DNA of 64,000 nucleotides from Hyphomonas jannaschiana VP2 (GTDB lineage Bacteria > Pseudomonadota > Alphaproteobacteria > Caulobacterales > Hyphomonadaceae): positions 186,001-250,000 of the forward strand of contig NZ_ARYJ01000001.1 of assembly GCF_000685215.1 (NCBI RefSeq), in the 5' to 3' direction. A program made the position numbers and the translations under genes. The notes beneath the pieces were generated by a model. It was not told the origin of the DNA. It worked only from the letters and a program-made list of their open reading frames with translations, and did no database searches. Of the stretch, positions 1-64,000 are shown one piece after another. Positions within the stretch are counted from its first letter, which is position 1. Each line of letters opens with the position of its first letter.

Positions 1-153
1 GGACATGCCAGTCCTTAATGACGGTGCCAGGCATAAAACATGCAAACTGAAGCAATTGCGACAGGATCGCGGGTGAATGAGTGGTTAATGCCGACCCGCA
101 AAACTCTTTTCGGCGTGAACTATAACTTATCTGAGTTGTGATTATGTGGCCGC

Positions 154-1881
154 ATGACCAGTGCGGCGACCCGTTTCACGTTCCTTGACCTGATCCTCTT
201 CGGTTCACCGAAGATCGATGAGAGCGTGCGCGGACCGATGAACCTGCACATGCTCAGCCGGTTCCAGAAATACAAGATCCCGATCAGTGTCGTGACGCTG
301 ATCAACGCGACGATCCTGCTCGCCATGTTCTCGGCAGACTCCGAGTCCGGCTTCTGCCCGATCGCCTTTGCGTGGTGGGTGCCGGTTGCCCTCTATTCCG
401 GTTTCATGTTCTGGAGCGGTTTGCGTCCACTCGACCTCAGCACGGGCCGGGTCCCGTCCGGCCGCTTCGTGAAGCGCGCCGAGATCGGATCGTTCATACT
501 CGGCCTCTGGTGGACGGGACTGATGTTGACGCCGGTCGCCGAGACCGAAGCGCAGCAGCTGACCATGATCGGCGTTGCGATGGGCATGTGTTGCGGCGTG
601 GTTGGCTTCACTGCCCCCATGGTTGGCGTGGCCGCCCGCTATATGACTGCTGCGACCGTGGTTCAGCTCCTGGCCCTACTGCAACACCACACAGCGACGG
701 CGATGACAGCCACACTGTTCGGCCTTGCACTTTCGATTGCCCTGCTCGTCAGCTCCCGGAACTTCTTCCAGTCCACCTTGGAACTGGTCGAGTCCCGCAC
801 GGAAACTGAGCGTGCGCACGACCTGCTGAAACAGTCGCTCGAAACCTCACGGCACGGATTTGCGATCTTCACCGAGACCGGTGAACGTCTGGTGGCAAAC
901 ACCTATCACCAGAATTATTTTCCTGACTTCGTTCCGACGACGGTGGATCTCGGCACCAAAGAGATTTCAGTAAAGGGCAGCGACTGGTTTATCCGGTCCG
1001 TAACCCAGTCTGCGAACCGTAACTTCATTGTCACGCACACGAACATCAACCTGCAGAAAGAGACCCAGCGGTCCCTTCTCGCTGCGCAGGAAACGATCAA
1101 TGACGCCCTGGCTGCGCGGTCGCGCTTCATCTCGCGGGCATCAACCGACCTTGCCGGACCGCTGAAATATATCATGACGCTGGCGTCTGCGATGTCGTCA
1201 GGTTCGAAGATCGAGTTTTCCCGCGAAGAGATCAGCGGCCACTGCGACAGCATCGACAAGGTTGCCCGTGACTTGCTCGACCTGGTGCGCGACATCGAAG
1301 AATATGCCGAAGGTGAATCCGGTGGCACGTTCTCGAACGAGGCGCCGGAAGACCTGCGCGAACTTCTCTCGCCGGAGCAACTCTGGGCCGCCGCAACCTG
1401 GGAGACCTCCACCTTCGATCGCATCAAGGTCTCCATTCCGCAGGACCTCGATGTCGTGATGATCGATGGACCGCGCTTCACGTCCACGGTGGTGAAGCTG
1501 CTCAAGCGCGCCTCAATGGTTTCGATCGACCCGATCGTGCTGACCTGCACGCCTGACGAGGAAGGCCGTATTCACGTCACGATCGTCGACCGTGGCCGCC
1601 CGCTCAGCCCGGCAGAAGTTGCAGACTTCTTCGAGCCCTATGGCGACGAGACCCGCCCCGGCGCCGACCAGTATGTGACTCGCGGCCTCGAACTGGCGCT
1701 GATCAAGAAATATCTCAACAGCCAGGGCGCTGAAATCACCGTGCGTCCGCTCAACAAGATCGGCAATGCGATCACGATCACGCTCCCCTCCTCGGCAATC
1801 GTGGGCAAACGTTTCGGCCACAAAACCGATACCGTGATCGGCAGCACTAGGCCTGAGCCCCGCCGAACGGCCAACGGCTGA
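154..1881 (+). CDS. Membrane-bound histidine-kinase-like protein with degenerate catalytic motifs
   Basis: The 575-residue product has an N-terminal membrane domain (about five or six hydrophobic segments between residues 42 and 200), a coiled linker (about 205-230), a short PAS-like segment (about 232-295), a HisKA-like helical pair (about 318-390) and a C-terminal HATPase-like region (about 430-548). The H-box, normally SHELRTPL, reads STDLAGPL at 330-337, so Thr331 sits where the phosphorylated His should be. The N-box Asn is not visible (LLKRAS) and the G1 box reads DRGRPL instead of DxGxG. I infer a pseudokinase that could act as an allosteric partner or scaffold, loosely like DivL, which has Tyr in place of His. 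A later start at Met29 (238) is possible. The 153 bases to its left show no gene. Confidence 0.7.
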   Translation: MTSAATRFTFLDLILFGSPKIDESVRGPMNLHMLSRFQKYKIPISVVTLINATILLAMFSADSESGFCPIAFAWWVPVALYSGFMFWSGLRPLDLSTGRVPSGRFVKRAEIGSFILGLWWTGLMLTPVAETEAQQLTMIGVAMGMCCGVVGFTAPMVGVAARYMTAATVVQLLALLQHHTATAMTATLFGLALSIALLVSSRNFFQSTLELVESRTETERAHDLLKQSLETSRHGFAIFTETGERLVANTYHQNYFPDFVPTTVDLGTKEISVKGSDWFIRSVTQSANRNFIVTHTNINLQKETQRSLLAAQETINDALAARSRFISRASTDLAGPLKYIMTLASAMSSGSKIEFSREEISGHCDSIDKVARDLLDLVRDIEEYAEGESGGTFSNEAPEDLRELLSPEQLWAAATWETSTFDRIKVSIPQDLDVVMIDGPRFTSTVVKLLKRASMVSIDPIVLTCTPDEEGRIHVTIVDRGRPLSPAEVADFFEPYGDETRPGADQYVTRGLELALIKKYLNSQGAEITVRPLNKIGNAITITLPSSAIVGKRFGHKTDTVIGSTRPEPRRTANG

Positions 1882-1989
1882 ACGCCTTCTGAAGTTTTCC
1901 TCCTGAAACCCAGCGTGGGGCAGCATTCGCCTTGCATCGGCGGCGCAATGAGCTAGTCCTGTGGGCTGATGCTGTTGTGAGTAGTTCAG

Positions 1990-3252
1990 ATGAAGCCGGG
2001 CGGAAAGCGGATCGCCATTCTCGGCGCAGGTCCAGCTGGCCTGACGATCGCTCGACTCCTGATGGAGCAGAGCGATCATTCCGTCACCCTTTACGAGAAA
2101 TCTCACCGCGTAGGTGGGAAGTCCCTGAGCGTGCGCCAGGGCGAGGATCTGATCGAATTCGGTACCTGCTACACAATCATGTCCCACCGGCGCGTCATGA
2201 AATGGATGCGCGAACAGGGCATCACCATCCAGCAGATCGTGCCGCACAAGATCGACGGCGTGCCGGCGCGGGACTTTTTCAATTCCGGCCCGGGTGCCCC
2301 GCTCGCTATTCAGGGCATCTCCTATGTCCGCGCCCGCCGGAAACTCCTGAAAGCGCTGGAAGCCGATACCCCACCCCAGAAAGCCCTCGAGGAAGCCGCA
2401 ACCCCGGCTGTCGATTGGCTGCGCGCCCGCAAGCTGGGCAAGATCGAAAAGATGATGATGCGCACGGTCACGGGCATGGGCTATGGCGACCTCAAGACCG
2501 TGCCGATCGTGCATGCCATGCGCTGGGTGGACATGGACCTCATCCTGTCCGGCACGCTAAACAAGATCTACATGCCGGTCGAAGGCTGGGGCGAGTTCTG
2601 GGAACGCCTGGCAAAGCCCATGGATGTGCGCCTGGAAACCCATGTCCGTCACATTGACCGGTCCGGAGACCAGCACCTTGTTGTGCTGGATGACGGAACA
2701 GAGGAAAAGTTCGACGCCCTGATCTGCGCCATGCCGGTGGACAGATTCTCAGCCCTACTCGAGCCAACCGAAGCCGAGCGCATTGTCGGAGATGCGATTC
2801 ATTGGGGCGGCTATGCCACCACGCTGATCTCTTCCGAGGACTGGTTCCAGGAACAGATCGAATACTACAGCGAAACCTGCCTGCCGGGTGTGGAGCCCGG
2901 TCTGATGATGTCCGCCCGGCGGGAAGGCTATGATGCGGGGCTCGGCGGCCACCTCTACATCGCCAATCAGCTGCCTGGCGATTATACCGGGCCGGAACTT
3001 GTCGAGATCCTGCGCGAGGAGGTGACCCGGCGGGGCGGCACGATCAATGCCGTGATCCAGCAGGAAATCTGGGAATATTTTGCCGAATACGATCCCGACG
3101 CGATCCGGAAGGGACTCATCGCCCGCATGCGCCAGATGCAGGGCGAACGGCGCACTTGGTATACCGGCGCAACTTTCTCTCACGAGTCAGTTGCCAATAT
3201 CTGCATTCACAATGAAGCCCTGGTGCCGGACATGCTGAAGGCACTCGGGTGA
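1990..3252 (+). CDS. FAD-dependent oxidoreductase, flavin amine oxidase-like
   Basis: The 420-residue protein opens with a Rossmann dinucleotide-binding motif (GAGPAG at about 12-17) followed by the acidic end of beta-2 and the VGGKS turn (about 42-46) typical of flavin-containing amine oxidases and protoporphyrinogen-oxidase-like enzymes. A second FAD-contacting segment (DALICAMPVDRF) lies near residue 245. The substrate is unknown. It lies 30 bp upstream of an asparagine synthase on the same strand and is likely cotranscribed with it. No signal peptide or membrane segment is visible, so a cytoplasmic enzyme is expected. The family call is firm; the specific activity is open. Confidence 0.8.
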   Translation: MKPGGKRIAILGAGPAGLTIARLLMEQSDHSVTLYEKSHRVGGKSLSVRQGEDLIEFGTCYTIMSHRRVMKWMREQGITIQQIVPHKIDGVPARDFFNSGPGAPLAIQGISYVRARRKLLKALEADTPPQKALEEAATPAVDWLRARKLGKIEKMMMRTVTGMGYGDLKTVPIVHAMRWVDMDLILSGTLNKIYMPVEGWGEFWERLAKPMDVRLETHVRHIDRSGDQHLVVLDDGTEEKFDALICAMPVDRFSALLEPTEAERIVGDAIHWGGYATTLISSEDWFQEQIEYYSETCLPGVEPGLMMSARREGYDAGLGGHLYIANQLPGDYTGPELVEILREEVTRRGGTINAVIQQEIWEYFAEYDPDAIRKGLIARMRQMQGERRTWYTGATFSHESVANICIHNEALVPDMLKALG

Positions 3253-3282
3253 GACACGCCCGGAAAGAACGGAGATAATGCC

Positions 3283-5205
3283 ATGTGTGGCCTGATCGCA
3301 GGAATCGGGAAGGTGTCGCTCGCGACATTGGACAAGGCTGTGGCCTCTCTCACCCATCGTGGACCGGAATCGTCGGACACCTGGATCTCCGAAAACAAGT
3401 CCATGTTTCTGGGACATACGCGCCTGTCGATCATCGGGCTCGACAATGGCGCCCAACCAATCAGCAATTCGGACGGCAATGTCCACATCGTCGTCAACGG
3501 CGAGTTCTATGGCTACCGCGAAATCCGTGACCGCCTTCTCGCGGAAGGCGCGGTTTTCAAGACCAAGTCCGACAGCGAGATCGCGCTACACCTCTATCTG
3601 CACTATGGCCTGCAGGCATTGAAGGAACTGCGCGGCGAGTTCTCGATCGTCATCGCAGACGAACGCCAGAACTGCCTGATCGCCATCCGGGACCGGTTCG
3701 GCATCAAGCCTCTCTTCTACACAGTTCATCAGGGGGCTGTCTATTTCGCGTCCGAGATCAAGGCCCTGCTGGCCCTCGGTGTGCCGGCTCGCTGGGACCT
3801 TGAAACCGCTTTTTATGACGGCTTCCTCTTTCGCGACCACGCCCGCACCCTGTTCAAGGACATCTGGTCCGTGCCGCAAGGCCAGTACGCCATCGCCACG
3901 CCCGGCGACATCAAGCTATACACCTATTGGGACTGGGACTTCCCGACCGAAGCAGCGCTTGAGAGCGATACACGCAGCGAGGCGGAATGCGTCGAGGAGT
4001 TCCGCGCCATCCTGAAGGAGTCGATCCGGGACCGCCTCGTCGCGGACGTGCCGGTGGCCTGTTATCTCAGCGGCGGCATCGACTCCTGCGCTGTGCTCGG
4101 TTTTGCCCAGCAAGGCCTGTCGCGGCCCATTGAGTGCTACACGCTCGCCTTCGATGATGAACTCTATAATGAGGCACCGATCGCCGAGAAGCAGGCGGCT
4201 TTTGCCGGGGCGAATTACAACCCGATCATCGTGGGACGGAAAGATCTCGCCGCCGCCTATTCCGATGCGGTCTGGCATGCCGAAACACCGTTCGTAAATG
4301 CAAATGGCGTGGCGAAGTTCCTGCTCAGCCGCGCGGTTAACCAGCGCGGCATCAAGGTCGTGCTGACTGGCGAAGGCGCCGACGAAATGCTCGGCGGCTA
4401 CCTGCCCTTCAAGCGCGATGCGATCCTGCATCATGGCGAAGGCCGCAGTGAAGCCGAAGCCCAGGCCATGATCGAGCAGATCTTCGAGTCCAACCCCGCC
4501 GCCCGCGCGATCTTCATGCGCGAAGGGGCGGATGACCCGGCCATCAGGGAAGTCGCCACCCGCCTCGGCTGGGTGCCCTCCTTCATGGAGACCTATGGCC
4601 AGCTTGGCCGTATCTCGTCCGGACTTTATCGCGATGAAATGATGGCCGGTATCCACCCATCTGCCAACCCGTTCACCTATGTGATGGACCGGTTGCCGGT
4701 CAGCCGCGCGCTTGATGGCCGTTCGCGTCTCAACCAGGCGCTTTACCTGAATTCCAAAACGCATATGGCGAACTTCATCCTCACCTTCCTGGGTGACCGG
4801 ATGGAAATGGCCCATTCCGTGGAAGGCCGGGTGCCTATGCTGGACCACCGCCTGGCCGAATGCGCCGCGCGTCTGCCGATCCATATGAAAGTCCGTGGAA
4901 CGACGGAAAAGCATGTGCTACGCGAGGCCGCAAAGGACGTGCTGATCGACGAGGTCTACACTCGCGAGAAACACCCCTTCCTCGCCCCTCCGGTCACCGA
5001 TGCGGAAGACCCGATGATGCAGATGTATGAAGACGTCTTCGCCTCCAAAGCACTGGAAGAACAGCCGGTGATCGATCCTGACCGTGCCCGCAATGCGCTG
5101 AACATGGTGAAGATGCTGCAGGGCGAGCAGAAGATCGCTTTCGAAGGCCTGATCCACAAAGTCGCCAGCATCACGCTGATGCAGGAACGCTTCAGCATGA
5201 CGTAA
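3283..5205 (+). CDS. asnB: Glutamine-dependent asparagine synthase (AsnB family)
   Basis: The 640-residue protein has the AsnB two-domain plan. The N-terminal class II glutaminase domain keeps the nucleophile Cys2 (MCGLI) plus RGP, the HTRLSI strand and NGEFYG (72-77). The C-terminal ATP-pyrophosphatase domain carries the P-loop SGGIDS (263-268) and GEGADE. The reaction would transfer ammonia from glutamine to an aspartate-like carboxylate activated by ATP. AsnB relatives also amidate cell-surface or natural-product precursors, and the position between an FAD oxidoreductase and a serine hydrolase suggests this copy may not be plain asparagine synthesis. Retained Cys2 argues against a beta-lactam synthetase, in which the glutaminase is usually inactive. 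Confidence 0.88.
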   Translation: MCGLIAGIGKVSLATLDKAVASLTHRGPESSDTWISENKSMFLGHTRLSIIGLDNGAQPISNSDGNVHIVVNGEFYGYREIRDRLLAEGAVFKTKSDSEIALHLYLHYGLQALKELRGEFSIVIADERQNCLIAIRDRFGIKPLFYTVHQGAVYFASEIKALLALGVPARWDLETAFYDGFLFRDHARTLFKDIWSVPQGQYAIATPGDIKLYTYWDWDFPTEAALESDTRSEAECVEEFRAILKESIRDRLVADVPVACYLSGGIDSCAVLGFAQQGLSRPIECYTLAFDDELYNEAPIAEKQAAFAGANYNPIIVGRKDLAAAYSDAVWHAETPFVNANGVAKFLLSRAVNQRGIKVVLTGEGADEMLGGYLPFKRDAILHHGEGRSEAEAQAMIEQIFESNPAARAIFMREGADDPAIREVATRLGWVPSFMETYGQLGRISSGLYRDEMMAGIHPSANPFTYVMDRLPVSRALDGRSRLNQALYLNSKTHMANFILTFLGDRMEMAHSVEGRVPMLDHRLAECAARLPIHMKVRGTTEKHVLREAAKDVLIDEVYTREKHPFLAPPVTDAEDPMMQMYEDVFASKALEEQPVIDPDRARNALNMVKMLQGEQKIAFEGLIHKVASITLMQERFSMT

Positions 5206-5309
5206 ACAAAGCCTTGCCAGAGGGGGCCAAGTTTCACCCCCCGCCCAAGGCCGGCAGAAACCAAGATCGGTTACCCCTGTACCTCAAGCCCGGGAATGCC
5301 CCGGCAAGG

Positions 5310-6611
5310 ATGAGTCTGGGGTTTCTCGTGTCTATTGCGCATTTGCCGCTTTCCGCGATCATTTCCGTTACCGCTGCGCTGCTGGCGCTGGCGGCCTGGC
5401 GCTATCGCAGCACGATCCTGCGCATCCGGCTCGCCCCGACACTGTTCTCCGGCGCGCGCCAGGACTGGACGTTCAGCCATATCGCCGAGATTTTCCCGAC
5501 CGTCGAAATCCCGGCTGCCAAGCACCGCAGCCCCTTCCCCGAGGCAGCATATCAGGACCTGCCCGAAACATTCGACTACGAAGGCCAAACCTGGGATACG
5601 GATGCCTTCCTGGAAGACACCGATACCGCTGCCATGCTTGTCCTGAAGGATGGCGAGATCGTCCACGAGACCTATGCCGGCGCTGGCGGACGGATGCAGG
5701 ACTGGCTGTCCTGGTCAGTCGCGAAAAGCTTTGTATCCGCCCTCGTCGGCATCGCCATCGAGGAAGGCCACATACATTCGATCTACGATCCGGTGACGGA
5801 CCATGTGCCGACCCTGAAAGGTTCAGCTTATGACGGTGTCACCATCAAACAGGTCCTGCAGATGTGTTCCGGCGCGTCCTGGAACGAAGACTACAGCGAC
5901 TGGAAATCGGACATCAATCGCTTCGCGCGCACCTTCGCGCTTGGCGGGTCGTTGACCGACTTCGCCCGCTCACTGGCCCCGGCCCGCAAGCCCGGCATGT
6001 ACCGGCTCTACAATTCCATCGACACGCAGGTACTGGGCATGCTGGTCGCAGCTTCCACCGGCAAGTCGCTCGCCGCCTACATGCAGGAAAAGCTCTGGGA
6101 GCCACTCGGCGCGGAAAGCCCGGCACGCTGGATCGTGGATAAGGATGGCGTCGAGATGGCCTTTGGCGGTCTCACCGCGACGGCTCGCGATTATGCGAAG
6201 CTCGGTGAGCTCTATCGTAATCGCGGAAACTGGCATGGGCGCCAGGTCGTGCCGGAAGCCTGGGTCGACAAATCTCTGGCCCCGGACATGCCGCACCTGA
6301 TGCCCGGTGGCTTTGCCCTGCCGGATGCGCCTTCAGGCTACGGCCAGTCGCTCGGCTACGGCTTCCAGTGGTGGGTGCTCAGCACGGCGCCGCTCGAGTT
6401 CTGCGCCATGGGCGTCTACAACGAGTTCATCTATGTCGATCCTGCGCGAGGCATCACCATAGTGAAGCTCTCCTCCAACCGCGACTATGGCGTGAAGCCG
6501 GACGAGGAACATGCCAAGGAACTGAAAACAATCGAATTCCTGCGAACGGTCGCACGCAGCATTTCGGATGCAATTCCGGAAGCGGAGAAGCGGACGGGGA
6601 CCGAGGGGTAG
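5310..6611 (+). CDS. Membrane-anchored serine hydrolase, beta-lactamase/class C family
   Basis: With the ATG at 5310 the protein is 433 residues. An N-terminal hydrophobic segment (about residues 5-30) anchors a class C beta-lactamase-like domain. The SxxK nucleophile motif is SVAK at about 136-139, and a YxN-type motif (YNS) follows about 100 residues later. Such proteins are esterases, peptidases or transpeptidase-like enzymes more often than true beta-lactamases. The frame stays open upstream to a TTG at 5214, 8 bp after asnB, so a longer product is possible; I prefer 5310 because it starts just before the membrane segment. It is the third gene of a same-strand run with the FAD enzyme and asnB. 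Confidence 0.78.
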   Translation: MSLGFLVSIAHLPLSAIISVTAALLALAAWRYRSTILRIRLAPTLFSGARQDWTFSHIAEIFPTVEIPAAKHRSPFPEAAYQDLPETFDYEGQTWDTDAFLEDTDTAAMLVLKDGEIVHETYAGAGGRMQDWLSWSVAKSFVSALVGIAIEEGHIHSIYDPVTDHVPTLKGSAYDGVTIKQVLQMCSGASWNEDYSDWKSDINRFARTFALGGSLTDFARSLAPARKPGMYRLYNSIDTQVLGMLVAASTGKSLAAYMQEKLWEPLGAESPARWIVDKDGVEMAFGGLTATARDYAKLGELYRNRGNWHGRQVVPEAWVDKSLAPDMPHLMPGGFALPDAPSGYGQSLGYGFQWWVLSTAPLEFCAMGVYNEFIYVDPARGITIVKLSSNRDYGVKPDEEHAKELKTIEFLRTVARSISDAIPEAEKRTGTEG

Positions 6612-6631
6612 CGGTTGCTTGCGCGGCGCGC

Positions 6632-6692
6632 ATTCACATCCTCAAATCGATCCTCGATCGATTTGTGCGCCACAGGCGCACCGGATGTGAAT
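6632..6692. repeat. Nested palindromic element abutting the tRNA-Val 3' end
   Basis: An outer 10-bp inverted repeat (ATTCACATCC at 6632-6641 and GGATGTGAAT at 6683-6692) encloses two further hairpins. One has arms AAATCGAT and ATCGATTT around CCTCG (6644-6664); the other has arms GTGCGCC and GGCGCAC (6665-6681). The transcript would fold as a three-way junction. Its outer stem ends on the last base of the encoded CCA of tRNA-Val. The AAATCGAT hairpin recurs beside tRNA-Leu(GAG) at 39358-39402. It could terminate or process the tRNA transcript, or be a mobile palindromic element. Confidence 0.8.
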
Positions 6693-6767
6693 GGTGGGCG
6701 GTAACGGGCTCGAACCGCTGACCCTCTCGGTGTAAACGAGATGCTCTACCAACTGAGCTAACCGCCC
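6692..6767 (-). tRNA. tRNA-Val (anticodon TAC)
   Basis: Read on the minus strand, the 76-nt sequence starts GGGCGGTTAGCTCAG and ends with an encoded CCA. The seven-base acceptor stem pairs and the T-arm GGTTCGAGC is canonical. The anticodon loop TTTACAC sits in a CTCG/CGAG stem, which gives anticodon TAC (Val, GUA/GUN). A structured palindromic element begins exactly at the 3' end. Confidence 0.96.
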
Positions 6768-6857
6768 ATCCGGCGGCGTTCATGCCGGGCCTCGGGACAA
6801 AAAGCAAGACGGCCGCTCCAGATGAAGCGGCCGCCTGTGTTTTTAATGTGCCGAGCC

Positions 6858-9272
6858 TTAGTGGGCGCGGGGCTGGTCGCCCGTTCCGCTGCCCTGCCCC
6901 GACAGCGATGCGTGCAGCGCCGCCTCGTCGGCTTCCGACCATTCGATCGGTGTCAGCGGCCGGGTCAGCGCAATCTCCAGCACCTCATTGATGTCGGAGA
7001 CCGGCACGATCTTCAGGCCCGTCTTCACATTCTCCGGAATCTCGTCGAGATCCTTCTCGTTCTCTTCCGGAATGAGGACCGTCTTGATGCCGCCGCGGAG
7101 GGCTGCGAGCAACTTCTCCTTCAGGCCGCCGATCGGCAACACCTTGCCACGCAGCGAGATCTCACCCGTCATCGCGACTTCGCGGTCAACCGGGTTCCCG
7201 GTCAGCAGTGAGACAATGGCGGTGGTCATGGCGACACCGGCGGACGGACCGTCTTTCGGTGTGGCGCCATCCGGCACGTGGACGTGGATGTCCGTCGTGT
7301 TGAAGACCGTCGGCTTGATGCCGAGCATCACCGACCGGGACCGCACGAGCGAGCTCGCCGCCTGGATCGATTCCTTCATCACGTCGCGGAGGTTCCCGGT
7401 GACCTTCATGTTCCCGCGGCCGGGCATCTTGACCGCCTCGATGGTTAGGAGGTCGCCGCCCGTCTCGGTCCAGGCAAGGCCGGTAACGGCGCCCACCTGA
7501 TCGGTCTCGTCGGCAAGGCCGTAACGGAACTTCCGCACGCCTGCGAAGTCGCCGAGGTTCTCCGGCGTCACGGTCAGCGTGGCGCCATCGCCCTGCTCCG
7601 CCAGCTTGCGCACCGCCTTGCGGGCAAGGCGCGCAATCTCACGCTTCAGGCTACGAACACCGGCTTCGCGGGAGTAGTAGCGGATGAGATCGCGGATGGC
7701 CTGGTCGGTGACGACAAACTCGTCCTCGCCAAGGCCGTGATCCTCACGCACCTGAGGGATCAGGTGGCGCTTGGTGATCTCCAGCTTCTCATCTTCCGTG
7801 TACCCGGCGATGCGGATGATCTCCATACGGTCCAGCAAGGGCTGGGGCATGTTGAGCGAGTTCGCCGTCGTCACGAACATCACGTCGGAAAGGTCGTAGT
7901 CGACTTCCAGGTAATGGTCGTTGAACGTCGAGTTCTGCTCCGGATCGAGCACTTCCAGCAGCGCCGAGGCCGGATCGCCGCGATGGTCCATGCCCATCTT
8001 GTCGATCTCGTCCAGAAGGAACAGCGGGTTGCCCGACTTCACCTTCTTCAGCGACTGGATGATGCGTCCCGGCATCGAGCCGATATAGGTCCGGCGGTGG
8101 CCGCGGATCTCGCTCTCGTCACGCACGCCGCCCAGCGACACGCGCACGAAGTCGCGTCCCGTGGCTTCGGCAATGGACCGGCCAAGCGAGGTCTTACCGA
8201 CACCCGGAGGGCCGACGAGGCAGAGGATCGGCCCCTTCATCTTGCCGGTGCGCTTCTGCACGGCGAGATATTCGAGGATCCGCTCTTTCACCTTCTCAAG
8301 ACCATAATGGTCGTCGTCGAGCTGCTTCTCGGCTTTGACCAGGTCGGTCTCGATGTCCTTGCGCGTGCCCCATGGCAGGGCCAGCAACCAGTCGAGATAG
8401 TTCCGCACAACGGTGGATTCCGCCGACATCGGCGACATCTGCCGCAACTTCTTCATCTCGGCATCGGCCTTGGTACGGGCCTCTTCGGACAGCGGCGTTT
8501 CCTTGATGCGGGCTTCCAGTTCGGCCAGCTCGTCGCGCTCGCCGCCTTCACCCTGCTCACCCAGCTCGCGCTGGATCGCCTTCATCTGCTCGTTGAGGTA
8601 ATACTCGCGCTGGGTCTTCTCCATCTGCCGCTTGACGCGGTTTTTGATCTTCCGCTCCATCTGCAGCATGCCCATCTCGCTCTCCATGAGCGCGAAGACC
8701 TTTTCGAGGCGTTCCTTCACGTCCGTGAGTTCGAGCAGTTCCTGCTTGTCGGAAAGTTTGACAGAGAGGTTCGAGGCCACCGAGTCGGCCAGGCGGCCGG
8801 GATCGGTCATCGCAGAGATCGTGCCGACGGATTCCGGCGGGATCTTGCGATTCAGCTTCACATAATTCTCGAACTGCTCCTGCACGGCGCGCATGAGGGC
8901 TTCGACGTCGGAATTCTCCGTTTCGACCTCGTCCAGAACTTCGACTTCGGCTTCGAAATAGTCGCCGCGGTCAATCAGTTCAGCAACGCGTGCACGCGTC
9001 TTGCCTTCGACCAGCACTTTAACGGTGCCGTCGGGCAGCTTCAGCAGCTGGAGGATGGTGGCGATCGTGCCGGTTCCGTGCACGTCATCGGAGCCGGGAT
9101 CGTCGATCGCGGCATCGAGCTGGGCCACCAGCATGATTTCATTGTCCGCTTCCTCGATCATTTCGAGGGCGCGCACCGACTTGTCGCGGCCCACGAAGAG
9201 CGGGGCGACCATGTCGGGGAACACAACGATGTCCCGAAGCGGCAACACCGGAAGGTTCTTGGTCTTTGGCAT
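6858..9272 (-). CDS. lon: ATP-dependent endopeptidase Lon
   Basis: The 804-residue length and domain order match LonA: N-terminal substrate-binding domain (about 6-200), coiled-coil linker, AAA+ module with Walker A GPPGVGKT (354-361) and Walker B LLDEIDK (about 419-425), then the protease domain with the Ser677/Lys720 dyad (KDGPSAG and GGLKEK). Lon degrades misfolded and regulatory proteins; in Caulobacter its substrates include DnaA, CcrM and SciP. The start is well supported by AAGGAGG about 7 bp upstream. No clear sigma-32 promoter could be pointed to upstream. Confidence 0.98.
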
Positions 9273-9325
9273 GTAACTGCCTCCTTCGTATTATGGTCCC
9301 GCCGGGCGGCAACCATGTGACCCTA

Positions 9326-9343
9326 CCCGCCAATGATGGCGGG
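9326..9343 (-). terminator. Small GC hairpin between the OYE gene and lon
   Basis: CCCGCC (9326-9331) and GGCGGG (9338-9343) form a 6-bp stem with a 6-nt loop, between the stop of the minus-strand oxidoreductase and the lon start. There is no obvious T tract, so termination is only a possibility; it could also be part of the lon leader. Confidence 0.35.
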
Positions 9344-9438
9344 AGTCGGGCGATGCACCAGATGTGGAGAGTGGCCGGGCCTGCTTCAACCCGGCCCCTG
9401 CGCAACAAAATTGTGATTTACCCCGCCCCTGCCTGCAA

Positions 9439-10740
9439 TCAGGGCGCTTCGGCCTGCCATGCCTTTGCGGCAGCCTTTTCCGATTTCTGGTTTGCCAGGA
9501 AAGCGGACAGCACGCCAAGTTTCTCATCTGGCTCCCCTCCCGCACCGAGCCTCTTCAGCTGCTCATAATACCAGCCCATGGCCCCGAAACCGTTAAGAGC
9601 CTTGATGAGTTTGATCGGCGAATGCGGTCCCAGCAGACCCGGTCCGATACGCAGCTTCTTTTCCCATTGGTCGAAAGCCTCCTGCGTACCAGAGAGCAGC
9701 CGCGCGGGGGCGGTCGTATCCACGCAAAGCGGACGTCCGATGCCGATCAGGTCTGCCTCGCCGGAGGCCAGCGCTTCGTTCATCGCCGCGACCGTGCGGA
9801 ACCCGCCGGTGACCATCAGCGGCATCTTTGCCCGGTCCTGCACGGCGCGGGCATATTTCAGGAAATAGGCCTCCCTCGCCTTCGTGGATGCGGACACCGG
9901 CTGATCGAAGACAGGTTCAAGCCCCTCCTGGTCCATCATTTTCGGCTGTTCATAGTTCCCGCCGGAAATCTCTACAAAATCAACGTCCAGTGTGTCGAGC
10001 GTGTCGATCACGCCGAGGCAGTCCTCGAAACTGAAGCCGCCTTTCTGGAAGTCTGCCGAGTTCAGCTTCACCGAAACGGAGAAGCCCGGCCCGCCGGCGA
10101 TCTTCGCTTCTTTCACGCAGGCGACCAGCAATCTTGCCCGGTTTTCAAGCGGACCGCCCCATTCGTCCTCACGCCGATTGGCCAGCGGCGACAGGAAGGA
10201 GGACAACAGATACCCATGGGCGGCATGGACCTGAATGCCGTCAAACCCGGTCTGTTTCGCGACTTTCGCCGCCCGGCCGAAGCCTTCAATCACCGCCTTG
10301 ATTTCCTCCACCGTCATGGCGCGGGGCTCCCCGAACTGGCCGCCTGGCAGTCCGAGCGCCACAGGGCTCGGCGCGGCGGGCCTGGGGTTTACCAGTTTCG
10401 GCGTCTGGCGCCCGGCATGGCTGACCTGCATGACCAGCGCCGCGCCTTTGGATTTCGCCGCTTCAGCCCAGCGGGCGAAGCCGTCCAGCGCCTCGTTCGA
10501 AATCTTCGGCCCGATGACCACATTGCCCACCTGTTCAAGGTGATCCCGGTCGATCTGGACATTGCCGGTGATGATGCCGCCGAGCCCGCCTTCGGCCCAG
10601 CGCCGGTAGAGCGTGACATGCGCCTCAGTGACCCTATTGCGCGAATCAGCCAATCCCTCTGTCATTGCCGCTTTCACAAGACGGTTGGGAAATGTCAGCC
10701 CGCTGGCCAGGGTTAATGCAGTGTTAATCGTGGCAGTCAT
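9439..10740 (-). CDS. NADH:flavin oxidoreductase, Old Yellow Enzyme family
   Basis: The 433-residue protein has the FMN-binding TIM barrel of the OYE/2,4-dienoyl-CoA reductase family: the PNRLVKAAM segment near the N-terminus, VQVSHAGR-type strand, HAAHGYL with its substrate-binding His pair, FLSP, and the phosphate-binding GIGRP near residue 360. It lacks the C-terminal iron-sulfur and FAD/NAD domains of full dienoyl-CoA reductases, so it is a single-domain ene-reductase-like enzyme. I chose the start at 10740 because the family N-terminus begins there. The open frame continues far upstream only because parE on the other strand keeps that frame free of stops. Confidence 0.88.
   Translation of the reverse strand: MTATINTALTLASGLTFPNRLVKAAMTEGLADSRNRVTEAHVTLYRRWAEGGLGGIITGNVQIDRDHLEQVGNVVIGPKISNEALDGFARWAEAAKSKGAALVMQVSHAGRQTPKLVNPRPAAPSPVALGLPGGQFGEPRAMTVEEIKAVIEGFGRAAKVAKQTGFDGIQVHAAHGYLLSSFLSPLANRREDEWGGPLENRARLLVACVKEAKIAGGPGFSVSVKLNSADFQKGGFSFEDCLGVIDTLDTLDVDFVEISGGNYEQPKMMDQEGLEPVFDQPVSASTKAREAYFLKYARAVQDRAKMPLMVTGGFRTVAAMNEALASGEADLIGIGRPLCVDTTAPARLLSGTQEAFDQWEKKLRIGPGLLGPHSPIKLIKALNGFGAMGWYYEQLKRLGAGGEPDEKLGVLSAFLANQKSEKAAAKAWQAEAP
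10713..10727. promoter_or_regulatory. Perfect TTAA-N7-TTAA (CtrA-like) site upstream of parE
   Basis: TTAA at 10713-10716 and at 10724-10727 are separated by exactly seven bases, matching the full CtrA box of Caulobacterales. It lies about 68 bp upstream of the parE ATG and within codons 5-10 of the divergent OYE gene, so it could be coding coincidence. It was the only exact match I found by eye. Confidence 0.4.
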
Positions 10741-10794
10741 TGATGTTCCCCCAATATCGACACTGACTCGTGACGCCCTTAAGGGAGACCATAA

Positions 10795-12798
10795 ATGGCC
10801 GCCGCCAAGCAAGCAAAGCTGTTCGACCAAATGAGCTCCGACACGTCCGGTTACTCCGCAAAGGACATTGAAGTCCTTGAAGGCCTCGAGCCTGTCCGCA
10901 AACGCCCCGGCATGTATATCGGCGGCACGGACGAGCGCGCCTATCACCACCTCTTTGCCGAGGTGCTGGACAATGCGATGGACGAAGCCGTCGCCGGCCA
11001 TGCCAACCGGATCGAGATCCATCTCGACGCCGAAGGCTATCTGACCGTCGCCGACAATGGCCGCGGCATCCCGGTCGACCCGCACCCGAAATTCCCCAAG
11101 AAATCCGCCCTCGAAGTCATCATGACGACGCTGCACTCGGGCGGGAAGTTTTCTGACAAGGCTTACGCCACCGCTGGCGGCCTCCATGGCGTGGGTATCT
11201 CGGTGGTAAACGCGCTGTCGGAGCGCGTGGAAGTCGAGGTTGCCCGTGACAAGCGGCTCTACCGGCAGTGCTTCTCGCGCGGTCTCGTGGAGGGCAAGCT
11301 GGAGAAGGTCGGCGCGGCGCCGAACCGGCGCGGCACGTCGGTGAAATTCAAGCCGGACCATCAGATCTTCGGCGAGAAGATGCGCTGGCGCCCGGCCCGC
11401 CTGTTCCAGATGGCGCGCTCGAAAGCCTATCTCTACCGCGGCGTCGAGGTGCGCTGGAACTGCGACCCGTCCCTGCTGCCGGAAGATTCCAAGATCCCGG
11501 CAGAGGCCACCCTCTCCTACCCGAACGGCCTCGCCGACCAGCTGGCCGAAGTCTTCGGCGGCAAGGCAACGATCACCGAAGCGCCGTTCACCGGCCTCGT
11601 GGACATGGGCGATGAGGGCAAGGTCGAATGGGCCATCGCCTGGACGCAGGCCGGTTTCGGCGAGAGCGACGGCTTTGCCCGCTCTTATTGTAACACGATC
11701 CCGACGCCCGAAGGCGGCACGCACGAGGCGGGCTTCCGCGCGGCGATCACCAAGGGCCTGCGCAATTTCGGCGAGCTGACCGGCAACAAGAAGGCCGGCG
11801 ACATCACCGCCGACGACATCATGGGCCATTCCGGCCTGTTGCTGTCGGTCTTCATCCGCGGGCCGGAATTCGTCGGCCAGACCAAGGACAAGCTGTCGAC
11901 CACTGCCGCGTTCCGTCTCGTCGAGAACGCCGTGCGCGACCGGTTCGACCACTGGCTCGCTGGGTCCCCGAAGGAAGCCGACAAGCTGCTGACCTGGGCG
12001 ATCGACCGCGCCGATGAGCGCGCACGCCGCAGAAAACAGAAAGAAATCAACCGCAAGTCCGCCACCAAAAAGCTCCGCCTGCCGGGCAAGCTGGCGGACT
12101 GTTCGGAAAAAGGCCCGGACGAAACCGAGCTGTTCCTCGTCGAAGGCGACTCGGCTGGCGGCAGCGCCAAGCAGGCGCGCGACCGGAAAACGCAGGCCAT
12201 CCTGCCGCTGCGCGGGAAGATCCTGAACGTCGAAAGCGCCTCGCTCGACAAGATGATGGCCAACCAGGAGATCAACGATCTGGCGCTGGCGCTGGGCACC
12301 CAGCTCGGCAAGAAATTCGCCATCGACGATCTGCGTTATGAGCGCATCATCATCATGACCGACGCCGACGTGGACGGCGCCCACATCGCGGCGCTGCTGA
12401 TCACTTTCTTCTACCGGATGACGCCGGGACTCATTGAATCCGGACGGCTTTTCCTGGCCATGCCGCCGCTCTACAAGCTCTCCAACAAGGGCACGATCGT
12501 CTATGCCATGGACGACGAAGACCGCGCGGCGAAGATGAAAGCGCACTTCAAGCCGAACCAGAAGGTCGACATGACGCGCTTCAAGGGTCTCGGCGAGATG
12601 AACCCGGCGCAGCTGAAAGAGACCACGATGAACCCGGCTACCCGCACGCTCGCCCGCGTGACGCTGCCGGATTCCATGGACGAGCTGACCGAGATGAAGC
12701 CGGCCGAACTCATCAACACGCTGATGGGCAAGAAGGCGGAACTCCGCTTCCGCTTCATCCAGGAGAACGCGGCCTTTGTTGAGGACCTGGATATCTAG
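10795..12798 (+). CDS. parE: DNA topoisomerase IV subunit B
   Basis: The 667-residue type IIA topoisomerase ATPase subunit carries the GHKL ATP-binding motifs (DNAMDEA, DNGRGIP, GGLHGVG), a transducer domain, and the TOPRIM domain with EGDSAGG and DADVDG. The length and the C-terminal RFRFIQENAAFVEDLDI ending fit ParE rather than the longer GyrB. ParE with ParC decatenates daughter chromosomes. AGGGAGA lies about 8 bp before the ATG. The intergenic region to the divergent OYE gene is only 54 bp, so the two promoters must overlap; a CtrA-like site lies just inside the divergent gene. Confidence 0.97.
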   Translation: MAAAKQAKLFDQMSSDTSGYSAKDIEVLEGLEPVRKRPGMYIGGTDERAYHHLFAEVLDNAMDEAVAGHANRIEIHLDAEGYLTVADNGRGIPVDPHPKFPKKSALEVIMTTLHSGGKFSDKAYATAGGLHGVGISVVNALSERVEVEVARDKRLYRQCFSRGLVEGKLEKVGAAPNRRGTSVKFKPDHQIFGEKMRWRPARLFQMARSKAYLYRGVEVRWNCDPSLLPEDSKIPAEATLSYPNGLADQLAEVFGGKATITEAPFTGLVDMGDEGKVEWAIAWTQAGFGESDGFARSYCNTIPTPEGGTHEAGFRAAITKGLRNFGELTGNKKAGDITADDIMGHSGLLLSVFIRGPEFVGQTKDKLSTTAAFRLVENAVRDRFDHWLAGSPKEADKLLTWAIDRADERARRRKQKEINRKSATKKLRLPGKLADCSEKGPDETELFLVEGDSAGGSAKQARDRKTQAILPLRGKILNVESASLDKMMANQEINDLALALGTQLGKKFAIDDLRYERIIIMTDADVDGAHIAALLITFFYRMTPGLIESGRLFLAMPPLYKLSNKGTIVYAMDDEDRAAKMKAHFKPNQKVDMTRFKGLGEMNPAQLKETTMNPATRTLARVTLPDSMDELTEMKPAELINTLMGKKAELRFRFIQENAAFVEDLDI

Positions 12799-12854
12799 GC
12801 CAAACCGGCGCACACTCCCCTCAAAATAAAGGCCAAAAAAGGGGAGGAAAAACA

Positions 12855-13277
12855 ATGTACTCACAGAAAGACTGGCTGCTCATCTTCGGGGCGGGCCTGT
12901 TCCTGCTGGGCCTCGTCACGGGCTTTGTCGGGCCGCTTTTGCTCAATCCGCGGATGGGATTGTCCTCGCATCTGGAGGGCCTGATGAACGGCACGTTCCT
13001 GATTGCCGTGGGCGCAATCTGGGACCGGGTGCACCTCTCCCCGGCCCTGAAGAAGACGGCGTTTGGCCTGTTCCTCTTCGGCACCACAGCCAATTGGGCG
13101 ACCGTATTCCTCGCCGCCGCCTGGGGCGCGAGCGCGCTGATGCCGATCTCGGGCGCTGGCCATACGGGCACGCCGTTTCAGGAAAATACTGTCGCGACGC
13201 TGCTGATGGGGCTCTCCATCGCGATGCTGATCGCGACCGCGCTGATGCTCGCAGGGCTCCTGCGTAAACGCGCCTGA
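12855..13277 (+). CDS. Hydroxylaminobenzene mutase / styrene oxide isomerase-like membrane protein
   Basis: The 140-residue protein has four predicted transmembrane helices and the family hallmarks: LLLNPRMGLSSHLEG after helix 1 and MPISGAGHTGTPFQE between helices 3 and 4. Characterised relatives are HabA (rearranges hydroxylaminobenzene to aminophenol) and StyC (styrene oxide to phenylacetaldehyde, heme-dependent with a His ligand); the His in SSHLEG is a candidate equivalent. No nitroarene or styrene genes are nearby, so the substrate is unknown. A strong GGGGAGG ribosome-binding site precedes the ATG. Confidence 0.75.
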   Translation: MYSQKDWLLIFGAGLFLLGLVTGFVGPLLLNPRMGLSSHLEGLMNGTFLIAVGAIWDRVHLSPALKKTAFGLFLFGTTANWATVFLAAAWGASALMPISGAGHTGTPFQENTVATLLMGLSIAMLIATALMLAGLLRKRA

Positions 13278-13310
13278 GGTGTTGGATAAGGGCCCCGCCA
13301 GACCGTGTAA

Positions 13311-13347
13311 AACACCATATATACACCGTGTATGGACCATATATACG
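13311..13347. repeat. AT-rich direct and inverted repeats between convergent genes
   Basis: CCATATATAC occurs twice, at 13315 and 13337, and ATACAC-C-GTGTAT (13321-13333) is a palindrome. The cluster lies between two convergent 3' ends, so a terminator role is more likely than a promoter role. Part of it resembles the GTGTATATACAC palindromes beside the MarR gene at 38.3-38.5 kb. Confidence 0.5.
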
Positions 13348-13364
13348 CGGGCTGGCGGGCGCCC

Positions 13365-13610
13365 CTACGCCTTCGGCAGCCGCCGCATGTGTACGTCGCG
13401 CACGACATGCACCACCGGCCGGATCGCGAAACAGACCGAGCCGATCAGGAACAGCCACGTCCCGGCCGTCTGCGTCGCCTCCCCAAAGAACAGGACCGAG
13501 CCGATAATGAACAGGATCGCCGCCAGCGCATCGACACAGTCATAGACTGTCCCATAGGCGACATAGACCTCCCTGTGGCGCGGCGTCGTAAAACGCATTC
13601 CTTCGGTCAT
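13365..13610 (-). CDS. YrhK-like small membrane protein
   Basis: The 81-residue protein (start MTEGMRF at 13610) has two hydrophobic helices separated by an ALQTAGTW-like loop, here ATQTAGTW, and a basic C-terminus after RPVVHVVRD. This arrangement resembles the YrhK domain found in small inner-membrane proteins of unknown function. A longer in-frame start at 13703 would add a low-complexity extension that I judge spurious. It converges with the HabA-like gene, with about 90 bp of repeat-bearing sequence between their stops. Confidence 0.65.
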   Translation of the reverse strand: MTEGMRFTTPRHREVYVAYGTVYDCVDALAAILFIIGSVLFFGEATQTAGTWLFLIGSVCFAIRPVVHVVRDVHMRRLPKA

Positions 13611-13766
13611 GGCGGCTCCCGTGTTTGCGGTGAGATGCTGGAGTGCCGGTTTCGGGCGGGGCTGTAAAGCGGGAGCTAAAGAGGGTCGCAAAGCCACAGC
13701 CATTCAAGTAGAATAAATCCACCCCCCTAAGTAGAGGGCAGCCGAGTCAAATGCGAGGAGCTTCGG

Positions 13767-14003
13767 ATGGCGCAAAGAACAAGGTACCCTATCAAATGCG
13801 AATGTGGGCACGATGGCACTCTCATTTGCAAAGAAAGTGACCAACCTTTTGGCGGCCAATGGGAGGACTACTCCGTCATTGGGTTTGAAGGGAAATCTTA
13901 TTACACAAAAGGATTCTCACACACCTCTGAAGCCTTGGAGCACATCAAACCAAAGTGCCCCAAATGTGGAGCAGTCGGAAAGGCAAAGGTTACAAGTGGC
14001 TAG
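13767..14003 (+). CDS. Small zinc-ribbon protein, unknown function
   Basis: The 78-residue product has two cysteine knuckles, CECG near residue 11 and CPKCG near residue 67, fitting a zinc ribbon. Nothing else is recognised. It sits in a locally AT-rich stretch (about 13.72-15.12 kb) whose base composition differs clearly from the flanking housekeeping genes, and 34 bp upstream of a DUF4238 gene on the same strand. Horizontal acquisition as a pair is inferred from composition only. Confidence 0.6.
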   Translation: MAQRTRYPIKCECGHDGTLICKESDQPFGGQWEDYSVIGFEGKSYYTKGFSHTSEALEHIKPKCPKCGAVGKAKVTSG

Positions 14004-14037
14004 TTTAAAGCGAGGCTATTGAATACGGATATAGTCT

Positions 14038-15042
14038 GTGTACAAACCAAGAAGACATCACTTTGTTCAAGCTGAACATATTCGACAGTTCGTTGATTCA
14101 AACGGAACTGTTACAGTTTATTCAAAAGAAGGCCGAAGCTTCGACGTTTCACCAGAAGCAATCTTTTGGCAACGAGATCTCAATTCATATGACACGCCAG
14201 ATGGTCTGAATACGGAATTTGAAAATTTCATCACCGAGGTTGAGAACCAGACATTTCCAGCACTGGCCAAAACAATAGATTCAGAAATTGTTGCGGCAGA
14301 AGCATTGAACGCCCTCACAGCATACCTTGCGCTTTCCAGAATAAGAAGCCCTTCTCTTCAAGCAGGCGTTATTGCCCATCATCAACAATTGGTTAGAACG
14401 TCCGCCATCATGATGGACCAACGTGGAGCTTTCGACGAGCTAGGGCCGCTTCCAGACGCTGAGAACCGGTCGCTCACGGAACTGCTTGATAGCGGGGCAC
14501 TAGAGTTCCAAATCAACAATGCCGTTTACCTAGACAAGATTTTTCAGATGACAAAGCAAACTCATTCAATTCTGCTGAACGGGTTTCGATGGAACCTCGT
14601 AAAATCTCCACTAGGTCGTGTAATTATCTCTGATCACCCGCTTACCTTTGTACACCCAGGGCGGCACTTTGGTCTTTATGGCATACCGCCTGGAGGTGAT
14701 GATTGTGAAATGGCGTTTCCTCTGTCCAAGCATCTTTATTTGGTCGGTCTATGGGAACGTGAATTCGAATCCTTTGAATCGGAAGAGGCAGTGAACGAAC
14801 TCAATACACGACAAGCCATTTTCGCAAGTCGACACTTCGCAACAAGTTTCGAATCAACTGAGTGGCTGCCTCTAGCGTTGCAGTTTCGAAATTTCAGTTT
14901 CCGTACAAAGGCGGACACTCTCGAACATCCCGCAGGGGCCATCCATTCGATTACCGGTGGCGTATTTCCGATTGAATCTGCTGAAGCCGCGGAAGAGGAA
15001 AATCCACTCTTGGGTACGAAACCAATCATCGCCCAGAAATAA
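14038..15042 (+). CDS. DUF4238 domain protein
   Basis: The 334-residue product begins at a GTG (14038) with RRHHFVQAEHIRQF, the His-rich opening typical of DUF4238, followed by the alternating helices and the VIISDHPL segment (about residue 200) that also recurs in the family. The biochemical role is unknown. The gene is AT-rich with different codon use from its neighbours, which points to recent transfer. It is next to a small zinc-ribbon gene. The 100 bp downstream, before nadE, show no gene. Confidence 0.7.
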   Translation: MYKPRRHHFVQAEHIRQFVDSNGTVTVYSKEGRSFDVSPEAIFWQRDLNSYDTPDGLNTEFENFITEVENQTFPALAKTIDSEIVAAEALNALTAYLALSRIRSPSLQAGVIAHHQQLVRTSAIMMDQRGAFDELGPLPDAENRSLTELLDSGALEFQINNAVYLDKIFQMTKQTHSILLNGFRWNLVKSPLGRVIISDHPLTFVHPGRHFGLYGIPPGGDDCEMAFPLSKHLYLVGLWEREFESFESEEAVNELNTRQAIFASRHFATSFESTEWLPLALQFRNFSFRTKADTLEHPAGAIHSITGGVFPIESAEAAEEENPLLGTKPIIAQK

Positions 15043-15158
15043 GCGTTCAGTGAAGAGGAACGTGATAGAATATCCCTATCTTTGGCCCACATCTTCTGAT
15101 CCGAAATCATTCCACCACACCAATTGCTAATCCCTGCGCAGCCCCCTAAATGCTCTTC

Positions 15159-16808
15159 ATGAGCAAAAATCTGAAAATCCTGGTCGCGCAGCTCAATCCT
15201 GTGGTGGGGGACATCAAGGGGAATTTTGAGCTGGCGCGCGGGGCCTTGGCGCAAGCGAAGGACAAGGGCGCTGACCTGCTTGTCCTCTCCGAACTGTTCA
15301 TCCTTGGCTATCCGGCCGAGGATCTGGTGCTGAAACCGGCGGCCGTGGAAGACTCCATGAAGGCGGTGCAGGCCCTCGCCGCGGAGACCGCCAATGGCCC
15401 GGCCGTGATCATCGGCAGCCCCTGGATGGACGGCAAGAAACGGCACAATTCCGCCGTGCTGCTGAAGGATGGCGCGGTGGCCGGGCGCTATGACAAGCGC
15501 GAGCTGCCGAACTATGGCGTGTTCGACGAGAAGCGCATCTTCGATGCGGGCGAAGGCCCCCTGCCCGTGTTCGAGCTGAACGGCATTCCGGTCGGCATCG
15601 CGATCTGTGAGGACATCTGGTATCCGCGCGTGCCGTCTGCGCTGGCCGAGGCGGGCGCGGAAATGCTGATCGTGCCGAATGGCAGCCCCTGGCGCCGCAC
15701 CGTGCAGGTGGAGCGGCATACGAGCTTCTCCGCCTGGACGAAGACGGGCGTGCCTTACCTGTTCGTGAACCAGGTGGGCGGACAAGACGAATTGGTCTTT
15801 GACGGGGCGAGCTATGCCGTCGATTTCGACGGGACGGAGCACCAGCTGCTGGGCGATTTCGTCACCGGCACGGCGCTGGTGACGTTCGATGGCGAGACGC
15901 ACCAGTTTGCGAGCGAGTCGAAGGCAGAGCTGTCCAGCGGCTGGGAAGCCGAATACCGCGCGGCGGTGATGGCGCTGGGTGATTATGTCAACAAGAACCG
16001 CTTCCCCGGCGTCGTGCTGGGGATGAGCGGCGGCATCGACTCGGCACTGACGGCGGCGATTGCGGTGGATGCGCTGGGGCCGGAGCGCGTGTGGTGCGTG
16101 ATGCTACCGTCGAAATATACGTCCTCGGACAGTCTGGAAGACGCGAAGCTCTGCGCCCAGCGGCTCGGCGCGCGCTATGACACGATCAATATCCGCCCCG
16201 GCGTGAACGCGCTGGACGAGATGCTGGCCGAGCAGTTCGCGGACCTGAAGCCCGATACGACGGAAGAGAACATCCAGTCCCGCCTGCGCGCGGTGACCCT
16301 GATGGCGCTGTCGAACAAGTTCGGGCACATGGTGGTGACCACCGGCAACAAGAGCGAGATGGCGGTCGGCTATGCGACGCTCTATGGCGACATGTGCGGC
16401 GGCTATAATGCGCTGAAGGATTTCTGGAAGACCGAAGTGTTCGAGCTGGCCCGCTGGCGCAACATGGCGGTGCCGAAGGGCGCGCTGGGCCCCGGCGGCG
16501 AAGTGATCCCGATGCGGATCATTACCAAGCCGCCAAGCGCGGAGCTGCGCGAGGACCAGAAAGACCAGGACTCCCTGCCCCCGTATGACGTGCTGGACGA
16601 CATCCTGCGCGGCCTGGTGGAGGGCGAGGAAGACGTGGAGGACATCATCGCACGCGGGCATGACACCGCCACGGTCAAACGGATCGAGCACCTGCTCTAT
16701 ATCGCCGAATACAAGCGCCGCCAGGCCCCGCCGGGCGTCAAGATCGGCGGCAAGAATTTCGGCCGCGACCGGCGCTATCCGATCACGAACCGGTTCCGGG
16801 ACGCGTAG
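15159..16808 (+). CDS. nadE: Glutamine-dependent NAD+ synthetase
   Basis: The 549-residue protein fuses an N-terminal nitrilase-fold glutaminase (Glu in LSELF, Lys in YDKRELPNYGVF, Cys in AICEDIW) to a C-terminal NAD synthetase domain with the SGGIDSAL pyrophosphatase loop and the TGNKSE motif. It converts nicotinic acid adenine dinucleotide to NAD+ with ATP and glutamine. I start at Met 15159 (MSKNLKILVAQLNP), which matches the family; an ATG at 15150 adds three residues. No strong ribosome-binding site is visible for either. Confidence 0.96.
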   Translation: MSKNLKILVAQLNPVVGDIKGNFELARGALAQAKDKGADLLVLSELFILGYPAEDLVLKPAAVEDSMKAVQALAAETANGPAVIIGSPWMDGKKRHNSAVLLKDGAVAGRYDKRELPNYGVFDEKRIFDAGEGPLPVFELNGIPVGIAICEDIWYPRVPSALAEAGAEMLIVPNGSPWRRTVQVERHTSFSAWTKTGVPYLFVNQVGGQDELVFDGASYAVDFDGTEHQLLGDFVTGTALVTFDGETHQFASESKAELSSGWEAEYRAAVMALGDYVNKNRFPGVVLGMSGGIDSALTAAIAVDALGPERVWCVMLPSKYTSSDSLEDAKLCAQRLGARYDTINIRPGVNALDEMLAEQFADLKPDTTEENIQSRLRAVTLMALSNKFGHMVVTTGNKSEMAVGYATLYGDMCGGYNALKDFWKTEVFELARWRNMAVPKGALGPGGEVIPMRIITKPPSAELREDQKDQDSLPPYDVLDDILRGLVEGEEDVEDIIARGHDTATVKRIEHLLYIAEYKRRQAPPGVKIGGKNFGRDRRYPITNRFRDA

Positions 16809-16861
16809 ACGCCAGCCTCAACCGCGCCCGCACGCCCGGATCCTGGCTTCTCCGTACCTGG

Positions 16862-17857
16862 CTAGTTTTCAAGGTCCGGGTTGATCGGGACAATGATGCG
16901 CCCACGGATTTTACCTTCCAGGAAGAGAGGCGCCGTCGAGATGACGTCTTCGAAGGCCACCTCCGTGGACATGGCTTCCAGCTTTGCTGGGTCCAGATCC
17001 GTTGCGAGACGCTCCCATGCAGCCAGTCTTTTCTCTTTCGGGCACATGACACTGTCGATGCCTTTCAATGTGACGCCACGCAGGATGAAGGGGGCCACAC
17101 TTGTCGGCAGGTCCATGCTGCCAGCCAGGCCGCAGGCTGCAACGGTCCCGTTGTATTTGATCATCGACAGAAGATTGGCGAGGACAACGCCGCCAACAAC
17201 ATCGACTGCACCCGCCCAACGCTCCTTGTTCAGGGCGCGCGGCGTCCCGGAAAGATCGGCCCGGTCGACAATTGAGGACGCGCCCAGGCTTTTGAGATAG
17301 TCCGCCTCTTCGGGTCGGCCCGTGGCCGCCGCAACCGTGAACCCCTTGTTTGCAAGCAGGCTTGTCGCGACGCTTCCGACACCGCCGGACGCGCCGGTGA
17401 CAAGGATTTCGCCGCTGGCGGGGGTGACGCCTTCGTCTTCCAAGGCGATGACACAGAGCATCGCGGTATAGCCGGCTGTGCCAATCGCCATGGCCTGCCG
17501 CATCGTCAGGCCATCAGGAAGACGGACAAGCCAATCCCCCTTCACTTTCGCGCGCTGTGCCAGCCCACCCCAATGCTTTTCACCGACGCCCCAACCGTTC
17601 AGAACAACGCGGTCTCCGGGCGCAAAATCAGAATGGCGGCTTTCAGAGACGACGCCGGCAAAATCAATGCCCGGAATCATCGGGAAGCTTCGCACGACCG
17701 GGGAGCTGCCCGTGATCGCCAGCGCGTCCTTGTAGTTCAGGGTCGACCAGGCGATGTCGACGACGACATCCCCCTCCTCCATTTCGGGAAGTGTCACCTC
17801 GCTCCGGGAAACCGTCTGCTCATCTGTGTCTTTGTTGATTACGATTGCATCGAACAT
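16862..17857 (-). CDS. acuI: Acrylyl-CoA reductase, AcuI/YhdH family
   Basis: The 331-residue MDR-superfamily oxidoreductase has [10 protein letters not shown] near residue 42, PGIDFAG near 65 and the NADPH-binding GASGGVGS near 155, with no zinc ligands. These match AcuI/YhdH, which reduces toxic acryloyl-CoA to propionyl-CoA with NADPH. It lies 12 bp downstream of the regulator I call acuR on the same strand, the arrangement known from DMSP- and acrylate-degrading marine alphaproteobacteria. No DMSP lyase is seen in the window, so the role could be general detoxification of acryloyl-CoA. The propionyl-CoA carboxylase subunit at 43-45 kb would use the product. Confidence 0.88.
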
Positions 17858-17869
17858 GTGTGTCGCCTT

Positions 17870-18508
17870 TCAATTTGACGTGAGGGCAAAGAAGCCAGTT
17901 GCGAACTGGCGCAGGGGGGCCGGACCCTGTTCGAGCTTGGCGCGCAAAACCGCGCCTTCCCAACCAATCCAGAAAAAAGCGGCGAGCGCTTCCGGCTTAT
18001 GGTGCTTGCCGATCTCGCCCTGGTTTTGTGCTTCAAGAAGGCAGGCCTCTGTCAGGTGCTGCCAGTCCGACAGAGCAGAGGAGAGCAGGCTGCGGAATCC
18101 CGGCGGGAGGGCCGCCATCTCCTGCCCCAAGTTTCCAACGAGGCACCCGCGCCTGAACGCGTGCTTTTCCATCCCCTTTTCGGCGTCGGAAATAAATCCC
18201 CGCAGCCGGTCCAGCGGAGAGAGGTCAGCGCGTTGGAACCAGGAACGAAGCCTGGAGGAGAAATACTCATTGTAAGCACCGATCAGTGCACGTCCGAAAT
18301 CCTCTTTGGATTCGAAATGGTAGTAAAAACTGCCTTTAGGCACACCCGCTGCGCGAAGGATTTCATCGACCGCGACCGCGCAGTAGCCCCGCTCGGTCAG
18401 ATACTCCAGCCCGGTCCGGATCAGCTCCTGACGCGCCGTCTGATCGCCCGGCGGTTTGCGCGGGCGGCCTCTGCGGCGGCCGGGTGTTGGGGCGTCTGTA
18501 GAGCTCAT
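17870..18508 (-). CDS. acuR: TetR-family repressor, AcuR-like
   Basis: The 212-residue protein starts with a basic tail (GRRRGRPRKP) followed by a TetR helix-turn-helix (about residues 30-75, including GVPKGSFYYHFESK) and an AcuR-like ligand domain carrying RRGCLVGNLGQEM. AcuR represses acuI and DMSP genes and is released by acrylate. The start at 18508 puts the protein at the family length; the frame continues open upstream, but that part contains the operator. No Shine-Dalgarno sequence is visible, and a possible -10 (TATAAA) is only a few bases from the ATG, so a leaderless or very short-leader mRNA is possible. Confidence 0.85.
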   Translation of the reverse strand: MSSTDAPTPGRRRGRPRKPPGDQTARQELIRTGLEYLTERGYCAVAVDEILRAAGVPKGSFYYHFESKEDFGRALIGAYNEYFSSRLRSWFQRADLSPLDRLRGFISDAEKGMEKHAFRRGCLVGNLGQEMAALPPGFRSLLSSALSDWQHLTEACLLEAQNQGEIGKHHKPEALAAFFWIGWEGAVLRAKLEQGPAPLRQFATGFFALTSN

Positions 18509-18517
18509 TTTTTGTTT

Positions 18518-18535
18518 ATAGACCAAATAGTCTAT
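18518..18535. promoter_or_regulatory. Palindromic operator of the acuR-acuI operon
   Basis: ATAGAC (18518-18523) and GTCTAT (18530-18535) flank CAAATA. The core TAGACC-N4-AGTCTA closely resembles the TAGACC-N4-GGTCTA boxes of NemR-type TetR repressors. On the minus strand it overlaps a candidate promoter (TTGCAT, 18-bp spacer, TATAAA) immediately upstream of acuR, so autorepression is likely. The rest of the 280-bp spacer up to 18788 shows nothing recognisable. Confidence 0.7.
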
Positions 18536-18788
18536 TAAATGCAATATCTGACACAGAGGAATTGCAGAATTGCCGGAGTCACCTGGCTTGAGAGGGCTTG
18601 TTCTGGCGTCCGGCCTCTGAAAATGGCTTTGAGACGGCGTATTCAGGTGCACAGGATCCGGGAATGAGCCGGAGCCCATTCGCGGCTTCAAAAACATCTC
18701 TCGAAATTATCCGGCACGCACGAATGATGCACGTGCGGCCTTTCCCGTCACGGCACGAAGTCGAAGCATGCGCGCAGAGGGCGGAAGC

Positions 18789-19640
18789 CTACTCGTCCGT
18801 CCCTTCATCCAGTGCCCCGTTCTGGAAGGCTTCCAGTTCCAGCCCCTCGGCGCGGACCTTGTCGACTTCATCGGGATAGATGTCGGACGCTTCGCCGAAG
18901 CCGACGATGGGCGAGGGCACAATATCGTCCTGCGCGATGGCGTCGTCATAGAGCAGCCAGGCGCGCTTGCCGCCGATACAGGCGACCTCGACCCACTGGT
19001 CTTCCTCAAGGCTGACCGCCGACATGCTGGAGATGTCGCGCAGCTCCGCCTCATTGATCGTGTATTCCTGCCCGTTCACGCGGAAGATCGCGAAGCCTTC
19101 GCCGAGATAGCGCAGATAGGACAGGACATCGCCCGCCTTCAGCTCCAGCACCTGCATGCCTTCATCGCCCGGCGTTTCGATATTGGCGTCGACCTGCATC
19201 ACCACCGGCTCGATCTTCGAGGCGACGATGAATTCGAGATGGTCGTGCTCCACCCGCTTGCGGTTCCAGATCTGGTAATTGGCATATTGCGGCAGCGTGC
19301 AGGCGACATTCGCCGGCGCGTCCGGATTGGGCCGGGCGCGGCCGTTCACCGTCACGCCCTGCTCCAGCACGACGAAGCCGGCCGGATACTCCCCCGGCCA
19401 GCCATAGGAGACGTACCAGGTGTCCGGATAGCCGGCGAGCGCGGCATAGTCTGTGTCGTCCGGGGCAGACTCGGTCACCTCATAAGGGGAGGCAATCGGT
19501 TCGGAGTCCGGCATGTCCGCTCCGGGCGCCTCGCTTTCGAGAGGCGCAGGCGTGGACCCGCCACCGTCAGCGGGCGTGTCAGCCGGCTGTCCGCAGGCCG
19601 CGAGGCTTCCTGCCAAAGCAAGAATCCAGGCTTTTTTCAT
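18789..19640 (-). CDS. Predicted lipoprotein of unknown function
   Basis: The 283-residue product has a lipoprotein signal peptide ending LAACGQ (Cys16), then a low-complexity Pro/Asp/Glu linker to about residue 62 and a mature domain with no family I recognise. It is strongly acidic and contains several short beta-rich stretches. I chose the start at 19640 because the signal peptide begins there; the open frame upstream overlaps the divergent gltX and is a shadow. The gene is divergent from gltX with about 145 bp between starts. Confidence 0.72.
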   Translation of the reverse strand: MKKAWILALAGSLAACGQPADTPADGGGSTPAPLESEAPGADMPDSEPIASPYEVTESAPDDTDYAALAGYPDTWYVSYGWPGEYPAGFVVLEQGVTVNGRARPNPDAPANVACTLPQYANYQIWNRKRVEHDHLEFIVASKIEPVVMQVDANIETPGDEGMQVLELKAGDVLSYLRYLGEGFAIFRVNGQEYTINEAELRDISSMSAVSLEEDQWVEVACIGGKRAWLLYDDAIAQDDIVPSPIVGFGEASDIYPDEVDKVRAEGLELEAFQNGALDEGTDE

Positions 19641-19785
19641 GACCCCCTCCTCGGGTTGCGACTCACCTGCCGGTGCCACACTAGCATACAGATTAGCAAG
19701 AAACTGGCATGGGTCGCTTGGCTTTTTCTGCAATTTGGTGTCGAAAGCGGCACACATTCCCCAGATCCACGGCCATATAACGTCC

Positions 19786-21126
19786 ATGACCTCCCCCATC
19801 GTCCGCTTCGCCCCGTCTCCCACTGGCCGCCTGCATGTCGGCAATGTGCGCACCGCGCTCATCAACTGGCTGTTCGCCAAGGGCCAGGGCGGCAAGTTCA
19901 TCCTGCGCATCGACGATACCGACGTGGAACGCTCCACGAAGGAGAACGAAGACGCGCTGAAAGTGGACCTCGAATGGCTGGGCCTCGTCTGGGCCGACAC
20001 GTTCAACCAGTCCGATCGTTTCGCCCAGTATGACGCTGCCGCCGAAAAGCTGCGCGGCATGGGCCTGCTTTATCCCTGCTACGAGACCGCCGACGAGCTG
20101 GACCGCAAGCGCAAGATCGCCCTCTCCCGCGGCCGCCCGCCGGTCTATGACCGGGCGGCGCTGAGTCTGACGGACGACGAAAAGGCCAAGCTGGAAGCCG
20201 AAGGCCGCCAGCCGCACTGGCGCTTCAAACTCTCCGGCGAGCGCGTGGAATGGAACGATCTCGTACGCGGCCCGCAGAGCATCGACACGTCCAGCCTGTC
20301 GGACCCGATCCTGATCCGCGAGGACGGCTCTTATCTCTACACCCTCCCCTCCGTCGTCGATGACATCGAGGCCGGCATCACCCATGTCGTGCGCGGCGAG
20401 GACCATGTGACGAACTCTGGCGCCCAGATCGAGATCTTCAAGGCGCTCGGCGGCACCGCGCCGGACATGGCGCATACGCCACTGCTGATCGGCGCGGACG
20501 GCCAGGGCCTGTCGAAGCGTCTCGGTTCGCTCTCGATGGGCGAGCTGCGCGCGCAGGGCTATGAGCCGATGTCGATCTGCTCGCTGCTGGCGAAGATCGG
20601 CACCTCAGACAATGTGGAAGCACGCGAGAGCCTGGACCAGCTGGCCGCCGAGTTCGACTTCAGCAAGATCGGCCGGTCGCCTGCCCGTTTCGACGAAGCC
20701 GAGCTGAAAGGCCTGAACGCCTCCATCCTGCACGCCCTGCCCTTCGACGCGGTGAAAGACCGCCTCGCCGCGGTGGACCCGCGCGCCGCCGATGAGGCCT
20801 TCTGGACCGTGGTGCGTGAGAACTGTTCCCTCCTGCCGGAAGTGGGCGCCTGGGTCGACACTGTGTTCGGCGACATCACCCCGCTTGTGGATGACGAGGA
20901 CAAGGACTTCGTCGCCACGGCCGCGACACTGCTGCCGGAAGGCGAGCTGACGGGTGAGACCTGGAGCCAGTGGACAAACGCCGTGAAGGCAGAGACGGGC
21001 CGCAAGGGCCGCGGCCTGTTCATGACGCTCCGCAAGGCGCTGACCGGCCAGGAACACGGCCCCGACATGGGCGCCATCCTGCCCCTGATCGGACGCGAAC
21101 GTGCACTGAAGCGGCTGGGCGGCTAA
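19786..21126 (+). CDS. gltX: Glutamate--tRNA ligase
   Basis: The 446-residue class I synthetase has the HIGH-type signature SPTGRLHVGN (11-20) and a KMSKS-equivalent LSKRL (242-246). The Gly before that Leu, in place of the usual Lys, is typical of alphaproteobacterial enzymes. It charges tRNA-Glu, and often tRNA-Gln for later amidation by GatCAB. The ATG at 19786 is preceded by a short AT-rich leader. Upstream in-frame codons lie over the divergent lipoprotein and are not counted. The gene ends shortly before two LexA-type sites. Confidence 0.95.
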   Translation: MTSPIVRFAPSPTGRLHVGNVRTALINWLFAKGQGGKFILRIDDTDVERSTKENEDALKVDLEWLGLVWADTFNQSDRFAQYDAAAEKLRGMGLLYPCYETADELDRKRKIALSRGRPPVYDRAALSLTDDEKAKLEAEGRQPHWRFKLSGERVEWNDLVRGPQSIDTSSLSDPILIREDGSYLYTLPSVVDDIEAGITHVVRGEDHVTNSGAQIEIFKALGGTAPDMAHTPLLIGADGQGLSKRLGSLSMGELRAQGYEPMSICSLLAKIGTSDNVEARESLDQLAAEFDFSKIGRSPARFDEAELKGLNASILHALPFDAVKDRLAAVDPRAADEAFWTVVRENCSLLPEVGAWVDTVFGDITPLVDDEDKDFVATAATLLPEGELTGETWSQWTNAVKAETGRKGRGLFMTLRKALTGQEHGPDMGAILPLIGRERALKRLGG

Positions 21127-21165
21127 AATACAAAAGCAGCTAAAACATTGATTTCACATCAAAAA

Positions 21166-21199
21166 GTTCCCCCTATGTTCACGTGAACAAATGAAGTAC
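21166..21199. promoter_or_regulatory. Paired LexA (SOS) boxes upstream of DUF3892-like gene 1
   Basis: A perfect alphaproteobacterial LexA box, GTTC-N7-GTTC, spans 21166-21180. Four bases later 21185-21199 is a 7-of-8 match in the opposite orientation (GAAC-N7-GTAC). They lie about 70-100 bp upstream of the ATG at 21269. The same double arrangement occurs before the paralogue at 21864. Confidence 0.72.
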
Positions 21200-21268
21200 T
21201 TTTTGCTTGTATTTCCCATAATGTTATGAGTTAATCGTAATCACTCACCACGGGAGAGGAGAGATTCG

Positions 21269-21673
21269 ATGGCTAGACTTGTAATAACTGGTTGCGTAGC
21301 AGACGGAGCTGATGCTGATCGGACAATCGACGTCGTGTATGGTGACGGTTTTCGATTGCGTATGGACAAAGCTGTAGAACTTGCTCTCGCGGGCGTGGAA
21401 TTTTGGGCGAAGATGCCAGGAATAACCATCGCTAGAGTGAGGGTTCAAAAATCCGTATCGGGAAATTATTATCTCCGGACTCACCCTGATGCGTGGGTCG
21501 CGAACAATCTTGGAAAAATTTGTTCCACCAACAGGGCTTCGAAGCTCGCATCCGCGAATTCTTTGGCGTCCGGATTTTCATATGGATTGACGCGGCAACG
21601 AACTGATCGGAACGCCCTTGCCAATGCTAGCAAACGCTCCCCTTTTCTGAGCAGCCTCACTCGCGACTTGTGA
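21269..21673 (+). CDS. DUF3892-like protein 1, putatively SOS-regulated
   Basis: The 134-residue product has an N-terminal domain of about 85 residues whose pattern (strand with DVVYGDGF, helix with AVELALAG, then GNYYLRTHPD and NNL) resembles DUF3892, a small domain of unknown function. It aligns throughout that domain with the next gene (MARLVITGC versus MVRLVIKGC; AGVEFWA shared). Residues beyond about 90 are unrelated and look like a diverged or frameshifted tail. Its base composition is lower in GC than the flanks. A GGGAGAGGAGAG ribosome-binding site precedes the ATG. Upstream are paired LexA boxes. Confidence 0.65.
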   Translation: MARLVITGCVADGADADRTIDVVYGDGFRLRMDKAVELALAGVEFWAKMPGITIARVRVQKSVSGNYYLRTHPDAWVANNLGKICSTNRASKLASANSLASGFSYGLTRQRTDRNALANASKRSPFLSSLTRDL

Positions 21674-21723
21674 TGCACGGACCTCGCGACCGCTAAGACA
21701 AGCTTACCCAACTCACTGATTTT

Positions 21724-21758
21724 GTTCCGTTTTGGTTCGACGTGAACAAAAATGGAAC
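21724..21758. promoter_or_regulatory. Two perfect LexA (SOS) boxes upstream of DUF3892-like gene 2
   Basis: GTTC-N7-GTTC spans 21724-21738 and GAAC-N7-GAAC (the same box on the other strand) spans 21744-21758, five bases apart. Both are exact matches to the alphaproteobacterial LexA consensus. They lie about 105-140 bp upstream of the ATG at 21864. Confidence 0.78.
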
Positions 21759-21863
21759 TTTTTCCTTTCCAAATCATAAATATTCTGCTTATGTTCTCAT
21801 ATCGCGGGGCCGACGGAACGCACCCGCAAACTGGGTTCAAATGCATAAGCTGGGAGTTGCGTG

Positions 21864-22187
21864 ATGGTACGGCTGGTTATCAAGGGATGTGAGTTCGATC
21901 CGGCGCAGGTGAAGGATGTCGTCTATGGCGACAGCTTCCGCATGGAGCTCGACAAGGCGATGGAACTGGCAGACGCCGGGGTCGAATTCTGGGCCGCAGG
22001 GCCGGACGGCGCCATGGCCCGCGTCATCCTCGGCGAGAACGAATATGGCGAGCGCATCCTGAAGACCGAAGCCATCGCCTTCGCGGCCAACCATCTCGGT
22101 GAAATCGTTGCCCCGCCTGTGGTGCGCCGCCCCTACCGCGCCGAGACGCATATCCCTGCACGGATGGACTTCGCCGTCGCAGCCTGA
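21864..22187 (+). CDS. DUF3892-like protein 2, putatively SOS-regulated
   Basis: The 107-residue protein is a paralogue of the preceding gene over its first 85 or so residues (RLVIKGC, DVVYGDSFRMELDKAMELADAGVEFW in spaced agreement, ANHLGEIV). The DUF3892 resemblance is partial, since the YLRT segment reads RILKT here. It is GC-rich like the chromosome, unlike its neighbour. I start at ATG 21864 rather than GTG 21861 by alignment with the paralogue. A cytoplasmic protein of unknown role; the two upstream LexA boxes suggest induction by DNA damage. Confidence 0.68.
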   Translation: MVRLVIKGCEFDPAQVKDVVYGDSFRMELDKAMELADAGVEFWAAGPDGAMARVILGENEYGERILKTEAIAFAANHLGEIVAPPVVRRPYRAETHIPARMDFAVAA

Positions 22188-22213
22188 TCGCTGCCCCTGA
22201 CGTTACGCAGCGG

Positions 22214-22286
22214 CCCTCACCTCCCGCCCGCGCCAGAACGGTGCAGTCACCTCCCCCGTATTTGGCCCGGACGCGGGAGGTGAGGG
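22214..22286. repeat. Long-loop 14-bp inverted repeat downstream of the DUF3892-like pair
   Basis: CCCTCACCTCCCGC (22214-22227) and GCGGGAGGTGAGGG (22273-22286) are perfect inverted repeats with a 45-nt loop. It may terminate one or both of the convergent transcripts entering from the DUF3892-like genes and mccA, or be a dispersed intergenic repeat. Confidence 0.6.
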
Positions 22287-22299
22287 CTTTGAGGGATCA

Positions 22300-22355
22300 G
22301 AAATCGCACTGCGATTTCCCCGACTTCGAAGGATAAGCGAACGCACTGCGTTCGC
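22300..22355. repeat. Two tandem palindromes sharing the core CGCACTGCG
   Basis: 22300-22318 is a 9-bp-arm palindrome, GAAATCGCA and TGCGATTTC around a single C. 22337-22355 is another, GCGAACGCA and TGCGTTCGC around a C. The shared centre and similar size suggest two copies of one repeat family in the mccA downstream region. The 265-bp gap 22188-22452 holds nothing else that I can identify. Confidence 0.65.
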
Positions 22356-22452
22356 CCTGAGAAGGCCCAAGCGCAAGCGCAGGGCATCGCAGAATGACCA
22401 AGCGCGCACAGAGGTTTCCGCCGATGCCCGCGAAAGCATTGGCTCCTGCGCC

Positions 22453-24357
22453 CTACTCCGCCATCAGCTGGACGAGCACGTCCCCTTCGGAGACCTGGTC
22501 GCCCACCTTGCCCGTCACGGCTTCCACCACACCGTCGCGCGGCGCCGTAAGGGCATGTTCCATCTTCATGGCTTCCATGACGGCAACCGTATCGCCGCGC
22601 GTCACCTCTGCGCCCACTTCCACCGAAATCGACAGGATCTTGCCCGGCATCGGCGCGCTGACACTGTCACCGCCGAGGACGGCTTCGACATCCGCGTCGA
22701 ATTCCGGCACTTCCACCAGCACCGTGTCGCCGCCCGTCGTGACCGCATAGCGCCGGGGCGAAATGTCGGTCACCAGCGGCAAGGGTGTGTCAGGATCGAC
22801 CGGATGCTCTTCCGGATCCACCCAATTGGCATCGGCGCCAACGGCCACCATGGCCTTATGCACCGGCGCCCTGTTCATACGCCAGCCATCCTGAATGCCC
22901 CACGGCGTCGCCCCGCCCGCCTCATTGAGGCGCACATCGCAGACCGCCATGACAGAGGCATGCTGGTGCTCCGCAGGCGGAAGGGTTAGCGCATCGCCTG
23001 CCTCTGCAATCCAGTTCACATGATGGGAATGGTTGAGGAAAGCATCCGACGCGGCACACCGGCGCAGGAAGCCCGTATTGGACGGCACGCCCGCCAACTG
23101 CAGGTGCGACAGGGTATCGATCAGGCGCTCACAGGCAGCGCGGCGGTTGCCTTCATGCACGATCAGCTTGGCGATCATGGAGTCGTAATTCGACGGCACG
23201 CGGTCACCCGTCTCGAAGCCGGCATCCCAGCGCACGATCTCGCCATCGGCGGGTTCCATCATGCCGAATTCCAGGATCAGGCCCGCGCCGGGTCGGAAGC
23301 CTTCGGCCGGGTCTTCGGCGCAGATGCGCGCCTCGATGGCATGGCCATGAAGCGGAATGTCCTGCTGGTGCAGCGGCAGCAATTCGCCGGAGGCCACGCG
23401 CAGCTGCCACTCGACCAGGTCCTGACCGGTAATCATCTCCGTGACCGGGTGCTCCACCTGAAGGCGGGTGTTCATTTCAAGGAACCAGAATGTGTCGAGC
23501 GCCAGCGGTTTTGATCCGTCCACGATGAATTCCACCGTCCCGGCGCCTTCATATTTCACGGCCTTGGCGAGCGCCACGGCGGCATCCGTCATCGCCTTTC
23601 GCACGTCTTCCGGCATGCCGGGCGCGGGCGCTTCCTCGATGACTTTCTGGCGGCGGCGCTGCAGCGAGCAGTCGCGCTCATAGAGGTGAACGGCATTGCC
23701 GTGGCTGTCGCCGAACACCTGCACCTCGATATGGCGCGGCTGCTCGACCAGCTTCTCAAGCATCACGCGGCCATCGCCAAAGCTGCTTTCGGCCTCGCGT
23801 ACCGCACTTTCCAGTTCACCCGCCAGCTCCGAGGCTTTCGAGACGAGGCGGATGCCCCTGCCCCCACCGCCGGCGACAGCCTTGATCAGCAGCGGGAAGC
23901 CGATCTCCTTGGTTGCCTCGGTCAGCGTCTTGGCGTCCTGCGCTTCGCCGCGATAGCCGGGCAGTACGGGCACGCCGGCTTCTTCCGCGATGCGTTTGGC
24001 TTCATCCTTCGGCCCCATGGACCGGATCGCGGCAGCCGGCGGGCCAACCCAGATCAGCCCGGCCTTCACCACGGCCTCGGCAAAGTCGGCATTCTCCGAC
24101 AGGAAGCCATAGCCCGGATGGATCGCGTCGGCGCCGGTCTCTTTGGCCGCCGCGATGATCGCGTCGGCCTTGAGGTAGCTCTCGGCGGCTGGCGCCGGGC
24201 CGATATGTACGGCCTCGTCGGCCTCGCGCACATGCTTGGCGCGCGCATCGGCGTCCGAATAGACGGCGACGGTGGCAATGCCGAGATCCCGGCAGGTGGC
24301 AAAGATGCGGCAGGCGATCTCGCCCCTATTCGCGACGAGAAGCTTCTCGATTTTCAT
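22453..24357 (-). CDS. mccA: Methylcrotonoyl-CoA carboxylase, biotin-containing alpha subunit
   Basis: The 634-residue protein carries a biotin carboxylase module (N-terminal KLLVANRGEIACR, ATP-grasp GGGGRGIR, catalytic FLEMNTRLQVEHPVTE region) and a C-terminal biotinyl domain with EAMKMEH, Lys598 being the biotinylation site. Length and context fit the MccA/LiuD subunit of leucine catabolism; the MccB partner lies at 27819-29426 on the same strand. A role as a generic acyl-CoA carboxylase cannot be excluded by motif alone. Its first 32 bases overlap the end of the upstream DUF817 gene, which implies cotranscription. Confidence 0.9.
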   Translation of the reverse strand: MKIEKLLVANRGEIACRIFATCRDLGIATVAVYSDADARAKHVREADEAVHIGPAPAAESYLKADAIIAAAKETGADAIHPGYGFLSENADFAEAVVKAGLIWVGPPAAAIRSMGPKDEAKRIAEEAGVPVLPGYRGEAQDAKTLTEATKEIGFPLLIKAVAGGGGRGIRLVSKASELAGELESAVREAESSFGDGRVMLEKLVEQPRHIEVQVFGDSHGNAVHLYERDCSLQRRRQKVIEEAPAPGMPEDVRKAMTDAAVALAKAVKYEGAGTVEFIVDGSKPLALDTFWFLEMNTRLQVEHPVTEMITGQDLVEWQLRVASGELLPLHQQDIPLHGHAIEARICAEDPAEGFRPGAGLILEFGMMEPADGEIVRWDAGFETGDRVPSNYDSMIAKLIVHEGNRRAACERLIDTLSHLQLAGVPSNTGFLRRCAASDAFLNHSHHVNWIAEAGDALTLPPAEHQHASVMAVCDVRLNEAGGATPWGIQDGWRMNRAPVHKAMVAVGADANWVDPEEHPVDPDTPLPLVTDISPRRYAVTTGGDTVLVEVPEFDADVEAVLGGDSVSAPMPGKILSISVEVGAEVTRGDTVAVMEAMKMEHALTAPRDGVVEAVTGKVGDQVSEGDVLVQLMAE

Positions 24358-25243
24358 GTCCGGGCCCTCCGGTGTCCCGGTGCCCTCCCCGATGGACGGC
24401 GGCGACCAGGACGAAACTGATGATCATCAGCAGATACCACGATCCGAGTTTGGATAAAGAGACCGGGTGCCAGCCATCCTCCTGCCCCGGATAGGCCCAG
24501 GCGCGGGCGAAGGTGCCGATGTTCTCCGCAAACCAGATGAACAGGGCGACCAGAAGAAAGCCGATCACCAGCGGCATTGGCCGGTGGTGCCGGTCCGGGC
24601 GGAACCAGACGAGGCACGGCCCGTAAACCATCACAGTCGCCGCAAACAGCATAATCCGGACATCCGGCAGCCAGTGATGGGCGAAGAAATTCACATAGAT
24701 TGCCGCCGCCAGCAGGCCCTGCACCCAGAACGGCGGGAACCGGTCGAACCGGAAATCGAAGATCCGCCACACCCGGGCGAGATATGAACCGACGGCGGCA
24801 TACATGAAGCCGGTAAACAGCGGCACCGCGCCGATGCGCAGCAGGCTTTCCTCCGGATAAATCCAGCTGCCATGGGCAGTCTTGAACAGCTCCATGACTG
24901 TGCCGGTGATGTGGAAGACGAGGATGACCTTTGCCTCCTCCAGCGTTTCCAGTCCCGTCCAGAGCATCAGGATCTGGATGAGCACCGCGCCGATGACCAA
25001 GAAGTCATAGCGCGAGACCGGCGCGTCATCCGGATACCAGAGGAAGGTCGCCAGCAGGAGGCCCAGCATCGCCCCGCCGAACAGGCAGGCCCAGCCCTGC
25101 TTGATGCCGAAACTCACGAATTCGAAGGCCGCGAGGCTCCACGGCCCCTTCACCCAGCGCGCCCTCAGGGCTTCGCGCCCGGCATGGAGGCGCCGCTGGA
25201 CGGCATTGGGCGGTTTCGGGCCGAAGGCAGGAGGCGCGGTCAT
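24326..25243 (-). CDS. DUF817 family integral membrane protein
   Basis: The product (305 residues from the ATG at 25243) has about seven or eight hydrophobic helices and the DUF817 signature around GTVMELFKTAHGSWIYPE (about residue 130), with a conserved polar GLETLEEAK stretch before it. The function of the family is unknown. The stop codon lies inside mccA, with a 32-nt overlap, so the two genes are probably cotranscribed. A start eight codons earlier (25267) is also open. Confidence 0.82.
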   Translation of the reverse strand: MTAPPAFGPKPPNAVQRRLHAGREALRARWVKGPWSLAAFEFVSFGIKQGWACLFGGAMLGLLLATFLWYPDDAPVSRYDFLVIGAVLIQILMLWTGLETLEEAKVILVFHITGTVMELFKTAHGSWIYPEESLLRIGAVPLFTGFMYAAVGSYLARVWRIFDFRFDRFPPFWVQGLLAAAIYVNFFAHHWLPDVRIMLFAATVMVYGPCLVWFRPDRHHRPMPLVIGFLLVALFIWFAENIGTFARAWAYPGQEDGWHPVSLSKLGSWYLLMIISFVLVAAVHRGGHRDTGGPGHENREASRRE

Positions 25244-25390
25244 TGTCTGGCTTTTACATTGATTCAAGGCGGGTTTCGGGCCGGTTCAAGGCTCTTCCCG
25301 GCCCGGCCTGAACAGGCGGCCGCGCGCCCGGCCTCTTGCGCGGGACCGAACCGCCAGTAGGGTTAACCACCTGAATCGGAGGGAATTCAT

Positions 25391-25735
25391 ATGGCCTATG
25401 CATCTGGCGTCCGGGTAAGCAGCCTCGCCGGGCTCGTTGGGGCGGCTGTCGGCGGTTATATCGGCTACACGCAGGCCGGGCATGTCAGCGAGCTGGAGCC
25501 TGTGGCCGGCGCGCTGATCCTCGGCGCCATCGGCCTCGTGGTCGGCAGTGCGGGCGCCTATCTGCTGAAATCGCTGATGCAGTTCCTGATCTATCTGATC
25601 ATGTTCGGCGTGCTGGCCTATGTGTTCCAGAACCAGATCGAGCAGTTAACCGGGATCAACCCGGTCAATGCCACGGTCAGCCTGATGGAAGACATCGGCC
25701 TGCCCGTTAAGAGCATTCGCAAGGCAATCGAATAG
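25391..25735 (+). CDS. Small glycine-rich membrane protein, unknown function
   Basis: The 114-residue protein has three hydrophobic segments (about 9-27, 40-62 and 64-81) rich in Gly and Ala, followed by a soluble tail of about 30 residues. No family is recognised. A good CGGAGGGAAT ribosome-binding site precedes the ATG. It is divergent from DUF817 and convergent with liuC, with 3 bp between the two stops. Confidence 0.7.
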   Translation: MAYASGVRVSSLAGLVGAAVGGYIGYTQAGHVSELEPVAGALILGAIGLVVGSAGAYLLKSLMQFLIYLIMFGVLAYVFQNQIEQLTGINPVNATVSLMEDIGLPVKSIRKAIE

Positions 25736-25738
25736 GCC

Positions 25739-26539
25739 CTAGCGGACCCAGTTCGGGCGCCGCTTTTCCAGGAAGGCGGCGATGCCTTCCTTGCCTTCGT
25801 CGGAGACGCGCCGCGCAGCGATGCGCTTGGCCGTCTCATGGCCGAGGTCGCGGTCGATGATCTGGCCAGTGACGTCTGCCACCAGCTTCTTCGAATCCGC
25901 CACCGCGCCCGGCGCGGCGGAGAAGACGAGATTGGCGAGATGTTCTTCCATCTTCGTCATCTCTTCCAGCGTCTCGACGACATACTGGACGAGGCCGATC
26001 TTCTCGGCGAAGGCGGCATCGAAGCTCTCCGCCGTCGTAAACAGCGCGCGGGCCCAGCGCGGGCCGATGGCGTCGATCACATAAGGGCTGATCGTTGCCG
26101 GCGTCAGGCCGAGGCGGACTTCGGAGAAGCGGAACTTGGTGTTCGACATGGCCACCGCCACGTCACAGGCTGCCACGAGCCCTGCCCCGCCGCCCATGGC
26201 CGCGCCCTGAACCATGGCCAGCGTCATCTGCGGCATCTCGTAGAGCGACTGCAGCATCTCGGCGAGGTTCACCGCATCACGGACATTGTCGTCTTTCGTG
26301 TGTGTGGCGGCTCGCTTCATCCAGTTGAGGTCAGCGCCCGCGCTGAAAGTGTGGCCATTGCCGCGCAGGATCATCATGCGGATCGTGGGCTGGTCGGCGA
26401 TCGTCTTGAACGCGTCGGTCAGCTCCGCAATCAGCTCCATGTTGAAGGCATTGTGCACGTCAGGCCGGTTGATGGTGACGACGGCGAGGCCTTCCTCGGT
26501 GGCCTGGAATTTGATGAGGTCGTAATTGGAATCGCGCAT
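25739..26539 (-). CDS. liuC: Methylglutaconyl-CoA hydratase / enoyl-CoA hydratase
   Basis: The 266-residue crotonase-fold protein has the oxyanion-hole segments FSAGADLNWMK (about 71-81) and GAAMGGGAGL (about 117-126). The catalytic Glu in FSEVRLGL (around 152) is present, while the first crotonase Glu is replaced by Gly, a pattern seen in LiuC-type methylglutaconyl-CoA hydratases. It would hydrate 3-methylglutaconyl-CoA to HMG-CoA, the step after the MccAB carboxylase. I chose the start at 26539 by similarity to crotonases; the frame remains open upstream to 26737. Confidence 0.82.
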   Translation of the reverse strand: MRDSNYDLIKFQATEEGLAVVTINRPDVHNAFNMELIAELTDAFKTIADQPTIRMMILRGNGHTFSAGADLNWMKRAATHTKDDNVRDAVNLAEMLQSLYEMPQMTLAMVQGAAMGGGAGLVAACDVAVAMSNTKFRFSEVRLGLTPATISPYVIDAIGPRWARALFTTAESFDAAFAEKIGLVQYVVETLEEMTKMEEHLANLVFSAAPGAVADSKKLVADVTGQIIDRDLGHETAKRIAARRVSDEGKEGIAAFLEKRRPNWVR

Positions 26540-26699
26540 GGGGCCCTCGCGTTGAATTTTTGGGCGTTGAATTTCTGGGAGTCTTTTGGACCGCTCACGC
26601 GCTGACGGCAACCGCCCTTCCGCTGCAGGGCTGGCCCCTCCCGAAATGCCGACGGCCTCCCGCCGCGCGCAGGAGGCCGTCTTCGGACAGTGCTCAAGC

Positions 26700-27020
26700 T
26701 CAGCTCGTTTTACCGTCCGGTTCCTGTCCGGTCTCATTTTCGGGGGTCAGGCGCGTGGGACCCGCGCGCCAGGCATCAATGGCTGCATTATATTCGGCCT
26801 CCAGCACGAAACCGTCCTGATCGGTGTCGAATTTGGTAAATTTGGCGACGGCCTCTGCTTCTGTGGTCCGTCCGGAGGAGGTTTTCCAGGAAACGAATTC
26901 CGCTTCGCTGAGGCGTCCATCGGAGTCTGTGTCGAGGCCGGAAAAGTCCGGCATTTCGCCGGCATGGCCCATCAGAGCGGTGGCAAAGGCAGCCACCACG
27001 AGGAATGGGGTGCGTTGCAT
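26700..27020 (-). CDS. Secreted EF-hand calcium-binding protein
   Basis: The 106-residue protein has a signal peptide (about 1-20) and two EF-hand loops that match the 12-residue DxDxDG consensus: residues 30-41 (DTDSDGRLSEAE) and 65-76 (DTDQDGFVLEAE). It is probably periplasmic and binds calcium. The partner is unknown. No operon links it clearly to liuC, 160 bp downstream. Confidence 0.82.
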   Translation of the reverse strand: MQRTPFLVVAAFATALMGHAGEMPDFSGLDTDSDGRLSEAEFVSWKTSSGRTTEAEAVAKFTKFDTDQDGFVLEAEYNAAIDAWRAGPTRLTPENETGQEPDGKTS

Positions 27021-27145
27021 GACGTCTCTCCTTTGTGCTGTGCCGCTTCCAGCTGCGACATGGGAAAGCCTACGTCAGGGGCGCGTTCATGTTGCGTGAA
27101 AACGGGTTCACGACACGATTTTAATGATCCGGCGCACCCAGGGGC

Positions 27146-27727
27146 TCAGACGCCCTCGGCGCCGATCTTGCGGCAGAAGGTTTCCCAGGAACGGAAATCG
27201 TCTTCGGCAAGCTCCCCCGCCCCGCCAATGATCGTGTGGTGCAGCGGGTTGAAACCGGACAGGCCGAGCATGCCGCGCTCCAATGCCTTCAGCGCCCCGG
27301 CATCCATGCCGAACCGGTAGACGAGGCCCGGCATGCCCATGGAAACCAGCACGCGCGCCGACTTGCCCTTCATCATCTGTTTGGGCCAGCCCTTGTCGCT
27401 TTGACCGACGAAGAATTCGCCCCGCGCCGCCTGTTCGAAGAAGGCTTTCAGGATCGCCGGCATATTGCCGAGCCAGAGCGGAAACGCGATCAGCAGATGC
27501 TCGGCCGCGGCGATCTTCTCCCGCTCCGACAGGATGGGTTCCGGCGGCGGGCTGGCGAACTCTTCCACCGTGTGCAGCATCGGCACGTCCAGTGCGGCAA
27601 CATCAATACGCGTGACCGTATGGCCAGCGCTTTCCGCGCTGTCGGCATACACATCGCACAAGGCATGGATCAGGTGTTTCGGATCCGTGTCCGGATGGCC
27701 GTTGATAATACAGATCGACTTGGTCAT
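27146..27727 (-). CDS. NAD(P)H dehydrogenase (quinone), flavodoxin-like fold
   Basis: The 193-residue protein resembles the KefF/NQO1/MdaB type of flavoprotein: N-terminal IINGHPD phosphate-binding strand (about 7-13), FPLWLGNMPAILKAFFE (about 81-97) and a GMPG segment near 130. Such enzymes reduce quinones by two electrons with NAD(P)H and bound FMN or FAD. It is next to mccB on the same strand, with about 90 bp between them, but has no obvious link to leucine degradation. Confidence 0.84.
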   Translation of the reverse strand: MTKSICIINGHPDTDPKHLIHALCDVYADSAESAGHTVTRIDVAALDVPMLHTVEEFASPPPEPILSEREKIAAAEHLLIAFPLWLGNMPAILKAFFEQAARGEFFVGQSDKGWPKQMMKGKSARVLVSMGMPGLVYRFGMDAGALKALERGMLGLSGFNPLHHTIIGGAGELAEDDFRSWETFCRKIGAEGV

Positions 27728-27818
27728 GAGCAGGTCTCCCTTCCTGTCGCACCTTACGGCAGGAAGATGTCAGACCTGCGACGCCGTGCAATCCGCAAAC
27801 GTCCTTACATCCGCCCGG

Positions 27819-29426
27819 TTACATCCGGAAGACGCCGAAGCCGCGGTCCGGGAACGGCGCGTTAAGGCTGGCGGAAAGGGCGAGGCCCAGCACACGGCGC
27901 GTGTCTGCCGGGTCGATGATGCCATCGTCCCAGAGGCGCGCGGTGGAATAGTACGGGCTGCCTTCGGCTTCGTAGAGGTCGCGGATCGGCTGTTTGAAGG
28001 CGTCTTCCTCTTCCGCGCTCCATTCCCCGCCCTTGCGCTCGATCCCATCGCGCTTGACCGTGGCGAGCACGGAGGCGGCCTGCTCCCCGCCCATGACGGA
28101 GATGCGAGCGTTCGGCCACATGAACAGGAAGCGGGGCGAATAGGCCCGGCCACACATACCGTAATTGCCCGCCCCGAAGCTGCCGCCGGTAACGACGGTG
28201 AATTTCGGCACACTGGCAGTCGCGACGGCGGTCACCATCTTGGCGCCATCCTTGGCGATGCCGCCAGCCTCGTATTTCGAGCCGACCATGAAGCCGGTGA
28301 TGTTCTGCAGGAAGACGAGCGGGATGCGGCGCTGGTCTGCCAGTTCGATAAAGTGCGCTGCCTTCTGCGCGCTCTCCGAGAAGAGAATGCCATTATTGGC
28401 GAGGATCGCCACCGGCATGCCGTAGAGCCGCGCGAAGCCGCAGACGAGTGTCTCGCCATAGAGCTTCTTGAATTCGTGGAACTCCGAGCCATCGACAAGG
28501 CGCGCAATCACTTCGCGCGCATCATAGGGCTCGCGCACGTCCTGCGGCACGAGGCCATGTAGCTCCGCCGGGTCGTAAAGCGGTTCTGCGGGCTCGGTCA
28601 GCTCGAAAGGCTGCGGCTTCGGCTTTGCCAGCGTACGGACGATGGAACGGACAATGGCAAGCGCGTGGGAGTCATGCGCGGCGTAGTGGTCTGCGACGCC
28701 GGAGCGGCGGGCATGCACATCGGCGCCGCCAAGATCCTCGGCCGAGATCACCTCCCCTGTTGCGGCTTTCACCAGCGGCGGGCCGCCGAGGAAGATCGTG
28801 CCCTGCTTGCGCACGATGACCGTCTCGTCGGACATGGCCGGCACATAGGCCCCGCCTGCCGTGCAGGACCCCATGACCGAGGCGATCTGGGGAATGCCCT
28901 TCGCGCTCATCTGGGCCTGATTGTAGAAGATGCGGCCGAAATGTTCCCGGTCCGGAAAGACTTCCGACTGGTGCGGCAGGTTTGCCCCGCCGCTGTCGAC
29001 AAGGTAGATGCACGGCAGATGGTTTTCGAGCGCGACTTCCTGGGCTCTCAGATGTTTCTTCACCGTGATGGGGAAGTAGGCGCCGCCCTTTACCGTCGGA
29101 TCATTGCAGACAATCAGGCACTCGCGGCCTTCGACCCGGCCGACCCCCGTGATGATGCCCGCGGCAGGCGCCTCGCCATCATACATGCCATGCGCAGCCA
29201 GCGCGCCGATTTCCAGGAAGGCACTGCCCGGGTCCAGCAAGCGCTCGACCCGCTCGCGCGGAAGCAGCTTGCCCCGGTCGACATGACGCTGGCGCGAGGC
29301 TTCCGGTCCGCCAAGCGCAGCTTTGGATGTGTGCGCGCGCAATTCATCAAGCAGGCCTTCCATGGCGGCCTTGTTCGCGGCAAAGCGTGGCCCCGCCACG
29401 TCGAGACTGGATTTCAGGACGGGCAT
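27819..29426 (-). CDS. mccB: Methylcrotonoyl-CoA carboxylase, carboxyltransferase beta subunit
   Basis: The 535-residue protein has the tandem crotonase-like carboxyltransferase folds of the MccB/PccB group, with [12 protein letters not shown] (about 57-68), the [17 protein letters not shown] stretch characteristic of MccB near 142, and the second oxyanion region [15 protein letters not shown] near 410. It moves CO2 from biotin on MccA to 3-methylcrotonyl-CoA. Family length matches. It lies on the minus strand with mccA and liuC but separated from them by an EF-hand gene and a quinone reductase. Confidence 0.92.
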
Positions 29427-29542
29427 TCAGCCTCCCTTCAGAAGTTTTTGGCAGGCTTAGCTGCCTCTGGGTCAGGTGTCACGCGTGTGTCACCGGTTTT
29501 TACCAGACTGGGAAACATGCCCACTAGGAAAGGCCGCTGACC

Positions 29543-31348
29543 ATGCGCATGTTCAGGAACATGAAACTGGACATCACCCCCTCTCTGAAGGCGATTGCCT
29601 TCCTGAAGGATGTGCCGGCCAAGGTCATGCGCGCGGCCGGACAGGAAGCGTCCTGGTTTTGTGTCCCCGCAGGCGGAACGCTGTTCCTGCGCAATGAACC
29701 GGCCGACAAGATCTATTTCGTCCTGTCGGGTGCCCTCGGCGCCTTCCGCGTCAATCCGAACGGCCAGAGCGAATTCATCGGCCATATCCGCCCCGGTGAG
29801 CCGGTCGGCGAGATGTCCATGTTCCTCGGCGGGATTGACCTCGACGGCGACGGCGCCCCGGAAGACGCGCCGCATACAAGCTCGGTCTATGCCCTGCGCG
29901 ATTCCGAAATCGTTGGCTTCTCGCGTGAAGGCTGGCGGCGCATGGTCAAGTCTGAGCCGGAACTGCTGGAGCAGATGATCCGCATCATCCTGCGCCGCGT
30001 CGGCCGGGAGGGACAGCGCAATATCAGCGCCGCGCCGAAAGTCTTCACCCTGGTCGCCACCTCCCCCACGATCGATCTGGAACTGCGCGCCGAAGCCCTG
30101 AAGGCGAGCCTGGAAGCACTGGGCAAATCTGCCGTGATCGTCGGCGAATCAAAGGGCGCGGAGAAGCCGGCCGCCTTCTTCGACCAGCTCGACCAGAACA
30201 ATGATGTGGTGATCCTCATCTCCACCATCGGCGATACGCGCTGGTACCGCCTGTCCGTGCGCCAGGCAGACAGGATCTGGGTGTTCGGCCGCGCCGATGC
30301 CAAACCGTCCAATCCGCTGATGCCGGAGGACGACTCCCCTGCCCGCGAGCTGAAACTGGTCGACGTCGTGCTGCTGCACCCGGGTGACAACCGGCGGGCC
30401 TGCCGTCCGGTCGAATGGCTGGAAGCCGCCGGGGCAAGCCGCCTGTTCCACTGGCAGGGCATGAGCGGACCGAACTGCGACCGGCTTGCACGGGTCATGG
30501 CCGGCGTCTCGGTCGGGCTGATCCTGTCCGGCGGCGGGGCGCGGGCGTATTCGCACATCGGTGTTGTGCGAGCCATGCGCGACCGGGGCATCCCGATCGA
30601 CTTTGTCGGCGGCGCCTCCATGGGGGCCGTCGTCGCCGGCTGTGTTGCCATGGGCTGGGACGATGCCGAAATCGAACGGCGCATCCGCAAGGCCTTCGTG
30701 GAGACCAACCCGCTTGGCGATTACACGCTCCCTGTCGTGGGCATGGTCAAAGGCTTGCGGGTGAACGCGCGACTGAAAGAACATTTCGGCGAGGCAGAGA
30801 TCGGCGATCTCGCCCTGCCCTTCTTCGCCACGTCGACCAATCTGATGACTGGTACGCAGAGAATTCACCGGACAGGCCGTCTGCGCGATGCGCTGCGGGC
30901 GACGATCTCCCTGCCCGGCATCCTGCCGCCGGTGGTGGATGGCAACGACCTCCTGGTCGATGGCGCGGTGCTGAACAATTTTCCGGTCGATGTGATGCGG
31001 GACATGCATCGCGGCTTTGTCATCGGATCGGATGTCACGCGCCAGCCGGAAGGCCTGAAGATCGAAGAGTTCGAAAAACCGGCTGGTTTCTTCAGCTGGG
31101 TGCTGCGGCACGGATTTTCGAACCCGCCCCCGATTGCCGGAATCCTGATGCGGGCAGCAACCATCCGGGCCGACACCCAGTTCGGCCGCGACATCACCGA
31201 CGTGCTGATCCTCCCGGAACTGGCGGAAACCGAGCTGCGCGACTGGGAGAATTACGAGGCGACCGTGGAGTCCGGCTATCAGGCGGCCCTTCTGGCCCTG
31301 GAGGAAGCAGGAATGGGCGCCTCCGCCCGTCCGCAGCCGGCTAAATGA
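29543..31348 (+). CDS. cNMP-binding-domain patatin-like phospholipase
   Basis: The 601-residue protein joins an N-terminal cyclic-nucleotide-binding-like beta barrel (about 15-145), a middle Rossmann-like segment (about 165-300) and a patatin domain (about 323-490). The patatin catalytic dyad is visible: oxyanion GGGAR (330-334), GASMG with Ser359, and DGA with Asp473. This is the bacterial NTE/RssA-like phospholipase architecture. The cNMP phosphate-binding cassette is odd: after GEMSMF it carries an insertion containing IDLDGDG and lacks the usual Arg, having PHTS instead of PRTA. A regulatory ligand other than cAMP is possible. A later start at 29561 is open. Confidence 0.87.
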   Translation: MRMFRNMKLDITPSLKAIAFLKDVPAKVMRAAGQEASWFCVPAGGTLFLRNEPADKIYFVLSGALGAFRVNPNGQSEFIGHIRPGEPVGEMSMFLGGIDLDGDGAPEDAPHTSSVYALRDSEIVGFSREGWRRMVKSEPELLEQMIRIILRRVGREGQRNISAAPKVFTLVATSPTIDLELRAEALKASLEALGKSAVIVGESKGAEKPAAFFDQLDQNNDVVILISTIGDTRWYRLSVRQADRIWVFGRADAKPSNPLMPEDDSPARELKLVDVVLLHPGDNRRACRPVEWLEAAGASRLFHWQGMSGPNCDRLARVMAGVSVGLILSGGGARAYSHIGVVRAMRDRGIPIDFVGGASMGAVVAGCVAMGWDDAEIERRIRKAFVETNPLGDYTLPVVGMVKGLRVNARLKEHFGEAEIGDLALPFFATSTNLMTGTQRIHRTGRLRDALRATISLPGILPPVVDGNDLLVDGAVLNNFPVDVMRDMHRGFVIGSDVTRQPEGLKIEEFEKPAGFFSWVLRHGFSNPPPIAGILMRAATIRADTQFGRDITDVLILPELAETELRDWENYEATVESGYQAALLALEEAGMGASARPQPAK

Positions 31349-31423
31349 CAGACCTGTAATTTTCAATACAGTGTTAAGCATATTCGTGCAGCTTCCCCGA
31401 GGGCTGATGGGGAAGGATGGGAG

Positions 31424-33400
31424 ATGCTGCGCATGGATATGGCGCTTTGGGATATGCTGCCGGTTGTCATCTGCGAGACCGCCGCTGTGCGGGACGCGTC
31501 CGGCAAGCTGATCGATCTGGAATGGACGGCGTCCAACCGCCTCATGAACGAGTCGATCCGGTCTGACGGCAAAAGCATCGTCGGCATGCGCATCTTCGAA
31601 TTCGATGCTGCCTACAAGAATTCCGAAATGGTCCGTGCGGTCACTCATGTGATCGAAACCGGTGAGTCCCGTACCTTCCACACCTCTGCCGGCCGCGCGG
31701 CACAGATGCTCGGCAAGGTGATGAAGACCACCATTATCCCGGTTGAACGCGAAGGCGAACGCCGCGCCCTGTCGGTGTCCCATGAAGTGACCGAACTCGC
31801 CCAGGAGCGTGACGAGGCACTACGGCTCTACGAACTGGCGAAGACCGCCTGCGACAACGCCCTGCACGGCATCATTCTCAACGATACCGCCGGACGCATC
31901 ATTTATGTGAACCGGGCCCTTTGCGAGATGTCTGAATTCACCGAGGAAGAGCTCATTGGCAAGGATGTCGGCATCCTGACCGGCGATGAAACCTATGAGC
32001 CGGATGCCGAACTGGCGATGAAGCTCGCCAGTGGTGAAATGCTGCGGCACGTGACGCAGGCGGAAACGCCGACCAAGTCCGGCGGCACAAACCAGGTCGA
32101 GCTTTCACTCACCAGCGCCCGCTGGGGGGAACGCGGCGAACGGATCTTCATCACCTATGTCCGGGACATAAGGGAAGAACGCCGCAAGGCCCACGAGCTG
32201 CGCGATGCCCTGAACCGGGCGGAACAGGGCACACGCCTGAAATCAGAATTCCTGGCCAATATGAGCCATGAAATCCGTACACCGCTGAATGGCGTGCTGG
32301 GCATGACGCAGGTTCTGGCACACACAGACCTGACGCCGGACCAGAAGGAACAGGTCGCCACGATCCTCGACTCCGGCAAAACGCTGATGTCTATCCTGAA
32401 CGATATTCTGGACCTGTCGAAGATCGAAGCCGGCAAGCTGGAAGTGACCCCGGTCACCGGGGATTTGCGCCACAAGCTGAGCCGCATGATCAAGCTGCAC
32501 GCGGCGACGGCAGAGGAGAAGGGCATCAATCTCCAGCTCTTCATCGATCCGAGCGTCCCGTCCCGGATGAAATTCGATCCTGTCCGCGTGCGCCAATGCG
32601 TCGGCAACCTGGTTTCCAACGCCATCAAGTTCACGGAAAAAGGCGACGTGATGGTGGTCGTGACCTGCGAGCCCACGCCATCGGGCAGCATGCGCGTAAT
32701 CGTTCACGTGACAGACTCCGGCTGCGGCATTCCGGCTGACAAGATTGACCGCGTGTTCGAGAGCTTCTCACAGGCCGACGGATCAACCACGCGCCGGTTC
32801 GGCGGCACGGGTCTCGGCCTGCCCATCACACGCAAGCTGGCCCAGATGATGGGCGGAGACGTCACCGTCGTCAGCGAACCCGGCCGCGGATCTGTCTTTA
32901 CGCTGAAATTCGAAGCCGAATCGAGCGACGTGATCCACCTGCATGAAGACGTGCTGCCCAAGCCCGTCGCGCCGAAATCCTCGCGGGATGGCCTCGGCGG
33001 CCGCCGTGCGCTTGTGGTCGACGACAATGGCATCAACCGCCGGGTTGCCCGCACCTTCCTGGAGCATTATGGCCTCGAAGTTTCCGAAGCCGGAGACGGC
33101 AATGAAGCGCTTGAAGCGCTCGACCATGAGCCGTTCGACATCGTTCTGATGGACATTCACATGCCGGGTCTGGACGGCGCCGAGGCTTTCAAACGCCTGC
33201 GCAACTCCGCCAGCCTCAACCGTGTCGTGCCCGTGATTGCGCTGACGGCCGATTCCATGCGGGGCGACCGGGAGAAATATCTCGCAAAAGGCTTCGACGG
33301 CTACGTCGCCAAACCGATCGACGAACGGTCTCTGGTCACGGTCATCGGACAGGTGCTCAGCATCCCGACAGAGTTCGGAGAACGCCGCGCCCGGGCCTGA
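31424..33400 (+). CDS. Hybrid sensor histidine kinase with two PAS-like domains and receiver
   Basis: The 658-residue protein contains two PAS-like regions (about 10-125 and 130-250), a HisKA domain with NMSHEIRTPLNG (His282), a HATPase with N-box NLVSNA (395-400), DSGCGI (431-436) and GGTGLGL, and a C-terminal receiver domain with phospho-acceptor Asp577. All catalytic residues are present. No transmembrane segment is seen, so it probably senses a cytoplasmic signal and passes phosphate to an unlinked phosphotransfer protein. It follows the patatin gene by 75 bp on the same strand. Confidence 0.92.
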   Translation: MLRMDMALWDMLPVVICETAAVRDASGKLIDLEWTASNRLMNESIRSDGKSIVGMRIFEFDAAYKNSEMVRAVTHVIETGESRTFHTSAGRAAQMLGKVMKTTIIPVEREGERRALSVSHEVTELAQERDEALRLYELAKTACDNALHGIILNDTAGRIIYVNRALCEMSEFTEEELIGKDVGILTGDETYEPDAELAMKLASGEMLRHVTQAETPTKSGGTNQVELSLTSARWGERGERIFITYVRDIREERRKAHELRDALNRAEQGTRLKSEFLANMSHEIRTPLNGVLGMTQVLAHTDLTPDQKEQVATILDSGKTLMSILNDILDLSKIEAGKLEVTPVTGDLRHKLSRMIKLHAATAEEKGINLQLFIDPSVPSRMKFDPVRVRQCVGNLVSNAIKFTEKGDVMVVVTCEPTPSGSMRVIVHVTDSGCGIPADKIDRVFESFSQADGSTTRRFGGTGLGLPITRKLAQMMGGDVTVVSEPGRGSVFTLKFEAESSDVIHLHEDVLPKPVAPKSSRDGLGGRRALVVDDNGINRRVARTFLEHYGLEVSEAGDGNEALEALDHEPFDIVLMDIHMPGLDGAEAFKRLRNSASLNRVVPVIALTADSMRGDREKYLAKGFDGYVAKPIDERSLVTVIGQVLSIPTEFGERRARA

Positions 33401-33406
33401 GGGCGC

Positions 33407-33958
33407 TCAGCAACTGGTTCTGAATTGCTGGAACGGCACAGGCTCATCCGGTACACCGGGTGTATCAGACAGACTTTTCTGCCACCAACCGACGTCGTGC
33501 CAGGCACCGAGTTTGCAGCCGACGTCGGTATAGGTGCCGAGGTGCGAAAAGCCGAGACGCTCGTGCAGCGCAATGCTCGCATCATTCGGCAAAGCAATAC
33601 CAGCAAACGCGTTGCGGAAACCCTGCCCCGCCAGCGTCTCCAGAAGCTGTTGATACAGCCGTGTCCCGACCTTACGGCCCTGAGCCGCCGGGGCGACATA
33701 GACACTGACATCGCAGGACCATTTATAAGCTGCACGGGTCCGGTGCTGCGAGGCATAGGCATAGCCGAGTGTATGACCTGCTTCTTCGGCGACCAGCCAG
33801 GGATAGATCTGCAGCGTGGTCTCAATCCGCTGTGCCATCTCCTCCACAGAGGGGGGTATCAGTTCGAACGAAATGACCGTGTTGCGGACATAGGGCGCGT
33901 AGATGTCAGCGATCCACCCGGCATCGTCAGAACTCGCTACACGGATCGTCAGGCTCAT
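33407..33958 (-). CDS. GNAT N-acetyltransferase, phosphinothricin acetyltransferase-like
   Basis: The 183-residue GNAT protein has the family opening ([20 protein letters not shown]), a VSVYVAP strand followed by the acetyl-CoA pyrophosphate loop [11 protein letters not shown] (about 95-105), and [20 protein letters not shown] near 120-140, very like Pat/Bar-type enzymes that acetylate phosphinothricin or methionine sulfone analogues. Its start overlaps the stop of ivd by four bases (ATGA), so translation is likely coupled, though no functional link is known. Confidence 0.87.
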
Positions 33959-35127
33959 CCCGTCTCGCCGAACAGCTCCCGGCCGATCAGCCAGCGGCGG
34001 ATCTCCGATGTCCCTGCCCCGATCTCATAGAGCTTCGCATCGCGCAGCAGGCGCCCGGTCGGGTATTCATTGATATAGCCATTGCCGCCGAGGATCTGGA
34101 TGGCGTCCAACGCCAGTTTCGTCGCGGTCTCGGCCGCGTAGAGGATCGCACCAGCAGCGTCCTTGCGGGTCGTCTCGCCCCGGTCGCAGGATTTGGCAAC
34201 GGCATAGACATAGGCCTTGGCCGCATTCATCTGGACATACATGTCCGCGACCTTGCCCTGGATCAGCTGGAACTCGCCGATCGACTGTCCGAACTGTTTG
34301 CGGTCATGGATGTAGGGGATCACGACATCCATACAGGCCTGCATGATGCCCGTCGGACCGGCGGACAGAACGGCACGCTCATAGTCGAGCCCGCTCATCA
34401 GCACACGGACGCCGCCATTCAACGGCCCCATGATATTCTCTTCCGGCACTTCGCAGTCTTCAAAGACCAGTTCGCCGGTTTCCGATCCGCGCATGCCGAG
34501 CTTGTCGAGCTTCTGCGCGACGGAGAAGCCTTTCATGTCCCGCTCGATCAGGAAGGCGGTGATGCCTTTCGAGCCCGCTTCCGGTTCGGTCTTGGCGTAG
34601 ACGACTAGCACATCGGCGTCCGGCGCATTGGTGATCCACATCTTGGTGCCGTTCAGAACGTAGCGGTCACCCTTCTTTTCGGCGCGCAGCTTCATCGAGA
34701 CGACGTCAGAGCCCGCCCCACTCTCGCTCATCGCAAGGGAGCCGAGATGCTCGCCGCTCATCAGCTTCGGCAGGTAGCGCGCTTTCTGGGCGTCAGATGC
34801 CCAGCGGCGGATCTGGTTCACGCAGAGATTCGAATGAGCGCCATAGGAGAGGCCGACCGAGGCAGACGCGCGGGAGATTTCCTCCATCGCCACGACGTGT
34901 TCGAGATAGCCGAGGCCGGTACCGCCCCATTCCTCCTCAACCGTGATGCCGAGCAGGCCGAGCTCGCCCATCTTGGGCAACAGGTCACGCGGGAAGGTGT
35001 CCGTCCGGTCGATCTCGGCGGCGCGGGGCGCGATCTCGTTCTGGGCAAAACTTGCCACGGTTTCGCGGATCATGTCGGCGGTTTCGCCGAGGTCGAAGTT
35101 CAGGGTGGGATATGTGTTCGCAATCAT
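33955..35127 (-). CDS. ivd: Isovaleryl-CoA dehydrogenase
   Basis: The 390-residue acyl-CoA dehydrogenase has the FAD-binding [11 protein letters not shown] (about 131-141) and WITNAPDAD (about 164-172), and the catalytic Glu in [10 protein letters not shown] (Glu250), located in helix G as in isovaleryl-CoA dehydrogenases rather than in the C-terminal position of most acyl-CoA dehydrogenases. It oxidises isovaleryl-CoA to 3-methylcrotonyl-CoA, the substrate of MccAB. It is separated from the other leucine genes by about 4.5 kb containing the patatin and hybrid kinase genes. Confidence 0.94.
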
Positions 35128-35165
35128 GGCGGTTGATTAGCAGGCCGTTCCCGGCCTGTCAGCAG

Positions 35166-36323
35166 TCAATCCTGCCGCGTGATCGCCCGATAGAGATAGT
35201 AGATCGCCAGCACGCTCAACAGGACCGATCCGAAGGCCAGCAAGGGGCCGACAAAGGCCTCGCCTTCGCTGTCCGGAAACCGCTGCACAGTCGGCGCGGC
35301 CGTGCGGCGAACGCCTTCGAAAATGCCCCAGAGACCAAGGCCGGACAGGAGCGCATAGGGCAGCCAGCGCATCACGCTGATGTCGCCGTTCAGCCCATTT
35401 CCGCGCGACGGCGGAAGGGCCGGCGGGCGCAGGATTTCCCGGCGGGGTTCCGGAATTTCGGGCGTCGTCTGGCGCAGGACAGGCGCAGCCGCCGGCGAAT
35501 GTGCCATCTGTACCTGGCGGGCTTCGATGACCGTCTCGTCCGGCCGGTCCTCTCCAGGGCCGTCCGGCTCTGCCAGGGCTGACACCGCCCGGGTGATCTC
35601 GTCGGCCGTTGGCACGCCGGTTTCAGACGTGTCCTGCAGCGTGTTGGCGGCCTGCTGTTCACCCAGCAGTCTCGTCATCCGTTCAGCGACGGCGCGAGCC
35701 GCGGCCTGCGGGGCTGTGTCAGCGCCCGGAATGAGCGGCGCTGCGGACGTGCGGCCATCTTCGGTTCGCGCCTCGATCACGACAGCCCGTTCCCGCGACA
35801 CGGCAAGCGCCGCGCCGGGGTCGAACTGCGGACGCATCAGGGCGCCCGGCACAGGGATGCGGCCGGATGGGTGTTCCAGGAAAAGAGCCTTCTCGGCGGC
35901 GCGCCGGCGGACCAGCGCATCGACCACGCGGACCTCGCCATCCACCCTGCCCTTCCGCCAGGCCGTCATGCCCTCGGCGGCCTGCAGCCGCTCGCCGCTG
36001 TTCAGCAGCGCCAGCACGTTGGATTCCAGAAAGGCGTCCGTCCCGATGTTGAAAGCGAAGGACACAAGCGCGTCGAATTCATTCTGGGTGAGCGGTGTCA
36101 GCACGCGTTCGCGGATCATTTCCTCAATCGGCGCCAGGTCATGGTGGCGCAACACGAGTTCGGCGTCGGCGCGCGTGACACGCAGGCCTTCGCGGGCACC
36201 GGCTGTGTGACCAAAACCGACGATCCAGTTGCCGTCCGGCAGACGGGTTGCGCGCGCACGAAAGCCCTCGAAGCTCTTGATAAGCTCGACCCCGGCTCCG
36301 GACGTGCGCATTGGCAGGGCCAT
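35166..36323 (-). CDS. spmX: SpmX-like polar muramidase homologue
   Basis: The 385-residue protein has an N-terminal GH24 lysozyme-like domain (about 9-150), a Pro/Glu-rich acidic linker (about 155-310) and two C-terminal transmembrane helices (about 322-342 and 358-380). This is the architecture of Caulobacter SpmX, which recruits the kinase DivJ to the stalked pole. The conserved Glu is residue 19 (KSFEGF) with the start at 36323, which agrees with the numbering of SpmX Glu19 and supports that start. The lysozyme-type Thr before GIGH is not conserved (WIVGFGHT), so muramidase activity may be weak or absent. A phage endolysin is unlikely because of the membrane tail. Confidence 0.83.
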   Translation of the reverse strand: MALPMRTSGAGVELIKSFEGFRARATRLPDGNWIVGFGHTAGAREGLRVTRADAELVLRHHDLAPIEEMIRERVLTPLTQNEFDALVSFAFNIGTDAFLESNVLALLNSGERLQAAEGMTAWRKGRVDGEVRVVDALVRRRAAEKALFLEHPSGRIPVPGALMRPQFDPGAALAVSRERAVVIEARTEDGRTSAAPLIPGADTAPQAAARAVAERMTRLLGEQQAANTLQDTSETGVPTADEITRAVSALAEPDGPGEDRPDETVIEARQVQMAHSPAAAPVLRQTTPEIPEPRREILRPPALPPSRGNGLNGDISVMRWLPYALLSGLGLWGIFEGVRRTAAPTVQRFPDSEGEAFVGPLLAFGSVLLSVLAIYYLYRAITRQD

Positions 36324-36428
36324 GCAGAATGGCTCCCGTATTGAAACAGTTGGTGTTTTTCTATGCCGCACCCTTGCAAATGGCGCGCCTTTTCCCCTGA
36401 GGCGTGAATCCGAAGGCTTTGCCAGGCC

Positions 36429-37811
36429 TCAGAGCAGGACGAGCGTCGCCAGCCCGAGGAAAGAGAAAAATGCCATCACATCGGTCAGCGTCAACACAAA
36501 GACCGAGGAGGCAACCGCCGGGTCAGCCCCCAGCTTCTTCAGGCCAAGCGGCACCAGAATGCCCGAGAAGGCCGCCCAGAGGAATGTCGCCAGCATCGCA
36601 GTCCCCAGAACCACAGACAGTTTCACGTCATGGAACCAGACCAGCGCGACCAGACCGACACCGACCGCAAACAGCAATCCGTTCACAATACCGCTCAACG
36701 CTTCGCGCAGGATTGCCCGGCGCACGGCATCGCCTTCCAGCTGGCGTTCGGCGATGGCGCGCACCGCCACAACCAGGCCCTGGCTGCCGGCATTGCCGCC
36801 GAGCGCCGCGACCACCGGCATCAGGATCGCCAGCTGCACAACCTGATTCAGCGTCCCTTCAAAGAGAGAGATGATGCCGGACGCAATGAAGGCCGTGACG
36901 AGGTTCACAGCGAGCCAGGGTGCGCGCGCCCGCACAGTGTCGACAACGGAGTCCGCTCCGTCCGCCGAGCTGACGTTCAGCAGCGAGAACAGGTCTTCCT
37001 CGGCCTCTTCCTGAATGACGTCGACCATGTCGTCGACGGTGATCATCCCGACCAGGCGCCCGGCAGCATCTTTCACCGGCGCAGAGGCAAGCGAGTATTT
37101 CTGGAACTGGAAGGCCACTTCTTCCTGGTCCATGTCGGTGCGGATGTCCGACAAGGGGTCCGTCATGATGTCCGACAGCTGCACATCGCGCGGCGTGCGC
37201 ATCAGGGTCGCCAGCTGGACGATGCCCTGCAGCCGGTAGGCCGGGTCGATCACATAGATTTCGTAGAAGACTTCCGGCAGTTCCTCGCCCAGCTCGCGCG
37301 CATGGTCGATGGCGTGACCGACGGTCCAGTATTCCGGCACGGCCACGAATTCCGTCTGCATGAGACGGCCAGCCGATTCCTCTTCATAGGCGAGGCCGCG
37401 TTCCAGCTGGGCCCGGTCAAAGGGCTCAAGGTCTTCGAGGATGCGCTCGCGGCGCTCGTCCTCGAGGTCTTCCAGGATGACGGTCGCATCATCGGAATCG
37501 AGTTCGTCGAGCGCGCTCGCAACCGCGGTGTCCGGCAGGACGTCGACCGCTTCTTCCCGGTAGGAATCGCGCAGTTCGATGAGGATGTCAGACGGCAGCT
37601 CTCCGCCCAGCAACTCCACCGCCTCAGAGAATGCGTCGAAGGGCAGCGCTTCCAGCAGGTCAGCCGCATCGGCCGGGTGCATGCGCTGCAGTGTCCGCGC
37701 CAGCCAGCGTGTATCCCGCTCATCGACTGCGTCGACAAGGTCGTCCAGCAGGTCCGGATCGACATTCGGCGGCTCTGGCGCCGGATTGGGAGGCGTGGAC
37801 ACGTCGGTCAT
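36429..37811 (-). CDS. mgtE: Magnesium transporter MgtE
   Basis: The 460-residue product has an acidic N-terminal MgtE-N domain (helical, about 20-130), a CBS pair (about 135-260) including the TVDDMVDVIQEEAEEDLF plug-helix region, and a C-terminal five-helix pore domain with GGNAGSQG (about 340-347) and a final hydrophobic helix. MgtE channels import Mg2+ and close when the CBS domains bind Mg2+. I use the ATG at 37811; an in-frame ATG at 37847 would add 12 residues. No M-box riboswitch is visible upstream. Confidence 0.95.
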   Translation of the reverse strand: MTDVSTPPNPAPEPPNVDPDLLDDLVDAVDERDTRWLARTLQRMHPADAADLLEALPFDAFSEAVELLGGELPSDILIELRDSYREEAVDVLPDTAVASALDELDSDDATVILEDLEDERRERILEDLEPFDRAQLERGLAYEEESAGRLMQTEFVAVPEYWTVGHAIDHARELGEELPEVFYEIYVIDPAYRLQGIVQLATLMRTPRDVQLSDIMTDPLSDIRTDMDQEEVAFQFQKYSLASAPVKDAAGRLVGMITVDDMVDVIQEEAEEDLFSLLNVSSADGADSVVDTVRARAPWLAVNLVTAFIASGIISLFEGTLNQVVQLAILMPVVAALGGNAGSQGLVVAVRAIAERQLEGDAVRRAILREALSGIVNGLLFAVGVGLVALVWFHDVKLSVVLGTAMLATFLWAAFSGILVPLGLKKLGADPAVASSVFVLTLTDVMAFFSFLGLATLVLL

Positions 37812-37874
37812 GGCGCCTGTCTTGCCGCTGTTGCTGCGCCGCGGCAAGGCCCCTCCTCTCCCGGCGTGAAGATG

Positions 37875-38327
37875 TCAGGACGAAAGAACGTCCGGACGGA
37901 CTTCCCGCAGGGCCTCTGTCAGGTTGCCGAGATGGGTCTCGCCCAGCACGCCTTCCATTTTTGCCTGCGCGGCTTTCCAGTAGGGGCGCGCCTCTTCCAG
38001 CTTCTTCAGGCCGAGCGTGGTGAGCAGGACGCGGCGCTTGCGGCCGGTGCCTTCATTGCCGCGATGGACAAAGCCCGCCTTTTCGAGCGGCTTCAGGTTC
38101 CGCGACAGGGATGTCCGGTCCAGATTCATCAACTCGGCAACGCGCGAGATGGAGTCCGGTTCATACCGTCCGATCACATGCAGTAGTCCGAATTGGGTAA
38201 TGGTTAGTCCGGTCGGGCGCAGGGCATCGTCATAGTGGCGGGTAATCAGGCGCGCGGCGCGAAGCACCTTGCCGGCAACGCAGGTGCCGGTCACTTCAGA
38301 CAGAAGGTCAGCGGAATCAGTCATCAT
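37875..38327 (-). CDS. MarR-family transcriptional regulator
   Basis: The product (150 residues from 38327) is a winged helix-turn-helix MarR protein: LTITQFGLLHVIGR, then the recognition helix region ELMNLDRTSLSRNLKPLEKAGFV, then the wing KRRVLLTTLG. The ligand is unknown. Several near-identical GTGTATATACAC-type palindromes lie immediately upstream and in front of the divergent TPR gene, so autoregulation and control of that gene are likely. Alternative starts at 38324 and 38366 are open; 38327 or 38324 leave the first palindrome outside the gene. Confidence 0.85.
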   Translation of the reverse strand: MMTDSADLLSEVTGTCVAGKVLRAARLITRHYDDALRPTGLTITQFGLLHVIGRYEPDSISRVAELMNLDRTSLSRNLKPLEKAGFVHRGNEGTGRKRRVLLTTLGLKKLEEARPYWKAAQAKMEGVLGETHLGNLTEALREVRPDVLSS

Positions 38328-38330
38328 CTC

Positions 38331-38342
38331 GTGTATATGCAG
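38331..38342. promoter_or_regulatory. MarR-type palindrome, copy 1 (10/12 match)
   Basis: GTGTATATGCAG, a 10-of-12 match to GTGTATATACAC, starts four bases upstream of the MarR start codon, where bound protein would block the promoter or initiation. Confidence 0.5.
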
Positions 38343-38419
38343 CCTGGACGCGGGATGTCCAATCACGACCAGTTTTACTACGCCAAGGCTTTAGATTCCG
38401 TGTATGGAAATCTCATTGT

Positions 38420-38433
38420 AGTGTATATACACT
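38420..38433. promoter_or_regulatory. MarR-type palindrome, copy 2 (perfect)
   Basis: AGTGTATATACACT is a perfect 14-bp palindrome midway in the 250-bp divergent region between the MarR gene and the TPR gene. A related half-site (GTGTATGG) lies 22 bases earlier. Confidence 0.65.
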
Positions 38434-38538
38434 TATATTGGGTTCGGCAAACACCTCCGTATGCCGGCCTCTCTCCCCCGTCCGGCTTTCCCCGGCCGGA
38501 CGGGCCCTTTCCCGGCATGTTCCGGCTCGCACCATATC

Positions 38539-38550
38539 GTGCATATACAC
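38539..38550. promoter_or_regulatory. MarR-type palindrome, copy 3 (11/12 match)
   Basis: GTGCATATACAC, one mismatch from the perfect copy, lies 27 bases upstream of the TPR gene start, a position suited to repression of that promoter. Confidence 0.6.
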
Positions 38551-38576
38551 TAAACTTTGCAAGAAAGGCTCCTCCC

Positions 38577-39146
38577 ATGTTCTCCTCCCGAAGCATCACC
38601 GCCGGTCTGCTCGCCCTTGGCTTCGCCGCAGACCCGGCTTTCGCCGCGCCGGACCTCTACCGCAACGGCCCGACACCTGCCGAAACCTGCGCTAACGGCG
38701 TCGCCACGCCCGGGGCCGCCTCACCCGCGCTCAAGCGCGTTTGCGAAGAAGCCGTCAGCGAACAGGGCCTCAGCCGCAAGGACCGCGCCGCCACGCTCGC
38801 CAATTCCGGCATCGTCAGCCTGCGCCTTGGCGAATACGAACCCGCCCTCGACCGCCTGACACAGGCCGCAGAGCTCGGCCCGATGCACGGCGACATTTCC
38901 ATCAGCCTTGCGGCCACGCTGATCCGCCTCGGGCGGGCAGACGAAGCCATTGAAGCATTGTCGGACATCGAGGCTGTGTCGCCGGAGAACCGGCATATCG
39001 CCTACTACAATCGGGCCCTCGCTTATTGGGCGCTCGAGGATGCGGAAGCAGCCTATCGGGATTTCTACGCAAGCGCCGCGCTCAAGCCTGGCTTCGGCCC
39101 TGCCGAGGAAGCACTGGGGCAGTTCCAGGTCGCATCGATTGAGTAG
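38577..39146 (+). CDS. Periplasmic TPR-repeat protein
   Basis: The 189-residue protein has a signal peptide (cleavage after about residue 23, AFA-AP) and at least three TPR-like helical pairs: ANSGIVSLRLGEYEPALDRL, ISLAATLIRLGRADEAIEAL and YYNRALAYWALEDAEAAYRD. It probably binds another envelope protein; the partner is unknown. It is divergent from the MarR regulator and preceded by a MarR-type palindrome. An open frame extends upstream to 38235 but covers the intergenic palindromes and is not counted. Confidence 0.8.
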   Translation: MFSSRSITAGLLALGFAADPAFAAPDLYRNGPTPAETCANGVATPGAASPALKRVCEEAVSEQGLSRKDRAATLANSGIVSLRLGEYEPALDRLTQAAELGPMHGDISISLAATLIRLGRADEAIEALSDIEAVSPENRHIAYYNRALAYWALEDAEAAYRDFYASAALKPGFGPAEEALGQFQVASIE

Positions 39147-39164
39147 CCCTGCTGCATCAGGGCT
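39145..39164 (+). terminator. Hairpin at the end of the TPR gene
   Basis: AGCCCTG (39145-39151) and CAGGGCT (39158-39164) form a 7-bp stem with a 6-nt loop, beginning inside the stop codon, followed by GTTTGT. A short factor-independent terminator is plausible. The same AGCCCTG motif starts the two direct repeats that follow. Confidence 0.5.
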
Positions 39165-39180
39165 GTTTGTGCACACGGAC

Positions 39181-39274
39181 AGCAGCCCTGAGCACGCTTC
39201 ATCGCGGAACGTCGTGAAGCTGAGATCAACTTGGGAATCATTCATTCGCTAAAATCGATCCAGGGTCGATTTTT
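39181..39274. repeat. Intergenic repeat copy A
   Basis: The unit starts AGCAGCCCTGAGC, continues through a TTCATCGCG...GAAGC hairpin and an ATTCATTCG stretch, and ends with AAAATCGAT-type inverted arms (39250-39273) with mismatches in the loop. It matches copy B at 39299 over roughly 95 bases with scattered substitutions and a period of about 118 bp. Confidence 0.75.
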
Positions 39275-39298
39275 GGGCGCGGACCATCGTCGGGAATG

Positions 39299-39392
39299 AG
39301 CAGCCCTGAGCCTGTTTCATCGCGCAGCGTAGCGAAGCGGGAAACATCAAAGGATTCATTCGATTGCTAAAATCGATCCTCGATCGATTTTA
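39299..39392. repeat. Intergenic repeat copy B
   Basis: The second copy of the unit that begins AGCAGCCCTGAGC. Its AAAATCGAT part is extended into the perfect 20-bp-arm palindrome at 39358-39402 that touches tRNA-Leu. The two copies fill nearly all of the 255-bp gap between the TPR gene and the tRNA. Confidence 0.75.
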
Positions 39393-39402
39393 GCAATCGA
39401 AT
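39358..39402. repeat. Perfect 20-bp-arm palindrome abutting the tRNA-Leu(GAG) 3' end
   Basis: The left arm (39358-39377) and right arm (39383-39402) are perfectly complementary around a CCTCG loop. The right arm begins ATCGATTTTAGC and ends CGAAT, its last base being the terminal A of the encoded CCA. The core is identical to the tRNA-Val element at 6644-6664. Possible roles are tRNA transcript termination or 3' processing, or a palindromic mobile element. Confidence 0.85.
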
Positions 39403-39486
39403 GGTGCGGTCGAGAGGACTCGAACCTCCACGGGTTGCCCCACAGCGACCTCAACGCTGCGCGTCTACCAATTCCGCCACGACCGC
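39402..39486 (-). tRNA. tRNA-Leu (anticodon GAG)
   Basis: The 85-nt minus-strand sequence starts GCGGTCGTGGCGGAATTGG and ends with an encoded CCA. The anticodon arm CAGCG-TTGAGGT-CGCTG gives anticodon GAG (Leu, CUC/CUU). A long variable arm (class II) and a canonical T-arm (GGTTCGAGTCC) are present. It converges on the palindrome at 39358-39402. Confidence 0.96.
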
Positions 39487-39571
39487 ACTTGTCTCATTCG
39501 AGGCGAAGGCGCCGTATAAGGCCCGCCTGCCGCTTTGTGAAGCCCCGAATACACCCTATATGCGGGGCGTG

Positions 39572-40270
39572 ATGCACAAATTTTCTCCTGTCCAATGGGC
39601 CGTGTCGGATCGGCCGGTTCCCTACGAAGAGGCGCTGGCCTTCATGGAGGCCCGGGCACGGGCGATTCATGAAGAAAACGCGCCCGAACTTGTCTGGTTT
39701 CTTGAGCACCCGCCGCTCTATACGGCAGGCACGTCTGCGAAGCTCGACGATCTTCGCGACCCGTCCCGTTTCCCGGTTTTCGATGCCGGACGCGGCGGCC
39801 AGTACACCTATCACGGCCCCGGCCAGCGGGTGGCCTATGTGATGCTGGACCTCGGCAAGCGCGGCAAGGATGTCCGCGCCTTCGTGCAGAATCTCGAACG
39901 CTGGATCATCACCGCGCTGAAAAGCTTCAACATCGAAGCCGGCCCGCGTGATGGCCGCGTCGGCGTCTGGGTGGACCGGACGCAAGCCGGCGGCCCGCTG
40001 CGCGAGGACAAGATCGCCGCCATTGGTGTGCGCCTGAAGCGCTGGGTCAGCTTCCACGGCATCAGCCTGAATGTGGAGCCGGACCTGGAACACTTCACCG
40101 GCATTACGCCCTGCGGCATCGCCGATCCGCGCTATGGCGTGACCAGCCTTGCGGATCTCGGCATACCGGCGGCGATGGCGGATGCGGACATCGCCCTCAG
40201 GGATGCGTTTGAGACCGTCTTCGACAGCGCGCTGGAGCCTGTGCCCTGCCCGCTTCAGCCTGCTGCGTAA
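39572..40270 (+). CDS. lipB: Octanoyltransferase LipB
   Basis: The 232-residue protein (start MHKFSPVQW) has the LipB motifs [13 protein letters not shown] (about 73-85), the catalytic Lys in [10 protein letters not shown] (Lys147) and the nucleophilic Cys in GITPCGI (Cys181). It transfers octanoyl groups from acyl carrier protein to lipoyl domains of E2 and GcvH. GCGGGG before ATG 39572 is a plausible ribosome-binding site; an in-frame ATG at 39560 is possible. Its last 16 bases overlap the 3' end of the convergent DUF805-like gene. Confidence 0.95.
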
Positions 40271-41019
40271 GCAGGCGGCAGCTCTTCCTCGCCCTGCGCA
40301 ATGTCGCTGCCGGTCCTGAACCGGCCGACGCCGCCGTTCGGCATGCGGGCGACATAAAGCAGCGTCCACAGCATCACGAGAAATGAGGTTGGTGCCCAGA
40401 CCAGCATGGCAAGGCCGAGACCGCTGCTGGCGGCCATGTCCCGCTCACTTTGCGGCGGCCCCGGACGGCGACGCTGCTGAGGCTGAGGCTTCGCGGCCGC
40501 CGCCTCTGCACCATTTTCCGCAGGCGCCTCGGCCGTCACGGCAGGTTTCGGCGCGTGCATCTCTTCATACTGCTTGATGCCGCCCTGCGCGCCGAGAAAG
40601 AAGCCGACCAGGCCGAGCATCAGCGGGATCAGGACGATCATCGCCCAGAGCGGCGATTTGTGCGCCTCATTGAAGCGGCGCACATGCGCGACCCATGATG
40701 TGAACTCCGTCACGATCACGAACACAAAGAACGGCAGCAGCAGTTCCGGAATCGGCAGGACGAACGCCTCGACCGGTTTCCAGAGGCCGCTGAGGTCTGC
40801 GCCGGCCAGCGACGCGATGGACACGGCGAACACCGGAACGATGTAAAGTAACACACGGCCCAGGAACATGAACGTCCACGCCCGGGAGAAGTGCAGCTTC
40901 GGGCTCGACCCGAGCGGATTGAAGAACACCTGCCCCCAACGCATGTCGTGGGGATTGTCGCGGGCATCCTTGATCCAGGGACGGTGCGGATCAATCGCTG
41001 TGGGGTCGTTGGGTTTCAT
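40255..41019 (-). CDS. Divergent DUF805-like membrane protein with Ala/Pro-rich loop
   Basis: The 254-residue product has about four hydrophobic helices. The segment [16 protein letters not shown] (about residue 115) looks like a degenerate form of the DUF805 signature R(L/F)HDxxxTGW of its three downstream-numbered neighbours. Unlike them it has a long Ala/Pro/Gln loop (about 160-200) with an RRRPGPP stretch before the last helix. No function is known. It is the last of four same-strand genes of this kind and overlaps the 3' end of lipB. Confidence 0.6.
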
Positions 41020-41049
41020 GAGCGGCGTTTATCCTTGCGCGGGAGAAGT

Positions 41050-41574
41050 TCAGGAGGCATCGGGGCGGCCGGTTGCCGGCCCGTGGGCATTGGCATCCGG
41101 ATCGGAGGGCAGCCGCCCTGCGACCAGAGCAAGGCCGGCACTGGTGAGGAGGAAGCTGGCCAGCCGGGTCAGGGCGGTGCCGCGGGCGATCTCGATGGCG
41201 TGCTCCTGCTGGGCTTCCAGCATGCCGCTGAAACCATCCTTCAGGCCGGCCTCCTGAATCTGGGTCATCAGCGGCATCATGTCCGGCGACAAAACCGGGA
41301 GGAGCACAGCGTCGAGGATCGACGAGACCACCACAAAGCCAAACAGGAACAGCACATTGAACCAGGCCGTATGGCCGGCATCGTGCAGGCGCTTGGCGAG
41401 CACGCAGAAATAGCCCCACAACAAGGGATATTGCAGGACTACGGCCCCCACCGACGCACCGACGGTGAGAACCTGAATGATCAGACCGGCACCCGTAAGC
41501 AGGATCAGGCCGCGCAAAAAGTCGCGCGGGCCAAGCCGGCCCTTTGGATTCAGCAGGACATAGGAAATGTCCAT
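41050..41574 (-). CDS. DUF805 family membrane protein
   Basis: The 174-residue protein has about four hydrophobic helices and the clear DUF805 signature AKRLHDAGHTAWFN (about residue 60). The family (YhaH/YhaI type) consists of small inner-membrane proteins of unknown function. A 30-bp gap separates it from the next gene downstream on the same strand, so those two are probably cotranscribed. Confidence 0.82.
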   Translation of the reverse strand: MDISYVLLNPKGRLGPRDFLRGLILLTGAGLIIQVLTVGASVGAVVLQYPLLWGYFCVLAKRLHDAGHTAWFNVLFLFGFVVVSSILDAVLLPVLSPDMMPLMTQIQEAGLKDGFSGMLEAQQEHAIEIARGTALTRLASFLLTSAGLALVAGRLPSDPDANAHGPATGRPDAS

Positions 41575-41664
41575 TCGTTGAAAGTCTCCTTTGGTCAGGT
41601 CGGGTCGTCTGCCGGGTTCTTATCAATAAACGATAAATCCGTGCAAGCAAAACCCGCACAATAA

Positions 41665-41693
41665 AGAGCCGGACCCCTGAAGGGCCCGGCTCT
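41665..41693 (-). terminator. Rho-independent terminator after a DUF805 gene
   Basis: AGAGCCGG (41665-41672) pairs with CCGGCTCT (41686-41693), with further CCC/GGG pairing around a TGAA loop. On the minus strand it is followed by TTTATT. It terminates the DUF805 gene ending at 41739. Confidence 0.8.
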
Positions 41694-41738
41694 GAGTTCT
41701 ACCCCCGGCCGGGACCGGGATCGAGGCACAATCGGCGA

Positions 41739-42188
41739 TCAGACGAACGTGTCGGCTGCGCCAGCGGTGGGGTTGAGCGGATCCGGACCGTACTTGTTGG
41801 GGCCTTTGGTGCCCGGGATACAAGCGATGACGATCGCGGCAATACCGGCAATCATGTTCAGAACCGGCACGAAATTGGCCGCGACGAGGCCGAGATAGAT
41901 CCAGCCCGTCTGGTTGATGTCGTGCAGGCGGCGAATGAACAGTGCGATGCCCGGAATGATGATCGCCAGCACATAAATGGCCACCAGGGCGATAAGGATG
42001 AAGCCGAGTGGCGACACTTCCTCGGTGCGCATATTGATGCCGCCCAGAACGAAGAACAGTATCGCCCAGACGCCAAAGATGATCAGGTTGAACAGGTAGA
42101 CCCACCAGTATTCGGCGCGCGTGGAGCGGCCCTGGAAGTCGACATAACGCGAGAAGAACATTTTTACTGCGTCGGGAAAGCTGACCAT
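41739..42188 (-). CDS. DUF805 family membrane protein
   Basis: The 149-residue protein matches the standard DUF805 layout: FQGRSTRAEYWWVYLFN near the start (about 18-34), three further hydrophobic helices, the signature IRRLHDINQTGWIYL (about 85-99), and the C-terminal GTKGPNKYGPDP. I start at ATG 42188 because the family N-terminus begins there. A strong terminator follows at 41665-41693. Confidence 0.87.
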   Translation of the reverse strand: MVSFPDAVKMFFSRYVDFQGRSTRAEYWWVYLFNLIIFGVWAILFFVLGGINMRTEEVSPLGFILIALVAIYVLAIIIPGIALFIRRLHDINQTGWIYLGLVAANFVPVLNMIAGIAAIVIACIPGTKGPNKYGPDPLNPTAGAADTFV

Positions 42189-42290
42189 TTCAGGTCTCCT
42201 TGTGTTGCCGGGCCCCCTCTGAAGCACCCGGGCTGTTGATCATTCTGATGAAACGCCGCCCGCAAAGGCCGGCGGGACTCTACCGCTGAA

Positions 42291-42821
42291 CTAGAAGGCA
42301 GATGCTGAACCGCCCGGTCCCGGGCCATACTGGTTGTCGTTCGGGTCGGTCTTGAACAGGCTCATTACGAAGCCCACCACGCCGGTCACAAGACCGGTGG
42401 ACAGGATCGACGGCAGCAACTGGACCTGCGCCATCCGCTTGGATTCCTGCATGGCGTAAGCCATCGCTGCCCCGGGGTCGTTGGAGGACATGTAATCCGC
42501 CATGTTCTCCTCCATCTCGCGCTGCATGGCGGCCACATCCACCCCGAACAGGGGCGTCAGAATGGCCTGCGCGACAAAGGAAACGATGATTGCCAGAACC
42601 ACCATGGCCAGCGTCAGCCAGCCGGTCTTGCCGGCATCGTGGAACCGCTTGGCATGCACGGCAATCCACGGCCAGATGAAGAGGATGCTGGCAAAGCCCA
42701 GGAAGGGCGAAACATAGGCCGACAGCACGGTGAGGGCCGCGCTGATCCCAAAGAGTATCAGAACCCCTCGCCAATAGGTTGGCTGGTCGATGCGCCCGTT
42801 CGGGCTGAAGAGCAGTTCCAT
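42291..42821 (-). CDS. DUF805 family membrane protein
   Basis: The 176-residue protein begins MELLFSPNGRIDQPTYWRG and carries the DUF805 signature AKRFHDAGKTGWLTL (about 66-80) and the C-terminal DPNDNQYGPGP. Between them is a longer loop (about 108-140) with many Met and Glu residues. It is the first gene of the four-gene DUF805 series on this strand. An in-frame start at 42860 would add 13 residues. Confidence 0.84.
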   Translation of the reverse strand: MELLFSPNGRIDQPTYWRGVLILFGISAALTVLSAYVSPFLGFASILFIWPWIAVHAKRFHDAGKTGWLTLAMVVLAIIVSFVAQAILTPLFGVDVAAMQREMEENMADYMSSNDPGAAMAYAMQESKRMAQVQLLPSILSTGLVTGVVGFVMSLFKTDPNDNQYGPGPGGSASAF

Positions 42822-42880
42822 TGCCGTCCCCCAGATCAAATCCGTTGATGAGGGGAACACTGCCCTCCCCCCAGACTGTG

Positions 42881-42900
42881 CAGATCAGAAACCTGATCTG
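42881..42900. repeat. Hairpin between pccA and the DUF805 series
   Basis: CAGATCAG (42881-42888) and CTGATCTG (42893-42900) form a perfect 8-bp stem with a 4-nt loop. It lies between the pccA stop and the first DUF805 gene, both on the minus strand. There is no T tract, so it could be an operator or a weak terminator. Confidence 0.5.
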
Positions 42901-42964
42901 ATCTGCTCACCTGAGGCAGGATAGCGCGGTAATTTGATTATTGGGAGGTTAATTCGCCCTCGGA

Positions 42965-44968
42965 TCAGGCGAACTCGACCATAATTTCGTCGGCTGCGAC
43001 GCTGTCACCCGCCGAAACGTTGATCGCCTTTACCGTTCCGGTTGCTTCAGCCCTGATAATGTTCTGCATTTTCATGGCTTCGACGACACAGACGGCCTCG
43101 CCCTCCTGCACTTCCTGATCAAGCTCCACATCAATGGAGACGACCAGACCCGGCATCGGGGAAATAATCAGCTTCGACGTATCGGGCTTCGGTTTCTCCG
43201 GCAGGCGGGCATGCAGCTCGGCGATCTGCGGGGTGCAGACCAGTGCGCGCAGAGCAACGCCGCGGTGGCGGAAGACATAGCCTTCGGTGCGATCAGCGAA
43301 CTTCACGGCAAAGGTCTTGCCGTCCAGCGTTCCCTCGACGAGGTGCTGGCCGGGCACCCAGTCGGTGACCAGCGTATGCGTCTTGCCGCCATCGATGGTG
43401 ATTTCCGCATCGCCGTCGCCGCCGAGGTCCAGCGTGACGGGGTATTGCTTGTCGCCGAGGATCACGACCCATTCGCGGCGCGCTTCCGGCACCGGCGCCA
43501 TGCGGCCCGACGTCAGCGCAGCCCGGCGTGACAGGAAGCCGTGCACATAGGCAGCCGCACAGATCAGCTGCGTCTCCTGAGTCTCCGTCGGCGGAACACC
43601 GTCAAAGCCTTCCGGGAACTCGTCCTTGATATAGGCCGTGGTGATATTGCCGGAGCGGAACCGTTTCTCGTCCATCACGGCGGCAATGAACGGAATATTG
43701 TCCTGGATGCCTTCGATGTGGAACCGGTCGAGCGCCTCGCCATGCGCGTCGAGCGCCGTATCGCGATCCTTGCCCCAGGTGATCAGCTTGGCGATCATCG
43801 GGTCGTAGAACATGGAGATCTCGTCGCCCTCGCGCACGCCGCTGTCCATACGGACTTCGCCTTCGCCCAGCTTGCCTTCGCCCGGCGGGTGGAAGCGCTT
43901 CAGGCGGCCGATGGACGGCAGGAAGTTCCGGTAAGGATCTTCTGCATACACACGGCTTTCAACGGCCCAGCCATTGATACCGATGTCGGACTGTTTGATC
44001 GCCAGCTTCTCGCCACTGGCGACACGCAGCATCTGCTCGACCAGATCGACGCCCGTGATCAATTCGGTCACCGGGTGCTCCACCTGCAGGCGGGTGTTCA
44101 TTTCAAGGAAGTAGAAGCCCTTGTCCTTGCCGGACACGACGAACTCCACCGTACCGGCGCTGTCATAGTTCACGGCCTTGGCGAGGGCGACAGCCTGCTC
44201 GCCCATCTTCTTGCGGGTTTCCGGATCGAGCAGCGGCGACGGCGCTTCCTCGATGACTTTCTGGTTGCGCCGCTGGATCGAGCATTCCCGCTCATTCAGG
44301 TAAATGCAGTTGCCGTGCTTGTCGCCCAGCACCTGGATTTCGATGTGCCGCGGTTCGAGGATGAATTTCTCGATGAAGACGCGGTCGTCGCCGAAAGAGG
44401 ATTTGGCTTCAGCTTTCACCGCCGGGAAGCCTTCTTCGACGTCCTTGTCATTATAGGCGACGCGGATGCCCTTGCCGCCACCGCCAGCCGACGCCTTGAT
44501 CATCACCGGATAGCCGATGTCCTTGGAGATCTTCACGGCTTCCTTGGTGTCCTCAATCAGGCCCATATGGCCCGGCACCGTGGAGACTCCCGCTTCGGCC
44601 GCGAGCTTTTTGGAGCTGATCTTGTCGCCCATCGCATCGATGGCGAAGGCGTTCGGGCCGATCCAGCCGATGCCCTCTTCTTCCAGCCGCTTGGCGAAAC
44701 CCGGGTTCTCGGACAGGAAGCCGAACCCCGGATGGATGGCTTCGGCGCCAGTGGCTTTCACCGCCTCGATGATCTTGTCGGCAACCAGGTAAGACTCAGC
44801 CGCAGGTGACGGGCCGATGTGAACCGCCTCGTCGGCCATTTCCACGGCCATGGAGTTCGCATCAGCGTCGGAATAGACAACCACCGTCTGAACGCCCATG
44901 CGGCGGCAGGTCTTGATGACGCGGACGGCAATCTCGCCCCGGTTTGCAATCAGGATCTTCTTGAACAT
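42965..44968 (-). CDS. pccA: Propionyl-CoA carboxylase, biotin-containing alpha subunit
   Basis: The 667-residue protein has the biotin carboxylase module (KILIANRGEIAVRV at the start, ATP-grasp GGGGKGIR, FLEMNTRLQVEHPVTE), the BT linker domain typical of PccA (about 470-580) and a C-terminal biotinyl domain with EAMKMQN (Lys633 modified). It makes methylmalonyl-CoA from propionyl-CoA with PccB, which is not in this window. The BT domain separates it from MccA at 22-24 kb. Confidence 0.93.
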   Translation of the reverse strand: MFKKILIANRGEIAVRVIKTCRRMGVQTVVVYSDADANSMAVEMADEAVHIGPSPAAESYLVADKIIEAVKATGAEAIHPGFGFLSENPGFAKRLEEEGIGWIGPNAFAIDAMGDKISSKKLAAEAGVSTVPGHMGLIEDTKEAVKISKDIGYPVMIKASAGGGGKGIRVAYNDKDVEEGFPAVKAEAKSSFGDDRVFIEKFILEPRHIEIQVLGDKHGNCIYLNERECSIQRRNQKVIEEAPSPLLDPETRKKMGEQAVALAKAVNYDSAGTVEFVVSGKDKGFYFLEMNTRLQVEHPVTELITGVDLVEQMLRVASGEKLAIKQSDIGINGWAVESRVYAEDPYRNFLPSIGRLKRFHPPGEGKLGEGEVRMDSGVREGDEISMFYDPMIAKLITWGKDRDTALDAHGEALDRFHIEGIQDNIPFIAAVMDEKRFRSGNITTAYIKDEFPEGFDGVPPTETQETQLICAAAYVHGFLSRRAALTSGRMAPVPEARREWVVILGDKQYPVTLDLGGDGDAEITIDGGKTHTLVTDWVPGQHLVEGTLDGKTFAVKFADRTEGYVFRHRGVALRALVCTPQIAELHARLPEKPKPDTSKLIISPMPGLVVSIDVELDQEVQEGEAVCVVEAMKMQNIIRAEATGTVKAINVSAGDSVAADEIMVEFA

Positions 44969-45116
44969 CTCTACCCCGGCAGGCCTGTTAAAACTTACAG
45001 CTTGCCGCAGTTACGCCGCACACCCGAACTTGTCCACACATGACGGAGCGACAAAAGGCCTTGCGAGTTGCAGATAAAAATGTTAGTGATTGATCACTTA
45101 TATGAAGGAGGCCGTC

Positions 45117-46085
45117 ATGCCGACGATCCGGATTGATCTGCAACAGCTACAGGCCGAAGGGCTGATCGGCGACGATCTGGCCCGCCTGATCGAGACCCGC
45201 GCAGTCCCCGATTCCCGCTCGGGCCTGTTCGTGAATCTCTCCCTGATTATGGGGGCGCTGGCGGTCGCGGCAGGGACAATCGCGCTGGTGCCTGACGCTA
45301 CGACAGGCCTGATCCTGGCGATCCTGGCAATTGCTGCGGCCGAAATGACCCGGCGGTTCGCGCCGGGCGCCTCCCTGAAAGTCCTTTCGGCGGGGCTCGC
45401 CCTGATGGGCGTGCTCGGCCTCGCGGGCTGGATCGGCTGGCAATATGAGGACGCGGCCGACACCACGCTGCCTGCCCTGCTGATCACGCTGCTGCTCGGC
45501 GCGGGCGCCGTCTGGTTCCGCTCAGCCTTCCTGATGGTGCTGTCTGTGCTGGCCTTCGGTGCCGTGTTCGGTACGGGAACGGGATACTGGCACGCCTGCT
45601 ACGGCCTCTTCGTCGAACAGCCCGTCATGACCATCCTTGTCTTCGGCGCGCTGACCGCAGGCCTTTATGCCCTGCGCGGCCGGATCGGGGCAGTCTGGCA
45701 GACCCTGGCCGGGATTGCCGCGCGCACGGCCTTCTTCCTCGTCAATTTCGCCTTCTGGGTCGGCTCTCTGTGGGGCGACGACCTCGGACCGGACTATCGC
45801 TATGGCGAAGGGAATGACTGGGACGCCTGGCGCGCCGCGACGCCGCACGTGCCGGAAGCCGCCTTCTCCATCGGCTGGCCGCTGCTGCTCATTGCCGTCA
45901 TGGCCCGCAGCCGGAATGGCGGATTCCTGTCAGTAACCGCGACCGTCTTCCTCGCGATCCATGCCTACACGCAATATTTCGAAACCTTCGGCGCGCATCC
46001 CTGGACCCTGGTCATCGGCGGGATCGGTCTTGTCGGACTGGCCGTCGGAGCCGCGAAGCTGATGAAGCCGCAGACAGTCGCCTAG
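45117..46085 (+). CDS. DUF2157-like multi-pass membrane protein
   Basis: The 322-residue product begins with a soluble helical stretch (LQQLQAEGLIGDDLARLIE, about 7-25) followed by roughly eight or nine hydrophobic helices, the layout of DUF2157 proteins. AAGGAGG lies six bases before the ATG at 45117, which decides the start over an open extension to 45090. An inverted repeat AGTGAT-TG-ATCACT (45085-45098) just upstream could be an operator. Its stop overlaps the convergent channel gene by four bases. Confidence 0.62.
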   Translation: MPTIRIDLQQLQAEGLIGDDLARLIETRAVPDSRSGLFVNLSLIMGALAVAAGTIALVPDATTGLILAILAIAAAEMTRRFAPGASLKVLSAGLALMGVLGLAGWIGWQYEDAADTTLPALLITLLLGAGAVWFRSAFLMVLSVLAFGAVFGTGTGYWHACYGLFVEQPVMTILVFGALTAGLYALRGRIGAVWQTLAGIAARTAFFLVNFAFWVGSLWGDDLGPDYRYGEGNDWDAWRAATPHVPEAAFSIGWPLLLIAVMARSRNGGFLSVTATVFLAIHAYTQYFETFGAHPWTLVIGGIGLVGLAVGAAKLMKPQTVA

Positions 46086-46543
46086 TCGTCCCGGCCCTCG
46101 ATCTTCGCCTCGAAGGCACGCACGCGGGCCGTCAGCGAGACGAGGAAAGCGGTCGACCAGCTGATCAGGAGGAATCCGTTCATGGATTCGGCCACGCCCA
46201 GCATCCGCCATTTGTGCGACAGGATCACATCTCCGAAGCCAACCGTGGTGAAGGTCGAAGTGGAGAAATAGACCGCCGTTTCGATCTGGTGGAGTTCTCC
46301 AACGAACAGGTAGGCAAAGGCATAGAGCCAGATTTGCAGGGAGTGCAGCGCGAACAGGCTGAACACGACGATCAGGATGCCAAGGCCCTGCCCCAGCGTT
46401 TCTCCCATTCTCGACGTCCGGCGCCGGAATTCCCGCCCCCGCTGGCGCAACAGCGCGGTCAGGCCGACAAGCCCGGCAAAATGGATCGAGAAGGTAATCG
46501 CAACCATGAGCGTCGCGACGGCCAGATTCTGGAACAGGATCAT
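46082..46543 (-). CDS. Two-helix potassium channel protein
   Basis: The 153-residue protein has three hydrophobic regions and the K+-channel pore helix plus selectivity filter FTTVGFGD (about 102-109), an ion-channel-family (Ion_trans_2) small channel. The C-terminal tail is short and charged, with no RCK domain, so it is probably a simple tetrameric K+-selective channel without nucleotide control. I use the ATG at 46543, which leaves the first helix at the N-terminus; an open frame continues upstream but lies over the spacer and the divergent SDR gene. Confidence 0.82.
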   Translation of the reverse strand: MILFQNLAVATLMVAITFSIHFAGLVGLTALLRQRGREFRRRTSRMGETLGQGLGILIVVFSLFALHSLQIWLYAFAYLFVGELHQIETAVYFSTSTFTTVGFGDVILSHKWRMLGVAESMNGFLLISWSTAFLVSLTARVRAFEAKIEGRDD

Positions 46544-46673
46544 GTCCTGAGCCTCCAATAGTGCAGGCCTGTTTACCTTGCAGCCATTTAGCTTTCGTTG
46601 ACGGCGCAAAAATCTGCCGCCACAAGCGCAGTCAAAGCACAACAGACAATCAGAACAGGCAGGGAGGCCGACC

Positions 46674-47489
46674 ATGGCAGACACGAAAGATCTCGCAGGA
46701 CGCAAGGCAATCGTCACAGGGTCGGCTACCGGGCTTGGGCGTTCCATCGCCCTGAAACTGGCCGAACGCGGCGCCGATGTGATCATCAACTGCACCAAAT
46801 CGGTCGCCGATGCCGAACAGACGGTCGCCGACTGTCAGGCCTTCGGGGCGCAGGCGCGGCTGGTCCAGGCAGATGTCTCGGCCGAAGAAGGCTGCAAGGC
46901 CCTGGCGGACGCCGCCGCTGTCTGGGGCCGGCTCGATATTCTCGTCAACAATGCGGGAATCACCCGTCACGCCCGCGACCATGCCGACCTCGACGCCCTC
47001 TCGCGGCAGGATTTTCTGGACATCTATGCGGTGAACGTCGCCGGACCGTTCCTGATGATGCAGGCCTGCAAGCCACTGCTGGAAAAATGCCTTGAAGAAA
47101 CGGGCCGTCCGGCAGCCGTGCTCAATGTCTCGTCCATTGCCGGGGTCACAGGCGTGGGGTCCTCTGTTGCCTATGCCGCTTCGAAGGGTGCCTTCAACAC
47201 GATGACCCTGTCTCTGGCCCGGGCACTGGCCCCGGCGATCAGGGTTAATGCAATTTGCCCCGGATTTATCGGCACCCGCTGGTTCAAGGACCAGATGGGC
47301 GAAGAACAATACAAAAAAATGGAGGCCGGTGTCGCTGCGTCAGTTCCCCTGAATGTGGCCAGCGGCCCCGATGATATTGCAGATTCCGCCGTTTTCTTCT
47401 GCACCGATGCGAGTCGCCATGTGACCGGAGAAACCCTGCTTGTGGATGCCGGCATGCACCTTGGTTATGCGCCACTGGTCGCTCGCTGA
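46674..47489 (+). CDS. Short-chain dehydrogenase/reductase (FabG-like)
   Basis: The 271-residue classical SDR has the NAD(P)-binding TGSATGLG (about 15-22), NNAG (about 92-95), catalytic Ser in VSSIAG (about 145) and YAASK (Tyr and Lys about 163-167), then PGFIGT. The substrate is not predictable; relatives include 3-oxoacyl-ACP reductases and glucose or steroid dehydrogenases. It stands alone, divergent from the channel gene, and is followed by a beta-barrel gene with a gap of about 170 bp. Confidence 0.86.
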   Translation: MADTKDLAGRKAIVTGSATGLGRSIALKLAERGADVIINCTKSVADAEQTVADCQAFGAQARLVQADVSAEEGCKALADAAAVWGRLDILVNNAGITRHARDHADLDALSRQDFLDIYAVNVAGPFLMMQACKPLLEKCLEETGRPAAVLNVSSIAGVTGVGSSVAYAASKGAFNTMTLSLARALAPAIRVNAICPGFIGTRWFKDQMGEEQYKKMEAGVAASVPLNVASGPDDIADSAVFFCTDASRHVTGETLLVDAGMHLGYAPLVAR

Positions 47490-47662
47490 CCCATTCGCGA
47501 CGCCCAAAGAGCAGGCAGGGGTGCCTTAAGTCTGCTCAATTCAGCGGCGATCCTTAACTCGGTACCCGGATAAACTCTTTTTCAGTCCGCCGTCTTCGGA
47601 TGCCGCGTCAATCTGACCCCGGCGCTCAACAGAGCGCGCTCATAAAGAACGGGGAAGTTCAA

Positions 47663-48346
47663 ATGGTATCCAAATTCACTCGGGCGGGGGTCGCCCTCGC
47701 AGCACTCGCTGCCGCCGCCGGCGGCGCCTATGCCGAAGGCGAATGGTCGGGCAACGTCGCACTGACGACAGACTATGTCTGGCGCGGGGTGTCCCAGTCG
47801 AACGAAGACTTCGCCATCCAGGGCGGCTTCGATTATTCCAATGGCATGTTCTACGCCGGCACCTGGGCGTCGAACATCGACTTCAGCGACGAGCCGGAAG
47901 ACGCCAATCTGGAACTGGACCTGTATGGCGGTCTCGCGGGGGAGACTGAAAGCGGGATCAGCTGGGACGTCGGCTTCATCTACTATTCCTATCCTGACAC
48001 GGAAGAAGCAGATTACGACTTCGTCGAACTGCAGGGCGCTCTCGGTTACACCTTCACCAGCGGCGTGTCGGTCGGCGGTGCTGTGTACTGGGATCCGGAC
48101 AATGAGAACATCTATGTGGAGGGATCTGCGGGATATTCCTTCACGGATAGTTTCTCGATGGACGCCTCTGTCGGCAACTACAGCTTCGATGCTGGTGGCG
48201 ACTACACCAACTGGTCGCTCGGCGGCACTTATTCCCTGCCGATCGGCATCGATGTTGACCTGCGCTACTGGGATACCGACGGCGACGACATCTATGGCTC
48301 GATTGCCGAAGAGCGTGTCGTCCTGACGCTCGCGAAGTCTCTCTGA
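47663..48346 (+). CDS. TorF-type putative porin
   Basis: The 227-residue protein has a signal peptide (about 1-22, cleavage near AYA-EG) followed by alternating amphipathic strands rich in Tyr, Trp, Asp and Gly, with LTTDYVWRGVSQS at the start of the barrel. This is the pattern of the TIGR02001/TorF family outer-membrane proteins. The C-terminal strand ends in a Leu, as expected for outer-membrane insertion. I start at 47663 because the signal peptide begins there. A strong terminator follows. Confidence 0.82.
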   Translation: MVSKFTRAGVALAALAAAAGGAYAEGEWSGNVALTTDYVWRGVSQSNEDFAIQGGFDYSNGMFYAGTWASNIDFSDEPEDANLELDLYGGLAGETESGISWDVGFIYYSYPDTEEADYDFVELQGALGYTFTSGVSVGGAVYWDPDNENIYVEGSAGYSFTDSFSMDASVGNYSFDAGGDYTNWSLGGTYSLPIGIDVDLRYWDTDGDDIYGSIAEERVVLTLAKSL

Positions 48347-48404
48347 GGCTTTAAAAACCTCCAACTGCGCGGGGATCATGCCCTCCTCCACGCGCAGCAA
48401 GGTG

Positions 48405-48444
48405 AAGGCCGCTGGTTCCCGCCGGAACTGGCGGCCTTTGTTTT
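48405..48444 (+). terminator. Rho-independent terminator after the porin gene
   Basis: AAGGCCGC (48405-48412) pairs with GCGGCCTT (48431-48438), with inner GTTCC/GGAAC pairing, followed by TGTTTT. Confidence 0.85.
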
Positions 48445-48517
48445 ACCCCAATCCCTTCCTATCTATGGCATATAAGGGGGCACCCCATAACCAGACTGGC
48501 CTGAAGGAGACGATTGC

Positions 48518-50341
48518 GTGGCAGCCGAGTTCACACCTGTGCAAGCTGTTGATGCGCTCGTCCCGGCGATCACGCTGCTGGGGTTCGGCGCAGCCTCTGC
48601 CCTCGTCACGAAAGCAGCCAGGCTCAGCCCGATCGTGGGCTACCTGATCGTTGGTATACTGATCGGGCAGTACGGGCTCGGCCTGATCCATGAGAGCCAG
48701 GCAACTCATTTGCTCGCCGAACTGGGTGTCGTCTTCCTGCTGTTTGACATCGGCATGCATGTCTCCATGCGGGAGCTGAAGGAAAGCCGCCGGGACCTGC
48801 TGGGCCTTGCGCCCGCCCACCTCATGCTGACCGGCCTGATGAGTGCCGGTGCCCTATGGATGATCGGCATCGCCTGGCCGATTGCGCTTGCCGTGGGGCT
48901 CAGCCTCGGCCTGTCCTCGACCGCCGTGGTCGCCCGCATCCTGACCGAACGTGAGCAGAACTCCTGCCCCATCGGCCGCGCCGCCACGCATGTCCTGATC
49001 TTTCAGGACATGGTGGCAATCTTCCTGATGATCTACGCCACGTCTCTCGGCGGGGCAGAAACCGGCGCCTCCGGGCTGGCCGGTGTCATCTCCACGCAAT
49101 TGCTGGCCGGGGCAGACCTGCCGCTGATCGCCTCTCTGGCACTCTCTCTGGTGCAGGCAGGCCTCGCCTTCTGTGCGGCGGTGCTGGCGGGCAAATATCT
49201 GATCAACCCGATTTTCCGGACGCTTGCGATCATTCGCAACGAAGAGGCCTTCACCGCCTTCACCCTGCTCTTCGTCCTGGCGGCCGCCTGCGCGACGGCG
49301 ATGGCCGGCCTGTCGCTCACGCTCGGCGCCTTCCTGGCGGGCCTGGCCGTTTCCGGTACGCCCTACCGGCATGAAGTGCAGACGGAAATGGCGCCCTTCC
49401 GCAGCCTGCTCCTCTCCTTCTTTTTCATCAGCGTCGGCCTCTCCATCGACGTGCCCGCCCTGATGCGCAACCTGCCGCTGGTCCTGCTGGCGGCCGGCGG
49501 CCTGATCGGCTTCAAGACCGCACTTGGTTTCGCCGCCGCCCGGCTGAACGGATGGAGCGTGCCAGGTGCGACCCAGATGGCCTTCCTGCTGGCACAGGGA
49601 TCGGAATTCACCCTCGTCGTGCTGTCGCTCGGCGCCATCGTCACCGGCATGCCCGGCCCGCTGATGAGCAGCGTGGTGGCGGCCGTCGCCCTGTCGCTGG
49701 CCATCGCGCCGGTCTGGGCCGACCTCGGTGCGCGCCTCTCCCGCGAGATCGTCCGCCGGACGCAGTCGCGCACGGAAGCCGCCCCCGCCTCGACGCCACT
49801 GCTCGACCGCCCGGTCATCATTGTCGGCATGACACAGACCGGGCGACTCGCCGTCGACGCGCTGGAAGATCACGGCATTCCCTATATCGCGACGGAGTTC
49901 GACCCCGACCGGCTGCTCTCCGCCGTGGCGGATGGCTACCGGGTGTCCTTTGGCGATGCCTCGAACCTGAAACTGATCGAAGCCATCGGCGGCAACCAGG
50001 CCCGCGCCATGGTGCTCGGTTTCCCGCGCTATGAAGTTTCCCAGGAGGTGACCCCGGTCGTGATGCGGCGCTTCCCCGATCTCAAACGCTTTGTCACGGT
50101 CGACTCGGCGGAGGACATGGAACGCTTCTCCAACCTCGGCGTCCGCACGCATTTCGCCATGGGGGAACCGCGCGGCATCGAAATGGTGATCGACATGCTG
50201 AACGCGCTCGGTGTCCCCGAAGACGAAGTCAGCGCCTGGCTCAGCCACGAAACCGAGCGTTTCGCTATCGGCGAAGCCAAAGCGGACGAGGATGAGGATG
50301 ACCTCGATCCCGTGGAACCGGACCTCGATCAGGCCGCCTGA
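48518..50341 (+). CDS. Kef-type cation:proton antiporter (CPA2) with TrkA-N domain
   Basis: The 607-residue protein starts at a GTG (48518, AAGGAG upstream). It has about 12 membrane helices of the CPA2 exchanger fold (about 15-405, including LSPIVGYLIVGILIG, FDIGMHVSMRE and LSLGLSSTAVVARIL), then a TrkA-N/RCK NAD-binding domain (about 430-550, VIIVGMTQTGRLA) and an acidic tail. Such proteins exchange K+ for H+ and are gated by nucleotides or thiol adducts. The closest named types are KefB/KefC/YbaL; I do not assign one. Confidence 0.9.
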   Translation: MAAEFTPVQAVDALVPAITLLGFGAASALVTKAARLSPIVGYLIVGILIGQYGLGLIHESQATHLLAELGVVFLLFDIGMHVSMRELKESRRDLLGLAPAHLMLTGLMSAGALWMIGIAWPIALAVGLSLGLSSTAVVARILTEREQNSCPIGRAATHVLIFQDMVAIFLMIYATSLGGAETGASGLAGVISTQLLAGADLPLIASLALSLVQAGLAFCAAVLAGKYLINPIFRTLAIIRNEEAFTAFTLLFVLAAACATAMAGLSLTLGAFLAGLAVSGTPYRHEVQTEMAPFRSLLLSFFFISVGLSIDVPALMRNLPLVLLAAGGLIGFKTALGFAAARLNGWSVPGATQMAFLLAQGSEFTLVVLSLGAIVTGMPGPLMSSVVAAVALSLAIAPVWADLGARLSREIVRRTQSRTEAAPASTPLLDRPVIIVGMTQTGRLAVDALEDHGIPYIATEFDPDRLLSAVADGYRVSFGDASNLKLIEAIGGNQARAMVLGFPRYEVSQEVTPVVMRRFPDLKRFVTVDSAEDMERFSNLGVRTHFAMGEPRGIEMVIDMLNALGVPEDEVSAWLSHETERFAIGEAKADEDEDDLDPVEPDLDQAA

Positions 50342-50430
50342 TCTGCCCCGCTTTCCCTAAAGCGAAGTGTGGGCTGGAAATTGCGCATGATGAGGTCTAT
50401 AGGCACTTTCGTTCCCTTCAGGAGGCTGAA

Positions 50431-51546
50431 ATGCGCATTGGCGTTCCAACAGAAATCAAGAAACAGGAATCCCGTGTCGGTCTGACACCGGAAAGCGTCG
50501 GCGAACTGGTCCGGGCGGGCCATGAGGTCGCCATCCAGGACGGCGCCGGCCTCGGCTCCGGTTTCCAGAATGAGGACTACACCGCCGTCGGGGCGAAGAT
50601 CCTGCCGGACGCCGATGCCGTCTTCAAAGCCGCCGAACTGATCGTGAAGGTGAAAGAGCCCCAGCCGGAAGAAACCGCCCGTCTCACGCCGGAACATACG
50701 CTCTTCACCTATCTCCACCTCGCACCCGATCCCGTTCAGGCCGAGGGCCTCAAGAAATCCGGCTGCCTGGCCATCGCCTATGAAACTGTCACCGACGCGC
50801 AAGGCGGCCTGCCGCTGCTCCGCCCGATGAGTCAGGTCGCCGGCCGCATGTCCATGCAGGTTGCCGCCTGGGCCCTGATGCGCACCAAGCGCGGCCGCGG
50901 CATCCTGCTGGGCGGCGTGCCGGGCGTGGCCCCGTCCAAGGTCGTCATCATCGGCGGCGGCGTCTCCGGCACCCATGCGGCAGAGATCGCGGTCGGCATG
51001 CGCGCCGACGTCACCGTCTTCGACCGCAACAATCGCCGCCTCGACGAACTCGACAGCGAATTCCGCGGCAGCCTGAAGACCATGTATTCCACGGCGCATT
51101 CCCTCGCCGAAGCCATCAAGGACGCCGACCTCGTCATCGGCGCCGTGCTGATCCCCGGTGCAGCCGCGCCGAAACTCATCACCAAAGCCCAGCTGAAGAC
51201 GATGAAGCCCGGCGCGGTGCTGGTCGACATCGCCATCGACCAGGGCGGCTGTTTCGAGACCAGCCACGCCACGACGCATGAAGACCCGATCTATGAGGTC
51301 GACGGCGTGCTGCACTATTGCGTGGCCAACATGCCGGGCGCCGTGCCGCGCACGTCTACCTATGCCCTCAACAATGCTACCCTGCCCTTTGTGATGCAGA
51401 TCGCGAACATGGGCGCGCGCGAAGCGATCAACGCCAATCCGCACCTCGCCAATGGCCTGACCGTGGATGGCGGCAAGATTGCCCACGAAGCCGTGGCACA
51501 TGATCTGGGTGAAGAATACGTTCGCCCTGCCTGGCTCAAGGGCTGA
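50431..51546 (+). CDS. ald: Alanine dehydrogenase
   Basis: The 371-residue protein begins MRIGVPTEIKKQESRVGLTP, has the substrate Lys in VKVKEPQ (about 75), the His in FTYLHLAPD (about 96), and the NAD-binding Rossmann motif IGGGVSGTHAA (about 174-184). It interconverts L-alanine and pyruvate plus ammonia with NAD+. AGGAGG lies about 7 bp upstream. A strong bidirectional hairpin follows at 51572. Confidence 0.96.
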   Translation: MRIGVPTEIKKQESRVGLTPESVGELVRAGHEVAIQDGAGLGSGFQNEDYTAVGAKILPDADAVFKAAELIVKVKEPQPEETARLTPEHTLFTYLHLAPDPVQAEGLKKSGCLAIAYETVTDAQGGLPLLRPMSQVAGRMSMQVAAWALMRTKRGRGILLGGVPGVAPSKVVIIGGGVSGTHAAEIAVGMRADVTVFDRNNRRLDELDSEFRGSLKTMYSTAHSLAEAIKDADLVIGAVLIPGAAAPKLITKAQLKTMKPGAVLVDIAIDQGGCFETSHATTHEDPIYEVDGVLHYCVANMPGAVPRTSTYALNNATLPFVMQIANMGAREAINANPHLANGLTVDGGKIAHEAVAHDLGEEYVRPAWLKG

Positions 51547-51571
51547 TCCCGGACACCACCGGACACATGAC

Positions 51572-51608
51572 AAAACGCCGCCCGGAACAACTCCGGGCGG
51601 CGTTTTTT
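51572..51608. terminator. Strong bidirectional terminator between ald and mlaC-like gene
   Basis: AAAACGCCGCCCGGA (51572-51586) and TCCGGGCGGCGTTTT (51592-51606) form a perfect 15-bp stem with a 5-nt loop. It has a T tract on the plus strand (for ald) and an A-rich start that gives T residues on the minus strand (for the converging mlaC-like gene). Confidence 0.93.
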
Positions 51609-51623
51609 ATTGCAGGCTAAAAA

Positions 51624-52166
51624 TCAGGACAGCGCCGCAATCGCATCGTCGATGGTGGCGCGGGGCCGGTCGAGGATGGCGCTGATCTGGGCGCGCTGTT
51701 CAATGGCGAGCCACAGGCCCAGCACTTCCACGTCCACCACGCGCCATTCGCCGTTCCGCTCGATGACGCGCCAGCGCACTTTCATCGGGTCTTCGCCCTT
51801 GGGAGTGATCCGGGTTTCGACAATCGAGTCCGTTTCGCTCCGGTCTTTCGAGCCCAGCACGACGATGTCGGCTTCGCGGAAGGTGTCGGCATTCTCACGG
51901 AACGTGTCGGCCAGAAACACGCTGAGGGCGTCAGTGAACCGCGCCTGCTCCTCTGCGCTCACGCGGCGGGCGTGCTTGCCAAGTGCAAAACGGGCGACCG
52001 CAGCAACATCGATCGACCGGGTGAAGGCCTCCTCACCCTTCACGGGATCGGAAATGTCGGCGGCTGCCCCGGCGATGAGAGCCTCAGCCTCGGGACCTGC
52101 CAGAGCCGGCAACGGCGCCAGGGCGATGGCAACGGATGCGATGAGCGTGCGGAGCATGGAACTCAA
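51624..52166 (-). CDS. MlaC-like periplasmic phospholipid-binding protein
   Basis: The 180-residue product has a signal peptide (about 1-23, ending ALA-GP) and the MlaC/Ttg2D (Tol_Tol_Ttg2) domain: SIDVAAVARFALGKHARRVSAEEQARF (about 51-77) and the later RVVDVEVLGLWLAIEQRAQISAIL stretch. MlaC carries phospholipids between outer-membrane MlaA and the inner-membrane MlaFEDB complex; no other mla gene is in the window. ATG at 52157 is an alternative start. It converges on ald with the shared terminator between. Confidence 0.85.
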   Translation of the reverse strand: MSSMLRTLIASVAIALAPLPALAGPEAEALIAGAAADISDPVKGEEAFTRSIDVAAVARFALGKHARRVSAEEQARFTDALSVFLADTFRENADTFREADIVVLGSKDRSETDSIVETRITPKGEDPMKVRWRVIERNGEWRVVDVEVLGLWLAIEQRAQISAILDRPRATIDDAIAALS

Positions 52167-52222
52167 TCCTTCAGGTTGAACGACACACTACATATGGCGC
52201 GCCACCCCGCTGAGTTCCCCGC

Positions 52223-52237
52223 TTAACTATATAGTAA
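52223..52237. promoter_or_regulatory. AT-rich near-palindrome upstream of the mlaC-like gene
   Basis: TTAACTATATAGTAA contains the palindrome ACTATATAGT and is one base short of a CtrA-type TTAA-N7-TTAA. It lies 57-71 bp upstream of the mlaC-like start. The 330-bp spacer 52167-52498 holds no supported gene; its open frames are short and show no homology that I recognise. Confidence 0.3.
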
Positions 52238-52498
52238 TCATGCCGAATGCGCATGAGCCCGTCCCCTTGAAACCGGCGAATCCGAATCGGGCGCGGCTTT
52301 TGTGCCACATTGGGACATTTCTGTTTCAGGCTGACCCAGTCCCGGGCGGATTGTGGCGGGCTGGACACAATCACCTGTATCAAAAGGTATTTTTGGTGAA
52401 CCGGCCGGTAACCATAAAAAGAACGCGTCCGCTGGCTTTCGTAGCCGGCCGGCAGGCGGCGAAGATCTGCCGGAGAAAAACGAACAGCGGATCAGGCG

Positions 52499-52582
52499 TG
52501 GTGCGCGCTGTGGGACTCGAACCCACACTCCCGAAGGATGGGGATTTTAAGTCCCCTGTGTCTACCATTCCACCAAGCGCGC
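52499..52582 (-). tRNA. tRNA-Leu (anticodon TAA)
   Basis: The 84-nt minus-strand sequence starts GCGCGCTTGGTGGAATGG and ends with an encoded CCA. The anticodon stem GGGGA/TCCCC with loop CTTAAAA gives anticodon TAA (Leu, UUA). It has a class II variable arm and a canonical T-arm. Unlike the other two tRNAs here, it has no AAATCGAT palindrome at its 3' end. Confidence 0.96.
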
Positions 52583-52766
52583 GAACCGTCTGGTTGCCTT
52601 ACTGGCATACACGCACAATCCGCCACAACACCATGTGTCATCGCAAGCAAACTGTGTATTTCCAGCAGATGGCCGCGGGTGTTGAGCCCCGCCGGGGTGG
52701 ACTTGGCAGACCCTGCCGGGCGATGCTGCCCCGGCACGTGCGCACCCGCGCCGGACGGAGGAGACG

Positions 52767-53201
52767 ATGCTGAAAGCCCTGCCCTTCCTGTGGTTCCTGC
52801 TCGCAGCCCTTGGCGCAGCCGCCCAGCTGTTCGTGGCGCGCATGTCGGGCGGAGATGCCATGGGCACGATGCTGATCAGTGCCGCATCTGCCGTGCTCAT
52901 CACGACCGTCAGCACGATCGGCATGGCACTGGTCTATCTGCTGATCCTGCGCACGCGCCCGTCCCTCTCCGTGGCAATTGTCGGCTACAGCCATTTCTTC
53001 CTGGCTTGTGCCGCCTACACCGGCCAGACAATCGGCACGCTGGAGCGTAACCGCTACCTGGCCGGTACGGGTGACATGACGGCGGCCAGCTTCGCCTACA
53101 CCGCCGCCGGCCTCGCCAGCCTGCTGGCCGGCATTGTCTTCATCCTGGCGCTGATCGTGGCGCTGAACACACGCCACGAACGCCTTGAGGATATTTTCTA
53201 G
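52767..53201 (+). CDS. Small four-helix membrane protein, unknown function
   Basis: The 144-residue product has four hydrophobic segments (about 4-24, 31-60, 66-86 and 108-133) and a short charged C-terminus. The family is not recognised. A GGAGGAG-type ribosome-binding site lies just before the ATG. Its stop overlaps by four bases the stop of the convergent thiolase gene. Confidence 0.65.
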   Translation: MLKALPFLWFLLAALGAAAQLFVARMSGGDAMGTMLISAASAVLITTVSTIGMALVYLLILRTRPSLSVAIVGYSHFFLACAAYTGQTIGTLERNRYLAGTGDMTAASFAYTAAGLASLLAGIVFILALIVALNTRHERLEDIF

Positions 53202-54409
53202 ACGACACGCTCGAACACGGCGGCCAGGCCCTGCCCGCCGCCAATGCACATGGTCTCGACGCCATAGCGGGCTTCGCGGCGGTCCATCTCACGCAGCAGC
53301 GTGGTCAGGATGCGGACGCCCGTACAGCCGACCGGGTGGCCGAGCGAAATGCCGGAGCCGTTGACGTTCAGGCGGGTCATGTCGTCATCGCTGAAGTTCA
53401 GTGCCTTGGTGCAGGCCAGCACCTGCGAGGCAAAGGCTTCGTTCAGTTCGAAGAGGTCGATGTCCTTCAGCTCCAGCCCGGCGCGCGCCATGGCTTTCTC
53501 GGACGACGGCACCGGGCCGATGCCCATGACTTCCGGGCCGACGCCCGCCACCTGCCAGGACAGCATCCGGCCGAGCGGCTTCAGCCCATACTTGTCGGCC
53601 GCTTCGCGCGTACAGACGATACAGGCCGCTGCGCCGTCATTCTGGCCGGAAGCATTGCCCGCCGTAACGGTCGCGTCCGGGTCCACCTTGCCGCGGATGG
53701 CGCGGAGCGTGGAGAGTTTCTCCAGCGTCGAGTCGGCGCGAATATGCTCGTCCTTGTCGACCACTGTGTCCGCCTTGCGGCCTTTGACCGTGAACGGAAC
53801 GATTTCCTCGTCGAACTTTCCGGCGGCCTGTGCCGCGGCGGCTTTCTTGTGCGAGTTATAGGCAAACTCGTCCTGTGCCTCGCGGGTGATCTGATAGTCG
53901 CGGCGGAGGTTTTCGGCCGTCTCGATCATGCCGCCCGGCACCGGGTGATACTTGCCGCCTGCGGTGTAGCGCCCGCGGGAGAGGCCGTCATGCAGGGTCA
54001 GGCCGTCGCCCTTCAGGCCCCAGCGCATTTCGATGGAAAAGAAGGGCGCATTCGACATGCTCTCCGCCCCGCCCGCGATGACGAGGTCGTTCGCGCCGGA
54101 GCCGACCTGCATGATGGCATTGATCACAGCCTGCAGGCCCGAGCCGCAGCGGCGGTCGATCTGGTAGCCGCCGGTCGTCGTTGTGAGGCCCGCATCGAGG
54201 GCCACCATCCGCCCGAAGGCCGGGGCCTCCATGGTCGGGTAGCACTGCGCGAAGAGACAGTCTTCGACCGCTTCGGCCGGCAGGCCGGTCCGCTTCATCA
54301 GCTCGCTGATGACATGGCTCGCCATTTCATGGGCATGCACGGTCTTGAAGCTGCCGCCAAAGCCGCCGACGGCAGTACGTACGGGTTCGCAGATTACAAC
54401 ATCTCTCAT
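53198..54409 (-). CDS. Acetyl-CoA acyltransferase (thiolase)
   Basis: The 403-residue thiolase has the acyl-accepting Cys88 in DRRCGSGLQ, the NEAFA motif, the His358 in GHPVGCTG and the second catalytic Cys388 in CIGGGQG. It either cleaves 3-ketoacyl-CoA in beta-oxidation or condenses two acetyl-CoA. The enoyl-CoA hydratase lies five bases upstream on the same strand, which favours a degradative role. Confidence 0.92.
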   Translation of the reverse strand: MRDVVICEPVRTAVGGFGGSFKTVHAHEMASHVISELMKRTGLPAEAVEDCLFAQCYPTMEAPAFGRMVALDAGLTTTTGGYQIDRRCGSGLQAVINAIMQVGSGANDLVIAGGAESMSNAPFFSIEMRWGLKGDGLTLHDGLSRGRYTAGGKYHPVPGGMIETAENLRRDYQITREAQDEFAYNSHKKAAAAQAAGKFDEEIVPFTVKGRKADTVVDKDEHIRADSTLEKLSTLRAIRGKVDPDATVTAGNASGQNDGAAACIVCTREAADKYGLKPLGRMLSWQVAGVGPEVMGIGPVPSSEKAMARAGLELKDIDLFELNEAFASQVLACTKALNFSDDDMTRLNVNGSGISLGHPVGCTGVRILTTLLREMDRREARYGVETMCIGGGQGLAAVFERVV

Positions 54410-54414
54410 CGGGC

Positions 54415-55197
54415 TTATCCTTGCTGGTCACGGCCACGGGCGGTGACCTGTTTGCGGGCTTCTTCAACGGAATCGGCGGTGACGGAATTTGCGTGCTCGA
54501 TGGAACGGCGCACTTCTTCCTTCATGGCATCGGCGAAGGGCATGCCGAAGCCGTCATCGATCAGGGCCTTGTACTTCTTCAGCAACACGGGCTGCGTGCC
54601 GCACATTTCGTGGGCGAGCTTCATGGCGGCGGGGACAAGTTCGTCGGCCTTGTAGACACGGTTCACGAGGCCCCAGCGCTCGGACATTTCCGCATCGATG
54701 AAATTGCCGGTGAAGGAGAGTTCCTTGGCCCGGCTGATGCCGATCAGACGCGAGAGTTTCTGCGACAGGCCCCAGCCCGGGACGATACCGACGCGGGCAT
54801 GCGTATCGGCGAATTTCGCATTTTCAGAGGCAAGCAGCACGTCGCACATCAGGGCCAGCTCGAACCCGCCGGTGATGGCGAAGCCGTTGATCGCGCCGAT
54901 GATTGGCCACGGATAGGCTTCCATCGCGGCGAGGATGTTGATCGCCTTGGAGTCTTCGTCGGCGCCAAGCGCAAAACCGGTCTGCCCCGCCTCTTTTAGG
55001 TCGACGCCGGCCGTGAAGGCACGGCCTGCCCCGGTCAGCACGACAGCGCGGATTTCGGCGTCGTCCTTCAACTCGGTAAACACACGCACGATCTCGGCGC
55101 GCAGCGCGCGGCTCAGCGCATTCAGCGCGTCCGGGCGGTTGAGGGTGACAAGCGCAACCGGTCCGTCGCGTTCAACAAGAATGATTTCGTCAGCCAA
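54415..55197 (-). CDS. Enoyl-CoA hydratase/isomerase family protein
   Basis: The 260-residue crotonase-fold product starts at a TTG (55197) seven bases after a GGAGG sequence; this gives the family length, while the ATG further upstream (55338) would add an unrelated leader. Oxyanion segments are AFTAGVDLKEAG (about 61-72) and GFAITGGFELALMCD (about 105-119), the latter with the first catalytic Glu. The second Glu of hydratases is replaced (THARVGIVPG), so the protein may hydrate poorly or act as an isomerase or another crotonase. Probably cotranscribed with the thiolase. Confidence 0.82.
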   Translation of the reverse strand: MADEIILVERDGPVALVTLNRPDALNALSRALRAEIVRVFTELKDDAEIRAVVLTGAGRAFTAGVDLKEAGQTGFALGADEDSKAINILAAMEAYPWPIIGAINGFAITGGFELALMCDVLLASENAKFADTHARVGIVPGWGLSQKLSRLIGISRAKELSFTGNFIDAEMSERWGLVNRVYKADELVPAAMKLAHEMCGTQPVLLKKYKALIDDGFGMPFADAMKEEVRRSIEHANSVTADSVEEARKQVTARGRDQQG

Positions 55198-55232
55198 GGC
55201 GGCCTCCTTTATTTTCGTCAGTCTGGGAATTT

Positions 55233-55721
55233 TCAGGCCTGTTTCCGGCGAAACAGGTTCACGATGGCAATGATCAGGGCAACAAGCGCAATCGCCGCAG
55301 CCAGGAAGAAGAGGCCGAATTTCAGAGGCGTCAGCCATTCCTTGGCATCCAGCACATCGGCGGAGCCTTTCAGTGCCAGCGCCTGCACCGTGTTTTCGGT
55401 CAGGTCCACGATGATGGTCGCGAAGGCCGGCACGGCGGCGGCCTTGCCGAAGCTGCCGAAGAAGCGCAGCGCCATGCCGGCCAGAAAGCCGCCATAGGCC
55501 AGCGGGTAAGCCGTATCCAGCAACACGGTGACCCAGAAATGCACGTCCCGCTGCTCTGCGGTCATACCTGCCAGGATCTCGCGCGCCTGCACGGCAGACG
55601 CTGTCATGTCGAGGAAGGTGCCGCCGACCGCCTTGCTGAACACGCCGAAACCGGCACCGATGACGATCATCAGGACGAACAGCGTCCAGATGACCGGGGT
55701 TCGCTTCAGAAAGTCTGTCAC
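55233..55721 (-). CDS. Membrane protein of unknown function
   Basis: The 162-residue protein has four hydrophobic helices (about 10-30, 62-90, 93-110 and 132-156). Between helices 1 and 2 a soluble loop includes MTASAVQAREILAGM. No family is recognised. Its start overlaps the stop of the cinA-type gene by four bases, so translation is probably coupled. Confidence 0.65.
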   Translation of the reverse strand: MTDFLKRTPVIWTLFVLMIVIGAGFGVFSKAVGGTFLDMTASAVQAREILAGMTAEQRDVHFWVTVLLDTAYPLAYGGFLAGMALRFFGSFGKAAAVPAFATIIVDLTENTVQALALKGSADVLDAKEWLTPLKFGLFFLAAAIALVALIIAIVNLFRRKQA

Positions 55722-56494
55722 GTATTGGCGTCCTCCAGCCGCTCGGGTCTTACGCCCGTTTGTTCGATGATCGCCGACAGTTTTGCGGCGACCTCTTCAA
55801 TCAGCTCTTCATGGAGGGTGGAGGCGACGAGGTGGACCCCATTGTCGCCCACGGTCCGGAACCAGGGATAGGAGCCGAAGGAAACCTGCGGCATCTCCTT
55901 GGCGAGTTGGCCCAGCGGCTCGGCAATGTCCCCTTCCCGGAGGCCCGTGCCGCGGATCGTGATCTTGTGCACCACCGCGCCGGTTTCGAGGCGCGGGCCG
56001 ATGTCTTCCAGCATGGCGCGGGCAACCTGCGGCACGCCAGCCAGGGTGAACACATTCCCCGTCTGGAAGCCAGGCGCGCCGGATACCGGATTGGCCACGA
56101 CAGATGCGCCGTGCGGAATGCGCGCCATGCGCCGCCGTGCGGGCGTGTATTCGGTGCCCATCGCGGCATAGCGCTCGGCCAGCATGGCGGTGACTTCCGG
56201 GTGTTCTGAAATGCCGACGCCGAACGCCTTGGCGATGGCGTCTGCGGTGATGTCGTCATGCGTCGGGCCGATGCCGCCCGTGGTGAAGACATAGGTGTAT
56301 TTCGCCCGCAGCTGGTTCACCGCTTCAACGATCTCGTCCTCGATATCCGGCACGGTCCGGCTTTCACGCACGGGGATGCCGAGCGGCGCCAGATAAGTGG
56401 CGATCTGCTGGAGATTGATGTCACGGGTCCGCCCGGACAGGATTTCATCTCCGATGAGGAGGACGGCGGCGGTCGGCGAGCTTTTATCGGTCAT
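55718..56494 (-). CDS. CinA-type molybdopterin-binding domain protein
   Basis: The 258-residue protein is the competence/damage-inducible CinA N-terminal (MoCF-like) domain: LLIGDEILSGRTRDINLQQIA (about 11-31), FTTGGIGPTHDDITADAIAKAFG (about 64-86) and the later GAPGF motif. It lacks the C-terminal nicotinamide-nucleotide amidase domain of full CinA, so it is the stand-alone CinA-N type seen in many alphaproteobacteria. ATG at 56512 would add six residues. It forms a coupled pair with the membrane protein gene downstream. Confidence 0.85.
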   Translation of the reverse strand: MTDKSSPTAAVLLIGDEILSGRTRDINLQQIATYLAPLGIPVRESRTVPDIEDEIVEAVNQLRAKYTYVFTTGGIGPTHDDITADAIAKAFGVGISEHPEVTAMLAERYAAMGTEYTPARRRMARIPHGASVVANPVSGAPGFQTGNVFTLAGVPQVARAMLEDIGPRLETGAVVHKITIRGTGLREGDIAEPLGQLAKEMPQVSFGSYPWFRTVGDNGVHLVASTLHEELIEEVAAKLSAIIEQTGVRPERLEDANT

Positions 56495-56518
56495 GCGAGT
56501 TCCATCTCCCAAGCAGCG

Positions 56519-57835
56519 TCACTCTGCAAGCGCGCGATAAACGAGATTAGCGGATTCCGACCGCAGGCTCCGGTCGAGGCCACCCGGAAAACGCTGGATC
56601 ATGCCGATGAAGAAGAGGTCGTTCAACGGGTCGATCCAGAACCAGGTGCCTGCCGCCCCGCCCCAGTAATAAGTCCCTTCCGGCTGGCTGGCGCCGGTCG
56701 CCGACGGGTCGACATAGACCGCGAAATCCAGTCCGAACCCCTGCCCCGCCATTTGAGGATTGGGGCTAACGCCATCGGAAAACAGGCCGACGCCCTCCGG
56801 CAGCACATCCGTCCGCATCAGCTTCACCGTTTCCGGCTCAAGAATGCGGACGCCGTTCAGCTCGCCGCCATTCACCAGCATCTGGCAGAACCGGGCATAG
56901 TCGCCCATGGTCGAGACGAGGCCGTGCCCGCCCTTCTCCATGCCGATCTCGCCTTTCCGGAACGCGAAGCTCGCAGCCTCCAGCGGTACCAGCTCGCCCG
57001 TTTCGGGATCCGGCGTGAAGACATCGGAGAAGCGGACCCGCTTTTCCTCAGGCACATAGAAGCCGGTATCGACCATGCCGAGCGGGCCAAAGATCTCGTC
57101 CTGCAGGTATTGGCCGAAACGTTTTCCGCTCAGCTTCTCGACGATATAACCCTGCAGGTCGACGGCTGTGCTGTAGGCCCAGTTGGTGCCCGGCTGGTAG
57201 AGAAGCGGCACGGTGGCGAGCCGCGAAACATAAGTATCCATGTCCGGTGCAGCCAGCACTTCCGCCTCGGCGAACATCTTGTTGACCGGGTCGTCGCTGA
57301 ACAGGCCATAGGCGAACCCGGCCGTGTGGCTCATCAGTTCCCGCATCGTGGCCGGCCGGTCCGTGTTCACGAGGATCGGCTCGCCAGCCTCATCGAACCC
57401 TTCGAACACTTTCAGATCGGCCAGTTCAGGCACAAATTTGGTGATCGGGTCGTCCAGACTGAAGGCACCGTCCTCATACAGGGTCATCAGGGCAACGCCC
57501 GTAACCGGCTTGGACATGGAATAGATGCGGAAGATCGTGTCCTCGGTGACTGGCGCCTGATCGGCCGCGCGGCGGATGCCGTACTGATCGTAATTGATGA
57601 CCTGCCCGTCTTTCACCAGAAGCGTGGAGATGCCCCGCACCAGCCCGTCATCGACCGACTTGCGCATCGCGGCATCCAATGCGGCCAGTCCGTTTGCGGA
57701 AAAGCCCGCCGGAGACTCGGCGGCGTCCAGATGGTCAAACCTGACGACCTGCGGGTCCGCTGCAGGCGCCGTCGTGCAGGCCGCAAGCCCCAGAATGGCC
57801 AGGGATGACAGAAATACGCTTGGGTGCCAGTTCAC
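56519..57835 (-). CDS. Serine hydrolase lipoprotein, beta-lactamase/EstB-like
   Basis: The 438-residue protein has a lipoprotein signal ending LAAC (Cys20) and a class C beta-lactamase-fold hydrolase: SMSK nucleophile motif (about 106-109), YST as the YxN-type motif (about 220) and the C-terminal WGGAAGTW (about 393-400). Relatives are esterases such as EstB and D-alanyl-D-alanine carboxypeptidases. It is distinct from the membrane-anchored hydrolase at 5310-6611. It precedes the cinA-type gene on the same strand with a gap of 6-24 bp, depending on the start. Confidence 0.88.
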   Translation of the reverse strand: MNWHPSVFLSSLAILGLAACTTAPAADPQVVRFDHLDAAESPAGFSANGLAALDAAMRKSVDDGLVRGISTLLVKDGQVINYDQYGIRRAADQAPVTEDTIFRIYSMSKPVTGVALMTLYEDGAFSLDDPITKFVPELADLKVFEGFDEAGEPILVNTDRPATMRELMSHTAGFAYGLFSDDPVNKMFAEAEVLAAPDMDTYVSRLATVPLLYQPGTNWAYSTAVDLQGYIVEKLSGKRFGQYLQDEIFGPLGMVDTGFYVPEEKRVRFSDVFTPDPETGELVPLEAASFAFRKGEIGMEKGGHGLVSTMGDYARFCQMLVNGGELNGVRILEPETVKLMRTDVLPEGVGLFSDGVSPNPQMAGQGFGLDFAVYVDPSATGASQPEGTYYWGGAAGTWFWIDPLNDLFFIGMIQRFPGGLDRSLRSESANLVYRALAE

Positions 57836-57979
57836 GGACTTTTCCTCCCAGCCCCCGTGCGGGAGCTTCGTTCTTCGCTTCCCGGCACCCTACAGAGATC
57901 GGCGGCCGGGCGCCAAGCCGGAACGTTGCGGCATCCTACGCATTGTTCCTTCAGGTTCTGCCACAACAGGAGATTTCCC

Positions 57980-58420
57980 ATGAAACGCACTGCCACCGCC
58001 ATATGGAAAGGCAATTTGCGCGAAGGTACCGGAACGCTGGGCACGCAAAGCGGCGCCCTCGATGCCCACCCCTACTCCTTCAAGGCCCGGTTCGAGGATG
58101 AAAGCGGCAAATCGGGCACCAATCCGGAGGAATTGCTGGGCGCGGCCCATGCCGGCTGTTTCACCATGCAGCTCTCCCACCTTCTGGCCGAGGCCGGTCA
58201 CCCGGCGGACGAGCTCAGGACAATGGCGACCGTCTCGGTCGAGCCAAAGGATGGCGGCGGGTTCGAGATCACGCGCAGCGCCCTCTCCCTGGAGGCAAAG
58301 GTGCCGGGCATCGAGCGGGACGTGTTCGAGGCCATTGCCGGCAAGGCCAAGACCGGATGCCCCGTCTCCGTTGCGCTCGGCGGCATCGACATCACGCTCG
58401 ACATGACGCTCCACGGCTGA
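57980..58420 (+). CDS. OsmC-family peroxiredoxin
   Basis: The 146-residue protein has the OsmC/Ohr fold with its two catalytic cysteines, Cys60 in AHAGCF and Cys127 in TGCPVS. The sequence GNLREGTGTLGTQS near the start is typical of the OsmC group rather than Ohr. It reduces organic hydroperoxides with thiol donors. I use the ATG at 57980 with AGGAG upstream; the frame is open further 5' but without similarity. Confidence 0.9.
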   Translation: MKRTATAIWKGNLREGTGTLGTQSGALDAHPYSFKARFEDESGKSGTNPEELLGAAHAGCFTMQLSHLLAEAGHPADELRTMATVSVEPKDGGGFEITRSALSLEAKVPGIERDVFEAIAGKAKTGCPVSVALGGIDITLDMTLHG

Positions 58421-58482
58421 GCAAGGGTGGAAATTTTCCCTGTTTGCTGCCACATTGCAGCGCATAAGCAGAAAGTTTCCAG

Positions 58483-59304
58483 ATGACCGACACGAACCTC
58501 CTCCTGCCCATGCGCACGGGCGAAATCCGCATTCACGATGCCGAAGGCTTCGCAGGCATGCGAAAGGCCGGGCGGCTGGTTGCGGAATGCCTCGACATGC
58601 TGGTGCCGGAAGTGAAGCCGGGCGTGACCACCGAACACCTCGACAACCTGATCCGCGAGTTCGTGCTGGACCATGGCGCGACCTCCGCGACGATCGGTTA
58701 TCGCGGTTACCGCCACGCCTCCTGCATCTCGATCAACCATGTCATCTGCCACGGCATTCCGGGCCCGAAGCCGTTGAAGGAAGGCGACATCGCCAATATC
58801 GATGTGACGCTCATCATCGATGGCTGGCACGGCGACCATTCGCGCATGTACGGCGTCGGTGAAGTGAAGCGGAAGGCAGAGCGTCTGATGGACGTGACCT
58901 ATGAAGCCATGATGGCCGGCATCGCTCAGGTGAAGCCGGGTAACCGTTTCGGCGACATCGGCGGCGCGATCAGCGAGATCGCCCGCAAGAACCGCATGTC
59001 CGTCGTCGAGGATTTCTGCGGCCACGGCCTCGGCCAGCTGTTCCATGACGAGCCGAACGTGATCCATTCCGCCGACTACAATACCGGCCCGGAACTGAAA
59101 CCCGGCATGTTCTTCACCATCGAGCCGATGCTGAACCTCGGCCGCAAGGATGCGAACATCCTGCCCGACGGCTGGACGGCCGTGACACGTGACCGCCAGC
59201 TATCGGCCCAGTACGAGCATTCGGTTGGCGTCACCGAGGACGGCGTAGAGATCTTCACGACCAGCCCGAAAGGCTGGCACCAGCCGCACAAGGTGGCGCT
59301 CTAG
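58483..59304 (+). CDS. map: Methionine aminopeptidase, type I
   Basis: The 273-residue protein has all five metal ligands of MetAP: Asp107 (NIDVT), Asp118 (HGDHS), His181 (GHGLG), Glu214 (TIEP) and Glu245 (YEHS), with the substrate His90 (ICHG). It removes the initiator Met from nascent proteins. It lies 62 bp downstream of osmC and convergent with the cupin lipoprotein, which ends four bases away. Confidence 0.96.
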   Translation: MTDTNLLLPMRTGEIRIHDAEGFAGMRKAGRLVAECLDMLVPEVKPGVTTEHLDNLIREFVLDHGATSATIGYRGYRHASCISINHVICHGIPGPKPLKEGDIANIDVTLIIDGWHGDHSRMYGVGEVKRKAERLMDVTYEAMMAGIAQVKPGNRFGDIGGAISEIARKNRMSVVEDFCGHGLGQLFHDEPNVIHSADYNTGPELKPGMFFTIEPMLNLGRKDANILPDGWTAVTRDRQLSAQYEHSVGVTEDGVEIFTTSPKGWHQPHKVAL

Positions 59305-59308
59305 CCCC

Positions 59309-59953
59309 CTATTCCTGGACAGGTTCCGGCGGAGGTGGCGGCGCATAGAAGGGCGCGGCCGCTTCCGGCATTTTGTCCATGGAAATGATGATGCCATGTT
59401 CTGCGGCGAGTTGGCCGATGACGGCGCCGGCCTCTTCGGCATTGGCCGGCTTCGCCTCTGCGATGCGCGGCCCGGCGGATTTCATGAATGCCTCGAACGA
59501 GCTGCCGGTCGTGGTCATGATCAGCTCGGTCGGTGTGTCGCTGCCATTCCAGAACATGTGCGCATGGCCCCGGTTGAGGGCGGCAAAGTCCCCCGGATTG
59601 AGGCGCAGCGTCTCGCCATTCGAGAGCACGTCGAGCGTGCCGGAGAGAACGTAGAAATATTCGTCTTCCAGGCTGTGCGTGTGCGGCGGCGAGCCTGGGC
59701 TCTTCGGCGGCAGCAGGAACTCATAGATCGTCACCTCGCCCGCCGATTCCTCGTTCGACAGGAGAAGACGGACCGGATGGAACGGATTGTCCACCATCTC
59801 GCCCGTGGCGGCACGGACCAGCTTGTCCGGATGATCAGCATGGTCCGTTATGGTCATGGCATGATCATCCGCATCTTCGTGCGGGTGCTCGCCATGTGCA
59901 CAGGCGGCAAGGCCGAGTGCCACCGCAGGCAGGATTGCCGTAGTCAGTTTCAT
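59309..59953 (-). CDS. Cupin-domain lipoprotein with His/Asp-rich linker
   Basis: The 214-residue protein has a lipoprotein signal ending LAAC (Cys18), then a His/Asp-rich stretch (about 19-45) and a single cupin fold (about 60-150) with the metal-ligand motif HTHSLEDEYFYVLSG (about 91-105). The tail is Pro-rich. It may bind a metal in the envelope; the substrate is unknown. I chose the start at 59953 for the signal peptide. Confidence 0.8.
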   Translation of the reverse strand: MKLTTAILPAVALGLAACAHGEHPHEDADDHAMTITDHADHPDKLVRAATGEMVDNPFHPVRLLLSNEESAGEVTIYEFLLPPKSPGSPPHTHSLEDEYFYVLSGTLDVLSNGETLRLNPGDFAALNRGHAHMFWNGSDTPTELIMTTTGSSFEAFMKSAGPRIAEAKPANAEEAGAVIGQLAAEHGIIISMDKMPEAAAPFYAPPPPPEPVQE

Positions 59954-60084
59954 TGAGGTGCCCCCTTTTCTTTTCTGCAGGCCTCTTGGCGGGCCATGCC
60001 TGCGACGCTTCCACAAGAATTCACCCCCGGCAAGCGCGTCAAACCCACTTTGTCGAAACGGAATTTCGTGGTTTCTCCGCAAGG

Positions 60085-60774
60085 ATGAAATCGGGAACGG
60101 ACAAACCTCACTGGCAGGGACATCGCGAGCGCCTGCGCGGCAAGCTGCTGTCGCGCGGCGCTGCGGCGCTGGACGATTACGAGATTCTCGAAGTCCTGCT
60201 GATGGCCTTTATCCCCCGGCGGGACGTGAAGCCGATCGCCAAGGCGCTGGAGGCAAAGTTCGGCGGCCTGTCCGGCGTGTTGGCCGCCCCGGCTGCCGAT
60301 CTCGTCAAGGTGGACGGCGTCGGCGAAACCGTTGCCGCCTATCTGAAAGCCGTGGCCGAACTGCAAAGCCGCGCAAGCCTGCAGGAGATTCGCAAACGCG
60401 AAGTGATCTCCTCCTGGTCGGCCCTGCTGGAATATGTCCGCCGGGAGATGCAGCACGAGACGCGCGAGCAGTTCCGCGTCCTCTTCCTGGACCGCAAGAA
60501 CCAGCTGATTGCCGACGAAGTGATGAGCCAGGGCACGGTCGACCAGGCGCCTGTCTATCCGCGGGAAATTGCCCGGCGGGCGCTGGAACTGGCCGCCTCC
60601 AGCCTGATCCTGGTGCACAATCACCCGTCCGGCGATACCACCCCCTCGCGCGCCGACATCGACATGACCCGCGAAATCATCGATGCGCTCATTCCCTTCG
60701 AGATTGAGGTACATGACCACCTGATTGCCGGAACAGGCGGCGTCACCAGCTTCCGCACTGCAGGCCTGATCTGA
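60085..60774 (+). CDS. radC: RadC-family JAB-domain protein
   Basis: The 229-residue protein has an N-terminal helix-hairpin-helix (about 25-90, including VDGVGETVAAYL) and a C-terminal MPN/JAB+ domain with the metal motif HNHPSGDTTPSRAD (about 171-184). Despite the name, RadC has no proven role in repair; some relatives travel with mobile elements. Here it sits between map and transporter genes, so it is the chromosomal copy. The start at ATG 60085 fits the family; the frame is open upstream to 59953. Confidence 0.9.
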   Translation: MKSGTDKPHWQGHRERLRGKLLSRGAAALDDYEILEVLLMAFIPRRDVKPIAKALEAKFGGLSGVLAAPAADLVKVDGVGETVAAYLKAVAELQSRASLQEIRKREVISSWSALLEYVRREMQHETREQFRVLFLDRKNQLIADEVMSQGTVDQAPVYPREIARRALELAASSLILVHNHPSGDTTPSRADIDMTREIIDALIPFEIEVHDHLIAGTGGVTSFRTAGLI

Positions 60775-60881
60775 CGATTACCTTACGATAAGGCTTGCAG
60801 CGGGCGCGCTGGGCACTACCGTGGTGCCATCGCCAGCAAATGCTCCGGTCAGAAGGGCAACGCTGCATCGGAGGAGACTAC

Positions 60882-62390
60882 ATGAGCGATACGACAGCCG
60901 GCCCGGCGGCACAGCCTGGCCACATCACCGGTTTTGGCTCTCGTGGCTACAGGACGTACGTCTTGATGTCCCTCATGCTGGTCTACACGCTGAACTTCAT
61001 CGACCGGTCCCTGATCGGCGTGGTCGGCCAGCCGATCATGGATTCCTTCGGCCTCAGCGATGCCCAGTGGGGTCTCCTGAACGGCCCGCCCTTTGCCCTC
61101 TTCTACGCCCTGATGGGCATTCCGATCGCCATGTGGGCCGACCGCGGCAACCGCGTCTTCATCATCGGTCTCTGTATCATCATCTGGTCGATCATGACGG
61201 CGCTTTGCGGCCTTGCAGCAGGCTTTATCTGGCTGTTGCTCTTCCGCGTTGGCGTGGCCATTGGAGAGGCCGGCTGTACGCCGCCTGCCAACTCGCTTAT
61301 CACCGACTACTACCCGCCCAAGAGCCGTGCCAACGCACTCGGCATCTATTCCATGGGCGTCACCATCGGCGGCGTCCTGGCCCAGCTGTTTGGCGGCACA
61401 ATCGCCTCCATCAAGGGCCCGGACATGGGCAACTGGCTGCATTCCCTCGGCCTTGGCTTCATGTTCGATCACCTCAACTGGGAAACGGTTGAAGGCTGGC
61501 GCATTGCTTTTGTGGTGATCGGCACACCGGGCGTGCTGATCGCAGCGATGATCTGGTTCACGATGAAGGAACCGCCGCGCGGACACTCAGATGCACCTTC
61601 GCTGCATATTGAGAAAGCCGGCATTCTGGAAGCCTTCAAGGAATTCGGGCGCAAGCCCACCTTCTGGACGCTGTCGCTCGGCGCCGCCTTCGTCGCCTTT
61701 GTCGGCTATGGCCTGTTCGCTTTCCAGACGCCGTTCCTGATGCGGGTGCACGGCGTCAGCCTGCATGATGCCGCCGTGAAGTTCGGCGCCCCGCTGTCCG
61801 CTGTGGCCGCAGGCGGCACCTTCCTGGGCGGCTATCTCTCGGAGAGGCTGTCACACCGTTTTCCGGCCGTATCGGCCTGGTTGCCGGGCGTCGGCCTGCT
61901 GATCGCCGTCCCGGCCTATTCCATCGCTTTCCTGACCTCGTCGCTGACTGTGGCCATCTTCTTCTGGGTCATCGCGGCGGTCACGCACTATGCCTATCTC
62001 GGCGCCCAGTACACAGTGGGCACAGGCATCGTCAGCCCGCGCGCCCGCGCCACAACGATTTCAGTGCTGCTGTTCATTGTCGCCCTGATCGGCAATGGGA
62101 TCGGCCCGATGTTCACCGGCTGGATGAGCACGCATTTCATGGTGTCGAGCCTGGCCAGCCAGGGCCTCGCTGACCAGTTCGCCACGTTCGAACCGAAATT
62201 CTGCGGCGTGAATGTCGACCAGCTCGGTGCCGACGGCCCGGCCCTCTGCTCGGCCTATGCCGAAGGCCTGCGCCATTCGATGGTCGCCACTGTGATGATC
62301 TTCATCGTCGCGGCAGCCTTCTACTTTCTCGCAGCGCGCACGTTCATGCGCGACCGCTACGACCCCGCTGCACCTTCCGGACAAGGATGA
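60882..62390 (+). CDS. MFS transporter, Spinster-type, copy 1
   Basis: The 502-residue protein has 12 predicted membrane helices, YTLNFIDRSLIG in helix 1, and the signature GEAGCTPPANSLITDYYPP (about 127-145), typical of the Spinster-like MFS group that includes many uncharacterised anion or lipid transporters. A longer loop with an EPPRGHSD motif links the two halves. GGAGGAG lies before the ATG at 60882. A second gene of the same kind follows 32 bp later. Confidence 0.88.
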   Translation: MSDTTAGPAAQPGHITGFGSRGYRTYVLMSLMLVYTLNFIDRSLIGVVGQPIMDSFGLSDAQWGLLNGPPFALFYALMGIPIAMWADRGNRVFIIGLCIIIWSIMTALCGLAAGFIWLLLFRVGVAIGEAGCTPPANSLITDYYPPKSRANALGIYSMGVTIGGVLAQLFGGTIASIKGPDMGNWLHSLGLGFMFDHLNWETVEGWRIAFVVIGTPGVLIAAMIWFTMKEPPRGHSDAPSLHIEKAGILEAFKEFGRKPTFWTLSLGAAFVAFVGYGLFAFQTPFLMRVHGVSLHDAAVKFGAPLSAVAAGGTFLGGYLSERLSHRFPAVSAWLPGVGLLIAVPAYSIAFLTSSLTVAIFFWVIAAVTHYAYLGAQYTVGTGIVSPRARATTISVLLFIVALIGNGIGPMFTGWMSTHFMVSSLASQGLADQFATFEPKFCGVNVDQLGADGPALCSAYAEGLRHSMVATVMIFIVAAAFYFLAARTFMRDRYDPAAPSGQG

Positions 62391-62422
62391 TTTCGACCCC
62401 GGTAGCTTAACAGGAGACGCCC

Positions 62423-63904
62423 ATGACTGACGCCGCCTTGACCCGACCGGGACACGAAACGGGATACGGTTCTGCCGGATACCGTGCCTATGTCCTCAGC
62501 GCCCTGCTGGTCGTCTACATCTTCAATTTCATCGACCGGTCGATCTTCGCCATCCTGACCGAACCGATGAAGACATCACTGCAGCTGGAAGACTGGCACA
62601 TGGGCGTGCTGGGCGGCCTCGCCTTTGCGATCTTCTACACGACACTCGGCATTCCGATTGCGCGCCTCGCCGAACGACGCAGCCGGATCGGCATCATTGT
62701 GATTGCCTTGTCCCTGTGGAGCCTGATGACCGTCCTGTGCGGCTTTGCCATGGGCTTCATGTCGCTCTTCCTGTTCCGCCTCATGGTGGGCGTCGGCGAA
62801 GCGGGCTGCACGCCGCCGGCCCAGTCCGTCATCGCCGATTATTTCAAACCCTCCAGCCGCGCGACGGCGGCCTCGATCTATGCGCTCGGCGTGCCGCTTG
62901 GCGGCATGATTGCCGGCCTCGCGGGTGGCCCGATCAACGACTATGTGACCGGCGACAATGTCCACCACCTGCTGGACAGCTGGGGCTGGACCTGGGCGGT
63001 CGAGATGATCGACTGGAAGAGTTTCGAGGGTTGGCGCATCGCCTTCATCGCCGTCGGCCTGCCGGGCGTTGTGATCGCCGCGATCCTCGGCTTCACCATC
63101 AAAGAGCCGCCGCGTGGCTATACTGATCCGCCGAACGCGTCCGGCATGCCGACAGAGCGCTCAAGCTTTGTAGCCGCCTTCAAGACGCTGATGAAGAAGC
63201 CGACCTATGTGCATGTCGTCACCGGCGCGGCCATCGCCTCCTTTGCCGGCTATGGCATTGCACAATTCTCCACCTCCTTCCTGCGCCGGACCCACGGCCT
63301 CAGCCTGACGGAAGCGGCGCTGATCTTCAGCCTCGTCATCGGCCTTATGGCGGCCATCGGCGTGTTCCTGTCCGGCTTCCTGGCCGACAAGATGTCGGTG
63401 CGCCATCCGAAAGCGCTGTCATGGATGCCGGCGCTCGGCATGGGCCTGTCGGTCCCGCTCTACTGGCTCGGCTACCTCGCCCCGACCGTGCCGCTGATGC
63501 TGCCGCCGCTGATGGCGGCCGCCTTGCTGCACTATTTCTATCTTGGCCCGATGTATGCCGTTTCCACCGGTGTGGCCGACGCCCGCACCCGGGCCACCGC
63601 CGTCGCGCTCACCCTGTTCGCGGTGAACCTGATCGGCATCGGCCTTGGCCCCACCCTGATCGGCATCCTGTCGACATTCCTGAAAACCATGATGCTCGGC
63701 GGATACGACCTCGGCCTGACGCTGGAGATCTGCAAGGATGTGACCGGCCTTCCCGACGCCCAGGCAGCGGCCTGCAACAGCGCCAATGCCCGGGGCCTGC
63801 AATGGTCGATCATCGTCTTCGCCACGCTCTATGGCTGGGCGGCCCTTCATTATCTTTGGGCCGGCAAGACACTGCAGCGTGACATGATCACCCGGTCGGC
63901 TTAA
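62423..63904 (+). CDS. MFS transporter, Spinster-type, copy 2
   Basis: The 493-residue protein is a paralogue of the preceding gene: same YGSAGYRAYVL opening, FIFNFIDRS-type helix 1, GEAGCTPPAQSVIADYF (about 133-149), EPPRGYTD in the middle and a CxxxxGL-type extracellular insertion near the end. The two form an operon-like tandem. Differences in the second helix (GVLGGLAFAIFY versus GLLNGPPFALFY) suggest different substrates. The first codons of thrB follow immediately. Confidence 0.88.
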   Translation: MTDAALTRPGHETGYGSAGYRAYVLSALLVVYIFNFIDRSIFAILTEPMKTSLQLEDWHMGVLGGLAFAIFYTTLGIPIARLAERRSRIGIIVIALSLWSLMTVLCGFAMGFMSLFLFRLMVGVGEAGCTPPAQSVIADYFKPSSRATAASIYALGVPLGGMIAGLAGGPINDYVTGDNVHHLLDSWGWTWAVEMIDWKSFEGWRIAFIAVGLPGVVIAAILGFTIKEPPRGYTDPPNASGMPTERSSFVAAFKTLMKKPTYVHVVTGAAIASFAGYGIAQFSTSFLRRTHGLSLTEAALIFSLVIGLMAAIGVFLSGFLADKMSVRHPKALSWMPALGMGLSVPLYWLGYLAPTVPLMLPPLMAAALLHYFYLGPMYAVSTGVADARTRATAVALTLFAVNLIGIGLGPTLIGILSTFLKTMMLGGYDLGLTLEICKDVTGLPDAQAAACNSANARGLQWSIIVFATLYGWAALHYLWAGKTLQRDMITRSA

Positions 63905-63913
63905 TCGGGTGGC

Positions 63914-64000
63914 ATGGCTGTCTACACTCAGGTTTCCGACGAGGCGCTCGCCGCCTTCCTAACCGAATACGATCTCGGCGCCGCGCTTTCCTTCAAGGGG
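63914..64000 (+). CDS. thrB: Homoserine kinase, N-terminal fragment cut by the window edge
   Basis: Only 29 codons are visible, starting at ATG 63914. They read MAVYTQVSDEALAAFLTEYD followed by a GAALSFKG-type ending, which matches the N-terminus of the alphaproteobacterial ThrB (APH-like kinase fold) family, where LSFKGI precedes the Asn/Tyr ligand segment. The enzyme phosphorylates homoserine for threonine synthesis. The gene begins nine bases after the second MFS stop codon. Confidence 0.8.
   Translation, partial: MAVYTQVSDEALAAFLTEYDLGAALSFKG

Follow-up and report, generated by a model that had tools for sequence, protein, structure and literature searches.

Two adjacent small genes beside gltX in the window (the whole stretch of 64,000 nucleotides analysed here) raise the question of whether a DUF3892-like gene pair has come under the control of LexA. 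An earlier note on this DNA had read them as two DUF3892-like paralogues, each behind a pair of LexA boxes, and had suggested that they represent a damage-inducible small-protein family.

The gene pair and its surroundings

The two genes (Table 1) lie between gltX (+ strand, ending at 21126; Pfam tRNA-synt_1c) on one side and a convergent gene on the − strand (22453-24357), which reads as a biotin-dependent carboxylase subunit, on the other. The start of gene 2 was put at the ATG at 21864 because this ATG is common to the 16 orthologues read, which most likely gives a protein of 107 amino acids. Gene 1 is AT-richer than gene 2, as had been noted earlier: its GC content is 50.6% (GC3 46.7%) versus 63.9% (GC3 77.8%) for gene 2, in a window of 62.0% GC. 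The promoter of gene 2 is also AT-rich, with 44.8% GC. One homologue of gene 1 was found besides gene 1 itself, at 68% identity in a Hyphomonas oceanitis MAG, and this single relative together with the AT-richness suggests that gene 1 either arrived later or is a copy that diverges fast.

Downstream of gene 2, a GC-rich inverted repeat (22213-22287, with perfect 15-nt arms 45 nt apart) is followed by two short palindromes (22301-22317 and 22338-22354). Stretches resembling this repeat and these palindromes were seen beside some of the orthologues.

Table 1. Features of the gene pair and of its promoters, in positions of the window; scores and ranks are those of the LexA matrix
Feature	Position	Strand	Sequence or description	Score	Window rank
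Gene 1 composite operator	21166..21199	.	GTTC-N7-GTTC-N4-GAAC-N7-GTAC, LexA-like, inverted		
Gene 1 forward box	21166-21180	+	GTTCCCCCTATGTTC, GTTC-N7-GTTC	14.1	5
Gene 1 reversed box	21185-21199	-	GTACTTCATTTGTTC, 7/8 match	16.6	4
Gene 1	21269..21673	+	134 aa, DUF3892 (PF13031), AT-rich, basic, pI 10.0		
Gene 2 composite operator	21724..21758	.	GTTC-N7-GTTC-N5-GAAC-N7-GAAC, LexA-like, inverted		
Gene 2 forward box	21724-21738	+	GTTCCGTTTTGGTTC	18.3	2
Gene 2 reversed box	21744-21758	-	GTTCCATTTTTGTTC	21.1	1
Conserved promoter core	21755..21798	+	GAACTTTTTCCTTTCCAAAnnnTGAATATTCTGsTTATGTTCTC, 19-promoter alignment		
Gene 2 third box	21782-21796	+	ATTCTGCTTATGTTC, ATTC-N7-GTTC	17.7	3
Gene 2	21864..22187	+	107 aa, acidic DUF3892-like protein, short basic tail		

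The boxes fit the motif of the genome's own repair genes

All four boxes described in the earlier note were found again at the same coordinates, and we added a third box at gene 2, absent from its list, whose position is presumed to be the core promoter of this gene. Counted as the bare GTTC-N7-GTTC pattern, the boxes are weak evidence: four matches were observed in the window versus 1.89 expected, 15 of 100 shuffles reached four, and the excess in the whole genome is modest (93 matches versus 61 for the reversed pattern). Since the count in the window was not significant, we built a motif specific to this genome. The candidate training sites came from 20 loci around the GTTC-N7-GTTC sites of the genome, and the nine with a DNA-repair gene directly behind the box were kept (rmuC, a dinB-type polymerase, a radical-SAM protein, a photolyase, uvrA, lexA, recN, comM and mmcB). 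These genes were identified via Pfam, which for recN gave no more than AAA/SMC-type domains and for the radical-SAM protein no more than Radical_SAM. The resulting LexA matrix has 21 columns and is built from these nine boxes, all located elsewhere in the genome.

The results of the scan showed that the five sites in the two promoters occupy ranks 1 to 5 of the 127,958 positions of the window, with scores from 21.1 to 14.1, the sixth site scoring 12.5. When each of the nine training sites was in turn left out of the matrix, it scored 13.2 to 28.0, a range that includes the candidate boxes. In 200 Markov-simulated windows of 64 kb, sites scoring at least 14.1 numbered 0.49 on average and three at most, and a score above 21.07 was reached in one simulation. 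None of 300 column-permuted motifs placed more than three of its top five window sites in the two promoters, while the real motif placed five. The claim that such a cluster of boxes is not expected by chance was thus not borne out by the bare count and was borne out by the genome's own motif. The type of the box, for all five sites, is that of the repair genes of this genome, as looked for in members of an SOS regulon.

A sigma-70 scan gave two matches versus 1.0 expected, neither of which coincides with the start presumed for gene 1 or for gene 2, so the −10 assignment is one that we infer. An Rfam search gave nothing close to the gathering score.

The promoter of gene 2 is conserved within Hyphomonas

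A search of 61 genomes gave relatives of gene 2 in 16 of the 37 Hyphomonas genomes and in none of the 24 from other genera. When gene 1 was used as the query, a match was obtained in 18 of 42 Hyphomonas genomes and none in the other 24, so that gene 2 is dispensable. One of these 24 genomes, G027, has the gene 2 promoter at a contig end, and the alignment of Hyphomonas gene 2 promoters was made from this promoter and those of the 18 matching genomes.

Comparison of the 19 promoters showed that the reversed box (score 13.0-21.1) and the third box (score 17.7-22.1), which lies 38 bp from the reversed box, are kept in all of them, while eight have no forward box and the other 11 a perfect one. 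In those eight, the reversed box persists as a direct repeat with a score of 13.0-16.4. Its half-sites do not vary across the 19 promoters, while four positions of its spacer do. The double-box layout that the earlier note had called conserved is therefore kept in 11 of these promoters and missing from the other eight. Orthologues without boxes, which it had named as evidence against its reading, were not encountered, every promoter having the reversed and third boxes; conservation of the box before orthologues, as looked for in an SOS regulon, is thus seen for gene 2.

The conservation is not limited to the boxes. The region between the reversed and third boxes is nearly invariant across the 19 promoters, as are CTTTTTCCTTTCCAAA and TGAATATTCTG, so LexA sites alone are insufficient to account for the conservation of the promoter. 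Part of the conservation outside the boxes is presumably that of the promoter itself. When up to two mismatches were allowed, GAACTTTTTCCTTTCCAAA was found once each in 17 of 61 genomes, and the reversed-pattern control gave six matches in total. Gene 2 itself is under purifying selection, with a dN/dS of 0.01-0.17 in 10 pairs over the first 80 codons.

Chance matches, with GTTC-rich sequences supplied by intergenic DNA that is AT-rich while the window is GC-rich, would agree with the non-significant bare count and with the low GC content of the gene 2 promoter. The probability of this explanation is negligible in view of the two boxes kept in every promoter, the top five ranks under the own-genome motif and the permuted-motif control, and the conservation taken with the recA-type layout described below speaks strongly against it.

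An inverted composite of boxes is common to the gene pair and recA

The forward and reversed boxes form an inverted composite at both genes. The perfect double form of this composite (gap of 0-30) was present in 11 of 42 Hyphomonas genomes, at one place in each and with a control of 0, and by coordinates all 11 are at the gene 2 promoter (at the contig end in G027). The nine training promoters have no paired inverted partner; around their boxes, further sites scoring at least 12 were limited to two, one at uvrA (12.0) and an overlapping one at the radical-SAM gene (14.0).

The paired layout is not private to genes 1 and 2, and is also that of recA in Hyphomonas. The recA promoter of this genome carries the composite GTTTCTGCTTTGTTC-CATA-GAACAAACGTGGTAC, and the same composite stands at each of the 30 recA loci read in Hyphomonas, out of 42 genomes with recA. 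A matrix score of 11 or more is reached by the reversed half in all 30 loci and by the forward half in only 12, which makes the forward box of recA a weak one. Each of the two recA boxes is one base short of perfect (GTTT-, GTAC-), so that boxes with one mismatch at genes 1 and 2 are not disqualified. Points against LexA control include the non-significant bare count, the imperfect outer half-site of the reversed box of gene 1, the forward box missing from eight gene 2 promoters and the weak forward box of recA.

The recA-type pattern TGTTC-N4-GAACAAA-N4-GTAC was searched in 398 genomes of the order Caulobacterales. Exact matches were found at 54 places in 53 genomes (38 Hyphomonas and 15 others), with a control of 0, and 345 genomes had no match. 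Fifty-two matches are located before recA, 26 of these being assigned by a peptide motif, 21 by coordinates and the L202, L210, L201, G599 and G758 loci individually. One of the two others is at gene 1, and the last is at a contig end (G011), where the promoter is recA-like and no gene is in view.

Comparison of the gene 1 composite with the consensus of the 43 distinct recA-type composites showed that 23 of 28 positions are common. In addition to the inverted composite, gene 1 has the outer half-site GTAC and the N4 gap of the recA operator. At gene 2 the gap is N5, the outer GAAC is perfect, a third box is added and the exact pattern does not match. A further difference is that eight of the 19 gene 2 promoters lack the forward half, which shows that gene 2 can do without the recA-type layout.

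The same comparison bears on whether a regulator other than LexA could recognise GTTC-N4/5-GAAC, the resemblance to LexA boxes being due to common half-sites. Such a regulator would fit the inner GTTC-N4-GAACAAA, constant in the 43 composites (where it is fixed by the search pattern) next to an outer left half-site that is mostly GTTT, and it would fit the confinement of the perfect double form to one promoter in the genus. We consider it very unlikely, since the third box scores as LexA without an inverted partner and is kept in every gene 2 promoter, the reversed box stays a direct repeat when the forward box is absent, and the composite is found mainly at recA, a classical LexA target.

No description of the paired boxes or of the recA layout was found in the parts consulted of the open-access literature searched. 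Two opposed LexA-like boxes with a 37-bp gap and scores of 19.1 and 17.2 were also seen at G000:C1:456427-456493 (L079: 1228 and 1280), where they precede a C5-cytosine DNA methylase with an N-terminal helix-turn-helix (Pfam), possibly a further paired-box gene. Three intergenic GTTC-N7-GTTC matches, two with a common half-site, were seen at G000:C8:7869-7919 (L090: 1270-1320).

Proposed control of genes 1 and 2 by LexA

With boxes that are present, conserved and arranged as at recA, genes 1 and 2 are very likely under LexA control and members of the Hyphomonas SOS regulon, and both are probably switched on by DNA damage. In undamaged cells, LexA dimers would sit on the paired inverted boxes and keep the genes off by co-operative repression, and at gene 2 an additional LexA would occupy the third box, which presumably covers the core promoter. 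When RecA assembles on single-stranded DNA, self-cleavage of LexA would release genes 1 and 2 along with recA.

According to the parts consulted of PMC12700426 and PMC9578287, the LexA regulon of Caulobacter crescentus has an identical box and spacing. The difference is in the two or three boxes and the inverted layout found here, about 97% of Caulobacter SOS promoters having a single box (PMC12700426, part consulted). The locus is a gene pair that is probably controlled by LexA; one member is conserved in much of the genus, and the layout of the boxes is of the recA type. The DUF3892-like family would thereby gain a specific expression condition, DNA damage, tied to recA via the common operator layout. 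Alphaproteobacterial LexA may also act via two direct-repeat boxes in inverted orientation at a fixed distance of 4 or 5 bp; if this is true, such pairing would enable imperfect boxes like those of recA to function.

The proteins

The product of gene 1 passes the Pfam cut-off for DUF3892 (PF13031) with 24.7 bits (cut-off 22.3) over residues 18-82, while that of gene 2 matched no Pfam family at E<=1. The description of both as DUF3892-like paralogues is thus upheld by Pfam for gene 1, and gene 2 is a remote relative by profile: the profile of its relatives matched one of eight alphaproteobacterial DUF3892 sequences with a probability of 73.5% and an E-value of 2.9e-5 across 56 columns. The two proteins are 42% identical in alignment A1. 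Besides falling below Pfam detection, gene 2 differs from DUF3892 in being acidic: in 16 orthologues the net charge of the domain is -6 to -8 and its pI 4.2-4.6, the tail being basic. The predicted model of gene 2 (mean pLDDT 81; strands, a helix and three strands) is good over about residues 1-86 and below 50 at residues 87-107.

The 14 database matches of gene 2 are all from clusters without an informative name, and the search for structural relatives gave no confident match by sequence or by fold. Neither protein has another Pfam domain above the cut-off, NCBIfam gave no family match, PADLOC gave no anti-phage family for either protein at E<=1, and PHROGs gave matches of unknown function only (best E-value 0.0092, for gene 2). 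A mobile origin was rejected, no relative of gene 1 being found in phage or plasmid collections or in viral contigs, nor any relative of profile A1 in viral contigs.

The acidity of the gene 2 domain suggests that it binds a protein and does not bind RNA or DNA directly. A protein-binding SOS modulator is the reading that we prefer, weakly. That the proteins act as small SOS-induced effectors or modulators is a tentative and rather doubtful proposal. It is unlikely, in our judgement, that a dedicated two-dimer inverted LexA operator of Hyphomonas and some relatives serves recA and the DUF3892-like family, with the gene 2 protein as a partner or brake of RecA that is produced in parallel with it, resembling the SOS modulator DinI and having an unrelated fold.

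The LexA sites could also be real while the products are sensors of RNA or ribosomes, which would make them an anti-phage or dormancy device linked to SOS; this role is compatible with LexA control. In the part consulted of PMC12419801, DUF3892 is said to have the same fold as dsRBD and HPF, and fusions of DUF3892 to Min-Wnt effectors are proposed to sense viral RNA or modified ribosomes. The basic character of gene 1 would suit such sensing, as would a DUF3892 gene with a strong box that adjoins a lysozyme-like gene in another genome (G115, see below). This role is distinctly unlikely, however, given the strongly acidic domain of gene 2, the PADLOC result, the lack of a fused second domain and the lack of phage, plasmid or viral relatives, and a protein-binding modulator remains the preferred reading.

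DUF3892 beyond this locus

Of 385 alphaproteobacterial genomes searched, 17 contain DUF3892. Among 19 other alphaproteobacterial DUF3892 loci, one (G115, L133) has a box of at least 14.1 within 400 bp, with a score of 28.0, and the remaining 18 have none, the next best site scoring 13.9 (L123). The idea of DUF3892 as an SOS family in general was rejected on this count, so that the damage-inducible family suggested earlier would apply, if at all, to this Hyphomonas branch. A second, divergent Hyphomonas DUF3892 gene (L116, G063:C24:22563-22865; 31.6 bits) has a best upstream site of 10.3. The part consulted of PMC8987031, which mentions both DUF3892 and the SOS response, does not report a regulatory link between them.

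The box of G115, GTTCTTTTTATGTTC, is located 112 bp before the start of the DUF3892 gene in a distant alphaproteobacterial genome, the sole one from its order in the collection. The recA and uvrB genes of this genome, named by reading, also have an upstream GTTC-N7-GTTC. Evidence against this box is that the bare pattern is rarer in the genome than its reversed control (23 versus 89). By a rough estimate, the probability of one such box in 19 loci by chance is a few per cent. The genes on either side of the box are divergent, and its target could be the lysozyme-like neighbour (Phage_lysozyme, 21.8 bits, just below the cut-off of 22.3) instead of the DUF3892 gene. Three family copies in the same genome (C122:1311, C122:2187 and C142:4906; L162, L163 and L165) were seen to have identical boxes, GTTCCTTTTATGTTC, 56 bp before them; these are small proteins, read as secreted, and are possibly under SOS control.
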